Shown here one piece after another: positions 1 to 58,456 of a stretch of 58,456 nucleotides of DNA. How positions within the stretch are numbered: position 1 is the first letter of the stretch; every line of letters begins with the position of its first letter. The DNA is taken from contig NZ_VOOR01000034.1 of assembly GCF_007993045.1 (NCBI RefSeq), positions 1 to 58,456 of the forward strand, read 5' to 3'. The notes under the pieces were generated by a model. That model made no database searches. It saw nothing but the letters and a program-made list of their open reading frames with translations, and was not told the DNA's origin. The stretch is from Phaeodactylibacter luteus. GTDB taxonomy: Bacteria > Bacteroidota > Bacteroidia > Chitinophagales > Saprospiraceae. A program made the translations under genes and the position numbers.

Positions 1-814
1 CTACACTGCTCAGCCCGTCGCCGTTGCAGAACCACCGCTGGGCGAGGTAATCTGGCGGCGTATCACAAAACCCATCAGCGGCAATGGCACAGTTGGAACC
101 ATCGACGAGCTCTACAAAAGCAGTATCGATGATCAGGGTGTCCTCAATCAGGGTATCTTGAAAAAAGGTGTAATCATAAGTGACGAGGGCTGGTGCAGGC
201 TCATCAAACGCGGGCGGTATGCTGCCGTCATAGCTGATGCCGCCTTCCCAGCCCAAAAAGGGGTGGGGCAATCTCAGGGCATGCCCAAATTCATGTGCCC
301 AAGTGTTATCGTTGGGCCCGGAGCAGCCTTTGCTCATGGCAATGCCCGCATACGGCAGGTTGTAGCCGCAGTTGCCGGCAGGGTCGCTCACGAAGTAGAT
401 GTTGAGGGTGCTGTCTACGTTGCTGGCAAACATCATGTCGGCACCTTCCAGGACAGAATCATGGGAGTACCAGGCTGAATTGTTGTGGTAGCGGATATCG
501 CCTTTGATAAAAAACTGGATATTGGCCTCGCTATAGCTGCCGTTGAGCTTGCAGAAAGCCTCTTTTAGGCTGGCTACCCTAAAATAGCCTGCCCCATTGT
601 CTGTACCGACAATATGAATGGTAAGGGGGACGTAAAGGGTGCTGTCTGACCGCTGCGGATAAGCCTGTGGGGCACGCTGATAGTTTTTGAGCCATTCGCT
701 TTTGCCAGGGGCGGTCCCGCACGGGGCTTTCCATTGGCCATGCAAAGGGGCTTGCCCCATGAGGGCAGCTGCTGTAGATAAAAATAACGCGATAAGGGAT
801 AGCCTAAGGTACAT
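1..814 (-). CDS. M43-like secreted zinc metalloprotease, C-terminus beyond window edge
   Basis: The gene runs off the left edge of the window; 271 codons are present. Starting at the ATG at 814 gives an N-terminal signal peptide (hydrophobic segment about residues 5-19). A zinc motif HEFGHALRLPH has H174, E175, H178 and H184, followed by P-F-L-G-W-E. It is clearly paralogous to the next two genes upstream: same order of motifs, and the same D-G-x-C-D-T-P-P-D-Y segment near the cut. Pappalysin-type (M43) enzymes normally have Gly three residues before the third His; here that position is Arg. The protein should be exported and probably carried a T9SS sorting domain like its paralogues, but that part is not in view. 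It is the last gene of the tandem array as transcribed. Family assignment is from motif and paralogy, substrate unknown. Confidence 0.85.
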   Translation of the reverse strand, partial: MYLRLSLIALFLSTAAALMGQAPLHGQWKAPCGTAPGKSEWLKNYQRAPQAYPQRSDSTLYVPLTIHIVGTDNGAGYFRVASLKEAFCKLNGSYSEANIQFFIKGDIRYHNNSAWYSHDSVLEGADMMFASNVDSTLNIYFVSDPAGNCGYNLPYAGIAMSKGCSGPNDNTWAHEFGHALRLPHPFLGWEGGISYDGSIPPAFDEPAPALVTYDYTFFQDTLIEDTLIIDTAFVELVDGSNCAIAADGFCDTPPDYLAQRWFCNGDGLSSV

Positions 815-840
815 AAGGGTAAGGATTAGCGTGCTGTAAG

Positions 841-881
841 ATAAAAAATCCCGGTGAGATCGGCTCACCGGGATTTTTTAT
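841..881 (-). terminator. Bidirectional intrinsic terminator
   Basis: An 18-bp perfect inverted repeat (ATAAAAAATCCCGGTGAG, loop ATCGG, then its complement) has A-rich and T-rich ends, so it reads as a terminator in either direction. It lies 26 bp past the stop codon of the protease gene at 907-2376 and 27 bp before the start of the next protease gene, so it should separate the two transcripts. Confidence 0.85.
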
Positions 882-906
882 CATTGTGGTTTGGGCATGC
901 TTGGCC

Positions 907-2376
907 TTATTTTATCAAGAGTTTATGGACATCAGACAGCCCCTGCCCGCTAATGCGTACGACATACAGGCCAGTAGCAAGGCCTGCCGTTGAGCATTGG
1001 AGGGTGCGTTGCCCCTGTAGGGCATAATTGCGCACAGCCTGCCCTGCTGTATTGCTGATCTGCACATTGACCGTGCCTATTGGTGCTTGCCCGAGCTGTA
1101 TGTTCAGGTCTTCCCCCTGTTTTAGCGGCTGTGGGAATATTTGGGTTTGGCTTTCTATGCCCTCTTCTCGTGTTGTAGTGAGCGTGCCTACTGAAAAAGT
1201 GGATGGCATGCCGGGCGAAGTACAAGCATCGTATTTGCCGTAAGGCTGTACCCGCCACAGGTAAGTGCGGTTGGGCTGCAGATCGGTGAGGGTGATGCTG
1301 TTGGTAGAAGTGCCGTAGGTACGGAAGTTGATGGATCCTTGGGTAACGGGGATGAAAAGGTCGAGGTCAACTGCATAGCCAATGGCATTGGGGAAAGGCT
1401 CCCAAGAAAGGGTGACGCCGCCCGCCCCTTCGATGATTTCCCCTTCTGCTGGCGAGATCACCGTTACGCTAGTGGTGTCTAGGTAGACGGGGGCGCTTTG
1501 GTCATAGAGCAGCCCTGGGCGCTGGAAGTTGATATTGGCGCGCATGGCTTCAATCTGCTCGTTGGAAAAGCGGTTCATGCAGCCATCATTGGAGTAGCTC
1601 ATAAAGAGGCTGCCGTCGGAGCGGAACAGAGAGTCGACTGGGTCGCGCTGCTGCACATTGCTCTGTCCCTGGCCGTTGCAGTTCCAGCGGTAGCTGAGGT
1701 AATCTGCGGGCGTATCGCAAAATCCGTCCCCGGAATTGGCGCAGTTGCTGCCGTCTACGCGCTCCACCTGCCGGTTGTTGACAAAGGCAGGGGTAGGGTC
1801 GGCAGGCGAGTAGTCGGTGCCTTCCCATCCGGAAAAAGTATGGGGGAGAGAGAAAAAGTGCCCTAGCTCATGGGACCAAGTGTGGTCGCCAGGCCCGGAG
1901 CAGCTTTTGGCCATAGCCACAGCGTTGCCTCCCGGGGAGTAGTAGCCGCAGTTGCCAGCAGGCGAGCTGACGAAGTAGCAGTTGACGGTATTGGGCACGT
2001 TGTTGCTCTGCATCATCTGAAAGCCCTGCTGGAAGTTGTGGTCAAAATAATTGTCATTATCGATATAGCGGATGTCCCCTTCTATAAAGAACTGAATATT
2101 GGCAGGCACAAAATCTTCATTAATGGTGCATACGGCTTCCAAGAGGGTCGGCATAGGCAGGTAGCCTTCGCCTTCGTCGCTGCCCACTAAGTGTATGGTA
2201 AGCGGTATGTAGAGGATGTCTGATGACCGGGTTTGGAAAGCCGATTTATCCTGTTGATAGCGTTGCAGCCACTCGCTGCGGCCAGGGGGCGTGCCGCAAT
2301 AAGAGGATTGTGCAACGGCAGAGAAGGGTACGAGGAACAGCAGCGCTAGGCTGGCGAGTGTAAATTTCATAGTCAT
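907..2376 (-). CDS. M43-like secreted zinc metalloprotease with FN3-like and T9SS type A sorting domains
   Basis: A 489-residue exported protein. Residues 1-22 are a signal peptide ending A-V-A-Q. The catalytic domain has HELGHFFSLPH with H169, E170, H173 and H179, and a possible Met-turn in F-M-S-Y-S-N-D near residue 265. In the pappalysin/M43 consensus a Gly precedes the third His by three residues; here it is Ser. Residues about 300-400 form a fibronectin-III-like module (W-E-P-F-P-N-A, then Y-L-W-R-V-Q-P-Y). The last 80 residues are a T9SS type A sorting domain starting I-F-P-Q-P-L and ending L-L-I-K. It should cross the outer membrane by T9SS and act on extracellular protein or peptide. 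ATGs at 2376 and 2370 are both possible starts. It is the middle gene of a tandem paralogous array. Confidence 0.9.
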   Translation of the reverse strand: MTMKFTLASLALLFLVPFSAVAQSSYCGTPPGRSEWLQRYQQDKSAFQTRSSDILYIPLTIHLVGSDEGEGYLPMPTLLEAVCTINEDFVPANIQFFIEGDIRYIDNDNYFDHNFQQGFQMMQSNNVPNTVNCYFVSSPAGNCGYYSPGGNAVAMAKSCSGPGDHTWSHELGHFFSLPHTFSGWEGTDYSPADPTPAFVNNRQVERVDGSNCANSGDGFCDTPADYLSYRWNCNGQGQSNVQQRDPVDSLFRSDGSLFMSYSNDGCMNRFSNEQIEAMRANINFQRPGLLYDQSAPVYLDTTSVTVISPAEGEIIEGAGGVTLSWEPFPNAIGYAVDLDLFIPVTQGSINFRTYGTSTNSITLTDLQPNRTYLWRVQPYGKYDACTSPGMPSTFSVGTLTTTREEGIESQTQIFPQPLKQGEDLNIQLGQAPIGTVNVQISNTAGQAVRNYALQGQRTLQCSTAGLATGLYVVRISGQGLSDVHKLLIK

Positions 2377-2447
2377 ACTAAAGCGTGTGTGGTAAGGGAA
2401 AGTATTCCGGTGCCCGTTTGGCGTTTTCCGGCAATGATACGTAAAAC

Positions 2448-2485
2448 AAAGCGCCTGGCAACCGATTTGGTTGGCCAGGCGCTTT
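2448..2485 (-). terminator. Intrinsic terminator after the 2525-4069 protease gene
   Basis: The arms AAAGCGCCTGGC and GCCAGGCGCTTT pair perfectly; inside them AACC/GGTT extends the stem with one bulged G, leaving loop GATTT. It lies 39 bp downstream of the stop codon of the minus-strand gene. The AAA/TTT ends fit a terminator. Confidence 0.8.
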
Positions 2486-2524
2486 ACTGTCTGAGGATTT
2501 GTCGTTCAGCAGCTAACCGGCGGG

Positions 2525-4069
2525 TTATTCGCTGACGATGATACGCTGGAATTCCCGTCCGCTCTGGGCGCGGATTTCCAGCAAGTACGCTCCTGCAGGC
2601 AGAGGCTGATTGTTGAGCTGAATAACGCTGCTGCCTTGTGCAATAGCGTAAGCGCCCAGATTTTGCAGCAGCTGCCCAGAAAGGCCATAGATGGCGAAGG
2701 AAGCTTCAAATGACTGCTTGGACTTGATGGCCACATTGAGCAGGTCAGCAGACTTGAGGGGGTTGGGAGATACTTGGAACTGCTCTACCAGGTCAATATG
2801 GCGGGTATCAACAGTACCGCCGGTAGTGAAAGCGCCAGCCCCGGAGAAGTCTGTGCACGCCCGGTAAGCGCTGAATGGGCGCACCCGCCAAAAATAGTTA
2901 GTATTGGCGCTTAGGGATTCAATGACCTTGGAAGTGCCATACACTACCTCATCGTATACCATGACGGTATTGGAGAAAGTAGGCAGGCGGGAAATCTGCA
3001 GCAGGTAAGCCTGAGCACCCTCTACGGCGTCCCAGTTTAGGTTGACGGCATTGTACCCAGGCACGATCTCGCTGTTGATCGGTGATACCAGCTCAGGTAC
3101 AGCTGTGATCTCATCCAGTACTGGCACATGGTTGGTCCGGATGCGCTGCCGCTGTATGGACTGATAGTCCGCTTGCATCAGCGCGATCTGATCGTCGGAA
3201 AAGAAGTATTCGTCCCGGTCGCAGTTTAGGAAGTAGCTCATGAAAAGGCGCTCTTCGGGGTCCAGCACATCCCCGTTGCGGTCGCGCACTTCTTCAGTAA
3301 AGTTGCAGTTATTCCAGCCAAAGCCAAAACCATAGTTGGCAGGAGTATCACAAATCATATCACCAGCATTGTTGCAATTGCTGCCGTCGGCCAGTTCCAC
3401 GGGGGTTACGCCGTTGGGGGCCACGGTTTGCGTGACCGGGTTGCCGTGTGTGGCTTCATCCCATACTTCGAAATCCCAGCCGTTGAAAGGGTGGGGGAGG
3501 CTGAAAAAGTGGCCGAACTCATGCGGCGCGGTGCTATTGCTGCCGCTCACTTCACTTTTCTTGAGCACCAGCCAGTCTTTCGCCGGCGTGTAGTACCCTA
3601 GAGTTTGCCCGATGCTCTGCCCGCTGGTGTTGGCGTTGTTCGGGATGAAAACGTTGATGGCATTGTTGTCTTTCTGGAACTCCATGATGGTGTTCTGAGT
3701 AGCCGAGTGGTTTTCGTATACGGTATTGTTGTAAATTTCGTTCATGCCGTCCTTCATATAGAACTGGAAACCTACGGGCTCGAAATCTGCATTTAGGGCA
3801 CAGAGCTGATCGAGGACCCTGGCAGGTGAAATACGCCCAGAGCCGTCTGATTTGCCAATGAGGTGGAATTTGACGGGTATGTAGACGACGTCCCGCTGTA
3901 CGATGAGGCCTTGTTCCAGGGCTGCTTTGTTTTCAAGCAGGCGCTCTGTAATGAGGTGGGCATCTTCTTGGGTAATGCCACAAGCGGCATGGTGCTGATG
4001 CTCCTGAGCGAGCATAGGGGCGGCAAGGCATGCGGCTGTGCAGATAGTCAGCGCTAATTGTTTAAGCAT
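2525..4069 (-). CDS. M43-like secreted zinc metalloprotease with T9SS type A sorting domain
   Basis: A 514-residue paralogue of the two genes downstream. Residues 1-21 are a signal peptide ending M-L-A-Q. The motif HEFGHFFSLPH has H183, E184, H187 and H193, again with Ser in place of the usual Gly, followed by P-F-N-G-W-D. Next come the shared D-G-S-N-C-N-N-A-G-D-M-I-C-D-T-P segment and F-M-S-Y-F, the probable Met-turn region. A fibronectin-III-like module (Y-L-L-Q-I-S-R-L, then Y-F-W-R-V-R-P-F) spans about 330-420. The C-terminus V-S-P-N-P-L to R-I-I-V-S-E is a T9SS type A domain. It differs from the 489-residue paralogue mainly by insertions in the catalytic domain. Secreted protease is well supported; specificity cannot be read. 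Confidence 0.9.
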   Translation of the reverse strand: MLKQLALTICTAACLAAPMLAQEHQHHAACGITQEDAHLITERLLENKAALEQGLIVQRDVVYIPVKFHLIGKSDGSGRISPARVLDQLCALNADFEPVGFQFYMKDGMNEIYNNTVYENHSATQNTIMEFQKDNNAINVFIPNNANTSGQSIGQTLGYYTPAKDWLVLKKSEVSGSNSTAPHEFGHFFSLPHPFNGWDFEVWDEATHGNPVTQTVAPNGVTPVELADGSNCNNAGDMICDTPANYGFGFGWNNCNFTEEVRDRNGDVLDPEERLFMSYFLNCDRDEYFFSDDQIALMQADYQSIQRQRIRTNHVPVLDEITAVPELVSPINSEIVPGYNAVNLNWDAVEGAQAYLLQISRLPTFSNTVMVYDEVVYGTSKVIESLSANTNYFWRVRPFSAYRACTDFSGAGAFTTGGTVDTRHIDLVEQFQVSPNPLKSADLLNVAIKSKQSFEASFAIYGLSGQLLQNLGAYAIAQGSSVIQLNNQPLPAGAYLLEIRAQSGREFQRIIVSE

Positions 4070-4251
4070 GTGTACTTATTTTTTCTTATCAACGAATGGG
4101 GCATTGCTGCGGTTGAAGCAATCAGAAAATAATGTTGGGGGCTCAGTGCAGGACTGAACTGCCCTGACAGGCAAAAGTAGTAAAAAATTGGGGTTGGAAA
4201 TGTCTGTGAAACACCAAATAGGGCAAAGGGGGAAGGGGGCAAAATGGCTGA

Positions 4252-4298
4252 GCCCCTCCCACAAGCTTTAGCACAACGCCAAGGCTTGTGGGAGGGGC
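4252..4298 (-). terminator. Strong palindrome between the PorP/SprF-like and protease genes
   Basis: The arms GCCCCTCCCACAAGC and GCTTGTGGGAGGGGC are perfect 15-bp complements with a 17-base loop. It lies 28 bp downstream of the minus-strand stop codon at 4326. There is no clear T-run, so it may be a 3' stabilising or processing hairpin as much as a terminator. Confidence 0.6.
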
Positions 4299-4325
4299 CG
4301 CGATAGGTTAGCGGGCTCAGCCTGT

Positions 4326-5375
4326 TTAGAAGTTCGGGCAGTTGACACGGGTACGCCAGCTAGCAGGCTGCACATAGATGAAGCTGACTTCAAACGCACC
4401 CCGGGAGTTGTTGGCGGTTTTTAAGACAGAGGTGGTCACATCGTAGCTCAGGCCGATGTTCCAGCGGTCCATTTCCAATACTGTTGTCGCGACAATAGCA
4501 TCGAGTGCAACCCCTGATTCCAGTTGGTTGGACAAGTGGGCCCAGCCTCCAGCGCGGATAGCTACTTCCCGCCAATCTCGGTTGGTATATCTGAAGTTGG
4601 CCCCTACCGTGGTGCTGAAGTGTTTGCCCTGCCCCATGACGGCCACAGCCGGCAATAAGCTCAGCCCGCCTGCTAAAGGGAGCTCCCCTCCGGTATGTGC
4701 TACCCAGCGCATATCAAGGCTGGAAGTACTGCCTTCTGCAAAGGAGATGTTGGGCTGGTTCAGGTGCATAAGTGAGCCGCCTACATAATAGCTGAGGTTG
4801 TCATCAAAGGTAATGTACCACAACAGCCCAGCGTTGAAATCTAAAAAGAGGTCGGTGTTGAGCTCATCTTCAAAGCCCTCACCGTTGTCGCCACCGAAGT
4901 CTATAGTGCCATTTTCTTCATTAAACTGCCTGCTGAACCAAAGCCGCTGCCAGTTGAGCCCATGCTGCCCAAACCCGACCTGTGCCCCGGCTACCAGGTA
5001 TTGGGTGTAAGGGCTGTAGCCAGAGCCGCCGAGCTGTTTCATAAAGGAGGCACCTAAGTGGGCTTTTGAACGGTTGAACCCAGAAAGGCCTACTTCATCC
5101 CGCATCGCATTCAGCCCTACGGCAAAGAAGTCGCCCTGCTGTACCCGGAAGCGCATGTCAAAGCTTGCTGCGATGGTACGGTAGGGGTTGTTGTCCAAAA
5201 TCGCAGGGTAGAGGTCACGGTAGTTAGCAACAAAACGCATCCGGCCTTCAAAGACGCCGGTCATGGCAGGGTTCATCTCAAGCGGTGCTGCGTAAAACTG
5301 TGACAGCCGTGGGTCCTGTGCCTGCAGCGCTGCCATGGCTAGCAAAAAGGTAATCAGGGTAAAGGTAAAACGCAT
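4326..5375 (-). CDS. PorP/SprF family type IX secretion-associated outer membrane protein
   Basis: 349 residues from the ATG at 5375. That start is preferred over an upstream GTG at 5408 because it opens directly on a signal peptide ending L-Q-A-Q. The family signature follows: D-P-R-L-S-Q-F-Y, then P-L-E-M-N-P-A-M-T-G-V-F-E-G, then N-Y-R-D. The rest is a series of amphipathic strands consistent with an outer-membrane beta-barrel. PorP/SprF paralogues are usually encoded directly downstream of giant T9SS type B cargo proteins and are thought to help export or anchor that cargo. Here the cargo gene ends 70 bp upstream on the same strand, so the two probably form one transcription unit. The pairing role is inferred from the family, not seen directly. 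Confidence 0.9.
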   Translation of the reverse strand: MRFTFTLITFLLAMAALQAQDPRLSQFYAAPLEMNPAMTGVFEGRMRFVANYRDLYPAILDNNPYRTIAASFDMRFRVQQGDFFAVGLNAMRDEVGLSGFNRSKAHLGASFMKQLGGSGYSPYTQYLVAGAQVGFGQHGLNWQRLWFSRQFNEENGTIDFGGDNGEGFEDELNTDLFLDFNAGLLWYITFDDNLSYYVGGSLMHLNQPNISFAEGSTSSLDMRWVAHTGGELPLAGGLSLLPAVAVMGQGKHFSTTVGANFRYTNRDWREVAIRAGGWAHLSNQLESGVALDAIVATTVLEMDRWNIGLSYDVTTSVLKTANNSRGAFEVSFIYVQPASWRTRVNCPNF

Positions 5376-5404
5376 AATCTGTTGTTTTTTTAGATCAGGA
5401 ATGA

Positions 5405-5435
5405 CCACCGGGCACTTTGCTTGTGCGCCCGGTGG
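5405..5435 (-). terminator. Hairpin in the gap between the giant cargo gene and the PorP/SprF gene
   Basis: CCACCGGGC and GCCCGGTGG form a 9-bp perfect stem with a 13-base loop, just after the stop codon of the giant gene. It lacks a T-run. It could reduce, rather than stop, read-through into the PorP/SprF gene. Confidence 0.45.
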
Positions 5436-5445
5436 CTAGCCAGGC

Positions 5446-8400
5446 TTATCGTATAAGGGTGGATTGGCCGCTGAAAGCTTCCGCTCTGCCATCCTCGTAT
5501 TCAACAATCGCTTTCCAGACGTACACGCCAGGCTGTAGCATAACCCCTCTGAAGGAGCCATCCCAGCCGCGGCTGTCGTCATTGACCGGGAACTCTTCTG
5601 CTTTGTAGACCATTTCGCCCCAGCGGTCAAAAACTTGGAACTCTAGCACTTGTGTGCCAGATTGCCCGTGCACAACGAGCACGTCATTGGTGCCGTCTCC
5701 ATTTGGGGTAAACCCAGTAGGGACTTCTACCACTCGTGGCTTGTTGACGTATATCCGGATCTGATCGGTCGCTGTGCAGCCATTTTCGTCCACCCCCCTC
5801 AGCTCGTAAAGGATAGAGTATTCTGGCGAAGCTACAGGGTCAGGGCATTTGGTACAGCTCAGTGTGCCACTGTAGGGTGCCGTCCAGTCAAACTGAATGA
5901 AGCCTTGCTGGTTTTCAGCAGTCGCCATCAGCTGTATGCTGTCGCCAAGCAATAGCTCTGCGCTGCCAGGGCCTGCGTCAACAATCAGCGCAGGCGGGGC
6001 TGGCACGGTCACTTCCTCGAAGGTCGTACAGCCTTTGGCATCCCGGATATAGACGCTGTAAGTGCCGGAAGCCAGCCCAATAAGCGTATTAGAGCCTACA
6101 AAAAAGTCATTATCAAGGCTCAGGCGATAGGGCAGGGTGCCGCCTGATGGAGCCGCAGTAATGCTGCCGTTTTCATCCCCGGCACAAACCGGCTGCTCGG
6201 CGCTCAGGTCTACCAAGAGCGGCTCAGGCTCTTCAATGCTGAATAGGGCAGTAAACTCGCACCCGTTGGCATCTGTAACGGTATAATCATAACCGCCTGC
6301 CGAAAGCCCTGTGGCTATGCGGGAGACCGCACCGGTCGACCAGCTAAAAGCATAGGCAGGGGTGCCGCCGCTCGCGCTCACCACAGCTTCGCCTATTGCG
6401 TCGCCAAAGCAGTCGTTGTCTGTTGTTGCTATGCTTGCGGTCAGCTCGGGAGGCTCGGGGACCGTAATGCTGGCCATGCCCATGCAGCCGTTGTCATCGG
6501 TAATGGTAAGGGTGTACATGCCTGCAGACAGGTTGGCAGCAGTGTCCTGTTGCTGGCCATCGCTCCAAAGATAGCTGAATGGCGGGTTGTCGCCCTGCAC
6601 CATCAAAGGGGCTGCCCGGCCATCTTCCCCTCCAAAACAGCTTACGCTATCTGCGCCCAGCTCGGCAGTAATGGCGATAGGGTCTGCCAGAAAGCGCTCG
6701 CTCTCTTTTTCGCAGCCTTGCCCATCCGACACTGTCACCGAGTAGGTAATTCCGCCGGCCAGGTTTTCTGTGATGGGGCCATCCTCTCCGGTCGACCAGC
6801 TGATGGTGTAATCGTCAAAGGTGGTACCATTGCCGCCGGTAATAAGGTTGATGCCTAAGCGGCCGTCTACAAAGCCGTTGCAGGAAGGGGGGGTCGCAAT
6901 GACGAGGAAGTTCAAGTCCTCCAGGTCTTCTGGCACAATATCTGCGGTAGCCGTACAGCCGTTCCCATCGGTTACGGTCACGGTATAGCTTATGGTATCA
7001 AGCCCAATAGCCGTCGCGGTATTCTGGCCGTTGCTCCAGCTGTAAGAATACCCGCCAGTGCCACCGCTCCCGGTAGCCAGTACCTGATTGGCCTGCTCCC
7101 CGAAGCAGCCTTGCTGCACCTGCTCTAGTGAAAGGGCAACGGCTTCCTCGGGCTCAGTGATTGTGGTGCTTGTAGCAAAAACGCACCCGTTGGCATCTGT
7201 GATGGTCACATTGGCCTCTCCTGCTGCCCATTGGGTGGAAAGGCTGTCTGTCTGATCATTGCCCCAAACGTAGGTATAAGGCGCAACGCCCCCAGCTGGG
7301 ATGACAGCTGCTGTGCCATCTTCGCCTCCAGTACAATTGACCGGCGTGGCCGCAAAATTGGCGGAAAGGGGCATTGGCTCCGCTATATTTACGGATTGTG
7401 AAATGGTGCACCCGTTGCCGTCAGTAATGAGCACTGTATAGGCCCCAGCTTCAAGCATAGTGGCCGCCGAATCAATCTGATTAAGGGGGTCGTTCCACTC
7501 GAAGGCATAGGGGGCAGTGCCTCCTGAACTGATGACCGTTGCGGTACCCGTATTGCCTCCATTGCATAGGGCCGGGGTAGCGAGTATGGTGTCGATGGCC
7601 AGCGCATTTGGCGCGGAGAGCGTGGTGCAAATGCTCTCTACACAGTTGTTTCCGTCAGTTACGGTAAGGCAATACGCTCCGCCATTGAGGCTGGTGATTT
7701 CTTGGGTAGTGCTCATATTGCTCCAGAGGTAGCTGTAGTCAGGGACACCGCCGGAAACTATAGCCTGAATGCTGCCATCAAAGGTGCTGTTGCAATTGGG
7801 GGGCGAAAGCGTAAGCTCGATCACAATAGAGTCTGGCTGTACAAGGGCAGCCGATTCTACAGCTGTACAGCCGTTCTCGTCAGTCACCGTAACGGAATAG
7901 CTCCCAGCTTCAAGATCTGAGATAGCAGGCCCGTTTGCTGCAGGGCCGGTGCTCCATTCGTAGGCATATAAGCCTGTGCCCCCATTGGCAGTAACGGCCA
8001 TTGCGCCTTGCGCTGCTCCGTGGCAGGCAATCAGGTTGGTGACCTGAATGTTTGCGGTCAGGGTATCGGGCTCGGTGAGCCCAAAGGTCAGGGTGTCGGC
8101 GCAGCCGAAGTTGTCCGTAGCAATGAGCTCGTAATCTCCTGCGGCCAGATTGGTGAACAGCCCGGTATCCTGAGCCATGCCCCCGTTCAGGGAGAAGGTG
8201 ATGGGGGCTGTACCCCCGGTGGTGGAAAACAAGGCCTCCCCATCTGAAAAACCAAAACAGCTGGGGTTGATAAGGGTATCCTGAGCAAGCGCCAGATCGC
8301 AGAAGTTGATGCCGCAAGTGGCTGAGCCGATCTCAACGGGGCAGTCAAGTACAGCGCCACCGGTATAAACCCGGACCTCAAAAAGCACTTCATCCCCATT

Positions 8401-10974
8401 CGCGACCCCGTTGAGCAGGTAGGAAAGGTCGGTCGTTGGGCCTTCCCAATCGCCTTGAATGTCGTTGATGGTAATCCGGTATTCGTACTCTGTATACCCC
8501 GGCACGGCTGTCCAGGTAAAGGACAGGGCTGTCAGGCTGGCCATATTGCACTCCACCTCTGGTGCAGGAGCATCCGAAATAACCGTAACCGTCACGGTAT
8601 CAATAGCTTCGCAATTGTAGCTGTCGGTGGCTGTTAGGATATAATCGGTGGTTTGGGTGGGGGTAGCGATAGGGTCTGGGCAATCGTTGCAGGACAGGCC
8701 AGCGCCGGACCAGGCGTAGTTGACATCATTTTCTGTAATAAAGGAGATGGACCAAGAAGTGAATTCGCCCACAAAATTGGGTGCAAAAGCATCGGATGCC
8801 CTCAGTGTCCACGTCCCGTTGATAGGGCTGCCGGTAAGGGCAGCGAAATTGCCCTCCGGCAGGTAGTCACCGGTAAATGGGCCTGTGCCTGCAGTGATCG
8901 GCTGAGGGGCGGTAGGGGTAAAGCAAGTATTGACGTAATTCATAGAGCCTCCCCCGTTGCCTGTGCTGAGCTCAAGGACTTGGCCGTCGGGTGCTTCCAA
9001 GAACAGGTTGATGTCCGCATTCCATTCGGTCGTGATATTGAGGCAAACCGACTCGATCTGCGCTGCAGGGTCGGTCAGTGTGGCCTGGGCAATGCTGTTG
9101 ACATTTATGGTTGGCCGGAAGGGGTTGCTGTTGGGGTAATTCGCGGCTCCGAAAGGCTCTAGGGGGATGGTCTCGAAGGTAATGGTATCTATGCCGCCGG
9201 TGCTTGTCGAGACGTCAAACGCTACACTTTCGCCCTCGCAGATGACGGTATCCATAGGCATGGAAAAAATTTCTTCACAGCTGTAGCAGTCGGGGTGGGT
9301 AGCTGGCAGCAATGGGATGGTAACGGTAGTGTCGAAGGTGCAGCCAAAATCGTTTTCTACCATGAAGGTATAGTTGACGGTACCCGCATTTTGCGGCACA
9401 GCCGCGATAGAATCCTGGCTGTAGTAGGCCAGTGTAGGGTTGTCTACCCATCCCCAATTGGTGATCTGTGGGGTAAAGGTCTCGAGCCTGGCAAAGAGGC
9501 TGGCATCAAAATTGATGCCCCACTGAAAAAGCCACCCGTTGTCGGCGCCAAGGTTATCTTGTACCCGTATGGTCCATTCTCCGTTCAGCGGGCAGCCTTC
9601 CAGCCCTGCGAAGCTCTCTTGCGGGAGGTAGACCCCTTCCGGGAAATAAGAATCGGAGTAAGTGTGCGTCTGGCCATTCCCATTGCTGGGCACAGTGGTG
9701 TAGTTGTAATTGAAGTTGCCCGCTTCGTCGGGCAGGGTGCCAAAGTCGGTATCGGTCATGGAAAAGCAGTAGGAGTAAGGGACACCTGGCGTGAGGTTGC
9801 TAGACTGCCCGTCTACGGGGCTAGTGGCGTAGGGCTCCCCAAAATTGGTGCTGCCCACCCCGGAAGGGAAATCCAGGATGTAGACAGACTGCCCGTTGGG
9901 GCAGATCACCTCAATGTCGAGGTCGCCCCCGTAGGAGTGCTCCATATCGAGGCAGATGCTGGTGAGCAGGGCCGCATCGCTGAGCACAGCCCCCGGAGGG
10001 AATTGATTGAGCGCAATGGAAGTCTGATAACTCGCACCTGTGCCATCAGGCAACAGGAGGGTATCAGAGCGTGTGCCCCCTTGCTGGAAAGAGCCTTCTA
10101 CCGGCGCTGCTGATACGTCTACACCGGTCATAGCGGTGTCTACGGTTCCCGTCAGCGAAATGGTGTCGCCAATACAGGCGGCTTGTATGGCTACCCCGAA
10201 GTTGTATTCCGGATAGGTAGACACCCGCACCCGCTGAGAAAGGAAGTTGGTGTTCTGGCAGCCTTCTTCATCCGTGATGGTAAGCTGTATGGTGTAACCG
10301 CCGGGCTCGTTGAACACGTGAGAGACGTTGGGGCCTACGGCCGTGGTGCCATCCCCGAAGTTCCACTCGAAAGTGGAGGTCTGGTCAGATTGGTTATAAA
10401 ACAAATCATTTTGTGGGTAAACGCCCATGCCTGAGAGCGTGACCCGGTCGCCCGGGCAGATATCAATATATCCGGTATCTGCAGGCTCAATGAGGGGGTC
10501 TGTACTGGCCAGATCGGAGTAAATGAGCTGGCAATCCTGAATACAATTGATGCCCGCGCTCCAGCCGGTATCTTCTCCGGCCCCATCCGATTGGAAAGTA
10601 ATGGTGACACAGCCGGAGGGGTTGGCGGCAGTCGCCTGTATGATGATGCCGTTTCCGTATGTGAGCTGATCGGAGCAGGAGAGCTGGGGCGCAGCGGTGT
10701 CTTCCCCGTCATAAAAACAGAGCACGTCACCGGGCTGCACGTTAATGTTGGCGAAGGTCAGTTGTACATTTTCTCCTGCACCGGAAGGGCAGATGGTGAC
10801 TTCGAGGTCTTCATTAGCACTGTAGGTGCCGTTGTTCCCTCCGGAATCCAGGAATACACCATCGCAAGCTGTAATCATGGCATCCTGCCCCATGATATAG
10901 CTTTGGCCAGCCAAATGTTGGAGGCCCAGCAGTGAGAAGCAACAAGCAAAAACAATTTTTGTAGAAACGCTCAT
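5446..10974 (-). CDS. Giant SprB-repeat surface protein with CUB, PKD, P-domains and T9SS type B C-terminus
   Basis: 1842 residues from the ATG at 10974, chosen because it opens on a signal peptide ending L-A-G-Q; an upstream TTG at 11010 would put 12 extra residues before it. In order it shows: a CUB-like domain (about 25-140); a PKD domain with F-E-W-N-F-G-D-G-T and H-V-F-N-E-P-G-G-Y; two proprotein-convertase P-domain-like modules (about 300-500 and 610-770), each with a G-x-W-T-[IL]-R strand; then ten tandem repeats of about 65-75 residues with the pattern C-x-G...D-G, G-G-T-x-P-Y-x-Y-x-W-S-x-G, L-x-A-G-x-Y-x-V-T-V-T-D-x-N-G-C (SprB repeats); and a gliding-motility-associated type B C-terminal domain with T-P-N-G-D-G-T-N-D and F-D-R-W-G. 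It should be a surface filament or adhesin exported by T9SS and paired with the PorP/SprF protein downstream. Confidence 0.92.
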   Translation of the reverse strand: MSVSTKIVFACCFSLLGLQHLAGQSYIMGQDAMITACDGVFLDSGGNNGTYSANEDLEVTICPSGAGENVQLTFANINVQPGDVLCFYDGEDTAAPQLSCSDQLTYGNGIIIQATAANPSGCVTITFQSDGAGEDTGWSAGINCIQDCQLIYSDLASTDPLIEPADTGYIDICPGDRVTLSGMGVYPQNDLFYNQSDQTSTFEWNFGDGTTAVGPNVSHVFNEPGGYTIQLTITDEEGCQNTNFLSQRVRVSTYPEYNFGVAIQAACIGDTISLTGTVDTAMTGVDVSAAPVEGSFQQGGTRSDTLLLPDGTGASYQTSIALNQFPPGAVLSDAALLTSICLDMEHSYGGDLDIEVICPNGQSVYILDFPSGVGSTNFGEPYATSPVDGQSSNLTPGVPYSYCFSMTDTDFGTLPDEAGNFNYNYTTVPSNGNGQTHTYSDSYFPEGVYLPQESFAGLEGCPLNGEWTIRVQDNLGADNGWLFQWGINFDASLFARLETFTPQITNWGWVDNPTLAYYSQDSIAAVPQNAGTVNYTFMVENDFGCTFDTTVTIPLLPATHPDCYSCEEIFSMPMDTVICEGESVAFDVSTSTGGIDTITFETIPLEPFGAANYPNSNPFRPTINVNSIAQATLTDPAAQIESVCLNITTEWNADINLFLEAPDGQVLELSTGNGGGSMNYVNTCFTPTAPQPITAGTGPFTGDYLPEGNFAALTGSPINGTWTLRASDAFAPNFVGEFTSWSISFITENDVNYAWSGAGLSCNDCPDPIATPTQTTDYILTATDSYNCEAIDTVTVTVISDAPAPEVECNMASLTALSFTWTAVPGYTEYEYRITINDIQGDWEGPTTDLSYLLNGVANGDEVLFEVRVYTGGAVLDCPVEIGSATCGINFCDLALAQDTLINPSCFGFSDGEALFSTTGGTAPITFSLNGGMAQDTGLFTNLAAGDYELIATDNFGCADTLTFGLTEPDTLTANIQVTNLIACHGAAQGAMAVTANGGTGLYAYEWSTGPAANGPAISDLEAGSYSVTVTDENGCTAVESAALVQPDSIVIELTLSPPNCNSTFDGSIQAIVSGGVPDYSYLWSNMSTTQEITSLNGGAYCLTVTDGNNCVESICTTLSAPNALAIDTILATPALCNGGNTGTATVISSGGTAPYAFEWNDPLNQIDSAATMLEAGAYTVLITDGNGCTISQSVNIAEPMPLSANFAATPVNCTGGEDGTAAVIPAGGVAPYTYVWGNDQTDSLSTQWAAGEANVTITDANGCVFATSTTITEPEEAVALSLEQVQQGCFGEQANQVLATGSGGTGGYSYSWSNGQNTATAIGLDTISYTVTVTDGNGCTATADIVPEDLEDLNFLVIATPPSCNGFVDGRLGINLITGGNGTTFDDYTISWSTGEDGPITENLAGGITYSVTVSDGQGCEKESERFLADPIAITAELGADSVSCFGGEDGRAAPLMVQGDNPPFSYLWSDGQQQDTAANLSAGMYTLTITDDNGCMGMASITVPEPPELTASIATTDNDCFGDAIGEAVVSASGGTPAYAFSWSTGAVSRIATGLSAGGYDYTVTDANGCEFTALFSIEEPEPLLVDLSAEQPVCAGDENGSITAAPSGGTLPYRLSLDNDFFVGSNTLIGLASGTYSVYIRDAKGCTTFEEVTVPAPPALIVDAGPGSAELLLGDSIQLMATAENQQGFIQFDWTAPYSGTLSCTKCPDPVASPEYSILYELRGVDENGCTATDQIRIYVNKPRVVEVPTGFTPNGDGTNDVLVVHGQSGTQVLEFQVFDRWGEMVYKAEEFPVNDDSRGWDGSFRGVMLQPGVYVWKAIVEYEDGRAEAFSGQSTLIR

Positions 10975-11540
10975 GTACCAGGAGATTTCGTTCCCGCCAA
11001 GCGCAGGCAAGGCTCCGCCGGGCAGCAGGGTTAATTAAATTGGTCTGTTCAGGGTCGCTTATTTGCCATGCTCCGCAAAGCTCCGGGCTTGCTGGCCCCG
11101 TATTTAACGGCCGGCGGGCATGACTGAGATTATGCAAATGGGCAGGGCAGAAGGAACTGGCCTCACGAAGGTGAACCACTGGAATATTGCTGAGCCTTGG
11201 CAAGAGGCAGGCACATTCCCGAAAGACCGGGACCAACGGAGTTAAAGTAGGCAGAAAACTTTAGTTGCAGAGAAAGAGCACTGCGCTTTAACCAAAAAAA
11301 AGCGCAAGGGTGTCGTGTTCTTTCCAGCAAAGCTAACAAAAAATGATTTCAGTGTAAAAATGAAAGGCTCGGAATTTTCCAGTCTGTACTTCCTTGTTCC
11401 GCGGTGCTTCCTGTGGTCACCCTGCCCTCTTGGGCAAAAATATTCTTTTGGGCGGCAAAAAAGATAGCATGCAAACTATTTTAGTGCACCTGTCCGAAAT
11501 TTGCGAAAATCACAGCACTGCTTTTTTGCAGTCAGAACAA
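10975..11540. other. Long divergent intergenic region upstream of the giant gene
   Basis: No gene is supported here; the open frames are short and lack family features. On the minus strand TAGCTTTG at 11328-11335 matches the Bacteroidota -7 consensus and would give a leader of about 350 bases for the giant gene. A hairpin with arms TGCGCTTT (11282-11289) and AAAGCGCA (11309-11316) lies just downstream of that box. The stretch joins repeat R1 on its right. Confidence 0.4.
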
Positions 11541-11738
11541 GGGCGCGTGGACCAAAATGCCGCAGGCGCTTGTGCTTTTAGAGCCTGGCATTGGCCTAGC
11601 GCTGCGCAGGGGTGTAAGCCCGATAGGGCCGAGCGGACAGCGAGCCCCGGAGCATAGCGGCACCTGCCGGTTGGCAGGGGCAGGCCCCTATCCTTGCGGA
11701 GGGGGCAGGCCCAAAAAAACGACAATCTGGTTTGCGCC
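11541..11738 (+). repeat. GC-rich structured repeat, copy R1
   Basis: The first of eight copies in this window. It begins GGGCGCGTGGACCAAAAT and continues with the core GCCTAGCGCTGCGCAGGGGTG. It then has hairpin 1 (CCCGATAGGG), the constant block CGAGCGGACAGCGAGCCCC, hairpin 2 (CCTGCC, loop GGTT, GGCAGG) and hairpin 3 (GCCCC...GGGGGC around TATCCTTGCGGA). It ends in an A-run and GACAATCTGGTTTGCGCC. The two ends are imperfect inverted repeats of each other (ACCAAAAT against the complement of ATCTGGT). It lies 46 bp before folD. Confidence 0.85.
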
Positions 11739-11758
11739 AGAACAACGCCCGGTTTTCT

Positions 11759-11766
11759 TACCTTTG
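11759..11766 (+). promoter_or_regulatory. Probable -7 box of the folD promoter
   Basis: TACCTTTG matches the Bacteroidota -7 consensus TAnnTTTG and lies 17 bp before the folD ATG. A TTTG at 11731-11734, inside the end of repeat R1, is a possible -33 box, but the 24-base gap is longer than usual. Confidence 0.4.
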
Positions 11767-11783
11767 CCCAAAACCTAAGGCTA

Positions 11784-12665
11784 ATGCAGATATTGGACGG
11801 GAAGGAACTTGCAAAAGAGATACGTCAGGAGCTCGCGGCTGAGGTCGAAAAGCGCGCAGCTATGGGCAAGCGTGCCCCTCATCTTGCAGCAGTATTGGTT
11901 GGGGACGACCCCGCCAGTCAAGTGTATGTGCGAAACAAAGTCCGCTCTTGCGAAAAAGTAGGCTTCAGATCGACGCTTATCCGGAAAGGGGCTGACACAA
12001 CGGAAGCGGAGCTGTTGGGCATTGTGCAGCAGCTCAATGCTGATGAAACCGTTGATGGTTTTATCGTGCAGCTCCCTCTGCCAGGGCATATCAACGAGGA
12101 GCGGGTCACTTTGGCAATAGACCCCCGCAAAGATGTGGATGGGTTCCACCCGGCCAATTTCGGCCGTATGGCACAGGGGCTGCCCTGCTACCTGCCGGCT
12201 ACTCCTGCAGGAGTGATGGAAATGCTGAGGCGATATGAAATCGAAACCTCTGGCAAGGAGGTTGTCGTGCTTGGGCGCAGCAATATTGTGGGCACCCCCA
12301 TGAGCATTCTGCTTTCCCGAAAGGGCAGCCCGGGCAATGCTACCGTCACGCTCTGCCACAGCCGTACCCAAGATCTGGCAGCGCACACCCGCCGGGCCGA
12401 TATCTTGGTCGCAGCTATTGGCATCCCGGAGTTCGTCAAAGCGGACATGGTCAAAGACGGTGTTGTCGTCATTGATGTGGGCATCAACCGGGTTGACGCG
12501 CCGGGGACCGAAAAAGGGTACCGCCTTTGTGGCGATGTCGATTTCGAATCGGTAGGCTCCAAAGCTAGTTGGATCACGCCCGTGCCCGGAGGGGTAGGGC
12601 AGCTGACCGTCGTTTCTCTGCTCATCAACACCCTGAAGGCTGCCAACGGGGAAGTCTTCGCTTAA
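11784..12665 (+). CDS. folD: Bifunctional methylenetetrahydrofolate dehydrogenase/methenyltetrahydrofolate cyclohydrolase FolD
   Basis: 293 residues from the ATG at 11784, the usual FolD length; the open frame extends upstream but that part is not FolD-like. Visible family features are M-Q-I-L-D-G-K at the start, V-G-D-D-P-A-S-Q-V-Y-V-R-N-K, the substrate motif G-F-I-V-Q-L-P-L-P, D-P-x-K-D-V-D-G-F-H-P-x-N, the NADP-binding V-L-G-R-S-N-I-V-G-T-P, and T-P-V-P-G-G-V-G. It interconverts 5,10-methylene- and 10-formyl-tetrahydrofolate in the cytosol for one-carbon metabolism. Its stop codon TAA shares its last A with the ATG of prmA, so the two are translationally coupled. This is a housekeeping gene with no anomaly. 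Confidence 0.97.
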   Translation: MQILDGKELAKEIRQELAAEVEKRAAMGKRAPHLAAVLVGDDPASQVYVRNKVRSCEKVGFRSTLIRKGADTTEAELLGIVQQLNADETVDGFIVQLPLPGHINEERVTLAIDPRKDVDGFHPANFGRMAQGLPCYLPATPAGVMEMLRRYEIETSGKEVVVLGRSNIVGTPMSILLSRKGSPGNATVTLCHSRTQDLAAHTRRADILVAAIGIPEFVKADMVKDGVVVIDVGINRVDAPGTEKGYRLCGDVDFESVGSKASWITPVPGGVGQLTVVSLLINTLKAANGEVFA

Positions 12666-13507
12666 TGGCAAAACCAACTATGGATTATTACCGGTATGTT
12701 ATTCAGTCTGCGGCCCCTTTGCGGGAAGTGATCATCGCTTTTTTAGGGGATCTGCCGTTCGATACTTTTGAAGAGACGGAGACGGGGCTCAATGCTTATC
12801 TGCGCAAGGATGACGATGTAGAGGCTATCGAAGGCCAGCTTTCGGATATTGCGGGGCAGCTTTCTTTTTCTTACACCCGCGAGCTCATCCCACACCAAAA
12901 TTGGAACAAAGTCTGGGAATCTAATTTCGAGCCCATACAGGTCGGTGGCTTTTGTGGGGTTCGGGCTTCGTTCCATCCCCCTATGGCAGATGTGGCGCAC
13001 GAAATTGTGATCGATCCCGAAATGGCTTTTGGCACCGGGCACCACGAGACTACTTTCATGATGATGCACCAAATGCAAGGCTTGTCTTTCGAAGGTGGCC
13101 GCGTTTTTGATTATGGCTGTGGAACGGGCATTCTTGCTATTCTTGCCGCCATGCTAGGGGCAGAGCAGGTAGATGCGGTGGACATTGAGCGCCCGGCTTA
13201 TGAAAGCACCCTGGAAAACGCTTCCCGCAATGGGGTCGGGGCAACTGTCCATGCTTTTTTTGGCGACCTTGGGGCTGTCCCGGATAATCAGTACGACATC
13301 GTGCTTGCAAATATTAACAGAAATGTAATATTAAACTCCCTCCGTGCGTTGTATGAACGGCTATTGCCGGAAGGCGTGCTTTTGGCCTCCGGGATTTTGC
13401 TGACGGATAAAGCGCTGGTCGTAGAAAATGCTGAGTCTGCTGGTTTCCAGTGGTTGGCAGAGGAAAGAAAGGGAGATTGGGCCTGCCTGAAATTCAAAAA
13501 AGCTTAG
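12665..13507 (+). CDS. prmA: Ribosomal protein L11 methyltransferase PrmA
   Basis: 280 residues; the start is fixed at the ATG overlapping the folD stop (TAATG), because the frame upstream of it lies inside folD. The N-terminal domain (about 1-110) is the substrate-recognition part, with the P-H-Q-N-W-N-K-V-W-E-S-N-F-E-P signature of Bacteroidota PrmA. The SAM-binding domain has M-A-F-G-T-G-H-H-E-T-T and D-Y-G-C-G-T-G-I-L-A-I. The motif V-L-A-N-I-N-R-N-V-I-L replaces the A-N-I-L-A-N-P-L of other phyla. It methylates L11 on the ribosome using S-adenosylmethionine. Co-transcription with folD is likely, but a functional link is not established. Confidence 0.95.
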   Translation: MAKPTMDYYRYVIQSAAPLREVIIAFLGDLPFDTFEETETGLNAYLRKDDDVEAIEGQLSDIAGQLSFSYTRELIPHQNWNKVWESNFEPIQVGGFCGVRASFHPPMADVAHEIVIDPEMAFGTGHHETTFMMMHQMQGLSFEGGRVFDYGCGTGILAILAAMLGAEQVDAVDIERPAYESTLENASRNGVGATVHAFFGDLGAVPDNQYDIVLANINRNVILNSLRALYERLLPEGVLLASGILLTDKALVVENAESAGFQWLAEERKGDWACLKFKKA

Positions 13508-13653
13508 GACCGCAGCCGGCAAAAGCCCCTCATATGAAATATTTGTAATCCGGTCGATGCGTGGGGGAAACAGCCACCTTGGCGGGCCTGAGCCCAAGAC
13601 CTGCACTGTTGCCCGGTAAAACCTCCGGCTATTGCCGGGCAAAATGTGTCCCC

Positions 13654-16600
13654 TTGTTCCGTAAACTCTTACTGTTTTTTGCCCTCTTGGGCACTCTCAA
13701 TGCTGCAACAGCCCAGCGGCTCGAGCGATTCTCCGATAACTCTGCAGAGTTTATCCAGGAGCTGGAAGAATACATGACCTCCAGCAAGCGGAAGCGCTTG
13801 GAGGAAGCTTTCAAATCTTTTGCCAGTGTTTTCTCCGGAGGGGTGTTCACAGAAGAAGAGACGCAGCAGATCCTGCAAACGGCCAATGCTATGCTGGAAC
13901 TGCGCATGACAGCCAGCCCTTATTTTGAGAACTACCTCTTGGGGCTTACTCAAGTCAAGAATACCAACGACCCTGCTGGCACGTTCAAGATGTGGCACCA
14001 AACGCTTGGCGATATGCTATCTGCGGTGGAGAACCGCAAGATCCGCCCTTACAATGATTTTTTGGAGTTCTCGGTCTCCTTTTTTGAAGAAAGGGCCCTG
14101 CGTGCTTCTTCCGCAGGCGGCACCTCTTGGTTTGCCCTTACTGATGCCTTTTCGTTCAGGGTAGAAAATGGCGAGCCTTTGGTGGCCTTCGAGCAGCTCG
14201 ACCTGATGGCGCAGCGGCGGACCGATTCCATCTATATTTATGGCACTTCCGGCACCTTCCGGCCTGTGGATAAGCTTTGGGAAGGGCAAGGTGGCAAAGT
14301 GACTTGGGAGCGGCACGGGCTATCGCCAGAGGTGTACGCCGAGCTAGGCACCTACCGCCTCGAAATGGTGACTAGCCTTTACGAAGCCCCTGCCTCCCGC
14401 CTGCATTACCCGGCCTATTTCGGCAACCGTGCCATTGAAGGCAGTTTTAGCGACAAGCTGGTCTCCGGCAGTGAAGTGGTAGAGGGCTCCTTCCCGCGTT
14501 TTGAATCTACTGTGCGCATGCAGGTTGATCAAATTGGGGAGGGCATTGATTTTGAAGGGTACTTCCGCCTGCAAGGCACGACTGTATACGGCTTCGGCAA
14601 CAAAGAAAACCCTGCGAGAATCGGTATTGCTGACAAAAACAGCAAGGTGTCGTTCCGGGGGGCAGCGGAGCTGTTCACCATACGGAGGGCAGAGCGCATT
14701 TCCGGGCAAAGTGTAGAGGGCGTCCTTTACTTCGACCAAGACTCCATTTATCACCCCTCGGTGAACGTCCGGTTTGATATTGATGAACGGGAAATGACGC
14801 TTTCGAGGGGCGACAAAGCTACCGACCGGAACCCTTTCTTCAGCTCCCTCCATAGCATTCATTTGTACGCCAATACGATGACGGCTTATTTTAACGGGGA
14901 CTCCATCGCCATAGGCAGGAGCAAAGTGCCTTATCAGCGCAAGGAGGATGTGATTTTTGAATCGCTGGATTTCTTTACCCAAAACGATTACCGGACGCTG
15001 CAGAACATCGCATCGGTCAACCCGATTGCGATTTTGAAAGTGCTGCATGATAAAAACAACAAGCAGCGGTCTTTCCCTGCCCAGCAGGTTGCTCAAATGC
15101 TTAACCCCCGCTTTGGGGTAGATAACATCAAAAGCCTGCTCTATGAAATGGTGGAGCGCGGCTTTGTGAATTATTACCCTGAAGACGAAGTGGTTGAGAT
15201 AAAAGATAAAGTGCTGCTCTATGCTGATGCTTACCGGGAGCTTGTAGACTACGACGTCCTCCGCTTGGCTTCTAAAACGGACAGCACCAATGCGGTCATG
15301 GACTTGAACACCAGCCGTATTGATGTGAGAGGGGTGTCGCAGGTGGAGTTCAGCGCCAAGCAGAAGGTAGCCATGAAGCCGGAGGGCGGGCGCTTGTTTA
15401 TGAAAAAAGGACGGGATATCGATTTTGACGGCCTAGTGTTTGCAGGGCTGACGACGATGGAGGGGAAAGATTTCCATTTCAAGTACCAGCCTTTCCACGT
15501 GGGCTTAGACTCCGTTCGGTTCTTCGACTTGTACGTCCCATCTGGCAATTTGGTCGACGGCCAGCCGGAAGCCCTTTCTATTGGCTCCCGCATTGAGCAC
15601 CTGACCGGGGTGCTGCTGATCGATGCCCCTTCCAATAAATCAGGCAAAGAGGACATCCCGATGTTCCCCTCCCTTCAGAGCAAGGACAACAGCTTCGTCT
15701 TTTATGATTACGCTTCGGCACAGAACGGGGCATACATGCGGGACAGCTTCTTCTTTCAGGTGTACCCCTTTAGTTTCAACCACCTGGATTTTTACAATAG
15801 GGAAGACGTACAGTTTGGCGGCGAGCTGCACTCGGCGGAGATTTTTCCAGTCTTTGAGGAAACGGTCTCTCTCCAGGAGGATGAATCGCTTGGTTTTATC
15901 CATGATACTCCGGGCGGGGGCTACCCCGCTTACCAGGAAAAGGGCAATTTTGTAGGGGAGCTTTCCCTTAGCAACAAAGGGCTGCTGGGCAATGGCAATG
16001 TGACTTACCTCGGTGCTGCCATCGAATCGGAGGATATCATTTGGATGCCGCAGCAGATGCTGGCCAGTGCCAAAGAGTTCAAGCTGGAAGAAGACCGGGG
16101 CGGGGACGTGGAAGTCCCCCGGGTACGCGGCAATGATGTTAAAATCGACTGGCGCCCATACCAGGACAGCATGTACATCCGCTCCGAAGAAGAGTCTTTC
16201 CGCCTTTTTCAGGAAGAGGCCCATACTTTGGCCGGCACCCTCATCCTCACGCCGGGCGGTTTGAAGGCTAATGGCGAACTGGACTGGGCACGGGCTACCA
16301 TGAACTCCAAACTCTTCTCCTTTGGCGCCTTTTCCTCCACTGCTGATACCACAAGCGTGCGCATCAAAACCCAAGACCTTGAGGCTATCGCTTTGTCTAC
16401 TTCCAACGTGAAGTCAGATGTCGACTTTGATGAACAGCAGGCGACCTTCAAGGCGAACGAGGAGTTTCTGAAGACACGCCTGCCTGCTGTACAATATCAG
16501 ACCTCTATCAACGAGTTTACCTGGGACATGGCTGAGGAGTCCATTACTTTCAGGGCGGCACCTGATAAGCCTGGCCGGTTCACTTCTATACATCCCGACC

Positions 16601-18222
16601 AGGACTCCCTGAATTTTGAAGGGAAGGAAGCTTTTTACGACTTAAAAACCGATGAACTGCAAGTGAGTGGCGTGCCATTTATGATTGCTGCCGATGCTTT
16701 TGTGTACCCAGACAGCGGCTTGGTGCAGATTGGCCGGAACGGGGCGATGGCTACCTTGGAAAATGCCCGTATCGTAGCCGATACCCTCAATCAGAACCAC
16801 GTCATCAACCGGGCGACGGTCGATGTTAAAGGGCGCCGCCTTTATAAGGCGTCCGGCTTTTATGAGTACAATATTGGCGAACGGGAACAGGAAATTGAAT
16901 TTACGGACATCATCGGCCAGCCTATGGGCAAGGGGAGTTACTCGGAGAAAAATGTCATCACTACCGGTCAGGGGGAAGTAACGGCTGAGGATGAATTTTA
17001 TATTGACCACCGCACCAAATTCCAGGGCACTATCAGCCTGCGCGCACAGACCAAAAACTTGGCTTTTGATGGGTTCGCTCAGTTAGATGCCGACCGCTTG
17101 CCTTACAAATACTGGTTTTCGGTGAAGAGCGAAGCCGATAAAAATGACCTGGCCATACAGTTTGATGAGCCCAAAAATCTGGATGGTGCCCCTTTAGCTA
17201 CAGGTTTTTTCCTGAGCAAAGAGACCGCTGAAATCTACCCCAGGGTAATGATGCCCCTGTTTTTCCGAAAAGACCGCGGCATTTTGCCGGTCAAGGGCAT
17301 TTTCAAGTATAACCCTCAAAAGGACTACTTTATTTTCGGGGATTCCGCCAGGGTAGCGGCCAACGATATGCGTGGCAATCAGCTGATCTTCAACAATAAA
17401 ACGGGCAAGCTCGAAGGCAGAGGCCGTTTCAACCTTGGCTCTGGCCTCAGCTACATCAGCCTCGATGCTTCGGGCACCATCGAATCTGTATACCAGGAGC
17501 AGATCAACCCCGAAGAACTGATCATTTCGGACACCATGTCCCTTATCCCCAATACCAATCAGATGCAGGGGGGGGAACAGCGGTACGAAATCGACGCCGA
17601 ATTCATGAGCGGCGTAAAGCTGATCGTGCCGGACAAGCTGCTGAAGATCATGATGGACGACATTCAGTCCATGAGTTTTGATGCCAAGCCGATTGTTTAC
17701 CTTACGGCCCTCGATTTTTATCGGGATGCGCTGATGAACCTCCTGCCCCCGGGCGAAGATGCTCAAAAAGCGCTGGCTACTTTGGGCAACGGTATTTTGG
17801 ATATCCCCAAACGGGCCAACCCCTACACTTTTCTGTTCTCCCGCCTGCCTATGAAGTGGGATGCGGAGTACCAGTCCTTCGTCTCCAAAGGCGATAAGCA
17901 AGGGGTGGTCTCCATTGCAGGGGAACCGCTGAACAAAGCCCTGGAATGTTATGTGGAGTATAAAATGCCGACCAACGATGACGACCGGGTATACATCTAC
18001 CTCAAGTCGCCTAGCGAGCTTTTTTACTTTTTTGGCTACAAGCAGGGCATTCTGAGCATCACTTCCAATAATCCTTCTTTTATGGACGAACTGAACGCCA
18101 TAAAGCCGAAGGACTTGATACAGAAAATGGATGATGGGAATACCTACGAGATACAGCCCGTAGATGTAGGCTCGGCCCGCTTATTTGTCAACCGGGCCAA
18201 GGCTGCTCAGCAAAAGAAATAG
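13654..18222 (+). CDS. Very large unrecognised exported protein (about 1520 residues)
   Basis: I do not recognise the family. The frame is open from a GTG at 13561, but the best signal peptide (L-F-R-K-L-L-L-F-F-A-L-L-G-T, ending A-T-A-Q) starts at a TTG at 13654; no ATG is in frame before it, so the start is uncertain. The first 200 residues are mostly charged helices. Most of the rest alternates short strands with repeated V-x-F-x-G, D-x-x-x-F and A-T-x-x-x-A-R-I-V-A type segments, like a stacked beta-solenoid or barrel-associated protein. There is no T9SS sorting domain, and the C-terminus ends in helix A-K-A-A-Q-Q-K-K. It begins 146 bp after prmA on the same strand and may be in that operon. 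A role at the outer membrane or periplasm is only a guess. Confidence 0.75.
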   Translation: MFRKLLLFFALLGTLNAATAQRLERFSDNSAEFIQELEEYMTSSKRKRLEEAFKSFASVFSGGVFTEEETQQILQTANAMLELRMTASPYFENYLLGLTQVKNTNDPAGTFKMWHQTLGDMLSAVENRKIRPYNDFLEFSVSFFEERALRASSAGGTSWFALTDAFSFRVENGEPLVAFEQLDLMAQRRTDSIYIYGTSGTFRPVDKLWEGQGGKVTWERHGLSPEVYAELGTYRLEMVTSLYEAPASRLHYPAYFGNRAIEGSFSDKLVSGSEVVEGSFPRFESTVRMQVDQIGEGIDFEGYFRLQGTTVYGFGNKENPARIGIADKNSKVSFRGAAELFTIRRAERISGQSVEGVLYFDQDSIYHPSVNVRFDIDEREMTLSRGDKATDRNPFFSSLHSIHLYANTMTAYFNGDSIAIGRSKVPYQRKEDVIFESLDFFTQNDYRTLQNIASVNPIAILKVLHDKNNKQRSFPAQQVAQMLNPRFGVDNIKSLLYEMVERGFVNYYPEDEVVEIKDKVLLYADAYRELVDYDVLRLASKTDSTNAVMDLNTSRIDVRGVSQVEFSAKQKVAMKPEGGRLFMKKGRDIDFDGLVFAGLTTMEGKDFHFKYQPFHVGLDSVRFFDLYVPSGNLVDGQPEALSIGSRIEHLTGVLLIDAPSNKSGKEDIPMFPSLQSKDNSFVFYDYASAQNGAYMRDSFFFQVYPFSFNHLDFYNREDVQFGGELHSAEIFPVFEETVSLQEDESLGFIHDTPGGGYPAYQEKGNFVGELSLSNKGLLGNGNVTYLGAAIESEDIIWMPQQMLASAKEFKLEEDRGGDVEVPRVRGNDVKIDWRPYQDSMYIRSEEESFRLFQEEAHTLAGTLILTPGGLKANGELDWARATMNSKLFSFGAFSSTADTTSVRIKTQDLEAIALSTSNVKSDVDFDEQQATFKANEEFLKTRLPAVQYQTSINEFTWDMAEESITFRAAPDKPGRFTSIHPDQDSLNFEGKEAFYDLKTDELQVSGVPFMIAADAFVYPDSGLVQIGRNGAMATLENARIVADTLNQNHVINRATVDVKGRRLYKASGFYEYNIGEREQEIEFTDIIGQPMGKGSYSEKNVITTGQGEVTAEDEFYIDHRTKFQGTISLRAQTKNLAFDGFAQLDADRLPYKYWFSVKSEADKNDLAIQFDEPKNLDGAPLATGFFLSKETAEIYPRVMMPLFFRKDRGILPVKGIFKYNPQKDYFIFGDSARVAANDMRGNQLIFNNKTGKLEGRGRFNLGSGLSYISLDASGTIESVYQEQINPEELIISDTMSLIPNTNQMQGGEQRYEIDAEFMSGVKLIVPDKLLKIMMDDIQSMSFDAKPIVYLTALDFYRDALMNLLPPGEDAQKALATLGNGILDIPKRANPYTFLFSRLPMKWDAEYQSFVSKGDKQGVVSIAGEPLNKALECYVEYKMPTNDDDRVYIYLKSPSELFYFFGYKQGILSITSNNPSFMDELNAIKPKDLIQKMDDGNTYEIQPVDVGSARLFVNRAKAAQQKK

Positions 18223-18237
18223 CCCTTTCTGAATCTC

Positions 18238-18428
18238 GGCAAACACAATCGGTTTTTTTGCCTGCCCAATGGGAGTGGGCCTGCCCCTGCCCGCGGGCAG
18301 GGAGCCGCTATGCTACGGGGCTCGCTGTCCGCTCGGCCCTGTCGGGCTTGCCACCCCTCCGCAGCGCTAGGCCAATGCTAGTAAAGCCCGAAAAGCACAA
18401 GCGCCTGCGGTATTTTGGTTCACGCCCT
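18238..18428 (-). repeat. GC-rich structured repeat, copy R2
   Basis: Full-length copy in reverse orientation between two convergent genes. In the element's own direction hairpin 1 is GCCC, loop GACA, GGGC, and hairpin 2 is CCTGCC with a GGCAGG partner and a CCGCGG centre. Ends: GGCAAACACAATCGG on the left side of the window and GGTTCACGCCCT on the right. The left end begins 15 bp after the stop codon of the preceding gene. Confidence 0.85.
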
Positions 18429-18451
18429 CGCTATTTGTGCGGTAAAGCGCC

Positions 18452-18462
18452 CTAGTGCCTAG
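18452..18462. other. CTAG-TGC-CTAG motif at the protease stop codon, possible excision footprint
   Basis: Two CTAG tetramers are separated by TGC. The 169-bp foldback element at 39415 and 40710 starts CTAG-TGCC and is flanked by CTAG on both sides. This 11-base sequence is therefore what an imprecise loss of such an element could leave. As with both full copies, the TAG overlaps the stop codon of a minus-strand gene. Chance is not excluded. Confidence 0.25.
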
Positions 18463-20339
18463 GGGTCCGAGCTGTGGTTGACGTCCCCTGTTTTTACAGC
18501 CACAAAATCGAAATTCCCGATATTGTTGGTGATGTTGCCTAATGCAAAGACATTGGGCAGGGGCGTGCCCAAGGGGGCGTCTGCATCGAATTCCCAAGCA
18601 GCTGGCACAAATTGCCAGAGTGGCCGGTTGGCAAAAACGAGGTCGATCCCTAGAATGGCTTTGCGGATGGCGATCTGGTCTAGTACGGATACACTGCCAG
18701 AGGCATTGGCATCTGCGGCCAAGAATTTATATGGGCTGTCAAATGGGGCCAGCCCAAGATTGTGCCTGCCGATCTCGATCAGGTCCAGAGCAGAAAGCCC
18801 GTTTTGAATGTCTCCACCACGTGATGCAGTAACCTGAAACACCCCGTCGAGCGGTACCTGCTCAAAGCGGTAAGCCCCTGCGGTATCTGTCTGCACGGTA
18901 TCCTGGAAAGTAGCCGTAGTGACCACTACAGACGCTCCTGGCACGGCCTGCCCATCGGGCGTAGCAATACGCCCCCCAAAGAAAATGGTATCCGCACCCG
19001 GCATTTGTTCCAGCCCATTGAGGGTATCAGCCCCTGTGCCGAGGGGGTCGAGCCAGTCGGCAAGGCGCTCTGCAGGAGCTGCCCCCTCGTCCCAGCTGAG
19101 GTGCAGGCGGCCAAAGTAGCCGGTGGTATTGCCTTCGCAGCCATTGAAGCCCCCGTGCAATTGCCCTCTGACCCGGCCGTTCTCATCGAAAAGTGCAGCG
19201 CCGGAAGAGCCGACCTCAAAAGTGCCTGTAGTATAATCCACCTCTAAGTGGTGAAGGGGAGGCGTCGGGCCGGCAGCCCAATTCAGGATAGTAGGGTGTA
19301 CAGTGGCTGGCTCATCCGAAAAAGCTACTTTTTTGATATCTGCGCTGGGGTGGTGGAAAATAACCGCCCGCTGCGGTGGGGCACTGCTTTTGTCCCAGCC
19401 ACTGTACCTTAAGTTCAGCCCATTGGACACCAGCCCGGTGATCTCCAGCAGCTGGAAATCGCTTTCCCGGCGGGCAGCTTTCAGTTCGGCCCCGAAGGCC
19501 ACATCAGCGCTTGGCTCAGCCAACGGGTTTTCACAGCCCGGGCTTTCGTAGTTGAACTCAAAACGCCACAGGCTGTACATGGGCGTAAAACCCTCATCAC
19601 AGTGGTAAGCGCTCAGTACATAAGGCGTGCGGTCCTGAGCCGTATTGTTCATTAGGGTGCCCGTGCAAAATGCAGTGCCCTCTTCCAATACCATGACAAT
19701 CCGGCAAACGCTGCGCTGAAGGCCCCGGTAGGCATCGGCCGTATCGCAGGCGGCATTCAAGTGGCAGCCGAGGCTGGTGCCAAAGCCAAAGTCCATCATG
19801 GGCAACTGCTGCAGTGCGATATCTGCCCGCTGTAGTTGCAGATAGGCCGGGGCGGCAGCACTTTCGGGCTCAAAAAGCATGATCAGCACTTGGCCGCCGG
19901 GGATGAAAGGGGTGAAAAGCTGCCCTTCGGAGTTGAAATCTTTAGGCTTCAGCACTATAGGTGCTTCGCTTTCCGCTCCAGCCAGCAATAGCAATGCGCC
20001 ATTGGGCAGCCGCGCCTGGCTGAGCAGTAGGGCAGTCGCCTTGCTGCCAGAGATTTCGAGCTGCAGAGACCATAAGCGCCCGCCACGGGGCATCTGTGCC
20101 CATTGGCCCTCCTGGCTGGTGCCAAAACCAAGTGGCAGGGGCAGGGCCGCCAATGAGGCGGGCGCGTCGGCCCCGGGGCGCTTCAGGCTTTTTGTGGAAA
20201 CGGGAAGGTTTTCTGCTTGGGCTTTCGCTGCTTCGTACAGTTGTTGGTAGCTGTACTGGGCTTCCGCAAAATGGGCATTGCACAATATGGTTATTGTGAT
20301 CAACAGCAGGCGGTAAATCAGAGGGATGTTTGGGATCAT
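18459..20339 (-). CDS. Secreted lysyl endopeptidase-like S1 serine protease with CarboxypepD-reg and dockerin-like C-terminus
   Basis: 626 residues with a signal peptide ending A-E-A-Q. An N-terminal beta-rich pro-region (about 30-180) precedes a trypsin-fold domain of the lysyl endopeptidase (Achromobacter protease I) type: H246 in L-S-A-Y-H-C, D294 in E-S-D-F-Q-L-L, and S379 in V-G-S-S-G-A-A-L-F, with paired cysteines near 192, 198, 212 and 225. Residues about 455-530 are a carboxypeptidase-regulatory-like beta sandwich (G-R-I-A-T-P-D-G-Q-A-V-P-G-A). After it come dockerin-like segments (L-S-A-L-D-L-I-E-I-G-R-H, then D-A-N-A-S-G-S-V-S-V-L-D-Q-I-A-I-R-K-A-I-L-G) and a third, K-T-G-D-V-N-H-S. 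The protein then stops: no T9SS sorting domain is present, unlike the other secreted enzymes here. The C-terminus may have been shortened at the CTAG motif; this is inference. Confidence 0.85.
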   Translation of the reverse strand: MIPNIPLIYRLLLITITILCNAHFAEAQYSYQQLYEAAKAQAENLPVSTKSLKRPGADAPASLAALPLPLGFGTSQEGQWAQMPRGGRLWSLQLEISGSKATALLLSQARLPNGALLLLAGAESEAPIVLKPKDFNSEGQLFTPFIPGGQVLIMLFEPESAAAPAYLQLQRADIALQQLPMMDFGFGTSLGCHLNAACDTADAYRGLQRSVCRIVMVLEEGTAFCTGTLMNNTAQDRTPYVLSAYHCDEGFTPMYSLWRFEFNYESPGCENPLAEPSADVAFGAELKAARRESDFQLLEITGLVSNGLNLRYSGWDKSSAPPQRAVIFHHPSADIKKVAFSDEPATVHPTILNWAAGPTPPLHHLEVDYTTGTFEVGSSGAALFDENGRVRGQLHGGFNGCEGNTTGYFGRLHLSWDEGAAPAERLADWLDPLGTGADTLNGLEQMPGADTIFFGGRIATPDGQAVPGASVVVTTATFQDTVQTDTAGAYRFEQVPLDGVFQVTASRGGDIQNGLSALDLIEIGRHNLGLAPFDSPYKFLAADANASGSVSVLDQIAIRKAILGIDLVFANRPLWQFVPAAWEFDADAPLGTPLPNVFALGNITNNIGNFDFVAVKTGDVNHSSDP

Positions 20340-20571
20340 AAATCATGTTTTGGGATTGGGCTCGCGCCTTGGCGCTGGGGCAAGCCATAATGTGCTCTTT
20401 GCAAAGGTAGGCAATTACCTAGTGCTGGAGGAGCTGGCTGGCGCAAATTTCGGCATTGCCGGAAGGCCAGTGCACTGTATTAACGCGAGATTTGCCAGCT
20501 GCCGCTAAAAAGCGCATACGCGAAAATACAAGATTTTGGTATCTTGTCTCTTTACCTTGAATCCCTGTTTT

Positions 20572-21141
20572 ATGGACCGGGCCCCCGGGATATTCCTGCT
20601 CGTTGCTTTCCTTCTCCCTTCGTTGCTGACGCTGGGCAGCCTCGAGCTGCGCCGGGCACAGGTAAAGGAAGCGGTAGCGGCCACCATCCGTAAGGGCCTG
20701 CCCCCTGCTGAAGTGGTCCGGCTATCCTTTTCCGTTGCCGGCGCTCTTCAGGAGCTGGACTGGGAGCACAGCCGGGAGTTTGCCTACCACGGGCAGATGT
20801 ATGACATTATAGCGGTAGATTGGGAAGGCGATTCTGTCCATTACACCTGTTATTGGGATCATGCAGAGTCCCTCATCAAAAAAGAATTGAAGCAGTTCTG
20901 GATGGGCATTTTCCAATCCGATCCCCTACAGCAGGCTGCTTCTGCCCGCTGGTTCTGTTATTGTACGCAATTATACTGTTGGGCACCCTCTTTGTACTGG
21001 CCCACCTGCCTTGCCCAGGGCCGCCTGCCCAGCCTTTTTGCCATACTGAGCTTTTCCGGGCGGGCAGCCCCCCTTCCATTGCTGCCCCCGCCCAGGCCCC
21101 TGCCGTTATTTAGCGTGCCAAATGCCATTTGCAGGGCTTGA
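20572..21141 (+). CDS. Small exported protein upstream of a TonB-dependent receptor, probable C-terminal frameshift
   Basis: From the ATG at 20572 the product opens on a hydrophobic segment and continues E-F-A-Y-H-G-Q-M-Y-D-I-I-A-V, then D-S-V-H-Y-T-C-Y-W-D-H. I recognise this pattern from small Bacteroidota proteins encoded just before TonB-dependent receptors; they are often linked to metal uptake, but the function is not proven. After about residue 120 the reading frame becomes Cys/Trp/Pro-rich and unlike a protein tail. The +2-shifted frame from about 20940 instead reads L-V-L-L-L-Y-A-I-I-L-L-G-T-L-F-V-L-A and then P-P-S-I-A-A-P-A-Q-A, stopping at 21113, which looks more natural. A one- or two-base indel near 20935-20960 (real or sequencing) would explain this. 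The receptor gene starts 52 bp later. Confidence 0.6.
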   Translation: MDRAPGIFLLVAFLLPSLLTLGSLELRRAQVKEAVAATIRKGLPPAEVVRLSFSVAGALQELDWEHSREFAYHGQMYDIIAVDWEGDSVHYTCYWDHAESLIKKELKQFWMGIFQSDPLQQAASARWFCYCTQLYCWAPSLYWPTCLAQGRLPSLFAILSFSGRAAPLPLLPPPRPLPLFSVPNAICRA

Positions 21142-21192
21142 TATGGGCAGGGCGCCTGCCCTCACAGCCCTTTCACATTCAATAGCTATCAA

Positions 21193-23592
21193 ATGAAACT
21201 AATAAGCATAGCCCTTATTGGGGCTTGCCTTGTCTGTCCTATTTGTGCCCATGCACAACTGGCAAAAGTGATAAATACTGATGATGGAGCGGTGATCCCA
21301 GGTGCTACCTTGTCTGGTGGCGGGCACATGGCCATTGCTGATGCCGACGGGCTGGCCGATGTGTCTGCGCTCAAAGGGCAGCTCAAGCTCGAAGCGAGTG
21401 CGCTAGGCTATAAAAGCCGGGCCTTGTCTTGGGCGGAGCTGCTGTCAGATTCTTTCCTTGTCGAGCTAGAACCGGCACATATCATCATGGACGAGGTGGT
21501 GGTCTCTGCCTCCCGTTTGCCGGAATGGTCGGGCCAGGTGCCGGGGCGGATCCGTACGCTGCAGCGAGAGGATATTGCTGCCCTTCAGCCACAGACTATG
21601 GCTGATCTGCTAGGCTTTTCTGGGGAGGTTTTTATCCAAAAAAGCCAACAGGGTGGTGGCAGCCCGATGATCAGGGGCTACGCTGCCAACCGGCTGCTCT
21701 ACGCAGTGGATGGCGTACGGATGAACACGGCCATCTTCCGGGGCGGCAATTTGCAAAATGTCATCTCCCTTGACGCTTTTGCCACCGAACAAGCAGAGGT
21801 GCTTTTTGGCCCGGGCTCTGTAATGTACGGCAGTGATGCAGTGGGCGGTGTCATGAGCTTCGAGACCTTGTCGCCCGTCTATGGGCGGGGCAGCAATAGC
21901 GAAGTACGTGGTGGGGCTACCCTGAGGGGGGCTACGGCCAACGCTGAGCGCACCGGGCATTTCCACGCTAGCATAGGTTGGGAAAAGTGGGCGGTGTTGA
22001 CGAGCTTCACCTACAACAGCTTTGGGCACCTACGGCAGGGGCGGCACGGCCCCGAAGATTACCTGAAGCCCTACTTTGTGCAACGGCGGGATACCATTGA
22101 CGAGGTGGCCTTTCAAGAAGACCCGCTTGAACAGCGGCCTACGGCTTATGATCAGTTCAACCTGATGCAGAAGGTCCACTTCCGGGCTAATGAGGACATC
22201 GAGCTGCGCTATGCATTCCATTACTCTGCTACTTCGCCCTACGGGCGCTATGACCGCCACAACCGTATGCGGCAGGGCGCGCCCCGCTATGCCCAATGGG
22301 ACTATGGCCCGCAGGAATGGATGATGAACCACCTGTCTGCCAGCTTTCGAAACGGGCCGTTGTACGACCGTGCGCGCATCAGCCTGGCTCATCAGCAGTT
22401 TGGCGAAAGCCGGATAGACCGCGGCTTCAACAGCCCTGTACAGCGTGAGCGGGTGGAGCGGGTGGCAGCGCTGAGCGCAAATGCTGACTTTGAAAAATCT
22501 TGGCCCGATGGCCACCTCACCCGCTATGGGCTGGAATGGGTGCGTAACGATGTAGTATCCACTGGCACAGATGCCGATCTGTTCACAGGAGCCATTGCTC
22601 CTGCTGCGCCACGCTATCCACAAGCCTCGTGGCAATCTATGGCGGTATATCTGGCCCACAGGGTAGAGCTGGCTTCAGCGGTGACCCTACAGGGAGGGCT
22701 TAGGTACAACCATTATGTGCTTTCGGCTGAATTCGACCCCGGGTTTTATGACCTCCCTTTCCGTAGTGCGGACCTCAGCAACGGCGCCCTGACGGGCTCG
22801 GCCGGCCTGGTATGGAGGCCAACTGAGCGTTGGGCATTGCGCACCAACCTGGGGACGGCCTTCCGCTCGCCAAATGTGGACGATATCGGCAAGGTCTTTG
22901 ATTCTGAGCCAGGTGCCGTAACGGTGCCCAACCCTGGGCTGAAGGCAGAGTATGCCTGGAGTGCCGATGTAGGGGCAGCACATTCTTGGGAATGGCTCGA
23001 AGTGGAGGTGACGGGGTATTATTCTTATCTGGACCGTGCTCTGGTCCGGCGCAACTTTTCGCTCAACGGGCAGGACAGCCTGCTTTACGATGGCGTGCTG
23101 AGCCAGGTGCAAGCCATTCAGAACGCGGCAGCAGGCCGGGTGGTTGGGCTGCAGGGCAGGGTAGAAGCGCACAGCCGATCGGGCTTCCGGGCCGCCTTGC
23201 ACCTGAACTGGCAGAAAGGGGAGGAGGAGCTCGACAACGGGGAGGTGAGCCCATCCCGCCATGCTGCTCCAGCTTTTGGGCAGGCCCAGGTTGGTTATGC
23301 TGGCGAGGGCTTTGAAATATCGCTCTGGGCACAGGCCCAAGCGGAGCGCGAGGCCGAGGGCTTGGCGGTCGAGGAGCGCGGCAAAACAGAGATATACGCC
23401 TTAGATGCCGAGGGGCGGGCGTACGCGCCTGCCTGGTATACGCTCAATGTGCGGGCAAGGGTTTTTCTCAGCGCGTCCTGGCAGTTGTCCGCGGGGCTGG
23501 AAAACCTTACTGATCAGCGGTACCGGCCGTACAGCTCGGGTGTTTCCGGCCCTGGCCGCAACTTTTTCTTCAGCCTTACAGCTCGGTTTTGA
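21193..23592 (+). CDS. TonB-dependent outer membrane receptor
   Basis: 799 residues with a signal peptide ending A-H-A-Q. Residues about 22-95 are a carboxypeptidase-regulatory-like domain. The plug domain follows, starting E-V-V-V-S-A-S-R-L-P, with A-D-L-L-G-F-S-G-E-V and S-P-M-I-R-G-Y-A-A-N-R-L-L-Y-A-V-D-G-V-R. The long G-G-G-S-P-M-I-R-G and N-T-A-I-F-R-G-G-N-L-Q-N-V-I-S-L-D segments resemble the haem/haemoglobin- and copper-type receptor groups more than SusC. A 22-stranded barrel follows, ending G-R-N-F-F-F-S-L-T-A-R-F with the usual terminal aromatic residue. It imports a ligand using the proton-motive force through TonB. Metal or haem is the best guess, supported by the small protein before it. 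No SusD partner is present. Confidence 0.93.
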   Translation: MKLISIALIGACLVCPICAHAQLAKVINTDDGAVIPGATLSGGGHMAIADADGLADVSALKGQLKLEASALGYKSRALSWAELLSDSFLVELEPAHIIMDEVVVSASRLPEWSGQVPGRIRTLQREDIAALQPQTMADLLGFSGEVFIQKSQQGGGSPMIRGYAANRLLYAVDGVRMNTAIFRGGNLQNVISLDAFATEQAEVLFGPGSVMYGSDAVGGVMSFETLSPVYGRGSNSEVRGGATLRGATANAERTGHFHASIGWEKWAVLTSFTYNSFGHLRQGRHGPEDYLKPYFVQRRDTIDEVAFQEDPLEQRPTAYDQFNLMQKVHFRANEDIELRYAFHYSATSPYGRYDRHNRMRQGAPRYAQWDYGPQEWMMNHLSASFRNGPLYDRARISLAHQQFGESRIDRGFNSPVQRERVERVAALSANADFEKSWPDGHLTRYGLEWVRNDVVSTGTDADLFTGAIAPAAPRYPQASWQSMAVYLAHRVELASAVTLQGGLRYNHYVLSAEFDPGFYDLPFRSADLSNGALTGSAGLVWRPTERWALRTNLGTAFRSPNVDDIGKVFDSEPGAVTVPNPGLKAEYAWSADVGAAHSWEWLEVEVTGYYSYLDRALVRRNFSLNGQDSLLYDGVLSQVQAIQNAAAGRVVGLQGRVEAHSRSGFRAALHLNWQKGEEELDNGEVSPSRHAAPAFGQAQVGYAGEGFEISLWAQAQAEREAEGLAVEERGKTEIYALDAEGRAYAPAWYTLNVRARVFLSASWQLSAGLENLTDQRYRPYSSGVSGPGRNFFFSLTARF

Positions 23593-23618
23593 AAAGGGGG
23601 CGCCCTGGGGTGTGGGTT

Positions 23619-23742
23619 GGCCTAGCGCTGCGGAGGGGTGGCAAGCCCGACAGGGCCGAGCGGACAGCGAGCCCCGCAGCATAGCGGCTCCCTGCCCAAC
23701 GGGCAGGGGCAGGCCCCAAAAAAGACAATCTGGTTTGCGCCC
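23619..23742 (+). repeat. GC-rich structured repeat, copy R3 (left end missing)
   Basis: The core starts GGCCTAGCGCTGCGGAGGGG only 26 bp after the TonB receptor stop codon; the usual left 60-80 bp with ACCAAAAT is absent. Hairpin 1 is GCCC, loop GACA, GGGC; hairpin 2 is CCTGCCC with GGGCAGG. It ends in AAAAAAGACAATCTGGTTTG. It sits between convergent genes. Confidence 0.85.
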
Positions 23743-23782
23743 GATCAGCTTGCCCTGCAATTGGAGTGGTGCAAGCTGTTTT

Positions 23783-24439
23783 TTACCCGCGGGAGCCAAA
23801 AAGCAGGCTGCCGATGCGGACCATAGTGCTGCCTTCTGCTATAGCGATGGGGTAATCGCCGGACATGCCCATCGATATTTCCTTAAAGCTGGGCTCTTCG
23901 GGGAAGTATTCTTTTTTCAAGGCCTCGAAGATCGCACGCAGCTGGCGGAACTCCCGGCGCACTTTTTCCTGGTCATCGGTAAAGGTGGCCATGCCCATGA
24001 CCCCGGCAATATGTACGTGCTGCATTTGCCGAAAGGCCTCGCTGCTGAGCATAGCTCTGGCTTCTTCCAGGTCGAAGCCGAACTTGGATTCTTCCTCAGC
24101 GATATGGAATTGGAGGAGGCAGGAAACCGTACGCCCAGACTGCTCGGCCCTTTTGTCGACTTCTTTCAGGATTTTAGCCCGGTCGATGGAGTGGATCAAG
24201 TGTACAAAGGGGGCAATATACTTGACCTTATTGGTCTGCAGGTGCCCTATGAAGTGCCATTGTATATCTTTGGGGAGGGCTTCGTGCTTGTCGGTCAGCT
24301 CTTGCACTCGGTTTTCCCCAAAAGCCCGTTGCCCCTGCCGATACAGGCCCATGATCTGGTCATTGGGCTTGGTTTTTGAGACAGCAACGAGCTGTGTGCC
24401 GCTAGGAGAAAGCGCATCTAGTATCTCCTTGAAATTCAT
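23783..24439 (-). CDS. yggS: YggS family pyridoxal-phosphate-binding protein (PLP homeostasis)
   Basis: 218 residues from the ATG at 24439; an upstream start at 24463 would add eight residues with no family support. The fold-type III PLP barrel is clear: the lysine that binds PLP is K22 in L-V-A-V-S-K-T-K-P, followed by F-G-E-N-R-V-Q-E-L, W-H-F-I-G-H-L-Q-T-N-K-V-K, G-V-M-G-M-A, S-M-G-M-S-G-D-Y-P-I-A-I and G-S-T-M-V-R-I-G-S-L-L-F-G-S-R. YggS/PLPBP proteins bind PLP, have no known enzymatic reaction and balance free PLP and amino-acid/keto-acid pools. The N-terminus is a little shorter than in the E. coli protein, as is common in Bacteroidota. Its 3' end faces repeat R3. Confidence 0.95.
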   Translation of the reverse strand: MNFKEILDALSPSGTQLVAVSKTKPNDQIMGLYRQGQRAFGENRVQELTDKHEALPKDIQWHFIGHLQTNKVKYIAPFVHLIHSIDRAKILKEVDKRAEQSGRTVSCLLQFHIAEEESKFGFDLEEARAMLSSEAFRQMQHVHIAGVMGMATFTDDQEKVRREFRQLRAIFEALKKEYFPEEPSFKEISMGMSGDYPIAIAEGSTMVRIGSLLFGSRG

Positions 24440-24484
24440 GTGCTGGTTTTTATTCGTTAACACTCAGGGGGCGGCGAGGTTGTG

Positions 24485-24577
24485 CTAGGGGAAGAGCAAT
24501 GTATGGCCTTTTTCCAATTTCAGGCGGCTGCGGAAAATATCGGCCGGCCGGTAGCCGTTGGTATACGCATTGAACAT
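24485..24577 (-). other. Possible 30-codon gene or gene remnant upstream of yggS
   Basis: From the ATG at 24577 this reads M-F-N-A-Y-T-N-G-Y-R-P-A-D-I-F, then L-E-K-G-H-T-L-L-F-P and a stop. The composition looks protein-like, and the frame stays open for another 27 codons upstream. It ends 45 bp before yggS on the same strand and overlaps nothing certain. It could be the tail of a lost gene. I do not recognise it. Confidence 0.2.
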
Positions 24578-24594
24578 CACCAAACTGCCTCCCC

Positions 24595-24801
24595 ATGATG
24601 TACTATCAGCAATCTTTGCGCACTGCCCGCTCCATCCGTACCAAAGCGTTGGCTTTCACCGTTGTTTTCCACCTTGGGCTAGCTGGCTGGCTGGCTTTTG
24701 GCAGCGAGTCCAGTTTGAATGACCTGCTGCCGGAAACGGTGGCCGAATGGCTCGGGCTGCCACAAGAAGCAGAGGGGCTCGATGATGTGCCCCGCCCATA
24801 A
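24595..24801 (+). CDS. Small single-span membrane protein
   Basis: 68 residues: a basic N-terminus (S-L-R-T-A-R-S-I-R-T-K-A), one hydrophobic span (about 21-38, F-T-V-V-F-H-L-G-L-A-G-W-L-A-F-G), then an acidic tail. Positive-inside reasoning puts the N-terminus in the cytosol. The basic start plus single helix is a plausible conserved small inner-membrane protein, but I cannot name a family. It is divergent from yggS and is followed by a hairpin and the ACP-phosphodiesterase gene. Confidence 0.5.
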   Translation: MMYYQQSLRTARSIRTKALAFTVVFHLGLAGWLAFGSESSLNDLLPETVAEWLGLPQEAEGLDDVPRP

Positions 24802-24843
24802 CTTGGGGGTGCGTATCTTTTTGCGGGCTGAACTTTTGCGGCA

Positions 24844-24872
24844 AGCGAAGTGTACCCAAAGGGTACTTCGCT
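24844..24872 (+). terminator. Hairpin between the small membrane protein and the ACP-phosphodiesterase gene
   Basis: AGCGAAGTGTACCC and GGGTACTTCGCT form a 12-bp stem with a two-base bulge and loop AAA. It lies 11 bp before the ATG at 24884, so it could end the upstream transcript or act as a 5' leader hairpin. There is no T-run. Confidence 0.45.
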
Positions 24873-24883
24873 AAACCTGCAGT

Positions 24884-25462
24884 ATGAATTTCCTTGCGCA
24901 CTTTTTCCTTTCCGGAACGGATGAGCCTTTGATGGCCGGCAATTTTCTGGGCGATTACCTCAACAACCAACAGGTGGCTGCTTTACCGGATGCGGTACAG
25001 GAAGGGGTGCGGCTGCACCGGCAGATCGATTCCTTCACTGATCAGCACCCGCTGGTGCGGAAGGGGGTCAGGCGGATGTACGGCAGGCATTCCAAATACG
25101 CCACAGTGCTCATAGATATCTTTTACGATTACCTGCTGACCGTCAATTGGGCGGGTTTTGCGGCTGAGCCGTTGCCCGATTTTGCGCAAAGGGCATATCG
25201 TGCGCTAGAAAAACATCTCCACTTGATGCCGGAGCCGGTCCGGAGCTATGTCCCTCAGATGATTGCGGATGATTGGCTGCAGAAATATGGCACCTACGAT
25301 GGCATAGCCTACACTTTGAAGCGCATGGGCGGGAGGATGAGCCGGCCTGAGCTCATGGATGGGGCATTGGATACACTCCGCCAACAGTTGCCGGAGCTCA
25401 ACCAGGAATTCCAGGTTTTCTTCCCACAGGTTATGGATTTTGTAGGCTTGCCAAAGCCTTGA
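24884..25462 (+). CDS. acpH: Acyl carrier protein phosphodiesterase family protein (AcpH-like)
   Basis: 192 residues, the normal length for this family. It starts M-N-F-L-A-H-F-F-L-S and continues with G-N-F-L-G-D-Y-L and V-R-L-H-R-Q-I-D-S-F-T-D-Q-H-P-L-V, the metal-binding His/Asp set of the AcpH/DUF479 group (an HD-like fold). Later it has Y-A-T-V-L-I-D-I-F-Y-D-Y-L-L-T. AcpH removes the 4'-phosphopantetheine arm from holo-acyl carrier protein in the cytosol. Bacteroidota members are annotated this way by similarity, so the true substrate here is less certain. A strong terminator follows 18 bp after the stop codon. Confidence 0.88.
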   Translation: MNFLAHFFLSGTDEPLMAGNFLGDYLNNQQVAALPDAVQEGVRLHRQIDSFTDQHPLVRKGVRRMYGRHSKYATVLIDIFYDYLLTVNWAGFAAEPLPDFAQRAYRALEKHLHLMPEPVRSYVPQMIADDWLQKYGTYDGIAYTLKRMGGRMSRPELMDGALDTLRQQLPELNQEFQVFFPQVMDFVGLPKP

Positions 25463-25480
25463 ACAGGGTGCTATAAAGGG

Positions 25481-25509
25481 CAATGGCCCGCCAAAAAGGC
25501 GGGCCATTG
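25481..25509 (+). terminator. Intrinsic terminator after the AcpH-like gene
   Basis: The arms CAATGGCCCGCC and GGCGGGCCATTG are perfect 12-bp complements around loop AAAAA. It is well placed after the plus-strand gene; no T-run follows. Confidence 0.75.
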
Positions 25510-25548
25510 ATCCAAACTAGATTTTGAACTGCTTAGCGCAGGCCTGGA

Positions 25549-25639
25549 GCTCGTTGCTATTGCCAATCCACGCTTGATGATCTAGGCTTCTGTACTAAAT
25601 TTTCATTTCCCGCTAAGCTCAAATGTAGCGGCTTCGCCA
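25549..25639 (+). repeat. About 90-bp direct repeat D, unoccupied copy
   Basis: The left part GCTCGTTGCTATTGCCAATC to GTACTA (25549-25597) matches 27961-28009 at 41 of 49 positions, including a 20-base identical run. The right part TTTTCATT to GCTAAGCT and AAATGTAGC (25600-25639) matches 28252-28292. Here the halves are separated by only AA; in the other copy they are separated by 242 bp containing repeat R4. The two D copies bracket the oligopeptidase gene in the same orientation. Confidence 0.8.
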
Positions 25640-25717
25640 AAAAACTGCCAGCTATGTTGGAACAACAGGCGAGCGTAAAGCCTTGGTTTTCAAATCGAAG
25701 CCGCACAAAATAAGCGC

Positions 25718-27895
25718 TTAGTCCTTTACGGGCGCTGTCACATCAGCCCGTCCTGCCAAGTCTAGGAGGAAAGCATATTCCATAGCGGTCTCTTTGTAGC
25801 GTTCGAACCGGCCGCTAGCCCCGCCATGCCCGGTCTCCATATTGGTATGGAGCAACAAGGGGTTGTTGTCGGTTTTCATTTCCCGGAGTTTGGCCACCCA
25901 TTTTGCAGGCTCCCAATACTGCACCTGTGAGTCGTGCAGCCCGGTAGTGACCATCATAGGCGGATAGGCTTTGGCCTCCACATTATCGTAGGGGGAGTAA
26001 GATTTGATGTAAGTATAGTAAGTCTCGTCGTTGGGGTTGCCCCATTCGTCATACTCTCCTGTGGTAAGGGGTATGGACTCGTCTAGCATGGTGGTGACCA
26101 CATCTACAAAAGGTACCGCAGCGATGATCCCGCTCCAAAGGTCTGGCTTCATATTGATGACGGCGCCCATCAGGAGCCCGCCTGCGCTGCCGCCCATAGC
26201 ATAGAGGTTGCCTTTGCTCGTGTAGTTGTTCTGAATGAGGTATTCTCCGCAATCGATAAAGTCGGTGAACGTATTCTTCTTTTTCAGCAGTTTGCCGTCT
26301 TCGTACCATTGGCGGCCCATCTCTTCCCCCCCACGGATGTGGGCGATAGCGTAAGCAAAACCGCGGTCGAGCAGGCTTAGGCGCACGGAGCTGAAGTAGG
26401 GGTCCATGCTTGCTCCGTAAGAGCCATACCCGTAGAGCAGCAGCGGCTGGCTGCCGTCTTTTTTGAAACCTTTGCGGTAAACCAAGGATACCGGCACCTT
26501 GGCACCGTCCCGTGCCTCGACCATGATCCGCTCCGAAACGTAATCGTCGGAGTTGAACCCGCCAACGACCTCCTGCTGTTTGAGCATGGTGAACTCCCGG
26601 GTTTTGAGGTGGTAATCATAGGTGGTATTGGGCGTGGTGAGGGAAGTATAGCCCATGCGCAGCACATCGGTATCAAATTCCAGGTTGGTAGAGGTGTAAG
26701 CCATGTAAGCATCCTCTCCGAAATCGATATAATGCTCTTGTCCTTCCCAGGGGCGCACACGGATTTGCGTAATGCCCGCTTTGCGTTCAGAAAGGACGAG
26801 GTAGTCCTTAAAGATATCCATGTCTTCGAGAAGGACATCCTCTCGGTGCGGGATGACCTCCGTCCAGTTTTCTTTCCCGGTATTGTCCTCATTGGTGACC
26901 ATGAGGCGGAAGTTTTGGGCATCGAGGTTGGTCCGGATGTAGAATTTGTCTTGATAGTGGGCGATGCTGTACTCCAGGTTGCGCTCCCGTGGCTGTATGA
27001 TGCGGAATTCCCCCTGCGGCTGATCTGCATCGAGCACTCGGTACTCTTGGCTGAGGGTGGCGTAGGAGCCAGCCACGATGTATTTGTCCGATTTGGTTTT
27101 ATAGGCAAAAGCAATGAAGGTGTCGTCCTGTTCTTCGAACACCGTTACGTCTTCGCTCACGGGGGTGCCGATCTCGTGGCGCATAACCTTGTATGAGCGC
27201 AGGGTGACGGGGTCTTTTACTGTGTAGAAAACCGTTTTGTTGTTATTGGCCCAGACTGCGCTGCCCGTGGTGCCCGGTATTTCATCAGGCAGGTACTCGC
27301 CCGTGCTGAGGTTTTTGAACTTCAGGGTATAAATCCGCCGGCTCAGGGTGTCCTCTCCGTACGCCAGCAGGAGGTTGTCCGGGCTTACGCTCCGGCCGCC
27401 GACTGCGAAATAGCTGTAGGGCTTGGCTAGTTCATTGGCATCGAGCATGACTTCCTCTTCAGCATCCAGGCTTTCTTTTTTGCGGGAATAGATGGGGTAC
27501 TCCTTGCCTTCTTCGAAACGGGTGAGGTAGAAGTAGCCATTGTCTTTGTAAGGCACAGAGGTGTCATCGGGTTTGATGCGGGCCACGATCTCCTCGTAGA
27601 GTTTTTCCTGAAAGGGCTTCAGGTGGGCCATCACCTGGTTTTTGTATTCATTCTCAGCTTCGAGGTAGGCGATGACTTCGGGGTCTTCCCGTTCGTTTAG
27701 CCAATAGTAGTTATCGGTGCGGTCATCGCCATGGATAGAGAGCGTTTTCGGCTTCTTGGCTGCCACGGGCTGGGGCAGGTCCTGGTGTTCAAACATTTTG
27801 CTTGTTGGTTTTGGAGGCTCCGGCGACTCGCCAGGTTGGCAGGCAGAGAGCAAGCACACAGCTACACCGGCGGCCAGCAAATGAATTTTCGACAT
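25718..27895 (-). CDS. Oligopeptidase B-like prolyl oligopeptidase family (S9) lipoprotein
   Basis: 725 residues. The N-terminus is a lipoprotein signal with lipobox L-S-A-C, then a Pro/Lys linker, so the enzyme is probably anchored in the periplasm or outer membrane. Residues about 60-450 form the seven-blade propeller that guards the active site, with D-N-Y-Y-W-L-N-E-R-E-D-P early on. The alpha/beta-hydrolase domain has S570 in Y-A-M-G-G-S-A-G-G, D655 in T-T-G-L-H-D-S-Q-V and H690 in T-G-H-G-G-A-S-G-R. The motifs I-R-G-G-E-E-M-G-R-Q-W-Y and D-F-I-D-C-G-E-Y-L-I fit oligopeptidase B (cleaving after Arg/Lys in short peptides) better than prolyl endopeptidase. It is monocistronic, divergent from the MATE gene and bracketed by direct repeat D. 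Confidence 0.94.
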   Translation of the reverse strand: MSKIHLLAAGVAVCLLSACQPGESPEPPKPTSKMFEHQDLPQPVAAKKPKTLSIHGDDRTDNYYWLNEREDPEVIAYLEAENEYKNQVMAHLKPFQEKLYEEIVARIKPDDTSVPYKDNGYFYLTRFEEGKEYPIYSRKKESLDAEEEVMLDANELAKPYSYFAVGGRSVSPDNLLLAYGEDTLSRRIYTLKFKNLSTGEYLPDEIPGTTGSAVWANNNKTVFYTVKDPVTLRSYKVMRHEIGTPVSEDVTVFEEQDDTFIAFAYKTKSDKYIVAGSYATLSQEYRVLDADQPQGEFRIIQPRERNLEYSIAHYQDKFYIRTNLDAQNFRLMVTNEDNTGKENWTEVIPHREDVLLEDMDIFKDYLVLSERKAGITQIRVRPWEGQEHYIDFGEDAYMAYTSTNLEFDTDVLRMGYTSLTTPNTTYDYHLKTREFTMLKQQEVVGGFNSDDYVSERIMVEARDGAKVPVSLVYRKGFKKDGSQPLLLYGYGSYGASMDPYFSSVRLSLLDRGFAYAIAHIRGGEEMGRQWYEDGKLLKKKNTFTDFIDCGEYLIQNNYTSKGNLYAMGGSAGGLLMGAVINMKPDLWSGIIAAVPFVDVVTTMLDESIPLTTGEYDEWGNPNDETYYTYIKSYSPYDNVEAKAYPPMMVTTGLHDSQVQYWEPAKWVAKLREMKTDNNPLLLHTNMETGHGGASGRFERYKETAMEYAFLLDLAGRADVTAPVKD

Positions 27896-27960
27896 ATCAA
27901 AGCATATTTAAAGGGTAATAGTTTAACCTTACCTGCAAAAACAGTAAAAGCCTGTTTGGC

Positions 27961-28292
27961 GCTCGTTCTTATTGCCAATCCACGCTTGATGGGCCAGGCT
28001 CAGGTACTATATTCACCAGGCTGTCGTTTTTTGCTTGCCCCCTCCGCAAGGATAGGGGCCTGCCCCTGCCGTAAGGATGGGAGCCTGCCCAGCTTGCTTC
28101 GCGTGATGGGCCTGCCCCTGCCCAACGGGCAGGTGCCGCTATGCTGCGGGGCTCGCTCTTCGCTCGGCCCTGTCGGGCTTGCCACCCCTTCGCAGCGCTA
28201 GGCCGATGCCATGGCAGTGCTAGCGCCTGCTACATTTTGGCTCACGCCCTGTTTTCATTCAGCCAGCTAAGCTTAAATGTAGCAGCTTCACC
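27961..28292 (+). repeat. Direct repeat D, copy split by repeat R4
   Basis: The left half 27961-28009 and right half 28252-28292 match the unoccupied copy at 25549-25639. Between them lie 242 bp that are almost entirely repeat R4. The pair therefore shows an empty and a filled version of one locus inside a single genome. Confidence 0.8.
28010..28251 (-). repeat. GC-rich structured repeat, copy R4 (extended)
   Basis: Reverse orientation. Ends: TTCACCAGGCTGTCGTTTTTT on the left, ATTTTGGCTCACGCCCTG on the right. It carries an extra internal segment (about 28070-28110, with a second GGGCCTGCCCCTGCC block), making it the longest copy. Hairpin 2 is CCTGCCC, loop GT, TGGGCAGG in the element's direction. 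It sits between the divergent oligopeptidase and MATE genes and interrupts repeat D. Confidence 0.85.
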
Positions 28293-28450
28293 AGCGCCCT
28301 GATCTTCGATCCTCATGGCTTATAGTTCTCCAAGCAAACGCTATATTAGGTTAGCGGTAGGGCGGTAAATGATAAAGGTCACCTTCTTTTTGGAAATAAC
28401 CGGGTAAATAACTGCTAAAATCTTAGCCGGCCTGCCTACATTTGCCCCGA

Positions 28451-29788
28451 ATGCGCTTAAGGACATCATACCGACAAATTCTTGCGATCTCTGCCCCCAT
28501 CATGCTGGGCAGCGCTGCCCAGAATGTAGTCGCCCTGAGCGATAGTGTCTTTCTATTCCACCTGAGCGAAGAAGATTTTGCGGCCATTGGTTTCGTCGGG
28601 GTTTTTTACCTGGTCATCGCGGCCATTGGCTACGGTTTTTCCAGAGGCGGGCAGATCATGATAGCGCGGCGTGCAGGAGAGCGGGAGCTGACGGAAGTAG
28701 GGCGCACGTTTTACGCAATGGTTTATTTCGAAGCGGCGCTGGCTTTGCTGATGTTCCTGTTCATGCAGTACGGCTGCTATTACTTTTTCGGGTTGTTCGT
28801 CAACTCCGAGGTGATATTTGAGAAAAGCCTGGCGTATTTGTCCACCCGCTCGTGGGGCGTGTTTTTCAGTTATGTGGGCGTCGCGGTCATCGCCCTGTAC
28901 ACCGGTTTGGCGCGCACCTCGTTCATTATAGTAGACACCATCATTTTAGGGGCCGTCAATATAGCGCTCAACTACGGGCTCATTTTCGGGCACTGGGGAT
29001 TGCCAGCTATGGGGATCGCTGGGGCGGGCCTGGCGAGCACGATTGCTGAGGTGGTGGCTTTCGCAGTGTTCTTGGTTTATATTTTTTTCGATAAGAAAGC
29101 CAGGGCTTACCGGCTTTTCCGGCTTCCGGATATCGACCTCGCCCTGATCCGGCAGCAGTATAAGCTGGCGCTCCCTATCGTGGCCCAATCGTTTGTGGGC
29201 TTGGGCAGTTGGTTTGTTTTTTTTGGGATAGTGGAAAACCTGGGCGAGCGCGAGCTGGCCATAACCAACCTGGTGCGCATGGTCTACCTGATTTTATCCA
29301 TCCCAACGTGGGGGTTTGCTTCCGGGGTGAACACCATGGTAAGCAACTTTATAGGGCAGCGCAAGCGGCAGGCTGTTCTCCCCATCATTTGGAAAACAGC
29401 CAAGTTGTCTTGGCTTACCACTATGCTGATCGCACTGCCTGTGGTGCTGTTCCCCCACGAACTGCTCTATCCGCTGCTGGGCGGGGAGGATATGTCCCTC
29501 ATTTCTGCTGCACAGCCTGTGTTTTATGTATTGGTAGGCATATTGACAGCCTTCTCAGTGGGGAGCATTTATTTTAATGGTATGGCAGGCACAGGCGCCA
29601 CCTTCTACGGGCTGATCATCCAAACGGTGAGCGCCGTAGTCTACCTCGGGTATATTTATAGTGTGGTCAACTACACAGATTGGGGGCTCCCGTGGGCATG
29701 GGCATCAGAAATATTGTACTGGGTGGTCATGATGGCAGCCATTTTCTGGTACCTTCGTTCCCGGCATTGGCACGGCTTGGAAGTATGA
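28451..29788 (+). CDS. MATE family multidrug/Na+ antiporter
   Basis: 445 residues from the ATG at 28451; an upstream TTG at 28442 is less likely. It has about twelve membrane spans, with the two-fold MATE pattern. The first half begins I-L-A-I-S-A-P-I-M-L-G-S-A-A-Q-N-V-V and D-S-V-F-L. G-F-S-R-G-G-Q-I-M-I-A-R-R-A-G-E is a family loop, and the second half repeats the pattern with L-A-L-P-I-V-A-Q-S-F-V-G-L-G-S-W. It exports a compound across the inner membrane in exchange for Na+ or H+; the substrate cannot be read. TACATTTG at 28437-28444 is a -7-like box only seven bases before the ATG, suggesting a leaderless or very short-leader mRNA. Confidence 0.93.
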   Translation: MRLRTSYRQILAISAPIMLGSAAQNVVALSDSVFLFHLSEEDFAAIGFVGVFYLVIAAIGYGFSRGGQIMIARRAGERELTEVGRTFYAMVYFEAALALLMFLFMQYGCYYFFGLFVNSEVIFEKSLAYLSTRSWGVFFSYVGVAVIALYTGLARTSFIIVDTIILGAVNIALNYGLIFGHWGLPAMGIAGAGLASTIAEVVAFAVFLVYIFFDKKARAYRLFRLPDIDLALIRQQYKLALPIVAQSFVGLGSWFVFFGIVENLGERELAITNLVRMVYLILSIPTWGFASGVNTMVSNFIGQRKRQAVLPIIWKTAKLSWLTTMLIALPVVLFPHELLYPLLGGEDMSLISAAQPVFYVLVGILTAFSVGSIYFNGMAGTGATFYGLIIQTVSAVVYLGYIYSVVNYTDWGLPWAWASEILYWVVMMAAIFWYLRSRHWHGLEV

Positions 29789-29840
29789 AGCTGTCGTTTG
29801 GGGGGCAAAACCAAGTTTTCTGATTTTGGGTATTTATGAT

Positions 29841-29848
29841 TACATTTG
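29841..29848 (+). promoter_or_regulatory. Probable -7 box of the Omp28-type gene
   Basis: TACATTTG matches TAnnTTTG. A T-run at 29816-29819 lies 21 bases upstream as a weak -33 element. The ATG follows 48 bp downstream. Confidence 0.4.
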
Positions 29849-29896
29849 TTTGTGCGGTGCAGCAGATAACCCGCTGTGCCGAAAACTACCCAATCT

Positions 29897-30997
29897 ATGA
29901 AGCACCTCAACCGAACCATTCTTTCCTTTTCACTAGTAGCTGCTGCATTATGGTTTGCCTTCCCCCAACAAGCTGGCTGCCAGGTTATCGTTGTCCCTGA
30001 GACGAGCCACCCTATGATCACCAAGCGGACGGCTTCATGGTGTGGCCCCTGCGGCAGTTACGGCTGGTCGCTGTTCAATGATGTGCTGAGCGATGTAGGG
30101 GACGATGCTTTGGTGGTAGCTGCGCACTATGCAGGCAGCCTTTACGAAAACGATGCTTCCGTAGCGGTCGTCGCCAACTTCGGCGGGTTTGGGCAGCCGA
30201 TTTTTTTCCTGAACAATGAGAACCTAGGGGTCAACAGCGGGAACATCTCTGATGTGCGGGCTGAAGTACAGCAGCGTGTAGCCGAGATGAACGCAGAGCC
30301 GCCTGTAGTGCAGGCTGGCATCTCTGCCACCCTCAACGGGAATGACAGTCTGCTGGTAAAGGTAAAGACCCACTTCTTTCAGGAAACCGATAAAACGGTC
30401 AATTTGGCCGTCTATATTGTTGAACGGAGCTTCATCGGCACGCAGAGCGGGCAGGGCAATATGGCACAGCACAAGAACGTCATCCGGATGGCGGTGAACG
30501 GGGATACCTTCGGAGAGGTGATCGCTTCTGGCCCTACTGCCCAAGGCACAGAAACAGCACATGAGTTCTACATCCCCTTCTCAACTTTAGAGGCTGCTGG
30601 GATAGACCTTTTCGGCCTGGGCGATGGCAGGCTGATTGCTGCAGCGGTGCTTTGGGAAGATACGGGCAGCGGGTACGAGGTGCTGAATACCAATCAAGAC
30701 CGGGAGGGGGTACTGGCTTCTACAGCCGAATGGCAGGTATTTAATACTTTCCGCCTTACACCGACCATCAACAGCGCTTCCTCAAGCCTTGACCTCAATC
30801 TGCCTGCTTCTGTAGAAATGATGGAAGTGAGCGTGTTCAACATCAACGGGCAACGGGTGCGGCCGGTGTTCAGAGGGCCGCTGCAGGCTGGCCGGCACAG
30901 CTTTGAAGTGGACGCACAAGGCTTGCCTTCAGGGCTTTACCTGGTCCGCCTTGCCCATAGCAACGAAGTCGGTACTTGCCGGATGATCGTGCCTTAA
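29897..30997 (+). CDS. Omp28-related thioredoxin-fold protein with T9SS type A sorting domain
   Basis: 366 residues from the ATG at 29897; the in-frame upstream codons are not supported. The signal peptide is followed by a thioredoxin-like domain with active site W48-C-G-P-C52 in T-K-R-T-A-S-W-C-G-P-C-G-S. Then comes F-G-G-F-G-Q-P-I-F-F-L-N-N, where the cis-Pro loop is expected. Residues about 150-280 are a beta-sandwich typical of the Omp28 group. The C-terminus L-D-L-N-L-P to R-M-I-V-P is a T9SS type A domain with S-V-F-N-I-N-G-Q-R-V and G-L-Y-L-V-R-L. It is likely an exported thiol-redox protein at the cell surface. The partner is unknown, and no operon mate is obvious. Confidence 0.85.
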   Translation: MKHLNRTILSFSLVAAALWFAFPQQAGCQVIVVPETSHPMITKRTASWCGPCGSYGWSLFNDVLSDVGDDALVVAAHYAGSLYENDASVAVVANFGGFGQPIFFLNNENLGVNSGNISDVRAEVQQRVAEMNAEPPVVQAGISATLNGNDSLLVKVKTHFFQETDKTVNLAVYIVERSFIGTQSGQGNMAQHKNVIRMAVNGDTFGEVIASGPTAQGTETAHEFYIPFSTLEAAGIDLFGLGDGRLIAAAVLWEDTGSGYEVLNTNQDREGVLASTAEWQVFNTFRLTPTINSASSSLDLNLPASVEMMEVSVFNINGQRVRPVFRGPLQAGRHSFEVDAQGLPSGLYLVRLAHSNEVGTCRMIVP

Positions 30998-31016
30998 GGC
31001 TTTTGCCGACAATCAA

Positions 31017-31478
31017 ATGATGATACTGGATTTGGACCTGCTCCGCTTTCAGCCTTCCCTTAAGGTGAAACGGGGCGAAGAAGGGCAGAAGTTGATATTC
31101 GATGCAGTGCGCCGAAAATGGCTGGTGCTTCAGCCTGAAGAGATGGTGCGCCAGCTTTTTTACTGCTACCTGACCGATGAACTGGGCTACAGCAAGAACC
31201 GGGTTGCTATGGAGCGTGGGCTCAAAGTCAATACCCTGCAAAGGCGTTTCGACCTTCTGGTTTACGACAAAGCCCTCAGCCCTTTTATGCTCATCGAATG
31301 CAAAGCCCCACAAGTAAAGATCTCTCAGGAAACTTTCGATCAGGTGTCCTGGTACAACACCACCCTGAAAGTAAAGTACCTGGTGGTCACCAATGGCCTG
31401 CACACCTACTGCTGTTGGCTCGATTACGCTCAAAAGTCCTTTGTTTACTTGGATCAGCTGCCCTTGCAGCCGGATTAA
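31017..31478 (+). CDS. Stand-alone HsdR N-terminal-type (PD-(D/E)XK nuclease) domain protein
   Basis: 153 residues, matching the type I restriction enzyme R subunit N-terminal domain family (HSDR_N_2). The nuclease core is R-R-F-D79-L-L-V-Y-D followed by L-I-E94-C-K96-A-P, with Q-V-S-W-Y-N and Y-L-V-V-T-N-G-L-H-T-Y further on. A helicase motor, HsdM and HsdS are all absent nearby, so this is not a complete restriction system. Small stand-alone members are widespread in Bacteroidota and their role is not established; repair or nucleic-acid processing is possible. It begins 19 bp after the Omp28-type gene on the same strand. Confidence 0.82.
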   Translation: MMILDLDLLRFQPSLKVKRGEEGQKLIFDAVRRKWLVLQPEEMVRQLFYCYLTDELGYSKNRVAMERGLKVNTLQRRFDLLVYDKALSPFMLIECKAPQVKISQETFDQVSWYNTTLKVKYLVVTNGLHTYCCWLDYAQKSFVYLDQLPLQPD

Positions 31479-31541
31479 TTATTCGCTGCGGGCGCAATGA
31501 TTATCTCACTGCAAACAGATACCTTTGCCTTGGTGTTAAGA

Positions 31542-31557
31542 TACTGACACGTCAGTA
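31542..31557. promoter_or_regulatory. Palindromic operator-like site upstream of the threonine catabolic pair
   Basis: TACTGAC-AC-GTCAGTA has perfect 7-bp arms. It lies 15 bp after a TACCTTTG box (31520-31527) that fits the Bacteroidota -7 consensus and 98 bp before the dehydrogenase start. A repressor bound here would sit just downstream of the transcription start. No cognate regulator gene is nearby. Confidence 0.4.
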
Positions 31558-31655
31558 AGCTTGGCCGCGCACAATTATCAGCCCGCTCAGAGCTTAACCA
31601 ACTTTGTCCGGGGCCGCGATACTGCGGTAACCATACAAACGCACTAACCAAATTT

Positions 31656-32606
31656 ATGAAAACCGAAACCATCCTGGTCACCGGGGCCAATGGGCAGATT
31701 GGTACGGTCCTGACCACTGAGCTTCGTGCCCGTTACGGCAAAGACCATGTTATCGCTACAGACATCCGTAAGCCGGAAGCCCCCACGGGCGCATTCCAAG
31801 TGCTTGATGTGCTAGACCGGGAAGCCCTCTTTGCGCTTATGGAGCAGGCCCGGCCCTCACAAGTCTACCACCTTGCCGCCATCCTTTCGGCCAAGGGCGA
31901 ACAAGATCCACAATGGGCCTGGGAAATCAATATGACAGGCTTGTTCAATATCCTAGAGGCAGCAAAGGCTTTTGGCTTCAAAGTGTTTTACCCCAGCTCC
32001 ATTGCAGTTTGTGGGGGGGAGACGCCTAGGGTGAATACGCCACAGCATGCCGTCTTGCAGCCACAGACCGTCTATGGCATCAGCAAAGTAGCAGGAGAGC
32101 ACTGGTGCAATTATTATCATAAAAAATATGGGGTGGATGTACGGTCGGTGCGCTATCCAGGCATCATTGGATACCAATCTTTGCCGGGGGGAGGGACTAC
32201 CGACTATGCAGTGGATATTTACCATTACGCTGTCAGAGGGGAAGACTTTACTTGCTTCCTTGCAGCAGATGCCCGCCTGCCGATGATGTATATGGCAGAT
32301 GCTGTCCGGGCTACCCTTGAAATCATGGAAGCCCCGCCCGAGCAGATCCGGATCCGGACCTCCTACAACATCTCTGGCATGAACTTTACGCCCGCTGAAG
32401 TAGCTGCTGCGATCAAGGAGCATGTCCCTGGCTTCAAAGTGGATTATGCGCCCGACTTCCGCCAACAGATTGCAGAAAGCTGGCCAGAGAGCATTGAGGA
32501 CGAGGAAGCACGCAAAGACTGGGGGTGGTCTGCTGAATTTGACCTGCCGAAGATGACCGCGGATATGCTGGAACACCTTCGGCAGCTCGATTATGCTGAA
32601 ATCTGA
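31656..32606 (+). CDS. tdh: Short-chain L-threonine 3-dehydrogenase-like NAD-dependent epimerase/dehydratase
   Basis: 316 residues. The Rossmann motif is G10-A-N-G13-Q-I-G16 in [11 protein letters not shown], and the SDR catalytic pair is Y140 and K144 in [11 protein letters not shown], with S-S-I-A-V-C-G before it. The later segment V-R-Y-P-G-I-I-G and [14 protein letters not shown] matches the UDP-galactose-epimerase-like threonine dehydrogenases rather than the zinc enzymes. It oxidises L-threonine to 2-amino-3-oxobutyrate using NAD+. The next gene, 17 bp downstream, encodes the enzyme that uses this unstable product, which strongly supports the call. The symbol is by function; it is not homologous to E. 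coli Tdh. Confidence 0.9.
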
Positions 32607-32623
32607 AAATCAAACCGATAAGC

Positions 32624-33811
32624 ATGTATAAATCCGTTGAGCCTGCTCTGGAGCAGGAACTATCAGAAATCCGCGATGCCGGGTTGTATAAGGAAGAAAG
32701 GATCATCACCACCCCGCAGTCTGCGGCCATAAAAACCCAAAATACAGGGGAAGTCCTCAATTTCTGCGCCAACAACTACCTTGGGCTCTCCTCCCATCCG
32801 GACATCTTGGAAGCAGCCAAGGCGGCTATCGATACGCATGGCTTCGGGCTGTCGTCCGTACGCTTCATTTGCGGCACGCAGGATATCCATAAAACCTTGG
32901 AGGGGAAGATCGCAGAATTCCTCGGCATGGAGGACACCATCCTTTATGCAGCTGCATTTGATGCCAATGGAGGGTTGTTCGAGCCGCTGCTAGGCAAGGA
33001 GGATGCCATTATTTCGGATGAGCTGAACCACGCTTCTATCATTGACGGCATACGGCTTTGCAAGGCTGCCCGCTACCGCTACAAGCATAGCGATATGGCT
33101 GACCTGGAGGAAAAACTCAAGGAAGCCCAATCTGCCCGCCGCCGCCTGATTGCCACAGATGGGGTCTTCTCCATGGACGGGGACATCGCCCGCTTGGATA
33201 AAATCTGTGATCTGGCAGACCAATACGACGCCATGGTCATGGTAGATGATTGCCATGCTACCGGTTTTATAGGCAAAACGGGGCGGGGCACTCATGAGCA
33301 CCACAATGTGATGGGGCGGGTAGACATCATCACCGGCACCCTCGGCAAAGCCCTTGGCGGAGCGTCAGGCGGTTTTACGGCTGCCCGCAAAGAAATAGTG
33401 GATATGCTGCGGCAGCGCTCCCGGCCCTATCTCTTCTCCAACACCCTGGCCCCGGCTATCGTCGGCGCATCGATAAAAGTGTTCGAATTGCTGTCTGGCT
33501 CGACTACCCTCAGGGACAAGCTGGAATGGAATACGGGGTACTTCCGTAAAAAAATGACAGCTGCTGGCTTTGACATCCTTCCCGGTGAAGCTCCTATCGT
33601 CCCGATCATGCTCTATGATGCCAAACTTTCTCAGGAATTTGCCAACCGGCTTCTGGAAGAGGGGGTGTACGTCATTGGCTTTTTCTATCCGGTAGTGCCG
33701 AAAGGAAAAGCCCGTATACGGACTCAGCTGTCGGCTGCTCATGATCAAGAGCATTTAGATGCAGCGATTGAAGCGTTCACGAAAGTGGGCAAGGAGCTTG
33801 GCGTCATCTAA
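32624..33811 (+). CDS. kbl: Glycine C-acetyltransferase (2-amino-3-ketobutyrate CoA ligase)
   Basis: 395 residues, the usual Kbl length. It is a fold-type I PLP enzyme of the alpha-oxoamine synthase family: [31 protein letters not shown], and the PLP lysine K242 in [13 protein letters not shown]. The [11 protein letters not shown] motif separates Kbl from its relatives KAS and AONS. It converts 2-amino-3-oxobutyrate and CoA to glycine and acetyl-CoA in the cytosol. It forms an operon with the threonine dehydrogenase gene, 17 bp upstream, and is followed by a clear terminator. Confidence 0.96.
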
Positions 33812-33841
33812 AAAAGCGGCCTTACTTTACCGGCCACTGCT

Positions 33842-33878
33842 AAACGAGCTTGCAGCAAAACGTGCTGTAGGCTCGTTT
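33842..33878 (+). terminator. Intrinsic terminator after kbl
   Basis: The arms AAACGAGC and GCTCGTTT are complementary; the stem continues inward with TGCAGCA against TGCTGTA (one G-U) after a single mismatch. The loop is AAACG-like, and the 3' arm runs into TTTT. Confidence 0.8.
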
Positions 33879-33920
33879 TGGTTGTAGCTGCCGCAAATAG
33901 TGTAAATTAAACACTTAGCC

Positions 33921-33952
33921 TTGGTGCCCGGGGAGAAATAATGTTATCTTAG
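33921..33952 (+). promoter_or_regulatory. Probable promoter of the maltose cassette
   Basis: TTG at 33921-33923 and TATCTTAG at 33945-33952 are 21 bases apart, matching the Bacteroidota TTG / TAnnTTTG pattern with one change in the -7 box. The ATG of the phosphoglucomutase gene follows 26 bp later. Confidence 0.45.
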
Positions 33953-33978
33953 CTACCTCACTAATCTGTGTTTGTTTC

Positions 33979-34647
33979 ATGATCCAAGCCTTTATCTTTG
34001 ATTTAGACGGTGTTATTGTGGATACAGCCAAGTACCACTTCATTGCTTGGCGGCGCATGGCCAACAGCCTTGGCTTTGATTTTACGGAAGCCCAAAACGA
34101 ACAGCTGAAAGGGGTGAGCAGAAAGGAGTCGCTCGGCCTCATCCTAGAATGGGGAGGGGTAGCCAAATCCGAAGCTGAGCAGGAAGCTCTGGCCACACAA
34201 AAAAACGAATGGTACCGGGAATATATCCTCCAAATGGACGAGTCTGAGATACTGGAAGGCGTGGTCCCTTTCCTGGATGCTGCAGAGGCAGCGGGGCTGA
34301 AACTCGGCCTAGGCTCTTCTAGCAAAAATGCTACGGCCATCCTTCAGCAGATTGGCCTGGCCAGCCGTTTCGGCACCATCATTGACGGCAATAAGCACAC
34401 CCGAAGCAAACCGGACCCTGAGGTGTTCCAGCTAGGGGCATCAGCCCTTGGGGTAGCCCCTTCAGAATGCGTAGTGTTTGAAGATGCAGAAAAAGGGGTG
34501 GATGCTGCCATTGCAGGCGGCTTTACCGCAGTAGGTGTAGGAGGGGAAAACCTGAGCCACGCCCACATGGTCATCCCCGGTTTCCAATCCCTGACCCCTC
34601 AGGATGTTCTTGTCCGCCTGAGCAGCCGGGCCGCCCAAAATTTGTGA
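33979..34647 (+). CDS. pgmB: Beta-phosphoglucomutase (HAD superfamily)
   Basis: 222 residues. The HAD nucleophile and acid/base aspartates are D8 and D10 in F-I-F-D-L-D-G-V-I-V-D-T. The cap domain has H-F-I-A-W-R-R-M-A and G-V-S-R-K-E-S-L, the substrate signature of beta-phosphoglucomutases. Motif II is L-G-S-S-S-K-N-A, and G-N-K-H-T-R-S-K-P-D-P-E-V-F and F-E-D-A-E-K-G-V-D-A-A complete the site. It converts beta-D-glucose 1-phosphate to glucose 6-phosphate in the cytosol. The GH65 phosphorylase gene follows, and that enzyme makes exactly this substrate, so the assignment is mutually supported. Confidence 0.95.
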   Translation: MIQAFIFDLDGVIVDTAKYHFIAWRRMANSLGFDFTEAQNEQLKGVSRKESLGLILEWGGVAKSEAEQEALATQKNEWYREYILQMDESEILEGVVPFLDAAEAAGLKLGLGSSSKNATAILQQIGLASRFGTIIDGNKHTRSKPDPEVFQLGASALGVAPSECVVFEDAEKGVDAAIAGGFTAVGVGGENLSHAHMVIPGFQSLTPQDVLVRLSSRAAQNL

Positions 34648-34785
34648 GTGCAAGGGCTGTTTGGCCCACCTTTGCTCATCCGCCGGCAGGCTGTAGGAAG
34701 GGGAGGCAAGTCCGCCCTCTAAAGTTGCCAGGCTAAAGCAGCCAATCCGTATACATTCTGTAAAGCGTATAAAGCTCAGTCAAAT

Positions 34786-37104
34786 ATGAAAAATTACCTT
34801 AAGCACGACGAATGGAGCATCATCGAGGAAGGCTTCACCCCAGAATACAACCGCATCTCAGAGAGTATTTTCAGCATCGGCAACGGCCGGTTTGGCCAGC
34901 GGGCTAACTTTGAGGAGCACTACTCTGGAGATACCCTGCCCGGCAACTACCTGGCCGGTATTTATTATCCGGACAAGACCCGGGTGGGCTGGTGGAAGAA
35001 CGGCTATCCGGAGTACTTTGCCAAAGTGCTGAACGCAGCCAATTGGATTGGCATTCACGTTGAGTTTGATGGGGAAGCACTGGACTTGGCCAAGTGCGAG
35101 GTGGAAACATTCCGCCGGGAGCTGGACATGAAAGCGGGCGTGCTCCGGCGTTCGTTTATTGCCCGGCTGAAAAGCGGGAGACGGGTCCAAGTCGTTTCTG
35201 AACGGTTCTGCAGCATCGCTCAGGATGAGGTAGCCGCTCTTCGCTATGCCATCACTCCGCTCGATTTTGAGGGCACTCTAAGCCTTACCCCTTACATAGA
35301 TTTTGATGTAATCAACGAAGACTCCAACTACGACGAGAAGTTCTGGGTGGAAGTCGACAAGAAAGTCAAGCGCCGTCAGGGGTACGTTTTGGCGGAGACC
35401 AAGAAAACTGCATTCCAGGCCTGTACAGGCATGAAATTCGGCATAACGCAGAATGGCAAAGAGGCTGACTTTAACGCCTACCGCATGCAGCGGGAGAAAT
35501 ACGTGGGCTGTACCGTAGACCTTGAGTGCCGCGAAGGGGAAACAACGGTGGTCGATAAGATTGTTGCCCAAGTGACTTCCCTGAACTATCCAAAGGAAGA
35601 CCTGATGGAAGAGTGCCGGCGGGCAGTCAAGGCCGCTTTCAAGCAGGGTTTTGATGCGCTCATTGCCGAACAGGCCGCGGCTTGGGGCCGCAAGTGGGAA
35701 GAAGCCGACATTCAGATCGAAGGCGATGTCGCTGCGCAGCAGGGCATACGTTTCAATATCTTCCAGCTCTACCAAACCTATACCGGGGAGGATGAGCGCC
35801 TCAATATCGGCCCCAAGGGCTTTACAGGGGAAAAGTACGGCGGCAGCACTTATTGGGATACGGAAGCTTACTGCCTGCCATTCTACTTGTCAACTGCAGA
35901 TGAGCACGTTGGGCGCAACCTCCTCGTTTACCGCTACAAGCATCTGGAGCGGGCTATAGAGAACGCGGGCAAGCTGGGCTTCACCGGTGGCGCTGCTCTT
36001 TACCCCATGGTGACCATGAACGGGGAGGAGTGCCACAATGAGTGGGAGATCACTTTTGAAGAGATCCACCGGAATGGGGCTATCGCTTATGCCATCTACG
36101 ACTATATCCGCTACACTGGCGACGAGGGCTACCTCGCTGAATATGGGCTCGAAGTTTTGGTCGGTATCGCCAGGTTCTGGGCGCAGCGGGCCCACTTCTC
36201 CAAGCGGCGTGGCCAATACGTGATGCACGGCGTCACTGGCCCCAACGAATACGAGAACAACGTCAACAACAACTGGTATACCAACTACATTGCCAAGTGG
36301 TGCCTCAGCTATGCGGCTCAGGCGGTGGCTTATGTAGAACAGAGCGACCCTGAGCGTTATGCTGCTCTGGAAGAGAAAATGAAGTTCTACCGCAATACCG
36401 AGATGGGGCAATGGAAGGAGATTGCAGAAAATATGTACCTGCCCCAAGACGATGAGCTCGGCATACTCGTGCAGCATGACGGTTTTCTGGACAAAGAGCT
36501 CCTCACGGTGGACGACCTTCGGCCAGAAGACCGCCCTATCAATCAGAATTGGTCTTGGGACCGCATCCTGCGCTCTGTGTTCATCAAGCAGGCCGATGTG
36601 CTTCAGGGGCTTTACTTCTTTGAGGAAGATTTTGACGACGATACGCTCAGGCGCAATTTCGATTTCTATGAGCCCCGCACAGTGCACGAGTCTTCGTTAT
36701 CGCCTTGTGTGCACGCCATTTTGGCGGCTAAGCTGGGCCGGGAAGAAAAGGCTTACGAAATGTACCTCCGTACAGCACGCCTAGACCTGGACGATTACAA
36801 CAACGATACAGAAGACGGTTGCCATATCACAAGTATGGCGGGCACTTGGATGGCATTTGTAAAAGGCTTCGGAGGCCTGCGGGTCAGGGATGGCCATCTG
36901 CAGATCAGCCCTTTCCTACCTGCCAAATGGCAATCTTATGCCTTTAAAATCCGCTTCCGGGGCTATTACCTCGAAGTCCGGGCTGGCAATGGCAAGGCTG
37001 CACTGCTCAACCACAGCGGTGCCCCGATCACCATCAACTTGTATGGCGGGCCCCAGGAAATCCCCGCCCAAGGCAAGGTAGAGGTGCCTTTGCAGCACCA
37101 ATAA
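34786..37104 (+). CDS. GH65 disaccharide phosphorylase, probably maltose phosphorylase
   Basis: 772 residues without a signal peptide, so cytosolic. It has the GH65 layout: an N-terminal beta-sandwich (about 1-270), a linker, an alpha6/alpha6 barrel (about 320-700) and a small C-terminal beta sheet. The general acid is E488 in T-G-P-N-E-Y-E-N-N-V-N-N-N. Y-W-D-T-E-A-Y-C-L-P-F-Y and the E-S-S-L-S-P-C-V-H phosphate-binding region are present. GH65 enzymes invert the anomeric centre and release beta-glucose 1-phosphate. Maltose is the best substrate guess because GH13 and PgmB genes flank it; kojibiose, trehalose or nigerose activities cannot be ruled out. It lies 138 bp after pgmB on the same strand. 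Confidence 0.93.
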   Translation: MKNYLKHDEWSIIEEGFTPEYNRISESIFSIGNGRFGQRANFEEHYSGDTLPGNYLAGIYYPDKTRVGWWKNGYPEYFAKVLNAANWIGIHVEFDGEALDLAKCEVETFRRELDMKAGVLRRSFIARLKSGRRVQVVSERFCSIAQDEVAALRYAITPLDFEGTLSLTPYIDFDVINEDSNYDEKFWVEVDKKVKRRQGYVLAETKKTAFQACTGMKFGITQNGKEADFNAYRMQREKYVGCTVDLECREGETTVVDKIVAQVTSLNYPKEDLMEECRRAVKAAFKQGFDALIAEQAAAWGRKWEEADIQIEGDVAAQQGIRFNIFQLYQTYTGEDERLNIGPKGFTGEKYGGSTYWDTEAYCLPFYLSTADEHVGRNLLVYRYKHLERAIENAGKLGFTGGAALYPMVTMNGEECHNEWEITFEEIHRNGAIAYAIYDYIRYTGDEGYLAEYGLEVLVGIARFWAQRAHFSKRRGQYVMHGVTGPNEYENNVNNNWYTNYIAKWCLSYAAQAVAYVEQSDPERYAALEEKMKFYRNTEMGQWKEIAENMYLPQDDELGILVQHDGFLDKELLTVDDLRPEDRPINQNWSWDRILRSVFIKQADVLQGLYFFEEDFDDDTLRRNFDFYEPRTVHESSLSPCVHAILAAKLGREEKAYEMYLRTARLDLDDYNNDTEDGCHITSMAGTWMAFVKGFGGLRVRDGHLQISPFLPAKWQSYAFKIRFRGYYLEVRAGNGKAALLNHSGAPITINLYGGPQEIPAQGKVEVPLQHQ

Positions 37105-37132
37105 AGCAGCCCGGATAGGGCGGCAAATATAG

Positions 37133-37165
37133 TGCTCCTGCCAGGCCAAAGGACTGGCGGGAGCA
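37133..37165 (+). terminator. Intrinsic terminator after the GH65 gene
   Basis: The arms TGCTCCTGCCAG and CTGGCGGGAGCA pair over 12 positions (one G-U), with loop GCCAAAGGA, followed by TTATTTTT. This separates the pgmB-GH65 unit from the lipoprotein and GH13 genes. Confidence 0.85.
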
Positions 37166-37288
37166 TTATTTTTAGGCTAGCCATCCGCCTACAGCAAATA
37201 GAGCAGGCCAGATTTTCCGAATATCTGCGGGGTTCTTATTTTCGCCTTCCGCAGCTAAATATTACTGCGTATCAAAATATCAGCGACA

Positions 37289-37834
37289 ATGAAGAAATGG
37301 ATCTTAAGTTTAGGGGTTTTGCTGGTGCTGGGAAGCTGCAAAACAGATAGTGGGAACAACGGGGAGGCTGCAGCAGGTGCTGCCGGTGCAACGGCCCCCA
37401 CAACGACCCCCGCTCAATCAATGAACGGCGCTTTTCAGCCGCCTACGCCTCCCGAAGACTCTAAGCTGGTGCAGACCTTGACCAAGGACTACTGGGTTTT
37501 TGAGTTTTATGTGGTTGATGACAGAGCACAGCGCAGGGCCAACAAGGGCCGTTGGGTGAAATTCATGGCCGACGGCACTTTTGAAAGTGGGCAATGGCAG
37601 CAAAAAACAGGCTACGGCAGCTGGCGGATTTCAGAAAATGCCAGTGAGATCACTCTGTCTTTTGACAATATAGACGACCGGCAGGATGAACAATGGGAGA
37701 TTCAAGGGGTCAATCAGAGCATGGACACCATGACTTGGGCCGGTATCCCAAAGACCAAGACAGAGGGCGCAATCATTAAAGTCATCAGCCTGCTGACGAT
37801 GCCTACCAAAAAGCAATTTGGCGTTGAGGATTAG
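37289..37834 (+). CDS. Lipoprotein of unknown function
   Basis: 181 residues with lipobox V-L-G-S-C, then a low-complexity Gly/Ala/Thr linker (about 22-45) and a compact domain. In that domain D-Y-W-V-F-E-F-Y-V-V-D-D, G-R-W-V-K-F-M-A-D-G-T-F-E-S-G, Y-G-S-W-R-I and I-T-L-S-F-D-N form the alternating strands of a lipocalin-like or beta-sandwich fold. Similar small lipoproteins are common in Bacteroidota and are not assigned a role. It is 42 bp before the GH13 gene on the same strand, so co-transcription is likely, but the domain has no visible carbohydrate-enzyme motif. Confidence 0.75.
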   Translation: MKKWILSLGVLLVLGSCKTDSGNNGEAAAGAAGATAPTTTPAQSMNGAFQPPTPPEDSKLVQTLTKDYWVFEFYVVDDRAQRRANKGRWVKFMADGTFESGQWQQKTGYGSWRISENASEITLSFDNIDDRQDEQWEIQGVNQSMDTMTWAGIPKTKTEGAIIKVISLLTMPTKKQFGVED

Positions 37835-37876
37835 GCTAAAGCCCACGTTTCAAGGTTTCAATAAAAACAACAAGCT

Positions 37877-39295
37877 ATGCTGACTAGAACTTGCAGTGCA
37901 CTGGTTTGGATGGCCTTTGTAGCCATATTTGCAGCTTTTGGCTGTGAGCAGGCGGCGGAGCCCCCTACCGCTTCCCCTGAGGAGCAAACCGCCGGCCAAC
38001 TTTCCAAAGCGGCTCCTGAGTGGGCGGTAAATGCCAATATCTACGAAGTCAATATCCGCCAGTATACCCCGGAAGGCACCTTCGATGCCTTTGCCGCTCA
38101 TCTGCCCCGGCTAAAACAAATGGGCGTGGACATCCTCTGGTTTATGCCCATATTCCCCATCAGCGAAGCTAAGCGGAAGGGCTCCCTCGGCAGCTACTAT
38201 GCCATTGCAGATTACACCGCCATCAACCCTAATTTTGGGACAATGGAGGAGTTCAAAGCCCTTGTCGCCCGTTGCCATGCTATGGGGATGAAAGTCATTT
38301 TGGACTGGGTGCCCAACCACACCGGGTGGGACCATCATTGGATAACTGAGCACCCCGAATATTACACCCAAGATAGCACCGGCAACATTATCGACCCCAT
38401 CAACCCGGAGACGGGCGAGCCTTGGGGCTGGACAGATGTTGCTGACCTCAACTACGGCAATGCAAATCTGCGGGAGGCCATGATAGGCGAAATGCTGTAT
38501 TGGCTCAAGGAAGTCGACATAGACGGCTTCAGGTGTGATGTAGCCAGCAATGTTCCGGATGACTTCTGGGCAGAGGCTGTGCCAAAGCTCCGTGAAGCAG
38601 AGCCAGGCTTGTTCATGCTTGCTGAGGCCGAGCACCCGCCCCACCGCAACGAAGAGTGGTTTGCCATGTCTTACGGCTGGTCCATGCACCATTTGATGAA
38701 CGAAATCGCACAGCAAAAAGCTGAGCCTGCTGCTATCGACACCCTATTGGCAGAAGCCCGGGAAAAGTTTTCCAAAGGCTACCCCATGCATTTCATCACC
38801 AACCACGATGAAAACTCCTGGAACGGGACCGTGGAAGAGCGTATGGGCCCTGCTGCTGATGCCATGGCCATATTTGCGTTCACCATTGAGGGCATGCCCC
38901 TGATTTATAGTGGCCAGGAAGCTGGGCTCAGCAAGCGCCTTGCTTTTTTTGAGAAAGACCAGATTGACTGGGGCAACTTCTCAAAAGCAGGCTTTTACAC
39001 CACCTTGCTAGAGCTCAAGCACCGCAATAAAGCACTCTGGAATGGAGCTGCAGGCGGGGCCCCAGCCCGCATTGAGATCCAAGGGTCGCCCTCCGTTTAT
39101 GCGTACCACCGTAAGAAAGGCGATAATGAAGTAGCGGTATTCCTCAACTTTAGCGAAGACCCACAAGCGTTTACGGTAGGCAGCGAATCTTTATCGGGAG
39201 AGTTTACCAATGTTTTTGGCAACAGCACCATTAAGCTGACCCCCGGGATGAGCATGCAGCTTGCCCCTTGGTCTTATTTGCTGCTAGAACGCTAG
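37877..39295 (+). CDS. GH13 alpha-amylase family lipoprotein
   Basis: 472 residues with lipobox A-F-G-C (Cys23), so attached to a membrane, most likely on the periplasmic or surface side. The barrel carries the four GH13 regions: D-W-V-P-N-H (143-148), the nucleophile D221 in D-G-F-R-C-D-V-A, the acid/base E250 in M-L-A-E-A-E-H-P, and D311 in I-T-N-H-D-E-N-S-W. The C-terminal beta domain (about 395-472) ends P-W-S-Y-L-L-L-E-R. Small GH13 enzymes of this type cut alpha-1,4-glucan or malto-oligosaccharides. The GH65/pgmB genes just upstream suggest that it supplies maltose. No SusC/D or maltose permease gene is in the cassette. Confidence 0.92.
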   Translation: MLTRTCSALVWMAFVAIFAAFGCEQAAEPPTASPEEQTAGQLSKAAPEWAVNANIYEVNIRQYTPEGTFDAFAAHLPRLKQMGVDILWFMPIFPISEAKRKGSLGSYYAIADYTAINPNFGTMEEFKALVARCHAMGMKVILDWVPNHTGWDHHWITEHPEYYTQDSTGNIIDPINPETGEPWGWTDVADLNYGNANLREAMIGEMLYWLKEVDIDGFRCDVASNVPDDFWAEAVPKLREAEPGLFMLAEAEHPPHRNEEWFAMSYGWSMHHLMNEIAQQKAEPAAIDTLLAEAREKFSKGYPMHFITNHDENSWNGTVEERMGPAADAMAIFAFTIEGMPLIYSGQEAGLSKRLAFFEKDQIDWGNFSKAGFYTTLLELKHRNKALWNGAAGGAPARIEIQGSPSVYAYHRKKGDNEVAVFLNFSEDPQAFTVGSESLSGEFTNVFGNSTIKLTPGMSMQLAPWSYLLLER

Positions 39296-39324
39296 CGCAA
39301 ACGGGCGGGCACAAAGAGTGTGAT

Positions 39325-39418
39325 GGGGCCTCCCCATGCCCTCAGGCATGGGTCGCTATGCTGCGGGGCTCGCTATCCGCTCGGCCCTACCGGGCTTCCC
39401 ACCCCTTCGCAGCGCTAG
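39325..39418 (-). repeat. GC-rich structured repeat, copy R5 (interrupted by the foldback element)
   Basis: Reverse orientation, between GH13 and the foldback element. Hairpin 2 here is CCCATGCC, loop TGAG, GGCATGGG: both arms differ from the consensus, but in a matched way that keeps pairing. Hairpin 1 is GCCC, loop GGTA, GGGC. The core GCAGCGCTAG runs directly into the 169-bp element at its CTAG, and the expected left-end part of R5 (ACCAAAAT) is missing beyond it. Confidence 0.75.
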
Positions 39419-39583
39419 TGCCTCAAGCCATAAATCCTTGACACCCCAAGTTTCGTTCTTTTCCGCCTACTCTTCGTTAAAGAACCGCTCCTTTAGCTCG
39501 GGCTAAAGTCGCGAACCTTCGCCTTGATTAGTCGGAAAATAACTTCAACTTAAGTATCAGAGATTTATGACTTAAGGCACTAG
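39415..39583 (+). mobile_element. 169-bp foldback (MITE-like) element, copy 1
   Basis: The element with its CTAG ends reads CTAG-TGCCTCAAGCCATAAATC to GATTTATGACTTAAGGCA-CTAG. The outer 22 bp are inverted repeats with two mismatches, and the pairing continues imperfectly along the whole length to a central hairpin, CTTTAGCtcggGCTAAAG. It is non-coding. Copy 2 at 40710-40878 differs at only three positions. CTAG on each side is either a target duplication or part of the ends; the IS5 group is known for 4-bp YTAR targets, so a relative could supply transposase in trans. The right CTAG overlaps the stop codon of the NmrA-like gene. Confidence 0.8.
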
Positions 39584-40476
39584 TCCGTCCCCTTGTTTTG
39601 GCCAAGAGGAGGTTTGGGCTCAAAAAGCTCCCTGTTTTGTTCCAGGTAAGCCTGAAGCCCCGTAGGCGGCCGCTGCAACAAACGTTGGAGCGTATGTTTG
39701 AACCGCTCCTGCTCCGGGATGCGGGTATATCGGTAAAGCACCGTTTGTACAAGAGCAAAAGGCAGCGGTTTGCCTTGGGCCAGCTTTCTGAAAAGGAAGT
39801 ATGGGATAGAAGGGTTGGCGTACCTGATCCCCCGATCGAGCGCATCAGAAAGGGCAGCGGCTACACGGTAGTAGTCAATGGGGGAAGTGCCCGTGAGGGT
39901 ATACGATTGGTTGAGGTGGCCTTCAGTGGTAAGGGCCAGGGCAGCCACTTCCGCTACTTCGGCTGCGTCTACAAAATTGAAAACCCGGGCTTGGGCAGGC
40001 ACAAAGATCTCATCCCGCTGACGGATATCCGCGCCCATTTCTTGGTGCAGGTTCTGAAAGAAAAAGCCCGGGCGTAGGAAAGTGTAGGGCAAGCCAGCTT
40101 CCTTGATGGCCTGTTCTATTTTGAAATGCGGGGTCCAGGTATTGGCATTTACCCCCTGTATGGATAGGAATACGATGTGTTCGATCTGGCTCCGTTTGGC
40201 TTCTTCCAGCAAAGGCACAATCTGTCTTTTTACATCGGTAAGCTTAGGTGGGCGGAGCAGGAAAATCTTGTTGATCTGCTGAAGGGCGGGGCGGTAGCTG
40301 AGCTCATCCTCAAAGTCGAACTGCCTGATCTGCCAAGTCCGGCCAGGCAATTGGTCACGGGCGAGGGCTGGCTTGCGCACGGCATAAAAAACGCGCTGCC
40401 CCGTACCTCGCTGCTCGAGATGTGAGATGAGGTGCTTTCCTACGGTACCTGTCGCCCCGGTGATAAGGATATTCAT
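39580..40476 (-). CDS. NmrA-like NAD(P)-binding short-chain dehydrogenase-fold protein
   Basis: 298 residues from the ATG at 40476; the TTG-started longer frame at 40497 is rejected. The N-terminus is M-N-I-L-I-T-G-A-T-G-T-V-G-K with the G-x-x-G-x-x-G dinucleotide motif. Then come Y-A-V-R-K-P, F-L-L-R-P-P and F-L-S-I-Q-G-V, with P-Y-T-F-L-R-P-G-F-F-F-Q-N typical of atypical SDRs of the NmrA/QOR2 group. The classical YxxxK pair is not evident, so it may be a redox sensor or quinone-reducing protein. Its TAG stop codon lies within the terminal CTAG of foldback copy 1, and copy 2 lies upstream of the gene, so it is bracketed by the two elements. Confidence 0.87.
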   Translation of the reverse strand: MNILITGATGTVGKHLISHLEQRGTGQRVFYAVRKPALARDQLPGRTWQIRQFDFEDELSYRPALQQINKIFLLRPPKLTDVKRQIVPLLEEAKRSQIEHIVFLSIQGVNANTWTPHFKIEQAIKEAGLPYTFLRPGFFFQNLHQEMGADIRQRDEIFVPAQARVFNFVDAAEVAEVAALALTTEGHLNQSYTLTGTSPIDYYRVAAALSDALDRGIRYANPSIPYFLFRKLAQGKPLPFALVQTVLYRYTRIPEQERFKHTLQRLLQRPPTGLQAYLEQNRELFEPKPPLGQNKGTD

Positions 40477-40709
40477 AGTAAAGGGTAAAAATAGCAAATC
40501 CTTTAGGAAGGATAAGTATAATTACCGCTTCAGTCCAGGCACCACAAAAAATGCGGCACAGGGCTGAGCCCGCGCCGCGTTTTTTGTGGCATCCAATATG
40601 CAGTAGTGCAAGGCTAGTGGATTGATCCGTAATTTTTTGACAATTACAGGCCACGCACCAGAAAGGGCTTAAGCGTGGAAATACTATCAAATAATCCGGT
40701 CTAGCCGCA
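40477..40709. other. Non-coding leader region between the NmrA-like gene and foldback copy 2
   Basis: No gene is supported. A long hairpin occupies 40542-40589: arms CCACAAAAAATGCGGC and GCCGCGTTTTTTGTGG are complementary over 16 bp with one G-U, and the loop contains GGGCTGAGCCC. It lies 66 bp upstream of the NmrA-like start codon in that gene's direction. It could be a terminator of the promoter-proximal transcript or an attenuator. Its T-run is inside the stem, not after it. Confidence 0.5.
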
Positions 40710-40878
40710 CTAGTGCCTCAAGCCATAAATCCTTGACACCCCAAGTTTCGTTATTTTCCGTCTACTCTTCGTTAAAGAACCGCTCCTTTAGCTCGGGCTA
40801 AAGTCGCGAACCTTCGCCTTGATTAGCCGGAAAATAACTTCAACTTAAGTATCAGAGATTTATGACTTAAGGCACTAG
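40710..40878 (+). mobile_element. 169-bp foldback (MITE-like) element, copy 2
   Basis: Same length and orientation as copy 1, with three substitutions (C to A and C to T near position 40 of the element, T to C near position 125). The first makes the two arms more complementary. CTAG is present at both ends. The right CTAG overlaps the TAG stop codon of the sulfide:quinone oxidoreductase gene. Confidence 0.8.
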
Positions 40879-42137
40879 GCTTTGCCTTTGAGCATCATAT
40901 TCCAGTACATATAAGGCAGGCCATACTTTTTCAGCAGCCACATGGGGTACAGCTCTTTTGAAGTATCAAAGAATTTGGACAGTAGAGGGTCGCTGTCGCG
41001 GTTGCCTTCATAGTCGAACTCTGCTAGCACCATTTTCCCGTAGCCAGTCACAAGAGGGCAGGAAGAGTAGCCATTGTAAGAATCGTTGGATGCTTTTTCG
41101 TTGGCCATGACATGCAGGAGGTTCTCTACAACCACAGGCGCTTGCTTGCGGACTGCTGCCCCGGTTTTAGCGGTAGGCAGTGCTGCTGCATCGCCCAAGG
41201 CAAAGACATTTGGATATTCGTTGTGCTGCAAGGTGTTGTGGTCCACATTGATCCATCCTTTGCTAGGGCCTTCCTTGTGCGCAATTTTTGAATTTTGGAT
41301 GAAGGTCGGCGCGGCCTGCGGCGGGGCCAGGTGCAGCATATCGTATTCGATCATCGCATGCCCTTCTACATTCTCTTCTTTGTCGGTGTCGCGGTAGTTG
41401 TAGCAGAGGCTGGAGAGTTTCTCATAAGGCTTGACGATGTCAAAGTAAGCCCGTTTGTTCTCGCCATCTATTTTTACTAGTTTGTGGAAGAAGCGGAGCT
41501 GCAGCCCTTTACGGTCTACGACCTTCATAAGGGTAGACTTGAAGGGCTCTACGCCAAAAATGACGCTGCCGGGGGTGATAAAGAGGATTTCTGACTTGTC
41601 GCGCACACCTTGCTTGCGCCAATAGTCATCAGCGAGGTACATGATTTTTTGGGGAGCCCCACCGCACTTGATAGGGGTAGCAGGCTGTGTGAAAATGGCG
41701 GTGCCGCCCTTGAATTCCTGCAGGCATTCCCAAGTGTAGTTGGAATCGGTATAGTTGCTGCAGACACCATTTTTGTTGATGGTCTCCTCCAGCCCCTCTA
41801 TCTGTTTATAATCGTACATGATGCCAGGGGCGGCGACCAGGTAATCGTAGGAAATGCTTGTACCATCAGCCAGCTTGACCTCATTTTGATCGGGGTTGAC
41901 TTCAGTGACGTACTCTTTGATCCACTTCGCGCCTTTAGGGATAAGGTCTCCCATATTGCGCTCTGTATCTTCGTATCTGAAGGTGCCTGCCCCGACGAGG
42001 GTCCAAGCTGGCTGATAGTAGTGTTTCTCAGCGGGGTCGATGATGGCGATGTCCAGCCCTTTGTTTTTCAGTAGCAGCTGTGCAGCAACAGTAATGCCAG
42101 CGGTTCCGGCACCAATAATGACGATTTGATGTTTCAT
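40875..42137 (-). CDS. sqr: Sulfide:quinone oxidoreductase, type II (mitochondrial-like)
   Basis: 420 residues. The FAD motif is I-I-G-A-G-T-A-G-I-T at the N-terminus. The redox cysteines are C158 in P-I-K-C-G-G-A-P-Q-K and C360 in Y-S-S-C-P-L-V-T, the pair used by type II SQR (the mitochondrial SQRDL class); a third bacterial-type cysteine region is not evident. N-V-F-A-L-G-D-A-A-A-L-P closes the second FAD contact. The C-terminal Y-P-M-W-L-L-K-K-Y-G-L-P-Y-M-Y-W amphipathic tail would attach it to the membrane. It oxidises sulfide, passing electrons to quinone and sulfur to a thiol acceptor. No persulfide dioxygenase or rhodanese gene is adjacent. Its stop codon TAG is shared with the end of foldback copy 2. 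Confidence 0.93.
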   Translation of the reverse strand: MKHQIVIIGAGTAGITVAAQLLLKNKGLDIAIIDPAEKHYYQPAWTLVGAGTFRYEDTERNMGDLIPKGAKWIKEYVTEVNPDQNEVKLADGTSISYDYLVAAPGIMYDYKQIEGLEETINKNGVCSNYTDSNYTWECLQEFKGGTAIFTQPATPIKCGGAPQKIMYLADDYWRKQGVRDKSEILFITPGSVIFGVEPFKSTLMKVVDRKGLQLRFFHKLVKIDGENKRAYFDIVKPYEKLSSLCYNYRDTDKEENVEGHAMIEYDMLHLAPPQAAPTFIQNSKIAHKEGPSKGWINVDHNTLQHNEYPNVFALGDAAALPTAKTGAAVRKQAPVVVENLLHVMANEKASNDSYNGYSSCPLVTGYGKMVLAEFDYEGNRDSDPLLSKFFDTSKELYPMWLLKKYGLPYMYWNMMLKGKA

Positions 42138-42142
42138 TGCGT

Positions 42143-42177
42143 ATTGGCTTTATTTTTATTCTGTAAAGAAAGCCAAT
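42143..42177. promoter_or_regulatory. 9-bp inverted repeat in the sqr leader
   Basis: ATTGGCTTT (42143-42151) and AAAGCCAAT (42169-42177) are exact complements 17 bases apart, starting 6 bp before the sqr ATG. It may be an operator or a leader hairpin that would hide the translation start. Confidence 0.35.
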
Positions 42178-42192
42178 GCAGCGCCTTTGTTT

Positions 42193-42208
42193 TGTGTCGT
42201 GGATCACA
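42193..42208. promoter_or_regulatory. Crp/Fnr-type palindrome upstream of sqr
   Basis: TGTGT-CGTGGA-TCACA matches the TGTGA-N6-TCACA pattern of Crp/Fnr-family binding sites in nine of ten half-site bases. It lies 56 bp upstream of the sqr start codon, a suitable activator position. Confidence 0.45.
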
Positions 42209-42279
42209 TAAGGGAGGTGATTTTTGTCATTCCTTCATGAAGATCAGGTGAAAAGGGTAGGGCTTGGGCAAGCTTGGCC

Positions 42280-43620
42280 CTAGAACACAAACCCAAGGGA
42301 AAACCGGCTATGCCATTCAAAGCCAGGCGACGCAGCATCCACTAGCTGCCCGTCGATGACGTTCCAGAACAGGAGCGGACCTCCTTCCCAGCCCATATAC
42401 ATGCTTTTGCTGATATCCCTTTGGATGCCCCAAACCGGGGCCAAGCGGAGCTCTTGTACCTCATAAGTCGGGAAATCCGTCTCCGGCGTGATTTCGGTAT
42501 TGAAGAAGATGCCCTCTCCGAGTTCCTGCCGGAAGGTAGCCCGGAGCCCGACATAATTGGCGTCGAACCCATTGGTGGTTTTCCCTGCCTGTATGCGCTT
42601 GTTCAGGTTGTAGTAATACCTTGGTGCCACAGTGAAATCAAGGGTCGTGTTGGATAAGTTGTTGATCAGCCCAATGCTTTTTATACTGTGCTCTGCCCGC
42701 GCCTCAAGCAAAAGAGATAGCTGTTGCCCGCCAAGTTTTACTTCGTACCCTAAGGCCGCGGCACCAAGGAAGTGGCGGTTGGACAGCCCCTGCACCACTC
42801 CGCCGATGTCTAGCCGGAGCGCACGGTTTCTGGGGGCAGGCATTGGCCGGTTGGCTAAAGGGGAGCCCTTTTCGGTATGCCCAATGGCGAGCCCAATAGA
42901 CATTTCCCCCTGTAGAAGGGGGTGCCATTTTTCGGCAACATCGCGTTGAAATTCGAAGAGCCCTGTAGACAGGTCCCGCTGTTCAGAGAGGCGTACGGCT
43001 TGTGTATACACACTGCCTGCTCCTATTTTAAACTCAAAGAAGGCAAAACTGCCAACCCGCCGTTGATAGCCAAGGTTGAGCAGCGCAGCCCCTCCAAACT
43101 GATTGGGGTTGGTGTTGGGGCTAAGCCTTGAAGAAGGGGCCCAATCGGGAAAACCTGCGTATGCAAATCCAGACAAGGCCAGCCCGAGGTAAGGGCCATT
43201 AAGGTTATTGCCTTGCAGCCCTTTGGAAGAAAGGGCCTGCTGCCGGAAGTACCAACGGGGCTCTAACTGTAGCCCCGCAAGGCGCAGGCTGGAAGAGACC
43301 TCGAAACCTTCCCCCAGTTCGAGGTCTGCCTGATAATCTAAAAGCAGGCCGGCAGCGACAGAAAGCGTAGGTGAGACCTTGCGCTCGAAAGAAAGGTAGG
43401 GGGCAGGGACGGCACTCGTTCGGAGCCAGCCGTACCAAAGGTCATAGATATCGATCTCCGTTTCAGGCGCTCTTCGGATTTTGAACAGCCAAGGCGTATC
43501 TTCACGCTGCTGACTGATGTGATCGCGCAAGGGCAGCGCATCTTGCTGTGCGGTAGCCTGATGGGCGCCTAAGAGGGTGAAGGCGGCAATAAAAAACAGA
43601 AGGGTAGGGCTTTTTTTCAT
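42280..43620 (-). CDS. Outer membrane beta-barrel protein of unknown function
   Basis: 446 residues with a signal peptide ending A-T-A-Q. The mature protein alternates short amphipathic strands and turns (Y-L-S-F-E-R-K-V-S-P-T-L-S-V-A-A-G, R-W-Y-F-R-Q-Q, P-Y-L-G-L-A-L-S-G-F). It ends F-S-L-G-F-V-F, the terminal aromatic residue usual for outer-membrane barrels. I do not recognise a transporter or enzyme family, and there is no plug domain or lipobox. It lies upstream of sqr on the same strand with a 142-bp gap containing the Crp/Fnr-like site, so it is probably a separate transcript. Confidence 0.8.
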   Translation of the reverse strand: MKKSPTLLFFIAAFTLLGAHQATAQQDALPLRDHISQQREDTPWLFKIRRAPETEIDIYDLWYGWLRTSAVPAPYLSFERKVSPTLSVAAGLLLDYQADLELGEGFEVSSSLRLAGLQLEPRWYFRQQALSSKGLQGNNLNGPYLGLALSGFAYAGFPDWAPSSRLSPNTNPNQFGGAALLNLGYQRRVGSFAFFEFKIGAGSVYTQAVRLSEQRDLSTGLFEFQRDVAEKWHPLLQGEMSIGLAIGHTEKGSPLANRPMPAPRNRALRLDIGGVVQGLSNRHFLGAAALGYEVKLGGQQLSLLLEARAEHSIKSIGLINNLSNTTLDFTVAPRYYYNLNKRIQAGKTTNGFDANYVGLRATFRQELGEGIFFNTEITPETDFPTYEVQELRLAPVWGIQRDISKSMYMGWEGGPLLFWNVIDGQLVDAASPGFEWHSRFSLGFVF

Positions 43621-43811
43621 GGTGTTTTACTTGGATTGATTCGTTGAAAAACAATGCATCTAAAAAGATAGTTCATCTGCTTCCTTTTTTCTGCCAGGCG
43701 GGCGCAAAGAGGGGAGAGCGCAAGCCAAAAATCGCACCACGCAGAAAACGCGGAGCAAAGTCTTGGGCTGATGAGCAATAGAGGCGAAACCCTGACAAGC
43801 CCTCTTGAAGA

Positions 43812-44032
43812 GGGGCGCATACCCAAATGCTGCGGTCTTTAGCGCCATAAGCGTGCCGGCCTAGCGCTGCGCAGGGGTGGCCGAAGGCCAGACCCGACGC
43901 CTGAAGGGCGAGGGGCCGAGCGGATAGCGAGCCCCGTAGCATAGCGGCACCTGCCGTGAGGCAGGGGCAGGCCCCTATCCTTGCAGAGGGGGCAGGCCCC
44001 CTCCTTGCGGCAGGGCAAAAAAGGGGCCAATC
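43812..44032 (+). repeat. GC-rich structured repeat, copy R6 (variant with extra hairpins)
   Basis: The start GGGGCGCATACCCAAATGCTG is the diverged left end. In place of hairpin 1 this subtype has GGCCGAAGGCC followed by ACGCCTGAAGGGCG. Hairpin 2 is CCTGCC, loop GTGA, GGCAGG, and hairpin 3 is duplicated. It fills most of the 484-bp divergent gap before the glucan-locus regulator and ends 72 bp before its ATG. The remaining bases 43621-43811 hold nothing recognisable. Confidence 0.85.
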
Positions 44033-44104
44033 TTTTATACCTTAAGTTGTCGTACATTAAAGCGTAAATTAGCACCATTAAGTATAAAGCTTTAAAAACG
44101 ATAC

Positions 44105-47053
44105 ATGCTGAGACTGTCAGGGGTGTTTTTTTGCATGATGATAGTGCTGTCAGGAATTAGCCAGCAGGTTGGCACCCAATTGTTTTTTGACCACCTCACT
44201 ATCAGTGATGGGCTATCCAACAACACCATACATTGCCTTCTTGAAGACCGTTTTGGCTACTTGTGGATAGGCACACAGTACGGGCTCAACAAATACGATG
44301 GCTATGATTTTGAGGAGATCCGTTCTGACGACGATTTAGAAAGAGGCTTTCAATTAGCAGGTGCGAAAGTCACTGCTTTGTACGAAGACAGCAAGGGGAA
44401 CCTATGGGTAGGGACCAGCAAAAATGGCATTTACTTTTGCGCTGCACACGAAGACCGCTTCTCGAACCGCACCGAGGAGCCTGCATTTTCAGCTATTGCG
44501 GGGTTTGAGGTTACCTCTTTTTTGGAAGACAAAGCTAGCCAGATATGGATCACGACCGTTGAAGGAGGATTGCTGAGGTATGACCCTTCAACTGGGAAAG
44601 CGTGGCACTACACCAACTCCAACAGTGGGTTGTCCAGTAATGTGGTATTTGATATAGAAGAGGACAAGTATGGTACGATTTGGGTGGCCACAGCCGGTGG
44701 CGGGCTTAACATCCTGAGAGAAGGATATCGGTTCGAGTTGAGCCACCCCATGCTGCCCAATCATCCCAATTTGAGCGGTTACCGGAAAAAGCTGCTGTTG
44801 GACGATGACTACCTATGGGTAGCCACAGAAGGGACCGGCCTTTACCGCATGGATACAAGAGATTGTTCTTATACCCACTTTGGGCTTGGGCTTGGGGAAC
44901 GAGCTTTGAGCTCTAATGGGGTTAGAGACATTTGTAAATTGCCGGACGGGGCCATTTTCATCGCCACTGATGGGGGCGGCTTGAATATTTATGACCCAAG
45001 CACCGGCGAAATAGCTCAGATCCGGTATCAGGTCGAGAACAAAACTGGCTTGAACAGTGATGCGCTTTACTGTCTAAAGGCTGATCGTGCCGGCAATATA
45101 TGGATAGGTACCTACAATGGCGGAATAAATATCTATAAGCCCAGGAAGGTTTGGTTCAAACAGTTTGCGCCTGGGCTTCCGGATAGTAAAAACCTGGAAA
45201 ACCGTTCTATCCTCTCTATCACGGAGACTTATGATGGAACGATATGGGTGGGGAGCGATGGGGGCGGGCTCAACAGGCTTGCCCCGGATGACAGTCAGTT
45301 TTCTACCCTCCCGTTCAAGCACCAGCCAAGCGACAAACGCTCCATTGCCGGAAATGCGGTAAAAGCCCTATTTGAGGATAGCAGAGGCCAGCTTTGGGTT
45401 GGCCTATTCGGAGCAGGGCTTGATCGTTATGAGCCAGAAAGTCAAACCTTTGAGCATATACTTGGACCGCCTTACAGCGTCTGGTCCATTACGGAACGCC
45501 AAAGCGGTGAACTGTGGGCGGGCACTATGGGGGAAGGCATAGTGGTACTAGATCCAGAAACCCTTGAAACCGATTACCTTCGTCATGACCCCAGCAACCC
45601 TAAAAGCCTGGCGGATCTCAATGTCATGGCCGTTTATGCGGACCAAAGCGATCAGGTTTGGGTAGGCACGATTGATCAGGGGCTTGACCGCTGGGTGGAG
45701 AGCCGCAAGGAATTTGAGCACTTTCGCTATAACCCCGAAGACCCTTATTCGATCAGCAACAATGCCATCCGTAGCATTTTTGAAGATAGCCAGGGCAATA
45801 TTTGGATCGGGACAGAGGGGGGAGGGCTCAACCAATGGCTGGGCGATGGCCGGTTTAAGCGGATAGGGCAAAGTGAAGGGTTAGTAGCCAATAGCGTTAT
45901 GGGCATTACGGAAGATGAAGTGGGCATGATCTGGGTTACTACTTTTGAGGGTATCAGCCGCCTCGACCCTGAAACTATGGCCATTCAGAACTTTGACTTC
46001 CGTACCCACCAGAATGCCAATCAGTTCAATCAGGCTGCCCTGCTCGCAGCAAATGACGGGCGGCTCTTCTTCGGGGGCACTAATGGGCTCAATACGATAC
46101 AAACGGGCCAGCTGAATGCTGAAGCTTTTGCTGGCACTGTCCTCCTGACCGATTTTAAAATTTTCAATCAGACGATCAAAGCCGGGCAAACCTTAGATGG
46201 CCGGGTGATCCTGGAGCGCCCTATCGAAGAAGCAGAACACATTCAACTCAGCTATCTCGATAAATCCTTCTCATTCAGCTTTTCAGCTATTGATTATACC
46301 AATCCAAAGGATTATCAGTACGCCTTTATCATGCAGGGCTTTGATGAGCAATGGCAGGAAACAGAAGCCGGCCAAAACCGGGTAAGCTATACTAATTTAG
46401 ACCCGGGTGATTACACTTTCAAGGTAAAGTATCAGGAGCAGATGGCTTCCATTAATGTGCATATTCAACCTCCTTTTTGGCAAACCTCTTGGTTTCGCGT
46501 ATTAATGGCCCTTTCAATTATCTGCTTGGCAGCTATTGGCATTTATCTCATCCTGAAACGTAAGGAGGCTGTTCATAACAGGGCGCTCCTAAGGTTGAAA
46601 AATGAGAAAATGGCGGCTGAGATAGAGGCCAAGACCTCCAAGCTCATGTTCTCAACGGTACAGATGGCCCACAAGAACGAAATGCTCACCGGGCTAAAAG
46701 ATGATCTGCTGAAATTGCAGCAGCAATCCGGTGCTCCGCTTGGCAGTGTGGTAAGGAAACTTGATGCCGAACTCCGCAACGAAGACCACTGGAAAGATTT
46801 TGATATCTACTTCAATCAGGTAGACCAAGACTTTTTCCAGTTCCTGCTCGCCAAACATCCCGCACTGACCCAAAATGACTTGCGGCTTTGCTCCCTGATC
46901 CGCATCAATCTGAGCACAAAGGAAATTGCTTTTCTGCTCAACATATCGACCCGGGCAGTGGAGCAGGGCCGCTACCGGCTTAAAAAAAGACTAGAATTGG
47001 GCAAAGAAGAGGACCTTAACAAGTATATCACCGGGTTTAAAACGGCAGACTAA
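44105..47053 (+). CDS. Membrane-spanning one-component regulator: propeller sensor, Y_Y_Y domain and LuxR-type HTH
   Basis: 982 residues. After a signal/anchor segment come about twelve two-component-regulator propeller repeats (residues 30-660), many with the pattern D-x-x-G-x-L-W-[IV]-G-T and G-G-G-L-N. Residues about 700-785 are a Y_Y_Y domain (D-Y-Q-Y-A-F-I-M-Q-G-F-D-E-Q-W, then Y-T-N-L-D-P-G-D-Y-T-F). One transmembrane helix (about 796-818) leads to a coiled coil (820-890). The C-terminus (about 921-970) is a helix-turn-helix, L-R-L-C-S-L-I-R-I-N-L-S-T-K-E-I-A-F-L. There is no histidine kinase or receiver, so the protein is not a classical hybrid two-component system: binding of an oligosaccharide outside would act directly on the DNA-binding tail. 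It is encoded directly before SusC and so is the probable regulator of the locus. Confidence 0.92.
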   Translation: MLRLSGVFFCMMIVLSGISQQVGTQLFFDHLTISDGLSNNTIHCLLEDRFGYLWIGTQYGLNKYDGYDFEEIRSDDDLERGFQLAGAKVTALYEDSKGNLWVGTSKNGIYFCAAHEDRFSNRTEEPAFSAIAGFEVTSFLEDKASQIWITTVEGGLLRYDPSTGKAWHYTNSNSGLSSNVVFDIEEDKYGTIWVATAGGGLNILREGYRFELSHPMLPNHPNLSGYRKKLLLDDDYLWVATEGTGLYRMDTRDCSYTHFGLGLGERALSSNGVRDICKLPDGAIFIATDGGGLNIYDPSTGEIAQIRYQVENKTGLNSDALYCLKADRAGNIWIGTYNGGINIYKPRKVWFKQFAPGLPDSKNLENRSILSITETYDGTIWVGSDGGGLNRLAPDDSQFSTLPFKHQPSDKRSIAGNAVKALFEDSRGQLWVGLFGAGLDRYEPESQTFEHILGPPYSVWSITERQSGELWAGTMGEGIVVLDPETLETDYLRHDPSNPKSLADLNVMAVYADQSDQVWVGTIDQGLDRWVESRKEFEHFRYNPEDPYSISNNAIRSIFEDSQGNIWIGTEGGGLNQWLGDGRFKRIGQSEGLVANSVMGITEDEVGMIWVTTFEGISRLDPETMAIQNFDFRTHQNANQFNQAALLAANDGRLFFGGTNGLNTIQTGQLNAEAFAGTVLLTDFKIFNQTIKAGQTLDGRVILERPIEEAEHIQLSYLDKSFSFSFSAIDYTNPKDYQYAFIMQGFDEQWQETEAGQNRVSYTNLDPGDYTFKVKYQEQMASINVHIQPPFWQTSWFRVLMALSIICLAAIGIYLILKRKEAVHNRALLRLKNEKMAAEIEAKTSKLMFSTVQMAHKNEMLTGLKDDLLKLQQQSGAPLGSVVRKLDAELRNEDHWKDFDIYFNQVDQDFFQFLLAKHPALTQNDLRLCSLIRINLSTKEIAFLLNISTRAVEQGRYRLKKRLELGKEEDLNKYITGFKTAD

Positions 47054-47117
47054 CCCTACATCTCTGTTTTCCAGTGCGTTACAAACCTTTAAAGCACAGC
47101 GTTTTTGCAAGAGAATA

Positions 47118-47151
47118 TTGCCTGTAGTAGGTTTGTCGTAGTGTAAAATTG
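47118..47151 (+). promoter_or_regulatory. Candidate promoter of the susCD operon
   Basis: TTG at 47118-47120 and TAAAATTG at 47144-47151 are 23 bases apart, near the Bacteroidota pattern with one change in the -7 box. The susC ATG follows 61 bp later. The octamer TTGTCGTA lies between the two boxes (47133-47140) and also occurs at 44047-44054, upstream of the regulator. Confidence 0.3.
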
Positions 47152-47212
47152 CGGAAAATGGATAGGCTTTTGGATTATTGGGCTTCAGAAAGTGAAAAAA
47201 CAAACCACGATT

Positions 47213-50200
47213 ATGAAGCAAAATACCCTACTCTATCCATTCGTCATTTTGGTGCTATTGATGTTGGGCTCAGCCCATCTGAATGCACAAATCAGCATCA
47301 GCGGGGTCATCACGGATGCCGATTCGGGTGATCCGCTAATCGGAGCCAACGTCCTGGTTGTCGGAACAGCAAATGGCACAATTGCCGATATCAACGGAGC
47401 CTACGTGCTAGTGGTCAGCGATACCGCCAGGCAATTGCGTTTCTCTTACACCGGCTATGCTGATCAAACCATTGATATTGGTGGAAAGACCGTAATTGAC
47501 ATAGCCTTAACTTCAGGGGAGACATTGGAGGAAGTGGTGGTGGTTGGCTACGGCCGTCAATCCAAAGCAAAGTTGACCTCAGCGGTTTCCACTGTGGATG
47601 AAGAAACGCTAAAAAAGCTGCCGGTGGCTAGTGTCAGCAATGGGCTGGAAGGCCTGGCGGCAGGCTTGTTTGTGCGTCAGGGGAGCGGAGAGCCCGGCTT
47701 TAGCGGGTCCTCTTTTGAGGTGCGCAATTTCGGTAACGCCCTGGTCATTGTAGATGGGTCTCCGGGCAATATTGACGAGCTCGCCCCCAATGAGATCGAA
47801 AGCATTACCGTTCTTAAAGATGCAGCGGCAGCCTCCGTATACGGGGTGCAAGGGGGCAACGGTGTAGTCCTTGTGACCACCCGGCGAGGCACGATGGGAA
47901 AACCCAAACTGAGCTATGACAATCAGTTTACCTTTACGTCATTTACTTCCTATCCAGACTTTCTCAATTCCGCTCAGCGCGCTACCGTGCTCAATGAAGG
48001 GCTGTTGAATGCAGGGCAGGCTCCATTTTATACAGAAGACGAAGTGGCGGCCTTCCGTTCGGGGTCTGATCCTATCAACTATCCCGATACAGATTGGAAA
48101 GCCCTGATGTTTAACGATTACGGCTTCCAGCAACGCCACAACCTCAACCTTAATGGTGGTAGCGAAAAAGTGCGGTACTTTGTATCTGCCAGTTTTCTGG
48201 ACCAGGGCTCCAACTACACGGAGGACGTCCTCGGGTATCAGCAGTTCAACCTGCGGTCAAACATCAATGCCAATATCACCGACAATCTGATACTGGATTT
48301 CAGGCTGGCCGGGCGGCGCAGGCTCAATGAGGCCCCTGCATATTCAGCGTTCAATATTTTCCGGGAATTAAGCCGTGCCCTTCCAACCGATCTGGCTTAC
48401 TATCCAGATGGCACCCCCGCGCGCCCAAGCTTCAGCCCCAACCATATCCTTGAAGGCATTCGCGACTTCAACGCCGGCTACTACCGGGCACGGAACAACA
48501 ATATCGATACGAAGCTGTCCCTGCAATGGGATGTCAATCAAGTGCCCGGTCTTAGCATCAAGTCTTATGGCTCCCTGGTCTACAATACCAACTTCGCCAA
48601 GGAATGGGGCAAAAGCTATGAGCTCTACACCCTGAACCGCCAAACCGGGGAGTACGATGTTTTTACGGCCAGCCCGGAAGGCTCATTTAGTGAAACCGTG
48701 CTGACGCAGTCTACTGGTTTTAACAACCACTATGTCGTGCAGCAGTCCATCAACTACGACCGGCAGTTTGGGCAGCATAGCGTTTCGGCTCTTTTACTCG
48801 GGGAGCTGCAAAATAACAGTGGACAAAACTTCTTTGGCCGGCGGCAGGATTTTCAGTCTACCCTTATTGATCAACTTTTTGCCGGATCGAATGAAAATAA
48901 AGATGCCAACGGTGGGGAGTACCGGGAGAACCGTTTGGGCCTGGTAGGCCGCCTGAGCTATGATTACAAGGCGAAATACCTGATAGAGTCTTCTTTCCGC
49001 TATGACGGTTCTTCGCGTTTTGCCCCCGGCCGGGAGTGGGGTTTCTTCCCTTCGGTCTCCGCAGGCTGGCGATTATCAGAGGAAGGCTTCTTTGACGGGG
49101 CGAGAGGTGTTATTCAAAACCTCAAACTCCGTGCTTCCGTGGGTACAGCTGGCAATGACGGCACCGGAGCGTATCAATGGCTGTCCGGATTTGTCTACGA
49201 TGGTTTTTTTGCCATCAACGAAACAGCCATTCCCACTATCAACAATACGGCTTTGCCCAATGAAGACCTGACATGGGAGACACTGACTACTTATGATGTC
49301 GGTTTCGATGCCGCTTTTCTGGACAATAGCCTGACGGTATCCTTCGATTATTTTTACCGCGACCGGACTGATGTGCTGGCTTTTGCTTCTGGCAGTGTGC
49401 CCAGCACCCTGGGGGTAGGGCTGGCTGCCCAAAATCTACATGCCTACTCCAATGAAGGCTTTGAGGTATCCCTCAATTACAATAAAAAGGTAAACCGGGA
49501 CCTCACACTGGGTGCCATGCTCAATTTTTCCCGCGCCCGGGAAACGGCAGTATTCATTGACGAGGCCTTCTTTGAAGATCCCTTTATGCGGCAAAACCTA
49601 ACGGTAACAGGTGGTTTTACTAACCTTCGAAGAGGCTATATCTCAGATGGGCTGTTCCAAACACAGGAAGAGATTAACCAAAGCCCCATACAAGACGGCA
49701 ACGAGAATAATAGCCTTCAGCCCGGAGATGTCAAATACGTAGACCTTAACGGCGATAACATTATTGATGTAAGAGATCAGAAGGTGTTTGGAGATGGCGA
49801 CAAGCCCACACTTAATTATTCTTTCAACCTATCAGCCGAGTACAAGAATTTTGCCATCTCTGCGCTGTTTACCGGGGCTGCAGGCTACGATATCTATATT
49901 GATGGCGAGGCGCAAAGCCCCTTGCGGAATGGCTTCAACGGCTATACCTATCAAATGGATTACTGGACGCCGGAGAACACAGGTGCCGCTTACCCCCGCA
50001 TCACTGATGGCGGCTTCAATGACAACAACTACCGGTATTCTGATTTCTGGATGCGCGACGGCCGCCATCTGCGGCTGAGAAATATTAACCTGAGCTATGC
50101 TATTCCGGGCAGCCTTCTTACTAGAATGCGCGCTTTTGACGAAATCCGCTTGTTCCTTACCGGGCACAACCTGTTTGTCCTGAAAAACTTTGAGGAAGAG

Positions 50201-50284
50201 TTTGATCCACAGATGCAGTCTTCCGTGGGGTGGTACTACCCTCAGCTCCGGTCATTCACCTGTGGAATCAATGTAACCCTCTAA
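47213..50284 (+). CDS. susC: SusC/RagA family TonB-linked outer membrane transporter
   Basis: 1023 residues from the ATG at 47213; an in-frame GTG at 47192 only adds basic residues. The signal peptide ends L-N-A-Q. Residues about 25-105 are the carboxypeptidase-regulatory-like domain (S-G-V-I-T-D-A-D-S-G-D-P-L-I-G-A-N-V). Then come the SusC plug with E-E-V-V-V-V-G-Y-G and the signature K-D-A-A-A-A-S-V-Y-G-V-Q-G-G-N-G-V-V-L-V. The 22-stranded barrel ends F-T-C-G-I-N-V-T-L. It imports oligosaccharides together with the SusD lipoprotein encoded 12 bp downstream. The GH16 and GH5 genes in the locus suggest beta-1,3-glucan oligosaccharides as cargo; that is inference from context. Confidence 0.96.
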   Translation: MKQNTLLYPFVILVLLMLGSAHLNAQISISGVITDADSGDPLIGANVLVVGTANGTIADINGAYVLVVSDTARQLRFSYTGYADQTIDIGGKTVIDIALTSGETLEEVVVVGYGRQSKAKLTSAVSTVDEETLKKLPVASVSNGLEGLAAGLFVRQGSGEPGFSGSSFEVRNFGNALVIVDGSPGNIDELAPNEIESITVLKDAAAASVYGVQGGNGVVLVTTRRGTMGKPKLSYDNQFTFTSFTSYPDFLNSAQRATVLNEGLLNAGQAPFYTEDEVAAFRSGSDPINYPDTDWKALMFNDYGFQQRHNLNLNGGSEKVRYFVSASFLDQGSNYTEDVLGYQQFNLRSNINANITDNLILDFRLAGRRRLNEAPAYSAFNIFRELSRALPTDLAYYPDGTPARPSFSPNHILEGIRDFNAGYYRARNNNIDTKLSLQWDVNQVPGLSIKSYGSLVYNTNFAKEWGKSYELYTLNRQTGEYDVFTASPEGSFSETVLTQSTGFNNHYVVQQSINYDRQFGQHSVSALLLGELQNNSGQNFFGRRQDFQSTLIDQLFAGSNENKDANGGEYRENRLGLVGRLSYDYKAKYLIESSFRYDGSSRFAPGREWGFFPSVSAGWRLSEEGFFDGARGVIQNLKLRASVGTAGNDGTGAYQWLSGFVYDGFFAINETAIPTINNTALPNEDLTWETLTTYDVGFDAAFLDNSLTVSFDYFYRDRTDVLAFASGSVPSTLGVGLAAQNLHAYSNEGFEVSLNYNKKVNRDLTLGAMLNFSRARETAVFIDEAFFEDPFMRQNLTVTGGFTNLRRGYISDGLFQTQEEINQSPIQDGNENNSLQPGDVKYVDLNGDNIIDVRDQKVFGDGDKPTLNYSFNLSAEYKNFAISALFTGAAGYDIYIDGEAQSPLRNGFNGYTYQMDYWTPENTGAAYPRITDGGFNDNNYRYSDFWMRDGRHLRLRNINLSYAIPGSLLTRMRAFDEIRLFLTGHNLFVLKNFEEEFDPQMQSSVGWYYPQLRSFTCGINVTL

Positions 50285-50296
50285 AACTTTGCCAAA

Positions 50297-52069
50297 ATGA
50301 ACCGTAATACACTTCTACTCATCCTTGCCACTTTGTTTTTTTATGGTTGTAGCGATGACTTCTTAAACCAACCTCCGCTAGACCGGATCACAGACAGTGA
50401 CGTCTGGAAAGATCAAGCACTAATGGATGCTTACATCTATAAGATCTACGACGACATGCCATGGGATTACCTTAAAGATTTTGGGGGCGGTGCCGGATTT
50501 GGCGCTCACCGGGAAATTCTTTCTGACCTGGCACGCAGTACTTATGCCTGGACTCCAGCCTCCAATACTTTCCGGCCCGGCAACTGGGGGACGGCCAACA
50601 ATACCTGGCCATTGGACTGGTGGGGGTATTTTAACATCTGGAAAATCAACTACGCGCTTCAAAACATCGAAGCCGTGGGCCAGGATGTCCTCACCCTGGA
50701 AGAGCGGGACCACCGCTTAGGCGAGCTGTACTTCATGCGGGCATACTGTTATTTTGCAATGGCGAAGCGCTACGGTGGCGTACCCATCATTCTGGAGCCT
50801 CAAGACCCTAATACCACCCCGGAGGAAGAATACTTCCCGGAGCGGGATACAGAACAAGCTGTATATGATCAGGTTTTGTCGGACGCACAGTTGGCATTTG
50901 AACTGCTGCCCCACCGCTGGAATGGGCTGAAAGGTCGGGCTGGAAAATGGGCGGCAAAAGCATTGGAATCCCGCGCAGCACTATATGCAGGGAGCATTGC
51001 CAAATATGGCACTTATGAAATGGACGGCCTGGTAGGCCTGCCGTCCTCTGATGCCAATGCTTATTATCAGCAGGCGCTGGATGCCTCAGCGGAAATCATC
51101 AGTAACAGCGGGCATACCCTTTTCAACCAATACCCAGACCCTGCCGAAAACTACTACCGCCTGTTTGTTGATGAAACCGAAGATGAGGCCATCTTTGTAA
51201 AAGTCTGGCTCCCTTTCGAAAAAGGGCACTCCTATGACTTGTACAACACACCATACAGCTACCGGGTAGACTGGGGCTCAAGCATGTCCCCATCCAAACA
51301 ACTGATGGACAGCTACGAAATGCTGAGCACCGGGCTCCTGCCTGATGAGGAAGGTTCAGGGTACGACCCTCAGGCTCCATTTGACAACCGCGACCCCCGC
51401 TTCAAAGGGACGCTGCTCACCGATAACGATATCTTCCAGGGTTCCCGCATCGAGACCTGGTATGCTACCGAAAGAAATGGCGAGCTCGACACCAATACCG
51501 GCACGGGTATAGGCAAAGATGGTATGGGGATCCATCCCGATGCCACAAAGACTGGGGCTTATGTAAGAAAATACCTGAATGATGGCTCCTCTCCACTCCT
51601 CATTCAGCAATACTACTCAGGACAGGACTGCATCATCTTCCGGCTGGGAGAGATTTACCTCAATGCTGCCGAGGCGGCTATCGAGCTCGGGCTGGAGGAA
51701 GAAGCCCGGGGCTATATTGAGCCCATCCGTACGCGTGCTGGCCTGCAGCAACACCTCCGTCTGGAGCCTTACTCAGGGCTTGAACTTAGAGACCGCATCC
51801 GAAACGAAAGGAAAATCGAGCTGGCCTTCGAAGACCAGCGATACTGGGATGTGAAGCGCTGGCGTATTGCTGAGGAAGCGCTGAGTGTCCAAATTATGGG
51901 CATACGCTCTCTGCGCCATGTGGATGATCAGGGACAGGAGACCTTCACTTATGAGACCATTGTAGCCGAATCTCAAAAGATGAACTTTTTCCCCCGCCAT
52001 TACTACTTCCCCATCGGACAAGACCGGGTGAACAACAACCCCAAGCTCATCGAGAACCCTGGCTATTAA
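50297..52069 (+). CDS. susD: SusD/RagB family glycan-binding lipoprotein
   Basis: 590 residues with lipobox F-Y-G-C and the start S-D-D-F-L-N-Q-P-P-L-D-R-I-T-D typical of SusD. The helical repeat scaffold has G-E-L-Y-F-M-R-A-Y-C-Y-F-A-M-A-K-R-Y-G-G-V-P-I and, near the C-terminus, I-F-R-L-G-E-I-Y-L-N-A-A-E-A-A and R-N-E-R-K-I-E-L-A-F-E-D-Q-R-Y-W-D-V-K-R-W. It caps the SusC barrel at the cell surface and binds the glycan. The short gap after susC shows that it is co-transcribed. Confidence 0.96.
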   Translation: MNRNTLLLILATLFFYGCSDDFLNQPPLDRITDSDVWKDQALMDAYIYKIYDDMPWDYLKDFGGGAGFGAHREILSDLARSTYAWTPASNTFRPGNWGTANNTWPLDWWGYFNIWKINYALQNIEAVGQDVLTLEERDHRLGELYFMRAYCYFAMAKRYGGVPIILEPQDPNTTPEEEYFPERDTEQAVYDQVLSDAQLAFELLPHRWNGLKGRAGKWAAKALESRAALYAGSIAKYGTYEMDGLVGLPSSDANAYYQQALDASAEIISNSGHTLFNQYPDPAENYYRLFVDETEDEAIFVKVWLPFEKGHSYDLYNTPYSYRVDWGSSMSPSKQLMDSYEMLSTGLLPDEEGSGYDPQAPFDNRDPRFKGTLLTDNDIFQGSRIETWYATERNGELDTNTGTGIGKDGMGIHPDATKTGAYVRKYLNDGSSPLLIQQYYSGQDCIIFRLGEIYLNAAEAAIELGLEEEARGYIEPIRTRAGLQQHLRLEPYSGLELRDRIRNERKIELAFEDQRYWDVKRWRIAEEALSVQIMGIRSLRHVDDQGQETFTYETIVAESQKMNFFPRHYYFPIGQDRVNNNPKLIENPGY

Positions 52070-52110
52070 CCGGCAGGGATAGGTTTTTGTAAACTAAAAA
52101 ATGTAACAGC

Positions 52111-52944
52111 ATGATCAAAGCAATAAAACTTCAACACGGGCTTCTATCACTCTTTGCGCTGCTGCTTCTGTCAAGTTGCAACACCGATGAGGGCCCCGCA
52201 GCCGTCCTGCCTCCCGACAGTGAACAGGCTGCATTCTCCTATACCCCCGACCCTGAAAGCCCCAATAGGCTAACTTTTACAGCTTCCCCTGAGGTGGAAA
52301 CCTGGTACACGCACTGGTCATTTGGTGATAACACGGCTGCTGAAGGAATGGAAGCTACCAAGACCTACCCGCTTAGCGGCGAATATGAGGTGCGTTTCAA
52401 AATTTTCACCGATGGCGGTACAGCCCAAAGCACTCAGACCATCTCTATCGAATCGGATATCTTGGGCCCCAACCTCATCCAAAACGGTGAATTTGATGGT
52501 GATGAAGCCTGGAGCATACTCCCCATTTCAAATGGGGTAGAAGTGGCATTTGAGAATGGGGCTGTTTCTTGGTCTGGTGGTGGCTGGGGGCAGGAGGGCA
52601 TCTACCAAGCCATTGAAGTGGAAGCCGATCAGGTGTACCAAATTAATATGGAGGTCACTTGCAACGGGCTAAGTGATTCCTGGTTTGAAGTGTATGCAGG
52701 AAAAACAGTGCCTACCCCTGGCAACGACTATACTGACGGCGGTATCCGGCTTGGCTTAAATACCTGGGAAGGCTGCGGTGGCGAACCGTTTGAAGGCCTA
52801 TTCACGGCTTACAGCTGTAGCGGGGAAGATGGTACGTTCCAGTTTCCGGAAGGCGGCACGGTATACCTCGTTATCCGAGGGGGAGGAGCAGATTATGGCA
52901 TCAATGGCGTAACTATAGACAATGTATCTGTGCGTCAACTTTAA
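52111..52944 (+). CDS. Surface glycan-binding lipoprotein with PKD and CBM-like domains
   Basis: 277 residues with lipobox L-S-S-C. Residues about 45-115 are a PKD domain (W-Y-T-H-W-S-F-G-D-N-T, Y-P-L-S-G-E-Y-E-V-R-F). Residues about 125-277 are a CBM4/9-like jelly roll (N-L-I-Q-N-G-E-F-D-G-D-E-A-W, then V-T-I-D-N-V-S-V-R-Q-L). It occupies the SusE/SusF position 41 bp after susD. Proteins of this layout serve as non-enzymatic surface glycan-binding proteins in laminarin loci. The binding face cannot be located from sequence, but W and Y residues are frequent. It is followed at once by repeat R7. Confidence 0.87.
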   Translation: MIKAIKLQHGLLSLFALLLLSSCNTDEGPAAVLPPDSEQAAFSYTPDPESPNRLTFTASPEVETWYTHWSFGDNTAAEGMEATKTYPLSGEYEVRFKIFTDGGTAQSTQTISIESDILGPNLIQNGEFDGDEAWSILPISNGVEVAFENGAVSWSGGGWGQEGIYQAIEVEADQVYQINMEVTCNGLSDSWFEVYAGKTVPTPGNDYTDGGIRLGLNTWEGCGGEPFEGLFTAYSCSGEDGTFQFPEGGTVYLVIRGGGADYGINGVTIDNVSVRQL

Positions 52945-53124
52945 GGGGCTGAGCCAAAATGCGGCAGCCGTTGATGTTTTTCGGGCCTTAGCTTGGCATT
53001 TGGCCTAGCGCTGCGCAGGGGTGGCCGAAGGCCAGACCCGACGCCTGAAGGGCGAGGGGCCGAGCGGATAGCGAGCCCCGTAGCATAGCGGCACCTGCCC
53101 TCAGGCAGGGGCAGGCCCCAAAAG
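52945..53124 (+). repeat. GC-rich structured repeat, copy R7, inside the glucan locus
   Basis: It starts at the base after the stop codon of the PKD lipoprotein gene with GGGGCTGAGCCAAAATGCGG. It is the same subtype as R6 (GGCCGAAGGCC, then ACGCCTGAAGGGCG), nearly identical to it through the core. Hairpin 2 is CCTGCC, loop CTCA, GGCAGG. It separates the susCD-lipoprotein unit from the secreted-enzyme genes. The remaining bases to 53292 hold nothing supported. Confidence 0.87.
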
Positions 53125-53292
53125 GTGCATCAGTCAACGGTTAAAAAACAGTACAATGATTTATCACAACAGGAGGAGCCATGAGGCCTCTGGCTTATGG
53201 TTTCCCTGCCCCTGCCATGCCATTGCGCACCGGATGCAGCATACCGGAACGGCTAATGGCTTGTTCATCAATTATCAATCAAACCAAGTAAA

Positions 53293-54333
53293 ATGAAAAA
53301 ACTAGTACTTACAGCATTCTTATCGGCAGCACTGACTGCAGCCCTGACCGCACAGGTCAATATTACCATTGAGCTCAACACAGCCACCATTGACATGATT
53401 GACCCGGGAGGGCTTTATATAGCAGGTGGAAGCGGTTTTGGCTCGCCTGGAGACAATGAATTGACTGACCCGGACGGGGATGGCATTTTTACGATCACAC
53501 TTCAGCGGGAGGTCGGTTTTTCCAGCTTTTACACCTTTACCAATGGCAATTGCGGGGACTACAGCTGCAAGGAAAACATTGCTGGCCTGCCCTGTAGCGA
53601 TCCTGCCAATTTTAATGACCGGTTCTTGCCGCCTGTATCGGCAGATACTACTATTCTGGCCTGTTTTGGTACTTGTGACAGCGACGGCTCCTGTACTATT
53701 GTCACGGACTCTATCGATATCACGTTCCATCTCAATACAGAAAATATTGAGATGATTGACCCCTCGGGCGTCTTCCTGGCAGGTGGCACCAATTTCGGTT
53801 TTCCGGGCGACAATCCAATGATCGACCCCGATGGCGATGGCATTTACACCATTACCATGCGCAGGCCAAAAGGTTTTGCGAGCTATTACACCTTTACCAA
53901 TGGCGCTTGTGGAGACTGGTCCTGCAAAGAAAACTTGGAAGGGCTCGACTGTGCCGACCCCAATAGCTTCAACGATCGTTTTCTGCCAGCCACCCAATCA
54001 GATACCACCATAATGGCTTGCTTTGGCAATTGCGCAAGCGATGGCTCCTGCCAGGTTACCAGTACAAACGGAATAACTGTGGATGAAACGCTTTTTGAGC
54101 TGTACCCCACTTTGGCAGCAGGGTTCACGCAGCTGGCCTTTAGTGAGCGGGCTGCATCAATGGAGAAAAATGTACAGGTCGTTAGCGCGGCAGGGCAAGT
54201 CATCGAAACGCTCAGCACCGCGCACCAAGCTTTCTACCCAATAAACACTACTGACTATGCCACAGGCCTGTACTACGTACGCGTCAATACCGCAACTGCT
54301 ACCTACACCCGCAGATTTATCGTAACGCGATAA
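53293..54333 (+). CDS. Secreted protein with two tandem Cys-rich domains and a T9SS type A sorting domain
   Basis: 346 residues with a signal peptide ending T-A-Q. Two copies of a domain of about 115 residues (about 22-138 and 141-258) are highly similar. Each has I-D-M-I-D-P-x-G-x-[YF]-[IL]-A-G-G, G-D-N, D-P-D-G-D-G-I-[FY]-T-I-T, F-x-S-[FY]-Y-T-F-T-N-G, then C-G-D-x-S-C-K-E-N and N-D-R-F-L-P. Six cysteines are conserved per copy. The A-G-G ... D-P-D-G-D-G-I-Y-T pattern resembles E-set/CBM20- or CBM48-like starch- or glucan-binding modules, but I do not recognise this family. The C-terminus is a T9SS type A domain. Its position before GH5 and GH16 genes suggests a secreted glucan-binding protein; that is inference. 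Confidence 0.8.
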   Translation: MKKLVLTAFLSAALTAALTAQVNITIELNTATIDMIDPGGLYIAGGSGFGSPGDNELTDPDGDGIFTITLQREVGFSSFYTFTNGNCGDYSCKENIAGLPCSDPANFNDRFLPPVSADTTILACFGTCDSDGSCTIVTDSIDITFHLNTENIEMIDPSGVFLAGGTNFGFPGDNPMIDPDGDGIYTITMRRPKGFASYYTFTNGACGDWSCKENLEGLDCADPNSFNDRFLPATQSDTTIMACFGNCASDGSCQVTSTNGITVDETLFELYPTLAAGFTQLAFSERAASMEKNVQVVSAAGQVIETLSTAHQAFYPINTTDYATGLYYVRVNTATATYTRRFIVTR

Positions 54334-54460
54334 AAGAAGCAATTGGATTTAGCCTTAGTACAAGGATGGTTATTCGCCACTGACCGCTTTTAGGGATATG
54401 GCGGATAGCCTCCTTTACATGCACTATTTGATTATCAGGCCTTCATAAAATTACTTCCCA

Positions 54461-57193
54461 ATGAATCTTAAATTAACCTTTTTTGCCCTTTGCGCTTTTT
54501 GCCTCACGCTGCTCAGCCCACTTGCCGGGCAGCATCTGCTGAGGACACATGGGCAGGCCATCGTCAATGATAACCAAGACACCATTCTCCTCCGAGGCAT
54601 GGGGCTCGGCGGATGGATGGTACAGGAAGGGTATATGTTGCAAACCTCTGGTTTTGCCAACCCACAACATGAGATCAGAGCGGCTATCGAAGCCCTCATT
54701 GGGGAAGAACAAACCGACCTGTTCTATGAAGCCTGGCTGGCCAACCACGTCCGGAAACCAGATATTGATTCTCTAAAATCCTGGGGTTTCAACTCCATCC
54801 GGTTGCCTATGCACTACAATCTATTTACGCTGCCTATTGAAGAAGAGCCAATACCCGGCGAGCAGACTTGGCTGGACAAAGGCTTTGAGCTTACCGATAG
54901 TGTCATTTCCTGGTGTGCCCAAAACGAGATGTACGTTATCCTCGACCTCCATGCCGCACCGGGAGGGCAGGGGCAGGATGCTGCAATTTCTGACTACGAC
55001 CCTACCAAACCTTCTCTTTGGGAAAGCAAAGACAACCGCGACAAAATGGTCGCCTTGTGGAAAAAAATTGCCGAGCGATACGCTGACGAACAATGGGTGG
55101 CCGGTTATGACCTCCTCAACGAGCCCAACTGGGAATTGCCCGGCAATGTGCTGTTGCGGGAACTGTACGAAGAAGTTACAGATAGCATCCGCACCGTAGA
55201 TACCACTCACATGCTCATCATCGAAGGCAACTGGTGGGCCAATGATTTTACGGGCCTTACACCACCGTGGGATGATAATTTGGTCTATTCACCTCACAAG
55301 TACTGGTCCAATAATGATGTAGCCACGATGCAATGGGTGCTGGATATCCGGAACACTTATAACGTCCCACTCTACCTTGGAGAGAGTGGAGAAAACTCCA
55401 ATGTATGGTTCCGGGATGCGATCCGCCTGCTGGAAGACCTCGGCATTGGCTGGGCCTGGTGGCCTATGAAAAAAATTGAATCCATTTCGGGCCCTCTTTC
55501 AGTGGTCAAAACCGAGGAATACCAATCACTGCTGGATTATTGGAACGGTAATGGCCCTGCCCCTGATCCGGCATTTGCAGCAGCCACACTTATGGAAATC
55601 ACTGAAGGGCTGAAAACGGAAAACTGTATACTTCAGCAAGATGTCATTGACGCCATGTTCAGGCAGGTGCGCTCTGATGAAACGGTACCTTACCATCAGC
55701 CGCATACCATCCCCGGCGTTATCTACGCCACTGACTTTGATATGGGGGTCGTTGGGGAAGCTTACTACGACAAAGTAGTTGCCAACTACCATGTATCCAC
55801 CGGCAACTACACGGCCTGGAATAATGGCTGGGCTTACCGAAACGATGGCGTGGATATTGAACCCTGTTCAGATACCCTCAATACCAATGGGTTTCATATT
55901 GGCTTTACGGAGACGGACGAATGGATGCAGTACGAGTCAGACATTATGGAAAGCGGGGTATACGACATCCACCTTAGGGTCGCTTCCGGCGGTTCCGGTG
56001 GCAGGCTGCACTTTGCTGCCGATGGCACTGCCATCACTCCAACCAGCTTCATGCCTCCAACCGGTGGATGGCAAAACTGGGAAACGGTTGTTATCCCCAA
56101 TGTCATCCTTGATAGCAATGCCCAAAAAATCCGGCTCTATATTGATGCTGCCGGCTTCAACATCAGCAGCTTCGAATTCGTAGGCACAACGCTTGCTCCG
56201 GCAGAGGTGCTCACTCGGTTTATGGAAGCCTCCACTGTAGATGAGTACACCATAAAAATGAACACCAACAAAGCCATGAATGAGGTACTGCCGGCTGCGC
56301 CCAGCGGTTTTGAGATACATGTAGACGGAAATAGTGTGCCCGTTACTTCGGTGAAAATCGACCCGGACAACCATAAACAATTCCTCTTTTCGGTAGATTA
56401 TCTTCTGAAATCAACAGAAGACATTCGGATATCTTACAGTGGAAGTGAGGTGATGGCTAATGATGGGGTTGCCCTCAGCCCATTTACCCTCGAAAAAGTT
56501 AAAAACAATCTCCCATTCGTTCACCAATTGCCTGGCCGGGTCGAAGCGGAAGCTTTCCGTGTGCAGCAAGGCATCGAGCTCGAAGAAACTACCGATCAAG
56601 GGGGCGGGCAGAACATTGCCTATCTTGATCCAGGCGATTATCTAGACTACGAAGTCAATATCACTACTCCGGGAGCCTATCAGGTTAGCTACCGTACGGC
56701 ATCTCAATTTGGCTCCGGAGGGATAGAGCTGCAGCTCATAGATACAGCAGGAAATGCTTTCGTCATTCAGAATGCAAGTTTCACTCCAACGGGCGATTGG
56801 CAAAGCTGGTCTACAACTCAGCAAATGGCTGACCTCCCCTCAGGGCGCTATACGCTCAGAGCAAGGATTACAGCCGCTCCTTTCAACCTCAACTGGATGG
56901 AGTTCAGCTTAGGCACTACCTCTATCCAAGAAGAATTGGACGAAACGGCAATTGTTTTCCCAAACCCATCTGAGGGCATGTACCAGTTACAACTGAATAC
57001 ACCGGAGAAGCAAGCAATGCGCCTGCAAGTATACGCTGCAGATGGCCAGGTCGTTGTAAACCGGCCTCTCCCAAAAGCAGCCCAAATTGAAGAAACGATA
57101 TCCCTTGCTAGCCAGCCAAGCGGTTGCTACTATCTATTCATCCGGTTTTCAGATGGCACTGCTTGTTCAAAAAAGCTGATCAAGCTTGACTAA
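54461..57193 (+). CDS. GH5 glucanase with CBM6-like modules and T9SS type A sorting domain
   Basis: 910 residues with a signal peptide ending L-A-G-Q. The GH5 barrel (about 25-365) has L-R-G-M-G-L-G-G-W, F-N-S-I-R-L-P, D-L-H-A-A-P-G-G-Q, the acid/base E221 in L-L-N-E-P-N and the nucleophile E308 in L-Y-L-G-E-S-G-E. Residues about 430-580 and 690-820 are CBM6-like modules (both with D-Y-x-x-Y-E or W-M-Q-Y-E and N-x-x-x-F-E-F/W-M-E-F-S ends), separated by an Ig-like linker. The last 80 residues are a T9SS type A domain starting F-P-N-P-S-E-G. It should cut beta-glucan outside the cell; whether it acts on 1,3-, 1,4- or 1,6-linkages is not readable. It lies 127 bp after the Cys-rich protein gene. 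Confidence 0.92.
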   Translation: MNLKLTFFALCAFCLTLLSPLAGQHLLRTHGQAIVNDNQDTILLRGMGLGGWMVQEGYMLQTSGFANPQHEIRAAIEALIGEEQTDLFYEAWLANHVRKPDIDSLKSWGFNSIRLPMHYNLFTLPIEEEPIPGEQTWLDKGFELTDSVISWCAQNEMYVILDLHAAPGGQGQDAAISDYDPTKPSLWESKDNRDKMVALWKKIAERYADEQWVAGYDLLNEPNWELPGNVLLRELYEEVTDSIRTVDTTHMLIIEGNWWANDFTGLTPPWDDNLVYSPHKYWSNNDVATMQWVLDIRNTYNVPLYLGESGENSNVWFRDAIRLLEDLGIGWAWWPMKKIESISGPLSVVKTEEYQSLLDYWNGNGPAPDPAFAAATLMEITEGLKTENCILQQDVIDAMFRQVRSDETVPYHQPHTIPGVIYATDFDMGVVGEAYYDKVVANYHVSTGNYTAWNNGWAYRNDGVDIEPCSDTLNTNGFHIGFTETDEWMQYESDIMESGVYDIHLRVASGGSGGRLHFAADGTAITPTSFMPPTGGWQNWETVVIPNVILDSNAQKIRLYIDAAGFNISSFEFVGTTLAPAEVLTRFMEASTVDEYTIKMNTNKAMNEVLPAAPSGFEIHVDGNSVPVTSVKIDPDNHKQFLFSVDYLLKSTEDIRISYSGSEVMANDGVALSPFTLEKVKNNLPFVHQLPGRVEAEAFRVQQGIELEETTDQGGGQNIAYLDPGDYLDYEVNITTPGAYQVSYRTASQFGSGGIELQLIDTAGNAFVIQNASFTPTGDWQSWSTTQQMADLPSGRYTLRARITAAPFNLNWMEFSLGTTSIQEELDETAIVFPNPSEGMYQLQLNTPEKQAMRLQVYAADGQVVVNRPLPKAAQIEETISLASQPSGCYYLFIRFSDGTACSKKLIKLD

Positions 57194-57213
57194 CCAACCC
57201 AAAGGGGGGGCTG

Positions 57214-57256
57214 TGGGCTCTGAATGGCTCAACGCTGCTTTTGGGGGCTGAGCCCA
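57214..57256 (+). terminator. Hairpin after the GH5 gene
   Basis: TGGGCTC and GAGCCCA are 7-bp complements 29 bases apart and are followed by TTTT. The stem is short for the loop, so this is a weak terminator candidate. Confidence 0.35.
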
Positions 57257-57359
57257 TTTTGCAAGTCTGCGAAAAAACAGCCTCAGGAAAAGGCCCTTCT
57301 CAGCTTTTACCCCCCCCTTCAATAAGATAAAATCTAACTGATCACCAACATCAATTGCA

Positions 57360-58208
57360 ATGAAGTATGTTTTAACCATGGGGGTTGTTGTCTCCTTAAA
57401 CTTAGCCCTCTATTTAGGGCATCAAGAAGCGAAAGACAGCCACAAGAACCCTATCTGGAAGGTAGATTTCTTTGACGACTTTGATACATTTGATCCGGAA
57501 AACTGGCAGGACCAGCGGATCTGGGTAAACAATGAAACACATTGCTACGTACCCGAGGGTGAATTCGGCACCCGGGAGGTGAGCAATGGCACATTAAAAC
57601 TAAGGGTCGTCAATATCGGAGAAAAGCGCCCCTGCGACAACTTGGACAAATACGGGAAACAGCACCCCGATACCGAGTTTGCCGCTGGCCGCATCACCTC
57701 AAAAAACCGCAAAGAATTCATCAAGGGAAGATGGACTGCCAGACTGAGGCTGTGGAGCAACGGAGAAGCCAGCATGTTCCCTGCATGGTGGATTTTGGGT
57801 GCCCAAAACAATGAGCCACCCGTTCAGGAGGAAGATGAAAAGGTTTGCTGGCCGATGACCGGATCTGGTGAAATTGATATTTTCGAACATCATGGCGACC
57901 ACCAAAAGGACCACTTTACCACTGGCGCGATCAAAAGCCTGGGAGAATGTGATAAAGGAGACTGGTGGAGCATGCGCAAGGGCGTTGATGCTACGCTAAA
58001 CGAATATCATGAGTATGCCGTAGAATGGGAAGGCAGTGATCTGGTCTACCGCCTGGACGGCAAAGAAGTGTACCGCAATATTGGGCAAGGCGACAACTAT
58101 CCGGAGCCCATGTTTGCCATTTTGAATTATGCAAAGATTACCGACTCTCCAATGGAGGGGGAGTGGACGATGGAGGTAGATTGGGTAAAGCATGAATTTA
58201 AAAATTAA
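57360..58208 (+). CDS. GH16 endo-beta-glucanase (laminarinase type)
   Basis: 282 residues. A short N-terminal hydrophobic segment (about 2-19) may be a signal peptide or anchor. The jelly-roll domain starts F-F-D-D-F-D-T-F-D-P-E-N-W. The catalytic motif is E171-I-D173-I-F-E176 in G-S-G-E-I-D-I-F-E-H. W-W-I-L-G before it and H-E-Y-A-V-E-W after it are the usual GH16 sub-site strands. The extra residue between D and the second E is typical of the laminarinase/lichenase group rather than agarases or kappa-carrageenases. It cuts internal beta-1,3 (or mixed) links by retaining hydrolysis. It has no T9SS sorting domain, unlike GH5, so the two enzymes should act in different places. Its promoter region carries a run of eight C residues (57310-57317). 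Confidence 0.92.
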   Translation: MKYVLTMGVVVSLNLALYLGHQEAKDSHKNPIWKVDFFDDFDTFDPENWQDQRIWVNNETHCYVPEGEFGTREVSNGTLKLRVVNIGEKRPCDNLDKYGKQHPDTEFAAGRITSKNRKEFIKGRWTARLRLWSNGEASMFPAWWILGAQNNEPPVQEEDEKVCWPMTGSGEIDIFEHHGDHQKDHFTTGAIKSLGECDKGDWWSMRKGVDATLNEYHEYAVEWEGSDLVYRLDGKEVYRNIGQGDNYPEPMFAILNYAKITDSPMEGEWTMEVDWVKHEFKN

Positions 58209-58220
58209 CGCTGCTTTGCC

Positions 58221-58412
58221 GGGCGCAAACCATATAGCCGCTTGTTTTGCCTGCCCCCTCCGCAAGGATAGGGGCCTGCCCCTGCCCAATGGCAGGTGCC
58301 GCTATGCTACGGGGCTCGCTATCCGCTCGGCCCTGACGGGCTTGCCACCCCTCCGCAGCGCTAGGCCGGCACCGTTATGGCGCTAAAGCCAGCGGTATTT
58401 TGGTTCGCACCT
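58221..58412 (-). repeat. GC-rich structured repeat, copy R8
   Basis: Reverse orientation, starting 13 bp after the GH16 stop codon. It is full length: GGGCGCAAACCAT at the left and ATTTTGGTTCGCACCT at the right. In the element's direction hairpin 1 is GCCC, loop GTCA, GGGC, and hairpin 2 is ACCTGCC, loop ATTG, GGCAGG. The last 44 bases of the window hold nothing recognisable. Confidence 0.85.
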
Positions 58413-58456
58413 CTTTTTGCTCAAACATACAATTATTGCCAAGCAGTGCAGGCGTA

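Follow-up and report, generated by a model that had tools for sequence, protein, structure and literature searches.

The window analysed in our study was a stretch of 58,456 nucleotides of Phaeodactylibacter luteus (assembly GCF_007993045.1, contig NZ_VOOR01000034.1, positions 1 to 58,456 of the forward strand). The window was found to contain two copies of a 169-bp element, here called f1, at 39415-39583 and 40710-40878, both on the plus strand and in direct orientation. They had been described from the letters alone as near identical and of the same strand and length, and they were found to differ at three places only, element positions 44, 52, and 118. In copy 1, CTAG is written at both ends and the element proper, between the two TA dinucleotides, extends from 39418 to 39580. 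The left terminal inverted repeat of copy 1 was found at 39415-39436 (plus strand; TA target duplicate 39416-39417) and the right one at 39562-39583 (minus strand; TA target duplicate 39581-39582), and those of copy 2 at 40710-40731 (plus strand) and 40857-40878 (minus strand). The repeats are 22 bp long with two mismatches, as was first described; 20 of the 22 bases agree, CTAG included. The supposed folding from end to end was also confirmed, since the RNA folded with a free energy of -59.9 kcal/mol, where shuffled sequences averaged -33.3 (z -7.4) and none of 200 was equally stable; folded as DNA, the element gave a z of -4.9.

The two copies bracket one gene, as had been noted, which is a minus-strand ORF of 305 aa (39580-40497) with a product that we take to resemble an NmrA/NAD(P)-binding epimerase. 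The TAG stop codon of this ORF (39580-39582) lies inside the right CTAG junction of copy 1. Similarly, the neighbouring minus-strand ORF of 420 aa (40875-42137), the product of which presumably resembles a sulfide:quinone-oxidoreductase-like flavoprotein, has its TAG stop codon (40875-40877) inside the right CTAG junction of copy 2; the best relatives of this ORF were 82-86% identical and were found in four of four genomes. The copies had been said to lack coding capacity, and this agrees with the listed ORFs of at least 80 aa, among which one 105-aa frame (39528-39845, minus strand), probably spurious, overlaps a copy and otherwise just the stop codons of the two neighbours reach in.

The genome is a 6.0-Mb draft of 301 contigs. 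The terminal repeat was present 121 times on the forward and 122 times on the reverse strand at up to three mismatches, against 0 and 0 for a reversed control, and these 243 repeats correspond to about 120 f1 elements in the genome. At least 40 full-length copies were found at 98-100% (rounded) identity, 40 of the 183 first-look candidates having been scored. The fetched stretches contained 84 f1 matches, of which 77 were full length, and the seven partial ones were excluded from the flank table. The mean pairwise identity of the 77 full copies was 96.5%, their median distance from the consensus was 1.8%, and 69 of their sequences were distinct. The element thus has the MITE-like form ascribed to it, non-autonomous, foldback, and multi-copy. 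The junction TAG served as the stop codon of an adjacent ORF in 10 of the 77 copies, both window copies included. Partial matches in relatives (L072-L091) were foldbacks or single ends, with no evident insertion sequence in the terminal-repeat scan. Solo ends were considered as hidden autonomous elements and rejected; L062 and L143 carry the left end alone (39 and 33 bp), followed by other sequence. Neither f1 nor one diverged core was matched among plasmids, f1 was not matched among phages, and neither one core pattern nor the terminal-repeat pattern was present as an exact match in viral contigs.

A GC-rich intergenic repeat of ~230 bp (GGCCTAGCGCTGCGCAGGGG...GGGCCGAGCGGACAGCGAGCCCCGGAGCATAGCGGCACC) was observed in the window near 11593, 23619, 43858, and 53002 on the plus strand and, on the minus strand, at three places. 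In all, 67 distinct contexts of this repeat were counted in the window and the fetched stretches. At one CTAG site of the repeat, f1 was present in 26 copies (31 under looser criteria, which include 5 copies with a differing left flank), all in a single orientation against 0 in the other, contrary to what free insertion predicts. This arrangement would be expected if f1 had travelled mainly as a passenger of this larger repeat, through copying or gene conversion of repeats that were already filled, as would a junction change to CTTG that is common to four copies with an identical right flank. However, in the 26 filled repeats the MITE was 97.7% alike, against 65% for the upstream flank (60 bp) and 87% for the downstream flank (110 bp), and the distances of MITE and flanks were not positively correlated (r -0.22 and -0.23). 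Moreover, a second site was occupied by 10 copies, 5 in each orientation, and an approximate classification placed 36 copies in other contexts. We consider spread as a passenger unlikely. Against the 26 filled copies, two unfilled copies of the same repeat context (L058 and L141, same genome) carried a single CTAG, and in further unfilled copies of the repeat CTAG was absent at the site.

The genome also contains a second MITE family, f2, whose ends are unlike those of f1 and match the one resident IS630 element. At least 40 copies of f2 were found at 96-100% identity, 40 of 155 first-look candidates having been scored. The two families have an 87-bp core in common, identical at 54 of 82 positions, whereas the arms agree at 15 of 36 and 15 of 39. 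Twelve elements were used to build a covariance model (R1; 87 positions, 22 pairs) for this core. The core of copy 1 (39456-39542, plus strand), itself one of the 12 sequences used to build the model, scored 96.1 bits (E 2.3e-22), and that of copy 2 (40751-40837, plus strand) scored 92.2 bits (E 2.5e-21). In the bacterial family of the window, probably Saprospiraceae, matches were found in 89 of 149 genomes at E<=1e-3, and the ends around them vary; the core copy numbers per genome are lower bounds, at most 29 candidates having been scored in each. In a second family of the same class, 26 of 199 genomes contained matches, and four of these had 10 to 22. In a simple scan, TA-flanked terminal repeats turned up in 27 of 37 elements of the window's family and in 10 of 14 further elements, mostly of the second family, although some of these finds are inner repeats and many of the ends are quite unlike those of f1. 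In 39 aligned cores, 96.7% of 858 cells were paired and both-side changes were found in 14 of the 22 pairs (shuffled mean 11.2). The covariation score of the core was 0.536, against 0.152 for shuffled and at most 0.129 for slid alignments; the aligned rows are related and fitted to the model, so these values overstate independence. In alignment A5, reverse-strand model matches were dropped by a stricter E-value, and the search covered 36 sources against 42 in the earlier scoring. Invariant letters were present at unpaired columns too, the conserved letters of such columns including C20, A28, C43, T45, and T72.

The strong covariation and the conserved unpaired bases could mean that the core is a selected host RNA or regulatory hairpin (terminator, processing site, or small RNA) that is incidentally mobile, and none of the 77 f1 copies was spanned by an ORF of at least 100 aa in a crude ORF call. 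However, paired covariation can arise from the palindrome alone, and the neighbouring ORFs of f1 show no preferred arrangement (++ 20, -- 19, +- 18, -+ 16, and 4 incomplete or near a contig end). Variation within recent copies was much the same in the core (0.022) and in the ends (0.023 and 0.024), so that no selection after insertion is visible and nothing suggests that the insertions serve the host. In Rfam, nothing in the window matched at the gathering score, and at six loci searched at E up to 1 the sole match was a sub-threshold microRNA (E 0.15) lying off the core. On either strand the T-run is found on the 5' side of the inner hairpin, which is not the placement that an intrinsic terminator needs. 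A host hairpin is rather improbable on these grounds.

The likeness of the cores could also be one of convergence, if the model would give a score to every long palindrome that contains T-runs. The structure is indeed a palindrome, and even the reverse strand of an element scores about 27-37 bits. In a phylum-wide draw, though, just 8 of 395 genomes, the window's own included, contained matches at E<=1e-4. Two of these eight belong to more distant families, and one of the two (G369) appears unrelated by eye, as convergence would have it. The letters conserved at unpaired columns speak against it, as do the best forward scores of the loci, 65-97 bits against 41-53 for two second copies, with the exception of L041 (27.7 bits). 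Convergence is thus very unlikely in our judgement, and we regard the core as common to these elements.

The sequence-only reading had found CTAG flanking each end and asked whether it is always doubled. CTAG is present at all four ends in the window, but apparently TA alone is duplicated and the outer C and G are not; these appear to be a target preference together with the element's own terminal bases. Nor was the doubling constant, since among the 77 full copies the end pairs were CTAG/CTAG in 61, TTAG/CTAG in 5, CTAG/CTAA in 1, and others in 10. The TTAG/CTAG and CTAG/CTAA pairs (6 of 77) fit a duplication of TA, whereas a 4-bp duplication would not give them. TTAG/TTAG, which a 4-bp duplication predicts and which runs counter to a TA duplication, was found in one copy of the 77, and CTAA/CTAG in one. 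TA was absent at one end in 8 of the 77 copies, which we take as later mutations. Copies of P. xiamenensis and other relatives showed TA with unmatched outer bases. Beside the 420-aa gene of the window no clean orthologous empty site was found, gene order being different in the relatives; the end of the neighbour gene was located in two of four relatives, and in these two it stops with TAA and another gene then follows.

That f1 is an IS5-group MITE with a 4-bp YTAR (CTAG) duplication, as was first proposed, can hardly be maintained, for although CTAG at both ends of 61 copies and the one TTAG/TTAG copy would suit it, the mixed pairs leave TA alone common to both ends, DDE_Tnp_1 (PF01609) had 0 matches in the genome where the same profile matched 9 of 14 control genomes, and the terminal repeats match IS630 (DDE_3) elements. 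An IS1182-type partner was also considered and rejected; PF13751 was present in P. xiamenensis alone among six genomes of the genus, and there was no f1 match at those seven loci.

The 169-bp f1 is very probably a MITE of IS630 type, moved in trans by a predicted DDE_3 transposase. One DDE_3 gene was found in the window's genome and ten in P. xiamenensis; in 10 of 13 DDE_3 loci the scan found TA-flanked terminal repeats starting with GTG, and the remaining three end at contig ends. The right end of f1 agreed with an end of an IS630 element of P. xiamenensis (1369 bp) at 24 of 30 bases. The resident IS630 element (L101, 1264 bp) agreed with the left end of f2 at 27 of 30 bases and did not match f1. 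The best match of f1 among IS630 ends was 25 of 30, to an element of a Saprospiraceae MAG (20 of 25 beyond TAGTG). When 18 MITE ends, selected by us from the elements seen and including both ends of f1 and f2, were compared with 24 IS630 ends, 14 matched better than shuffles (p below 0.025) and 4 had no IS630 match, three of which have ends of another kind; end types beyond these 18, such as TTAGCGACG, also occur. Among IS630 loci from named records, ends of the same plan were present in 11 of 15 scanned, some elements being counted again. Of 32 loci with an IS630 transposase, 14 were labelled Saprospiraceae and 8 Phaeodactylibacter, a genus that NCBI now assigns to Haliscomenobacteraceae. In a Microscilla record and in a Saprospiraceae MAG, a MITE was found directly on the CTAG at an apparent IS630 element end; a third core in the same 29 loci does not adjoin an IS630 end.

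A full-length insertion sequence with the same ends, which the sequence-only reading had suggested looking for, was found in part only, as similar ends on IS630 elements of related bacteria. The draft genome itself yielded no transposase bounded by f1 ends; the DDE_3 profile finds one insertion sequence in it, of the f2 type, and the P. xiamenensis transposase used as a query gave two weak matches, both to this single f2-type element. A draft of 301 contigs could miss an f1-type transposase, and the partner may be lost or unassembled. In the IS630 element of P. xiamenensis at L104:816-2136, the transposase is divided between two frames that overlap, of 189 and 258 codons (stop to stop), an arrangement that suggests programmed frameshifting. 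Core-bearing elements at L163, L172, and L176 have ends of another kind (TAAGTAGT...), which matched no IS630 end tested.

In 12 of 30 f2 loci, the element was found to share a CTAG junction with f1 or an f1-like piece, two of these 12 pieces being short and below 90% identity, and such sharing is expected if every insertion regenerates a target; the f2 flank table left out partial copies (1 of 11). A hybrid element was found at L101:2757-2924, with the left end and core of f2 and the right end of f1; the one DDE_3 insertion sequence detected in the genome lies ~160 bp away. This hybrid, of which one instance was seen and that in a draft assembly, shows how ends could be swapped.

From these observations the following course of events is proposed. 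A DDE_3 transposase acting in trans would recognise the terminal repeats of f1 (roughly 22-30 bp), and f1 would be excised at its flanking TA and reinserted at another TA, mostly within CTAG, with duplication of the TA. As the element starts with G and ends with C, insertion into CTAG would rebuild CTAG at both junctions, which would keep TAG stop codons and leave the junction open to a new insertion. Re-use of such junctions would account for head-to-tail strings of elements. The f1 family would then be a member of a larger group of TA-flanked foldbacks, roughly 160-185 bp long, with a common 87-bp core and differing ends. The ends would determine which IS630 transposase can move an element, and lineages would, as a general process, swap ends by recombination through the common core, the core itself perhaps being needed for the element's own propagation.

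The most likely account is that of an old hairpin core whose lineages took on different IS630-type ends, and hence different transposases. The occurrence of unlike ends on a common centre suggests that elements of this sort can switch from one mobilising enzyme to another. Although the core is no less variable than the ends among recent f1 copies, it is the part that persists over long distances. The moving lineage may itself require the core, or recombination may replace the ends more often than it replaces the core; the two readings are compatible, and the hybrid supports the second. In its fullest form, the account is that an ancient core persisted across two Bacteroidota families while its terminal repeats were repeatedly replaced and its transposases changed, the core being functional and needed for amplification with any IS630 enzyme. 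This we put forward tentatively, as a serious possibility that falls short of an even chance.

MITEs are usually viewed as decayed derivatives of one parent insertion sequence that have common ends and little else. If the proposed account is true, a non-autonomous element can outlive its transposase through a change of ends, and its conserved centre suggests a role either in copying or in interaction with the host. The core also offers a means of annotating an intergenic repeat that these bacteria contain in high copy number.

The f1 family is best filed as an IS630-type MITE, a known kind of element. It resembles the IS630/Tc1-mariner group (DDE_3; IS630, ISY100) in the TA duplication, the preference for CTAG, and terminal repeats of 20-30 bp. 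The IS630-type ends found here start with TAGTG, and autonomous elements with such ends are present in P. xiamenensis and in Saprospiraceae MAGs, whereas f1 has no transposase and its ends resemble the IS630 ends found without being identical to them (25 of 30 at best). An IS630-associated transposon reportedly prefers CTAG, judging from the title of the 1991 work of Tenzen and Ohtsubo. Bacterial MITEs attributed to IS630-type elements include RUP of the pneumococcus, Nezha of cyanobacteria, and Correia/NEMIS, which are short, TA-flanked, foldback, and high in copy number. To our knowledge, each of these families is confined to one lineage, unlike the elements reported here, in which MITE families with unlike ends have the core in common, in bacteria of two families. 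ISY100, a member of the IS630 family, has TA as its almost exclusive insertion site, and its TA insertion with duplication is established in vitro (PMC2170065). A MITE of Cardinium, like f1 from the Bacteroidota, differs in its IS982 origin and strain specificity, as described in PMC9769881, and a MITE with a minisatellite is reported for P. gingivalis, of the same phylum as f1, in PMC4596501. No paper describing such core-sharing elements was found in the literature searched. A text search of the MITE review PMC10969869 returned no occurrence of IS630, Bacteroid, or CTAG, and PMC12542641 was a false lead. The lack of recognition of the element in the sequence-only reading is consistent with its having no counterpart in Rfam at the gathering score and nothing similar in the literature searched. 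As far as that literature shows, elements that combine a common core with differing ends in two families of bacteria are undescribed.

Two further observations were made. At L216, about 1450-1620, in a genome whose family is more remote within the phylum, TAGTGC terminal repeats enclose a weak match to the core (E 7.6e-5). At L024, about 1320-1470 (plus strand; contig C1 near 227.9 kb), a foldback with a diverged core (CGTTGTTCTTCGGTCACGTAGCTAAGGCTATGTTCCCTCAGAACGCC) was found beside a GC-rich repeat motif, and it is possibly a third MITE family of the genome.
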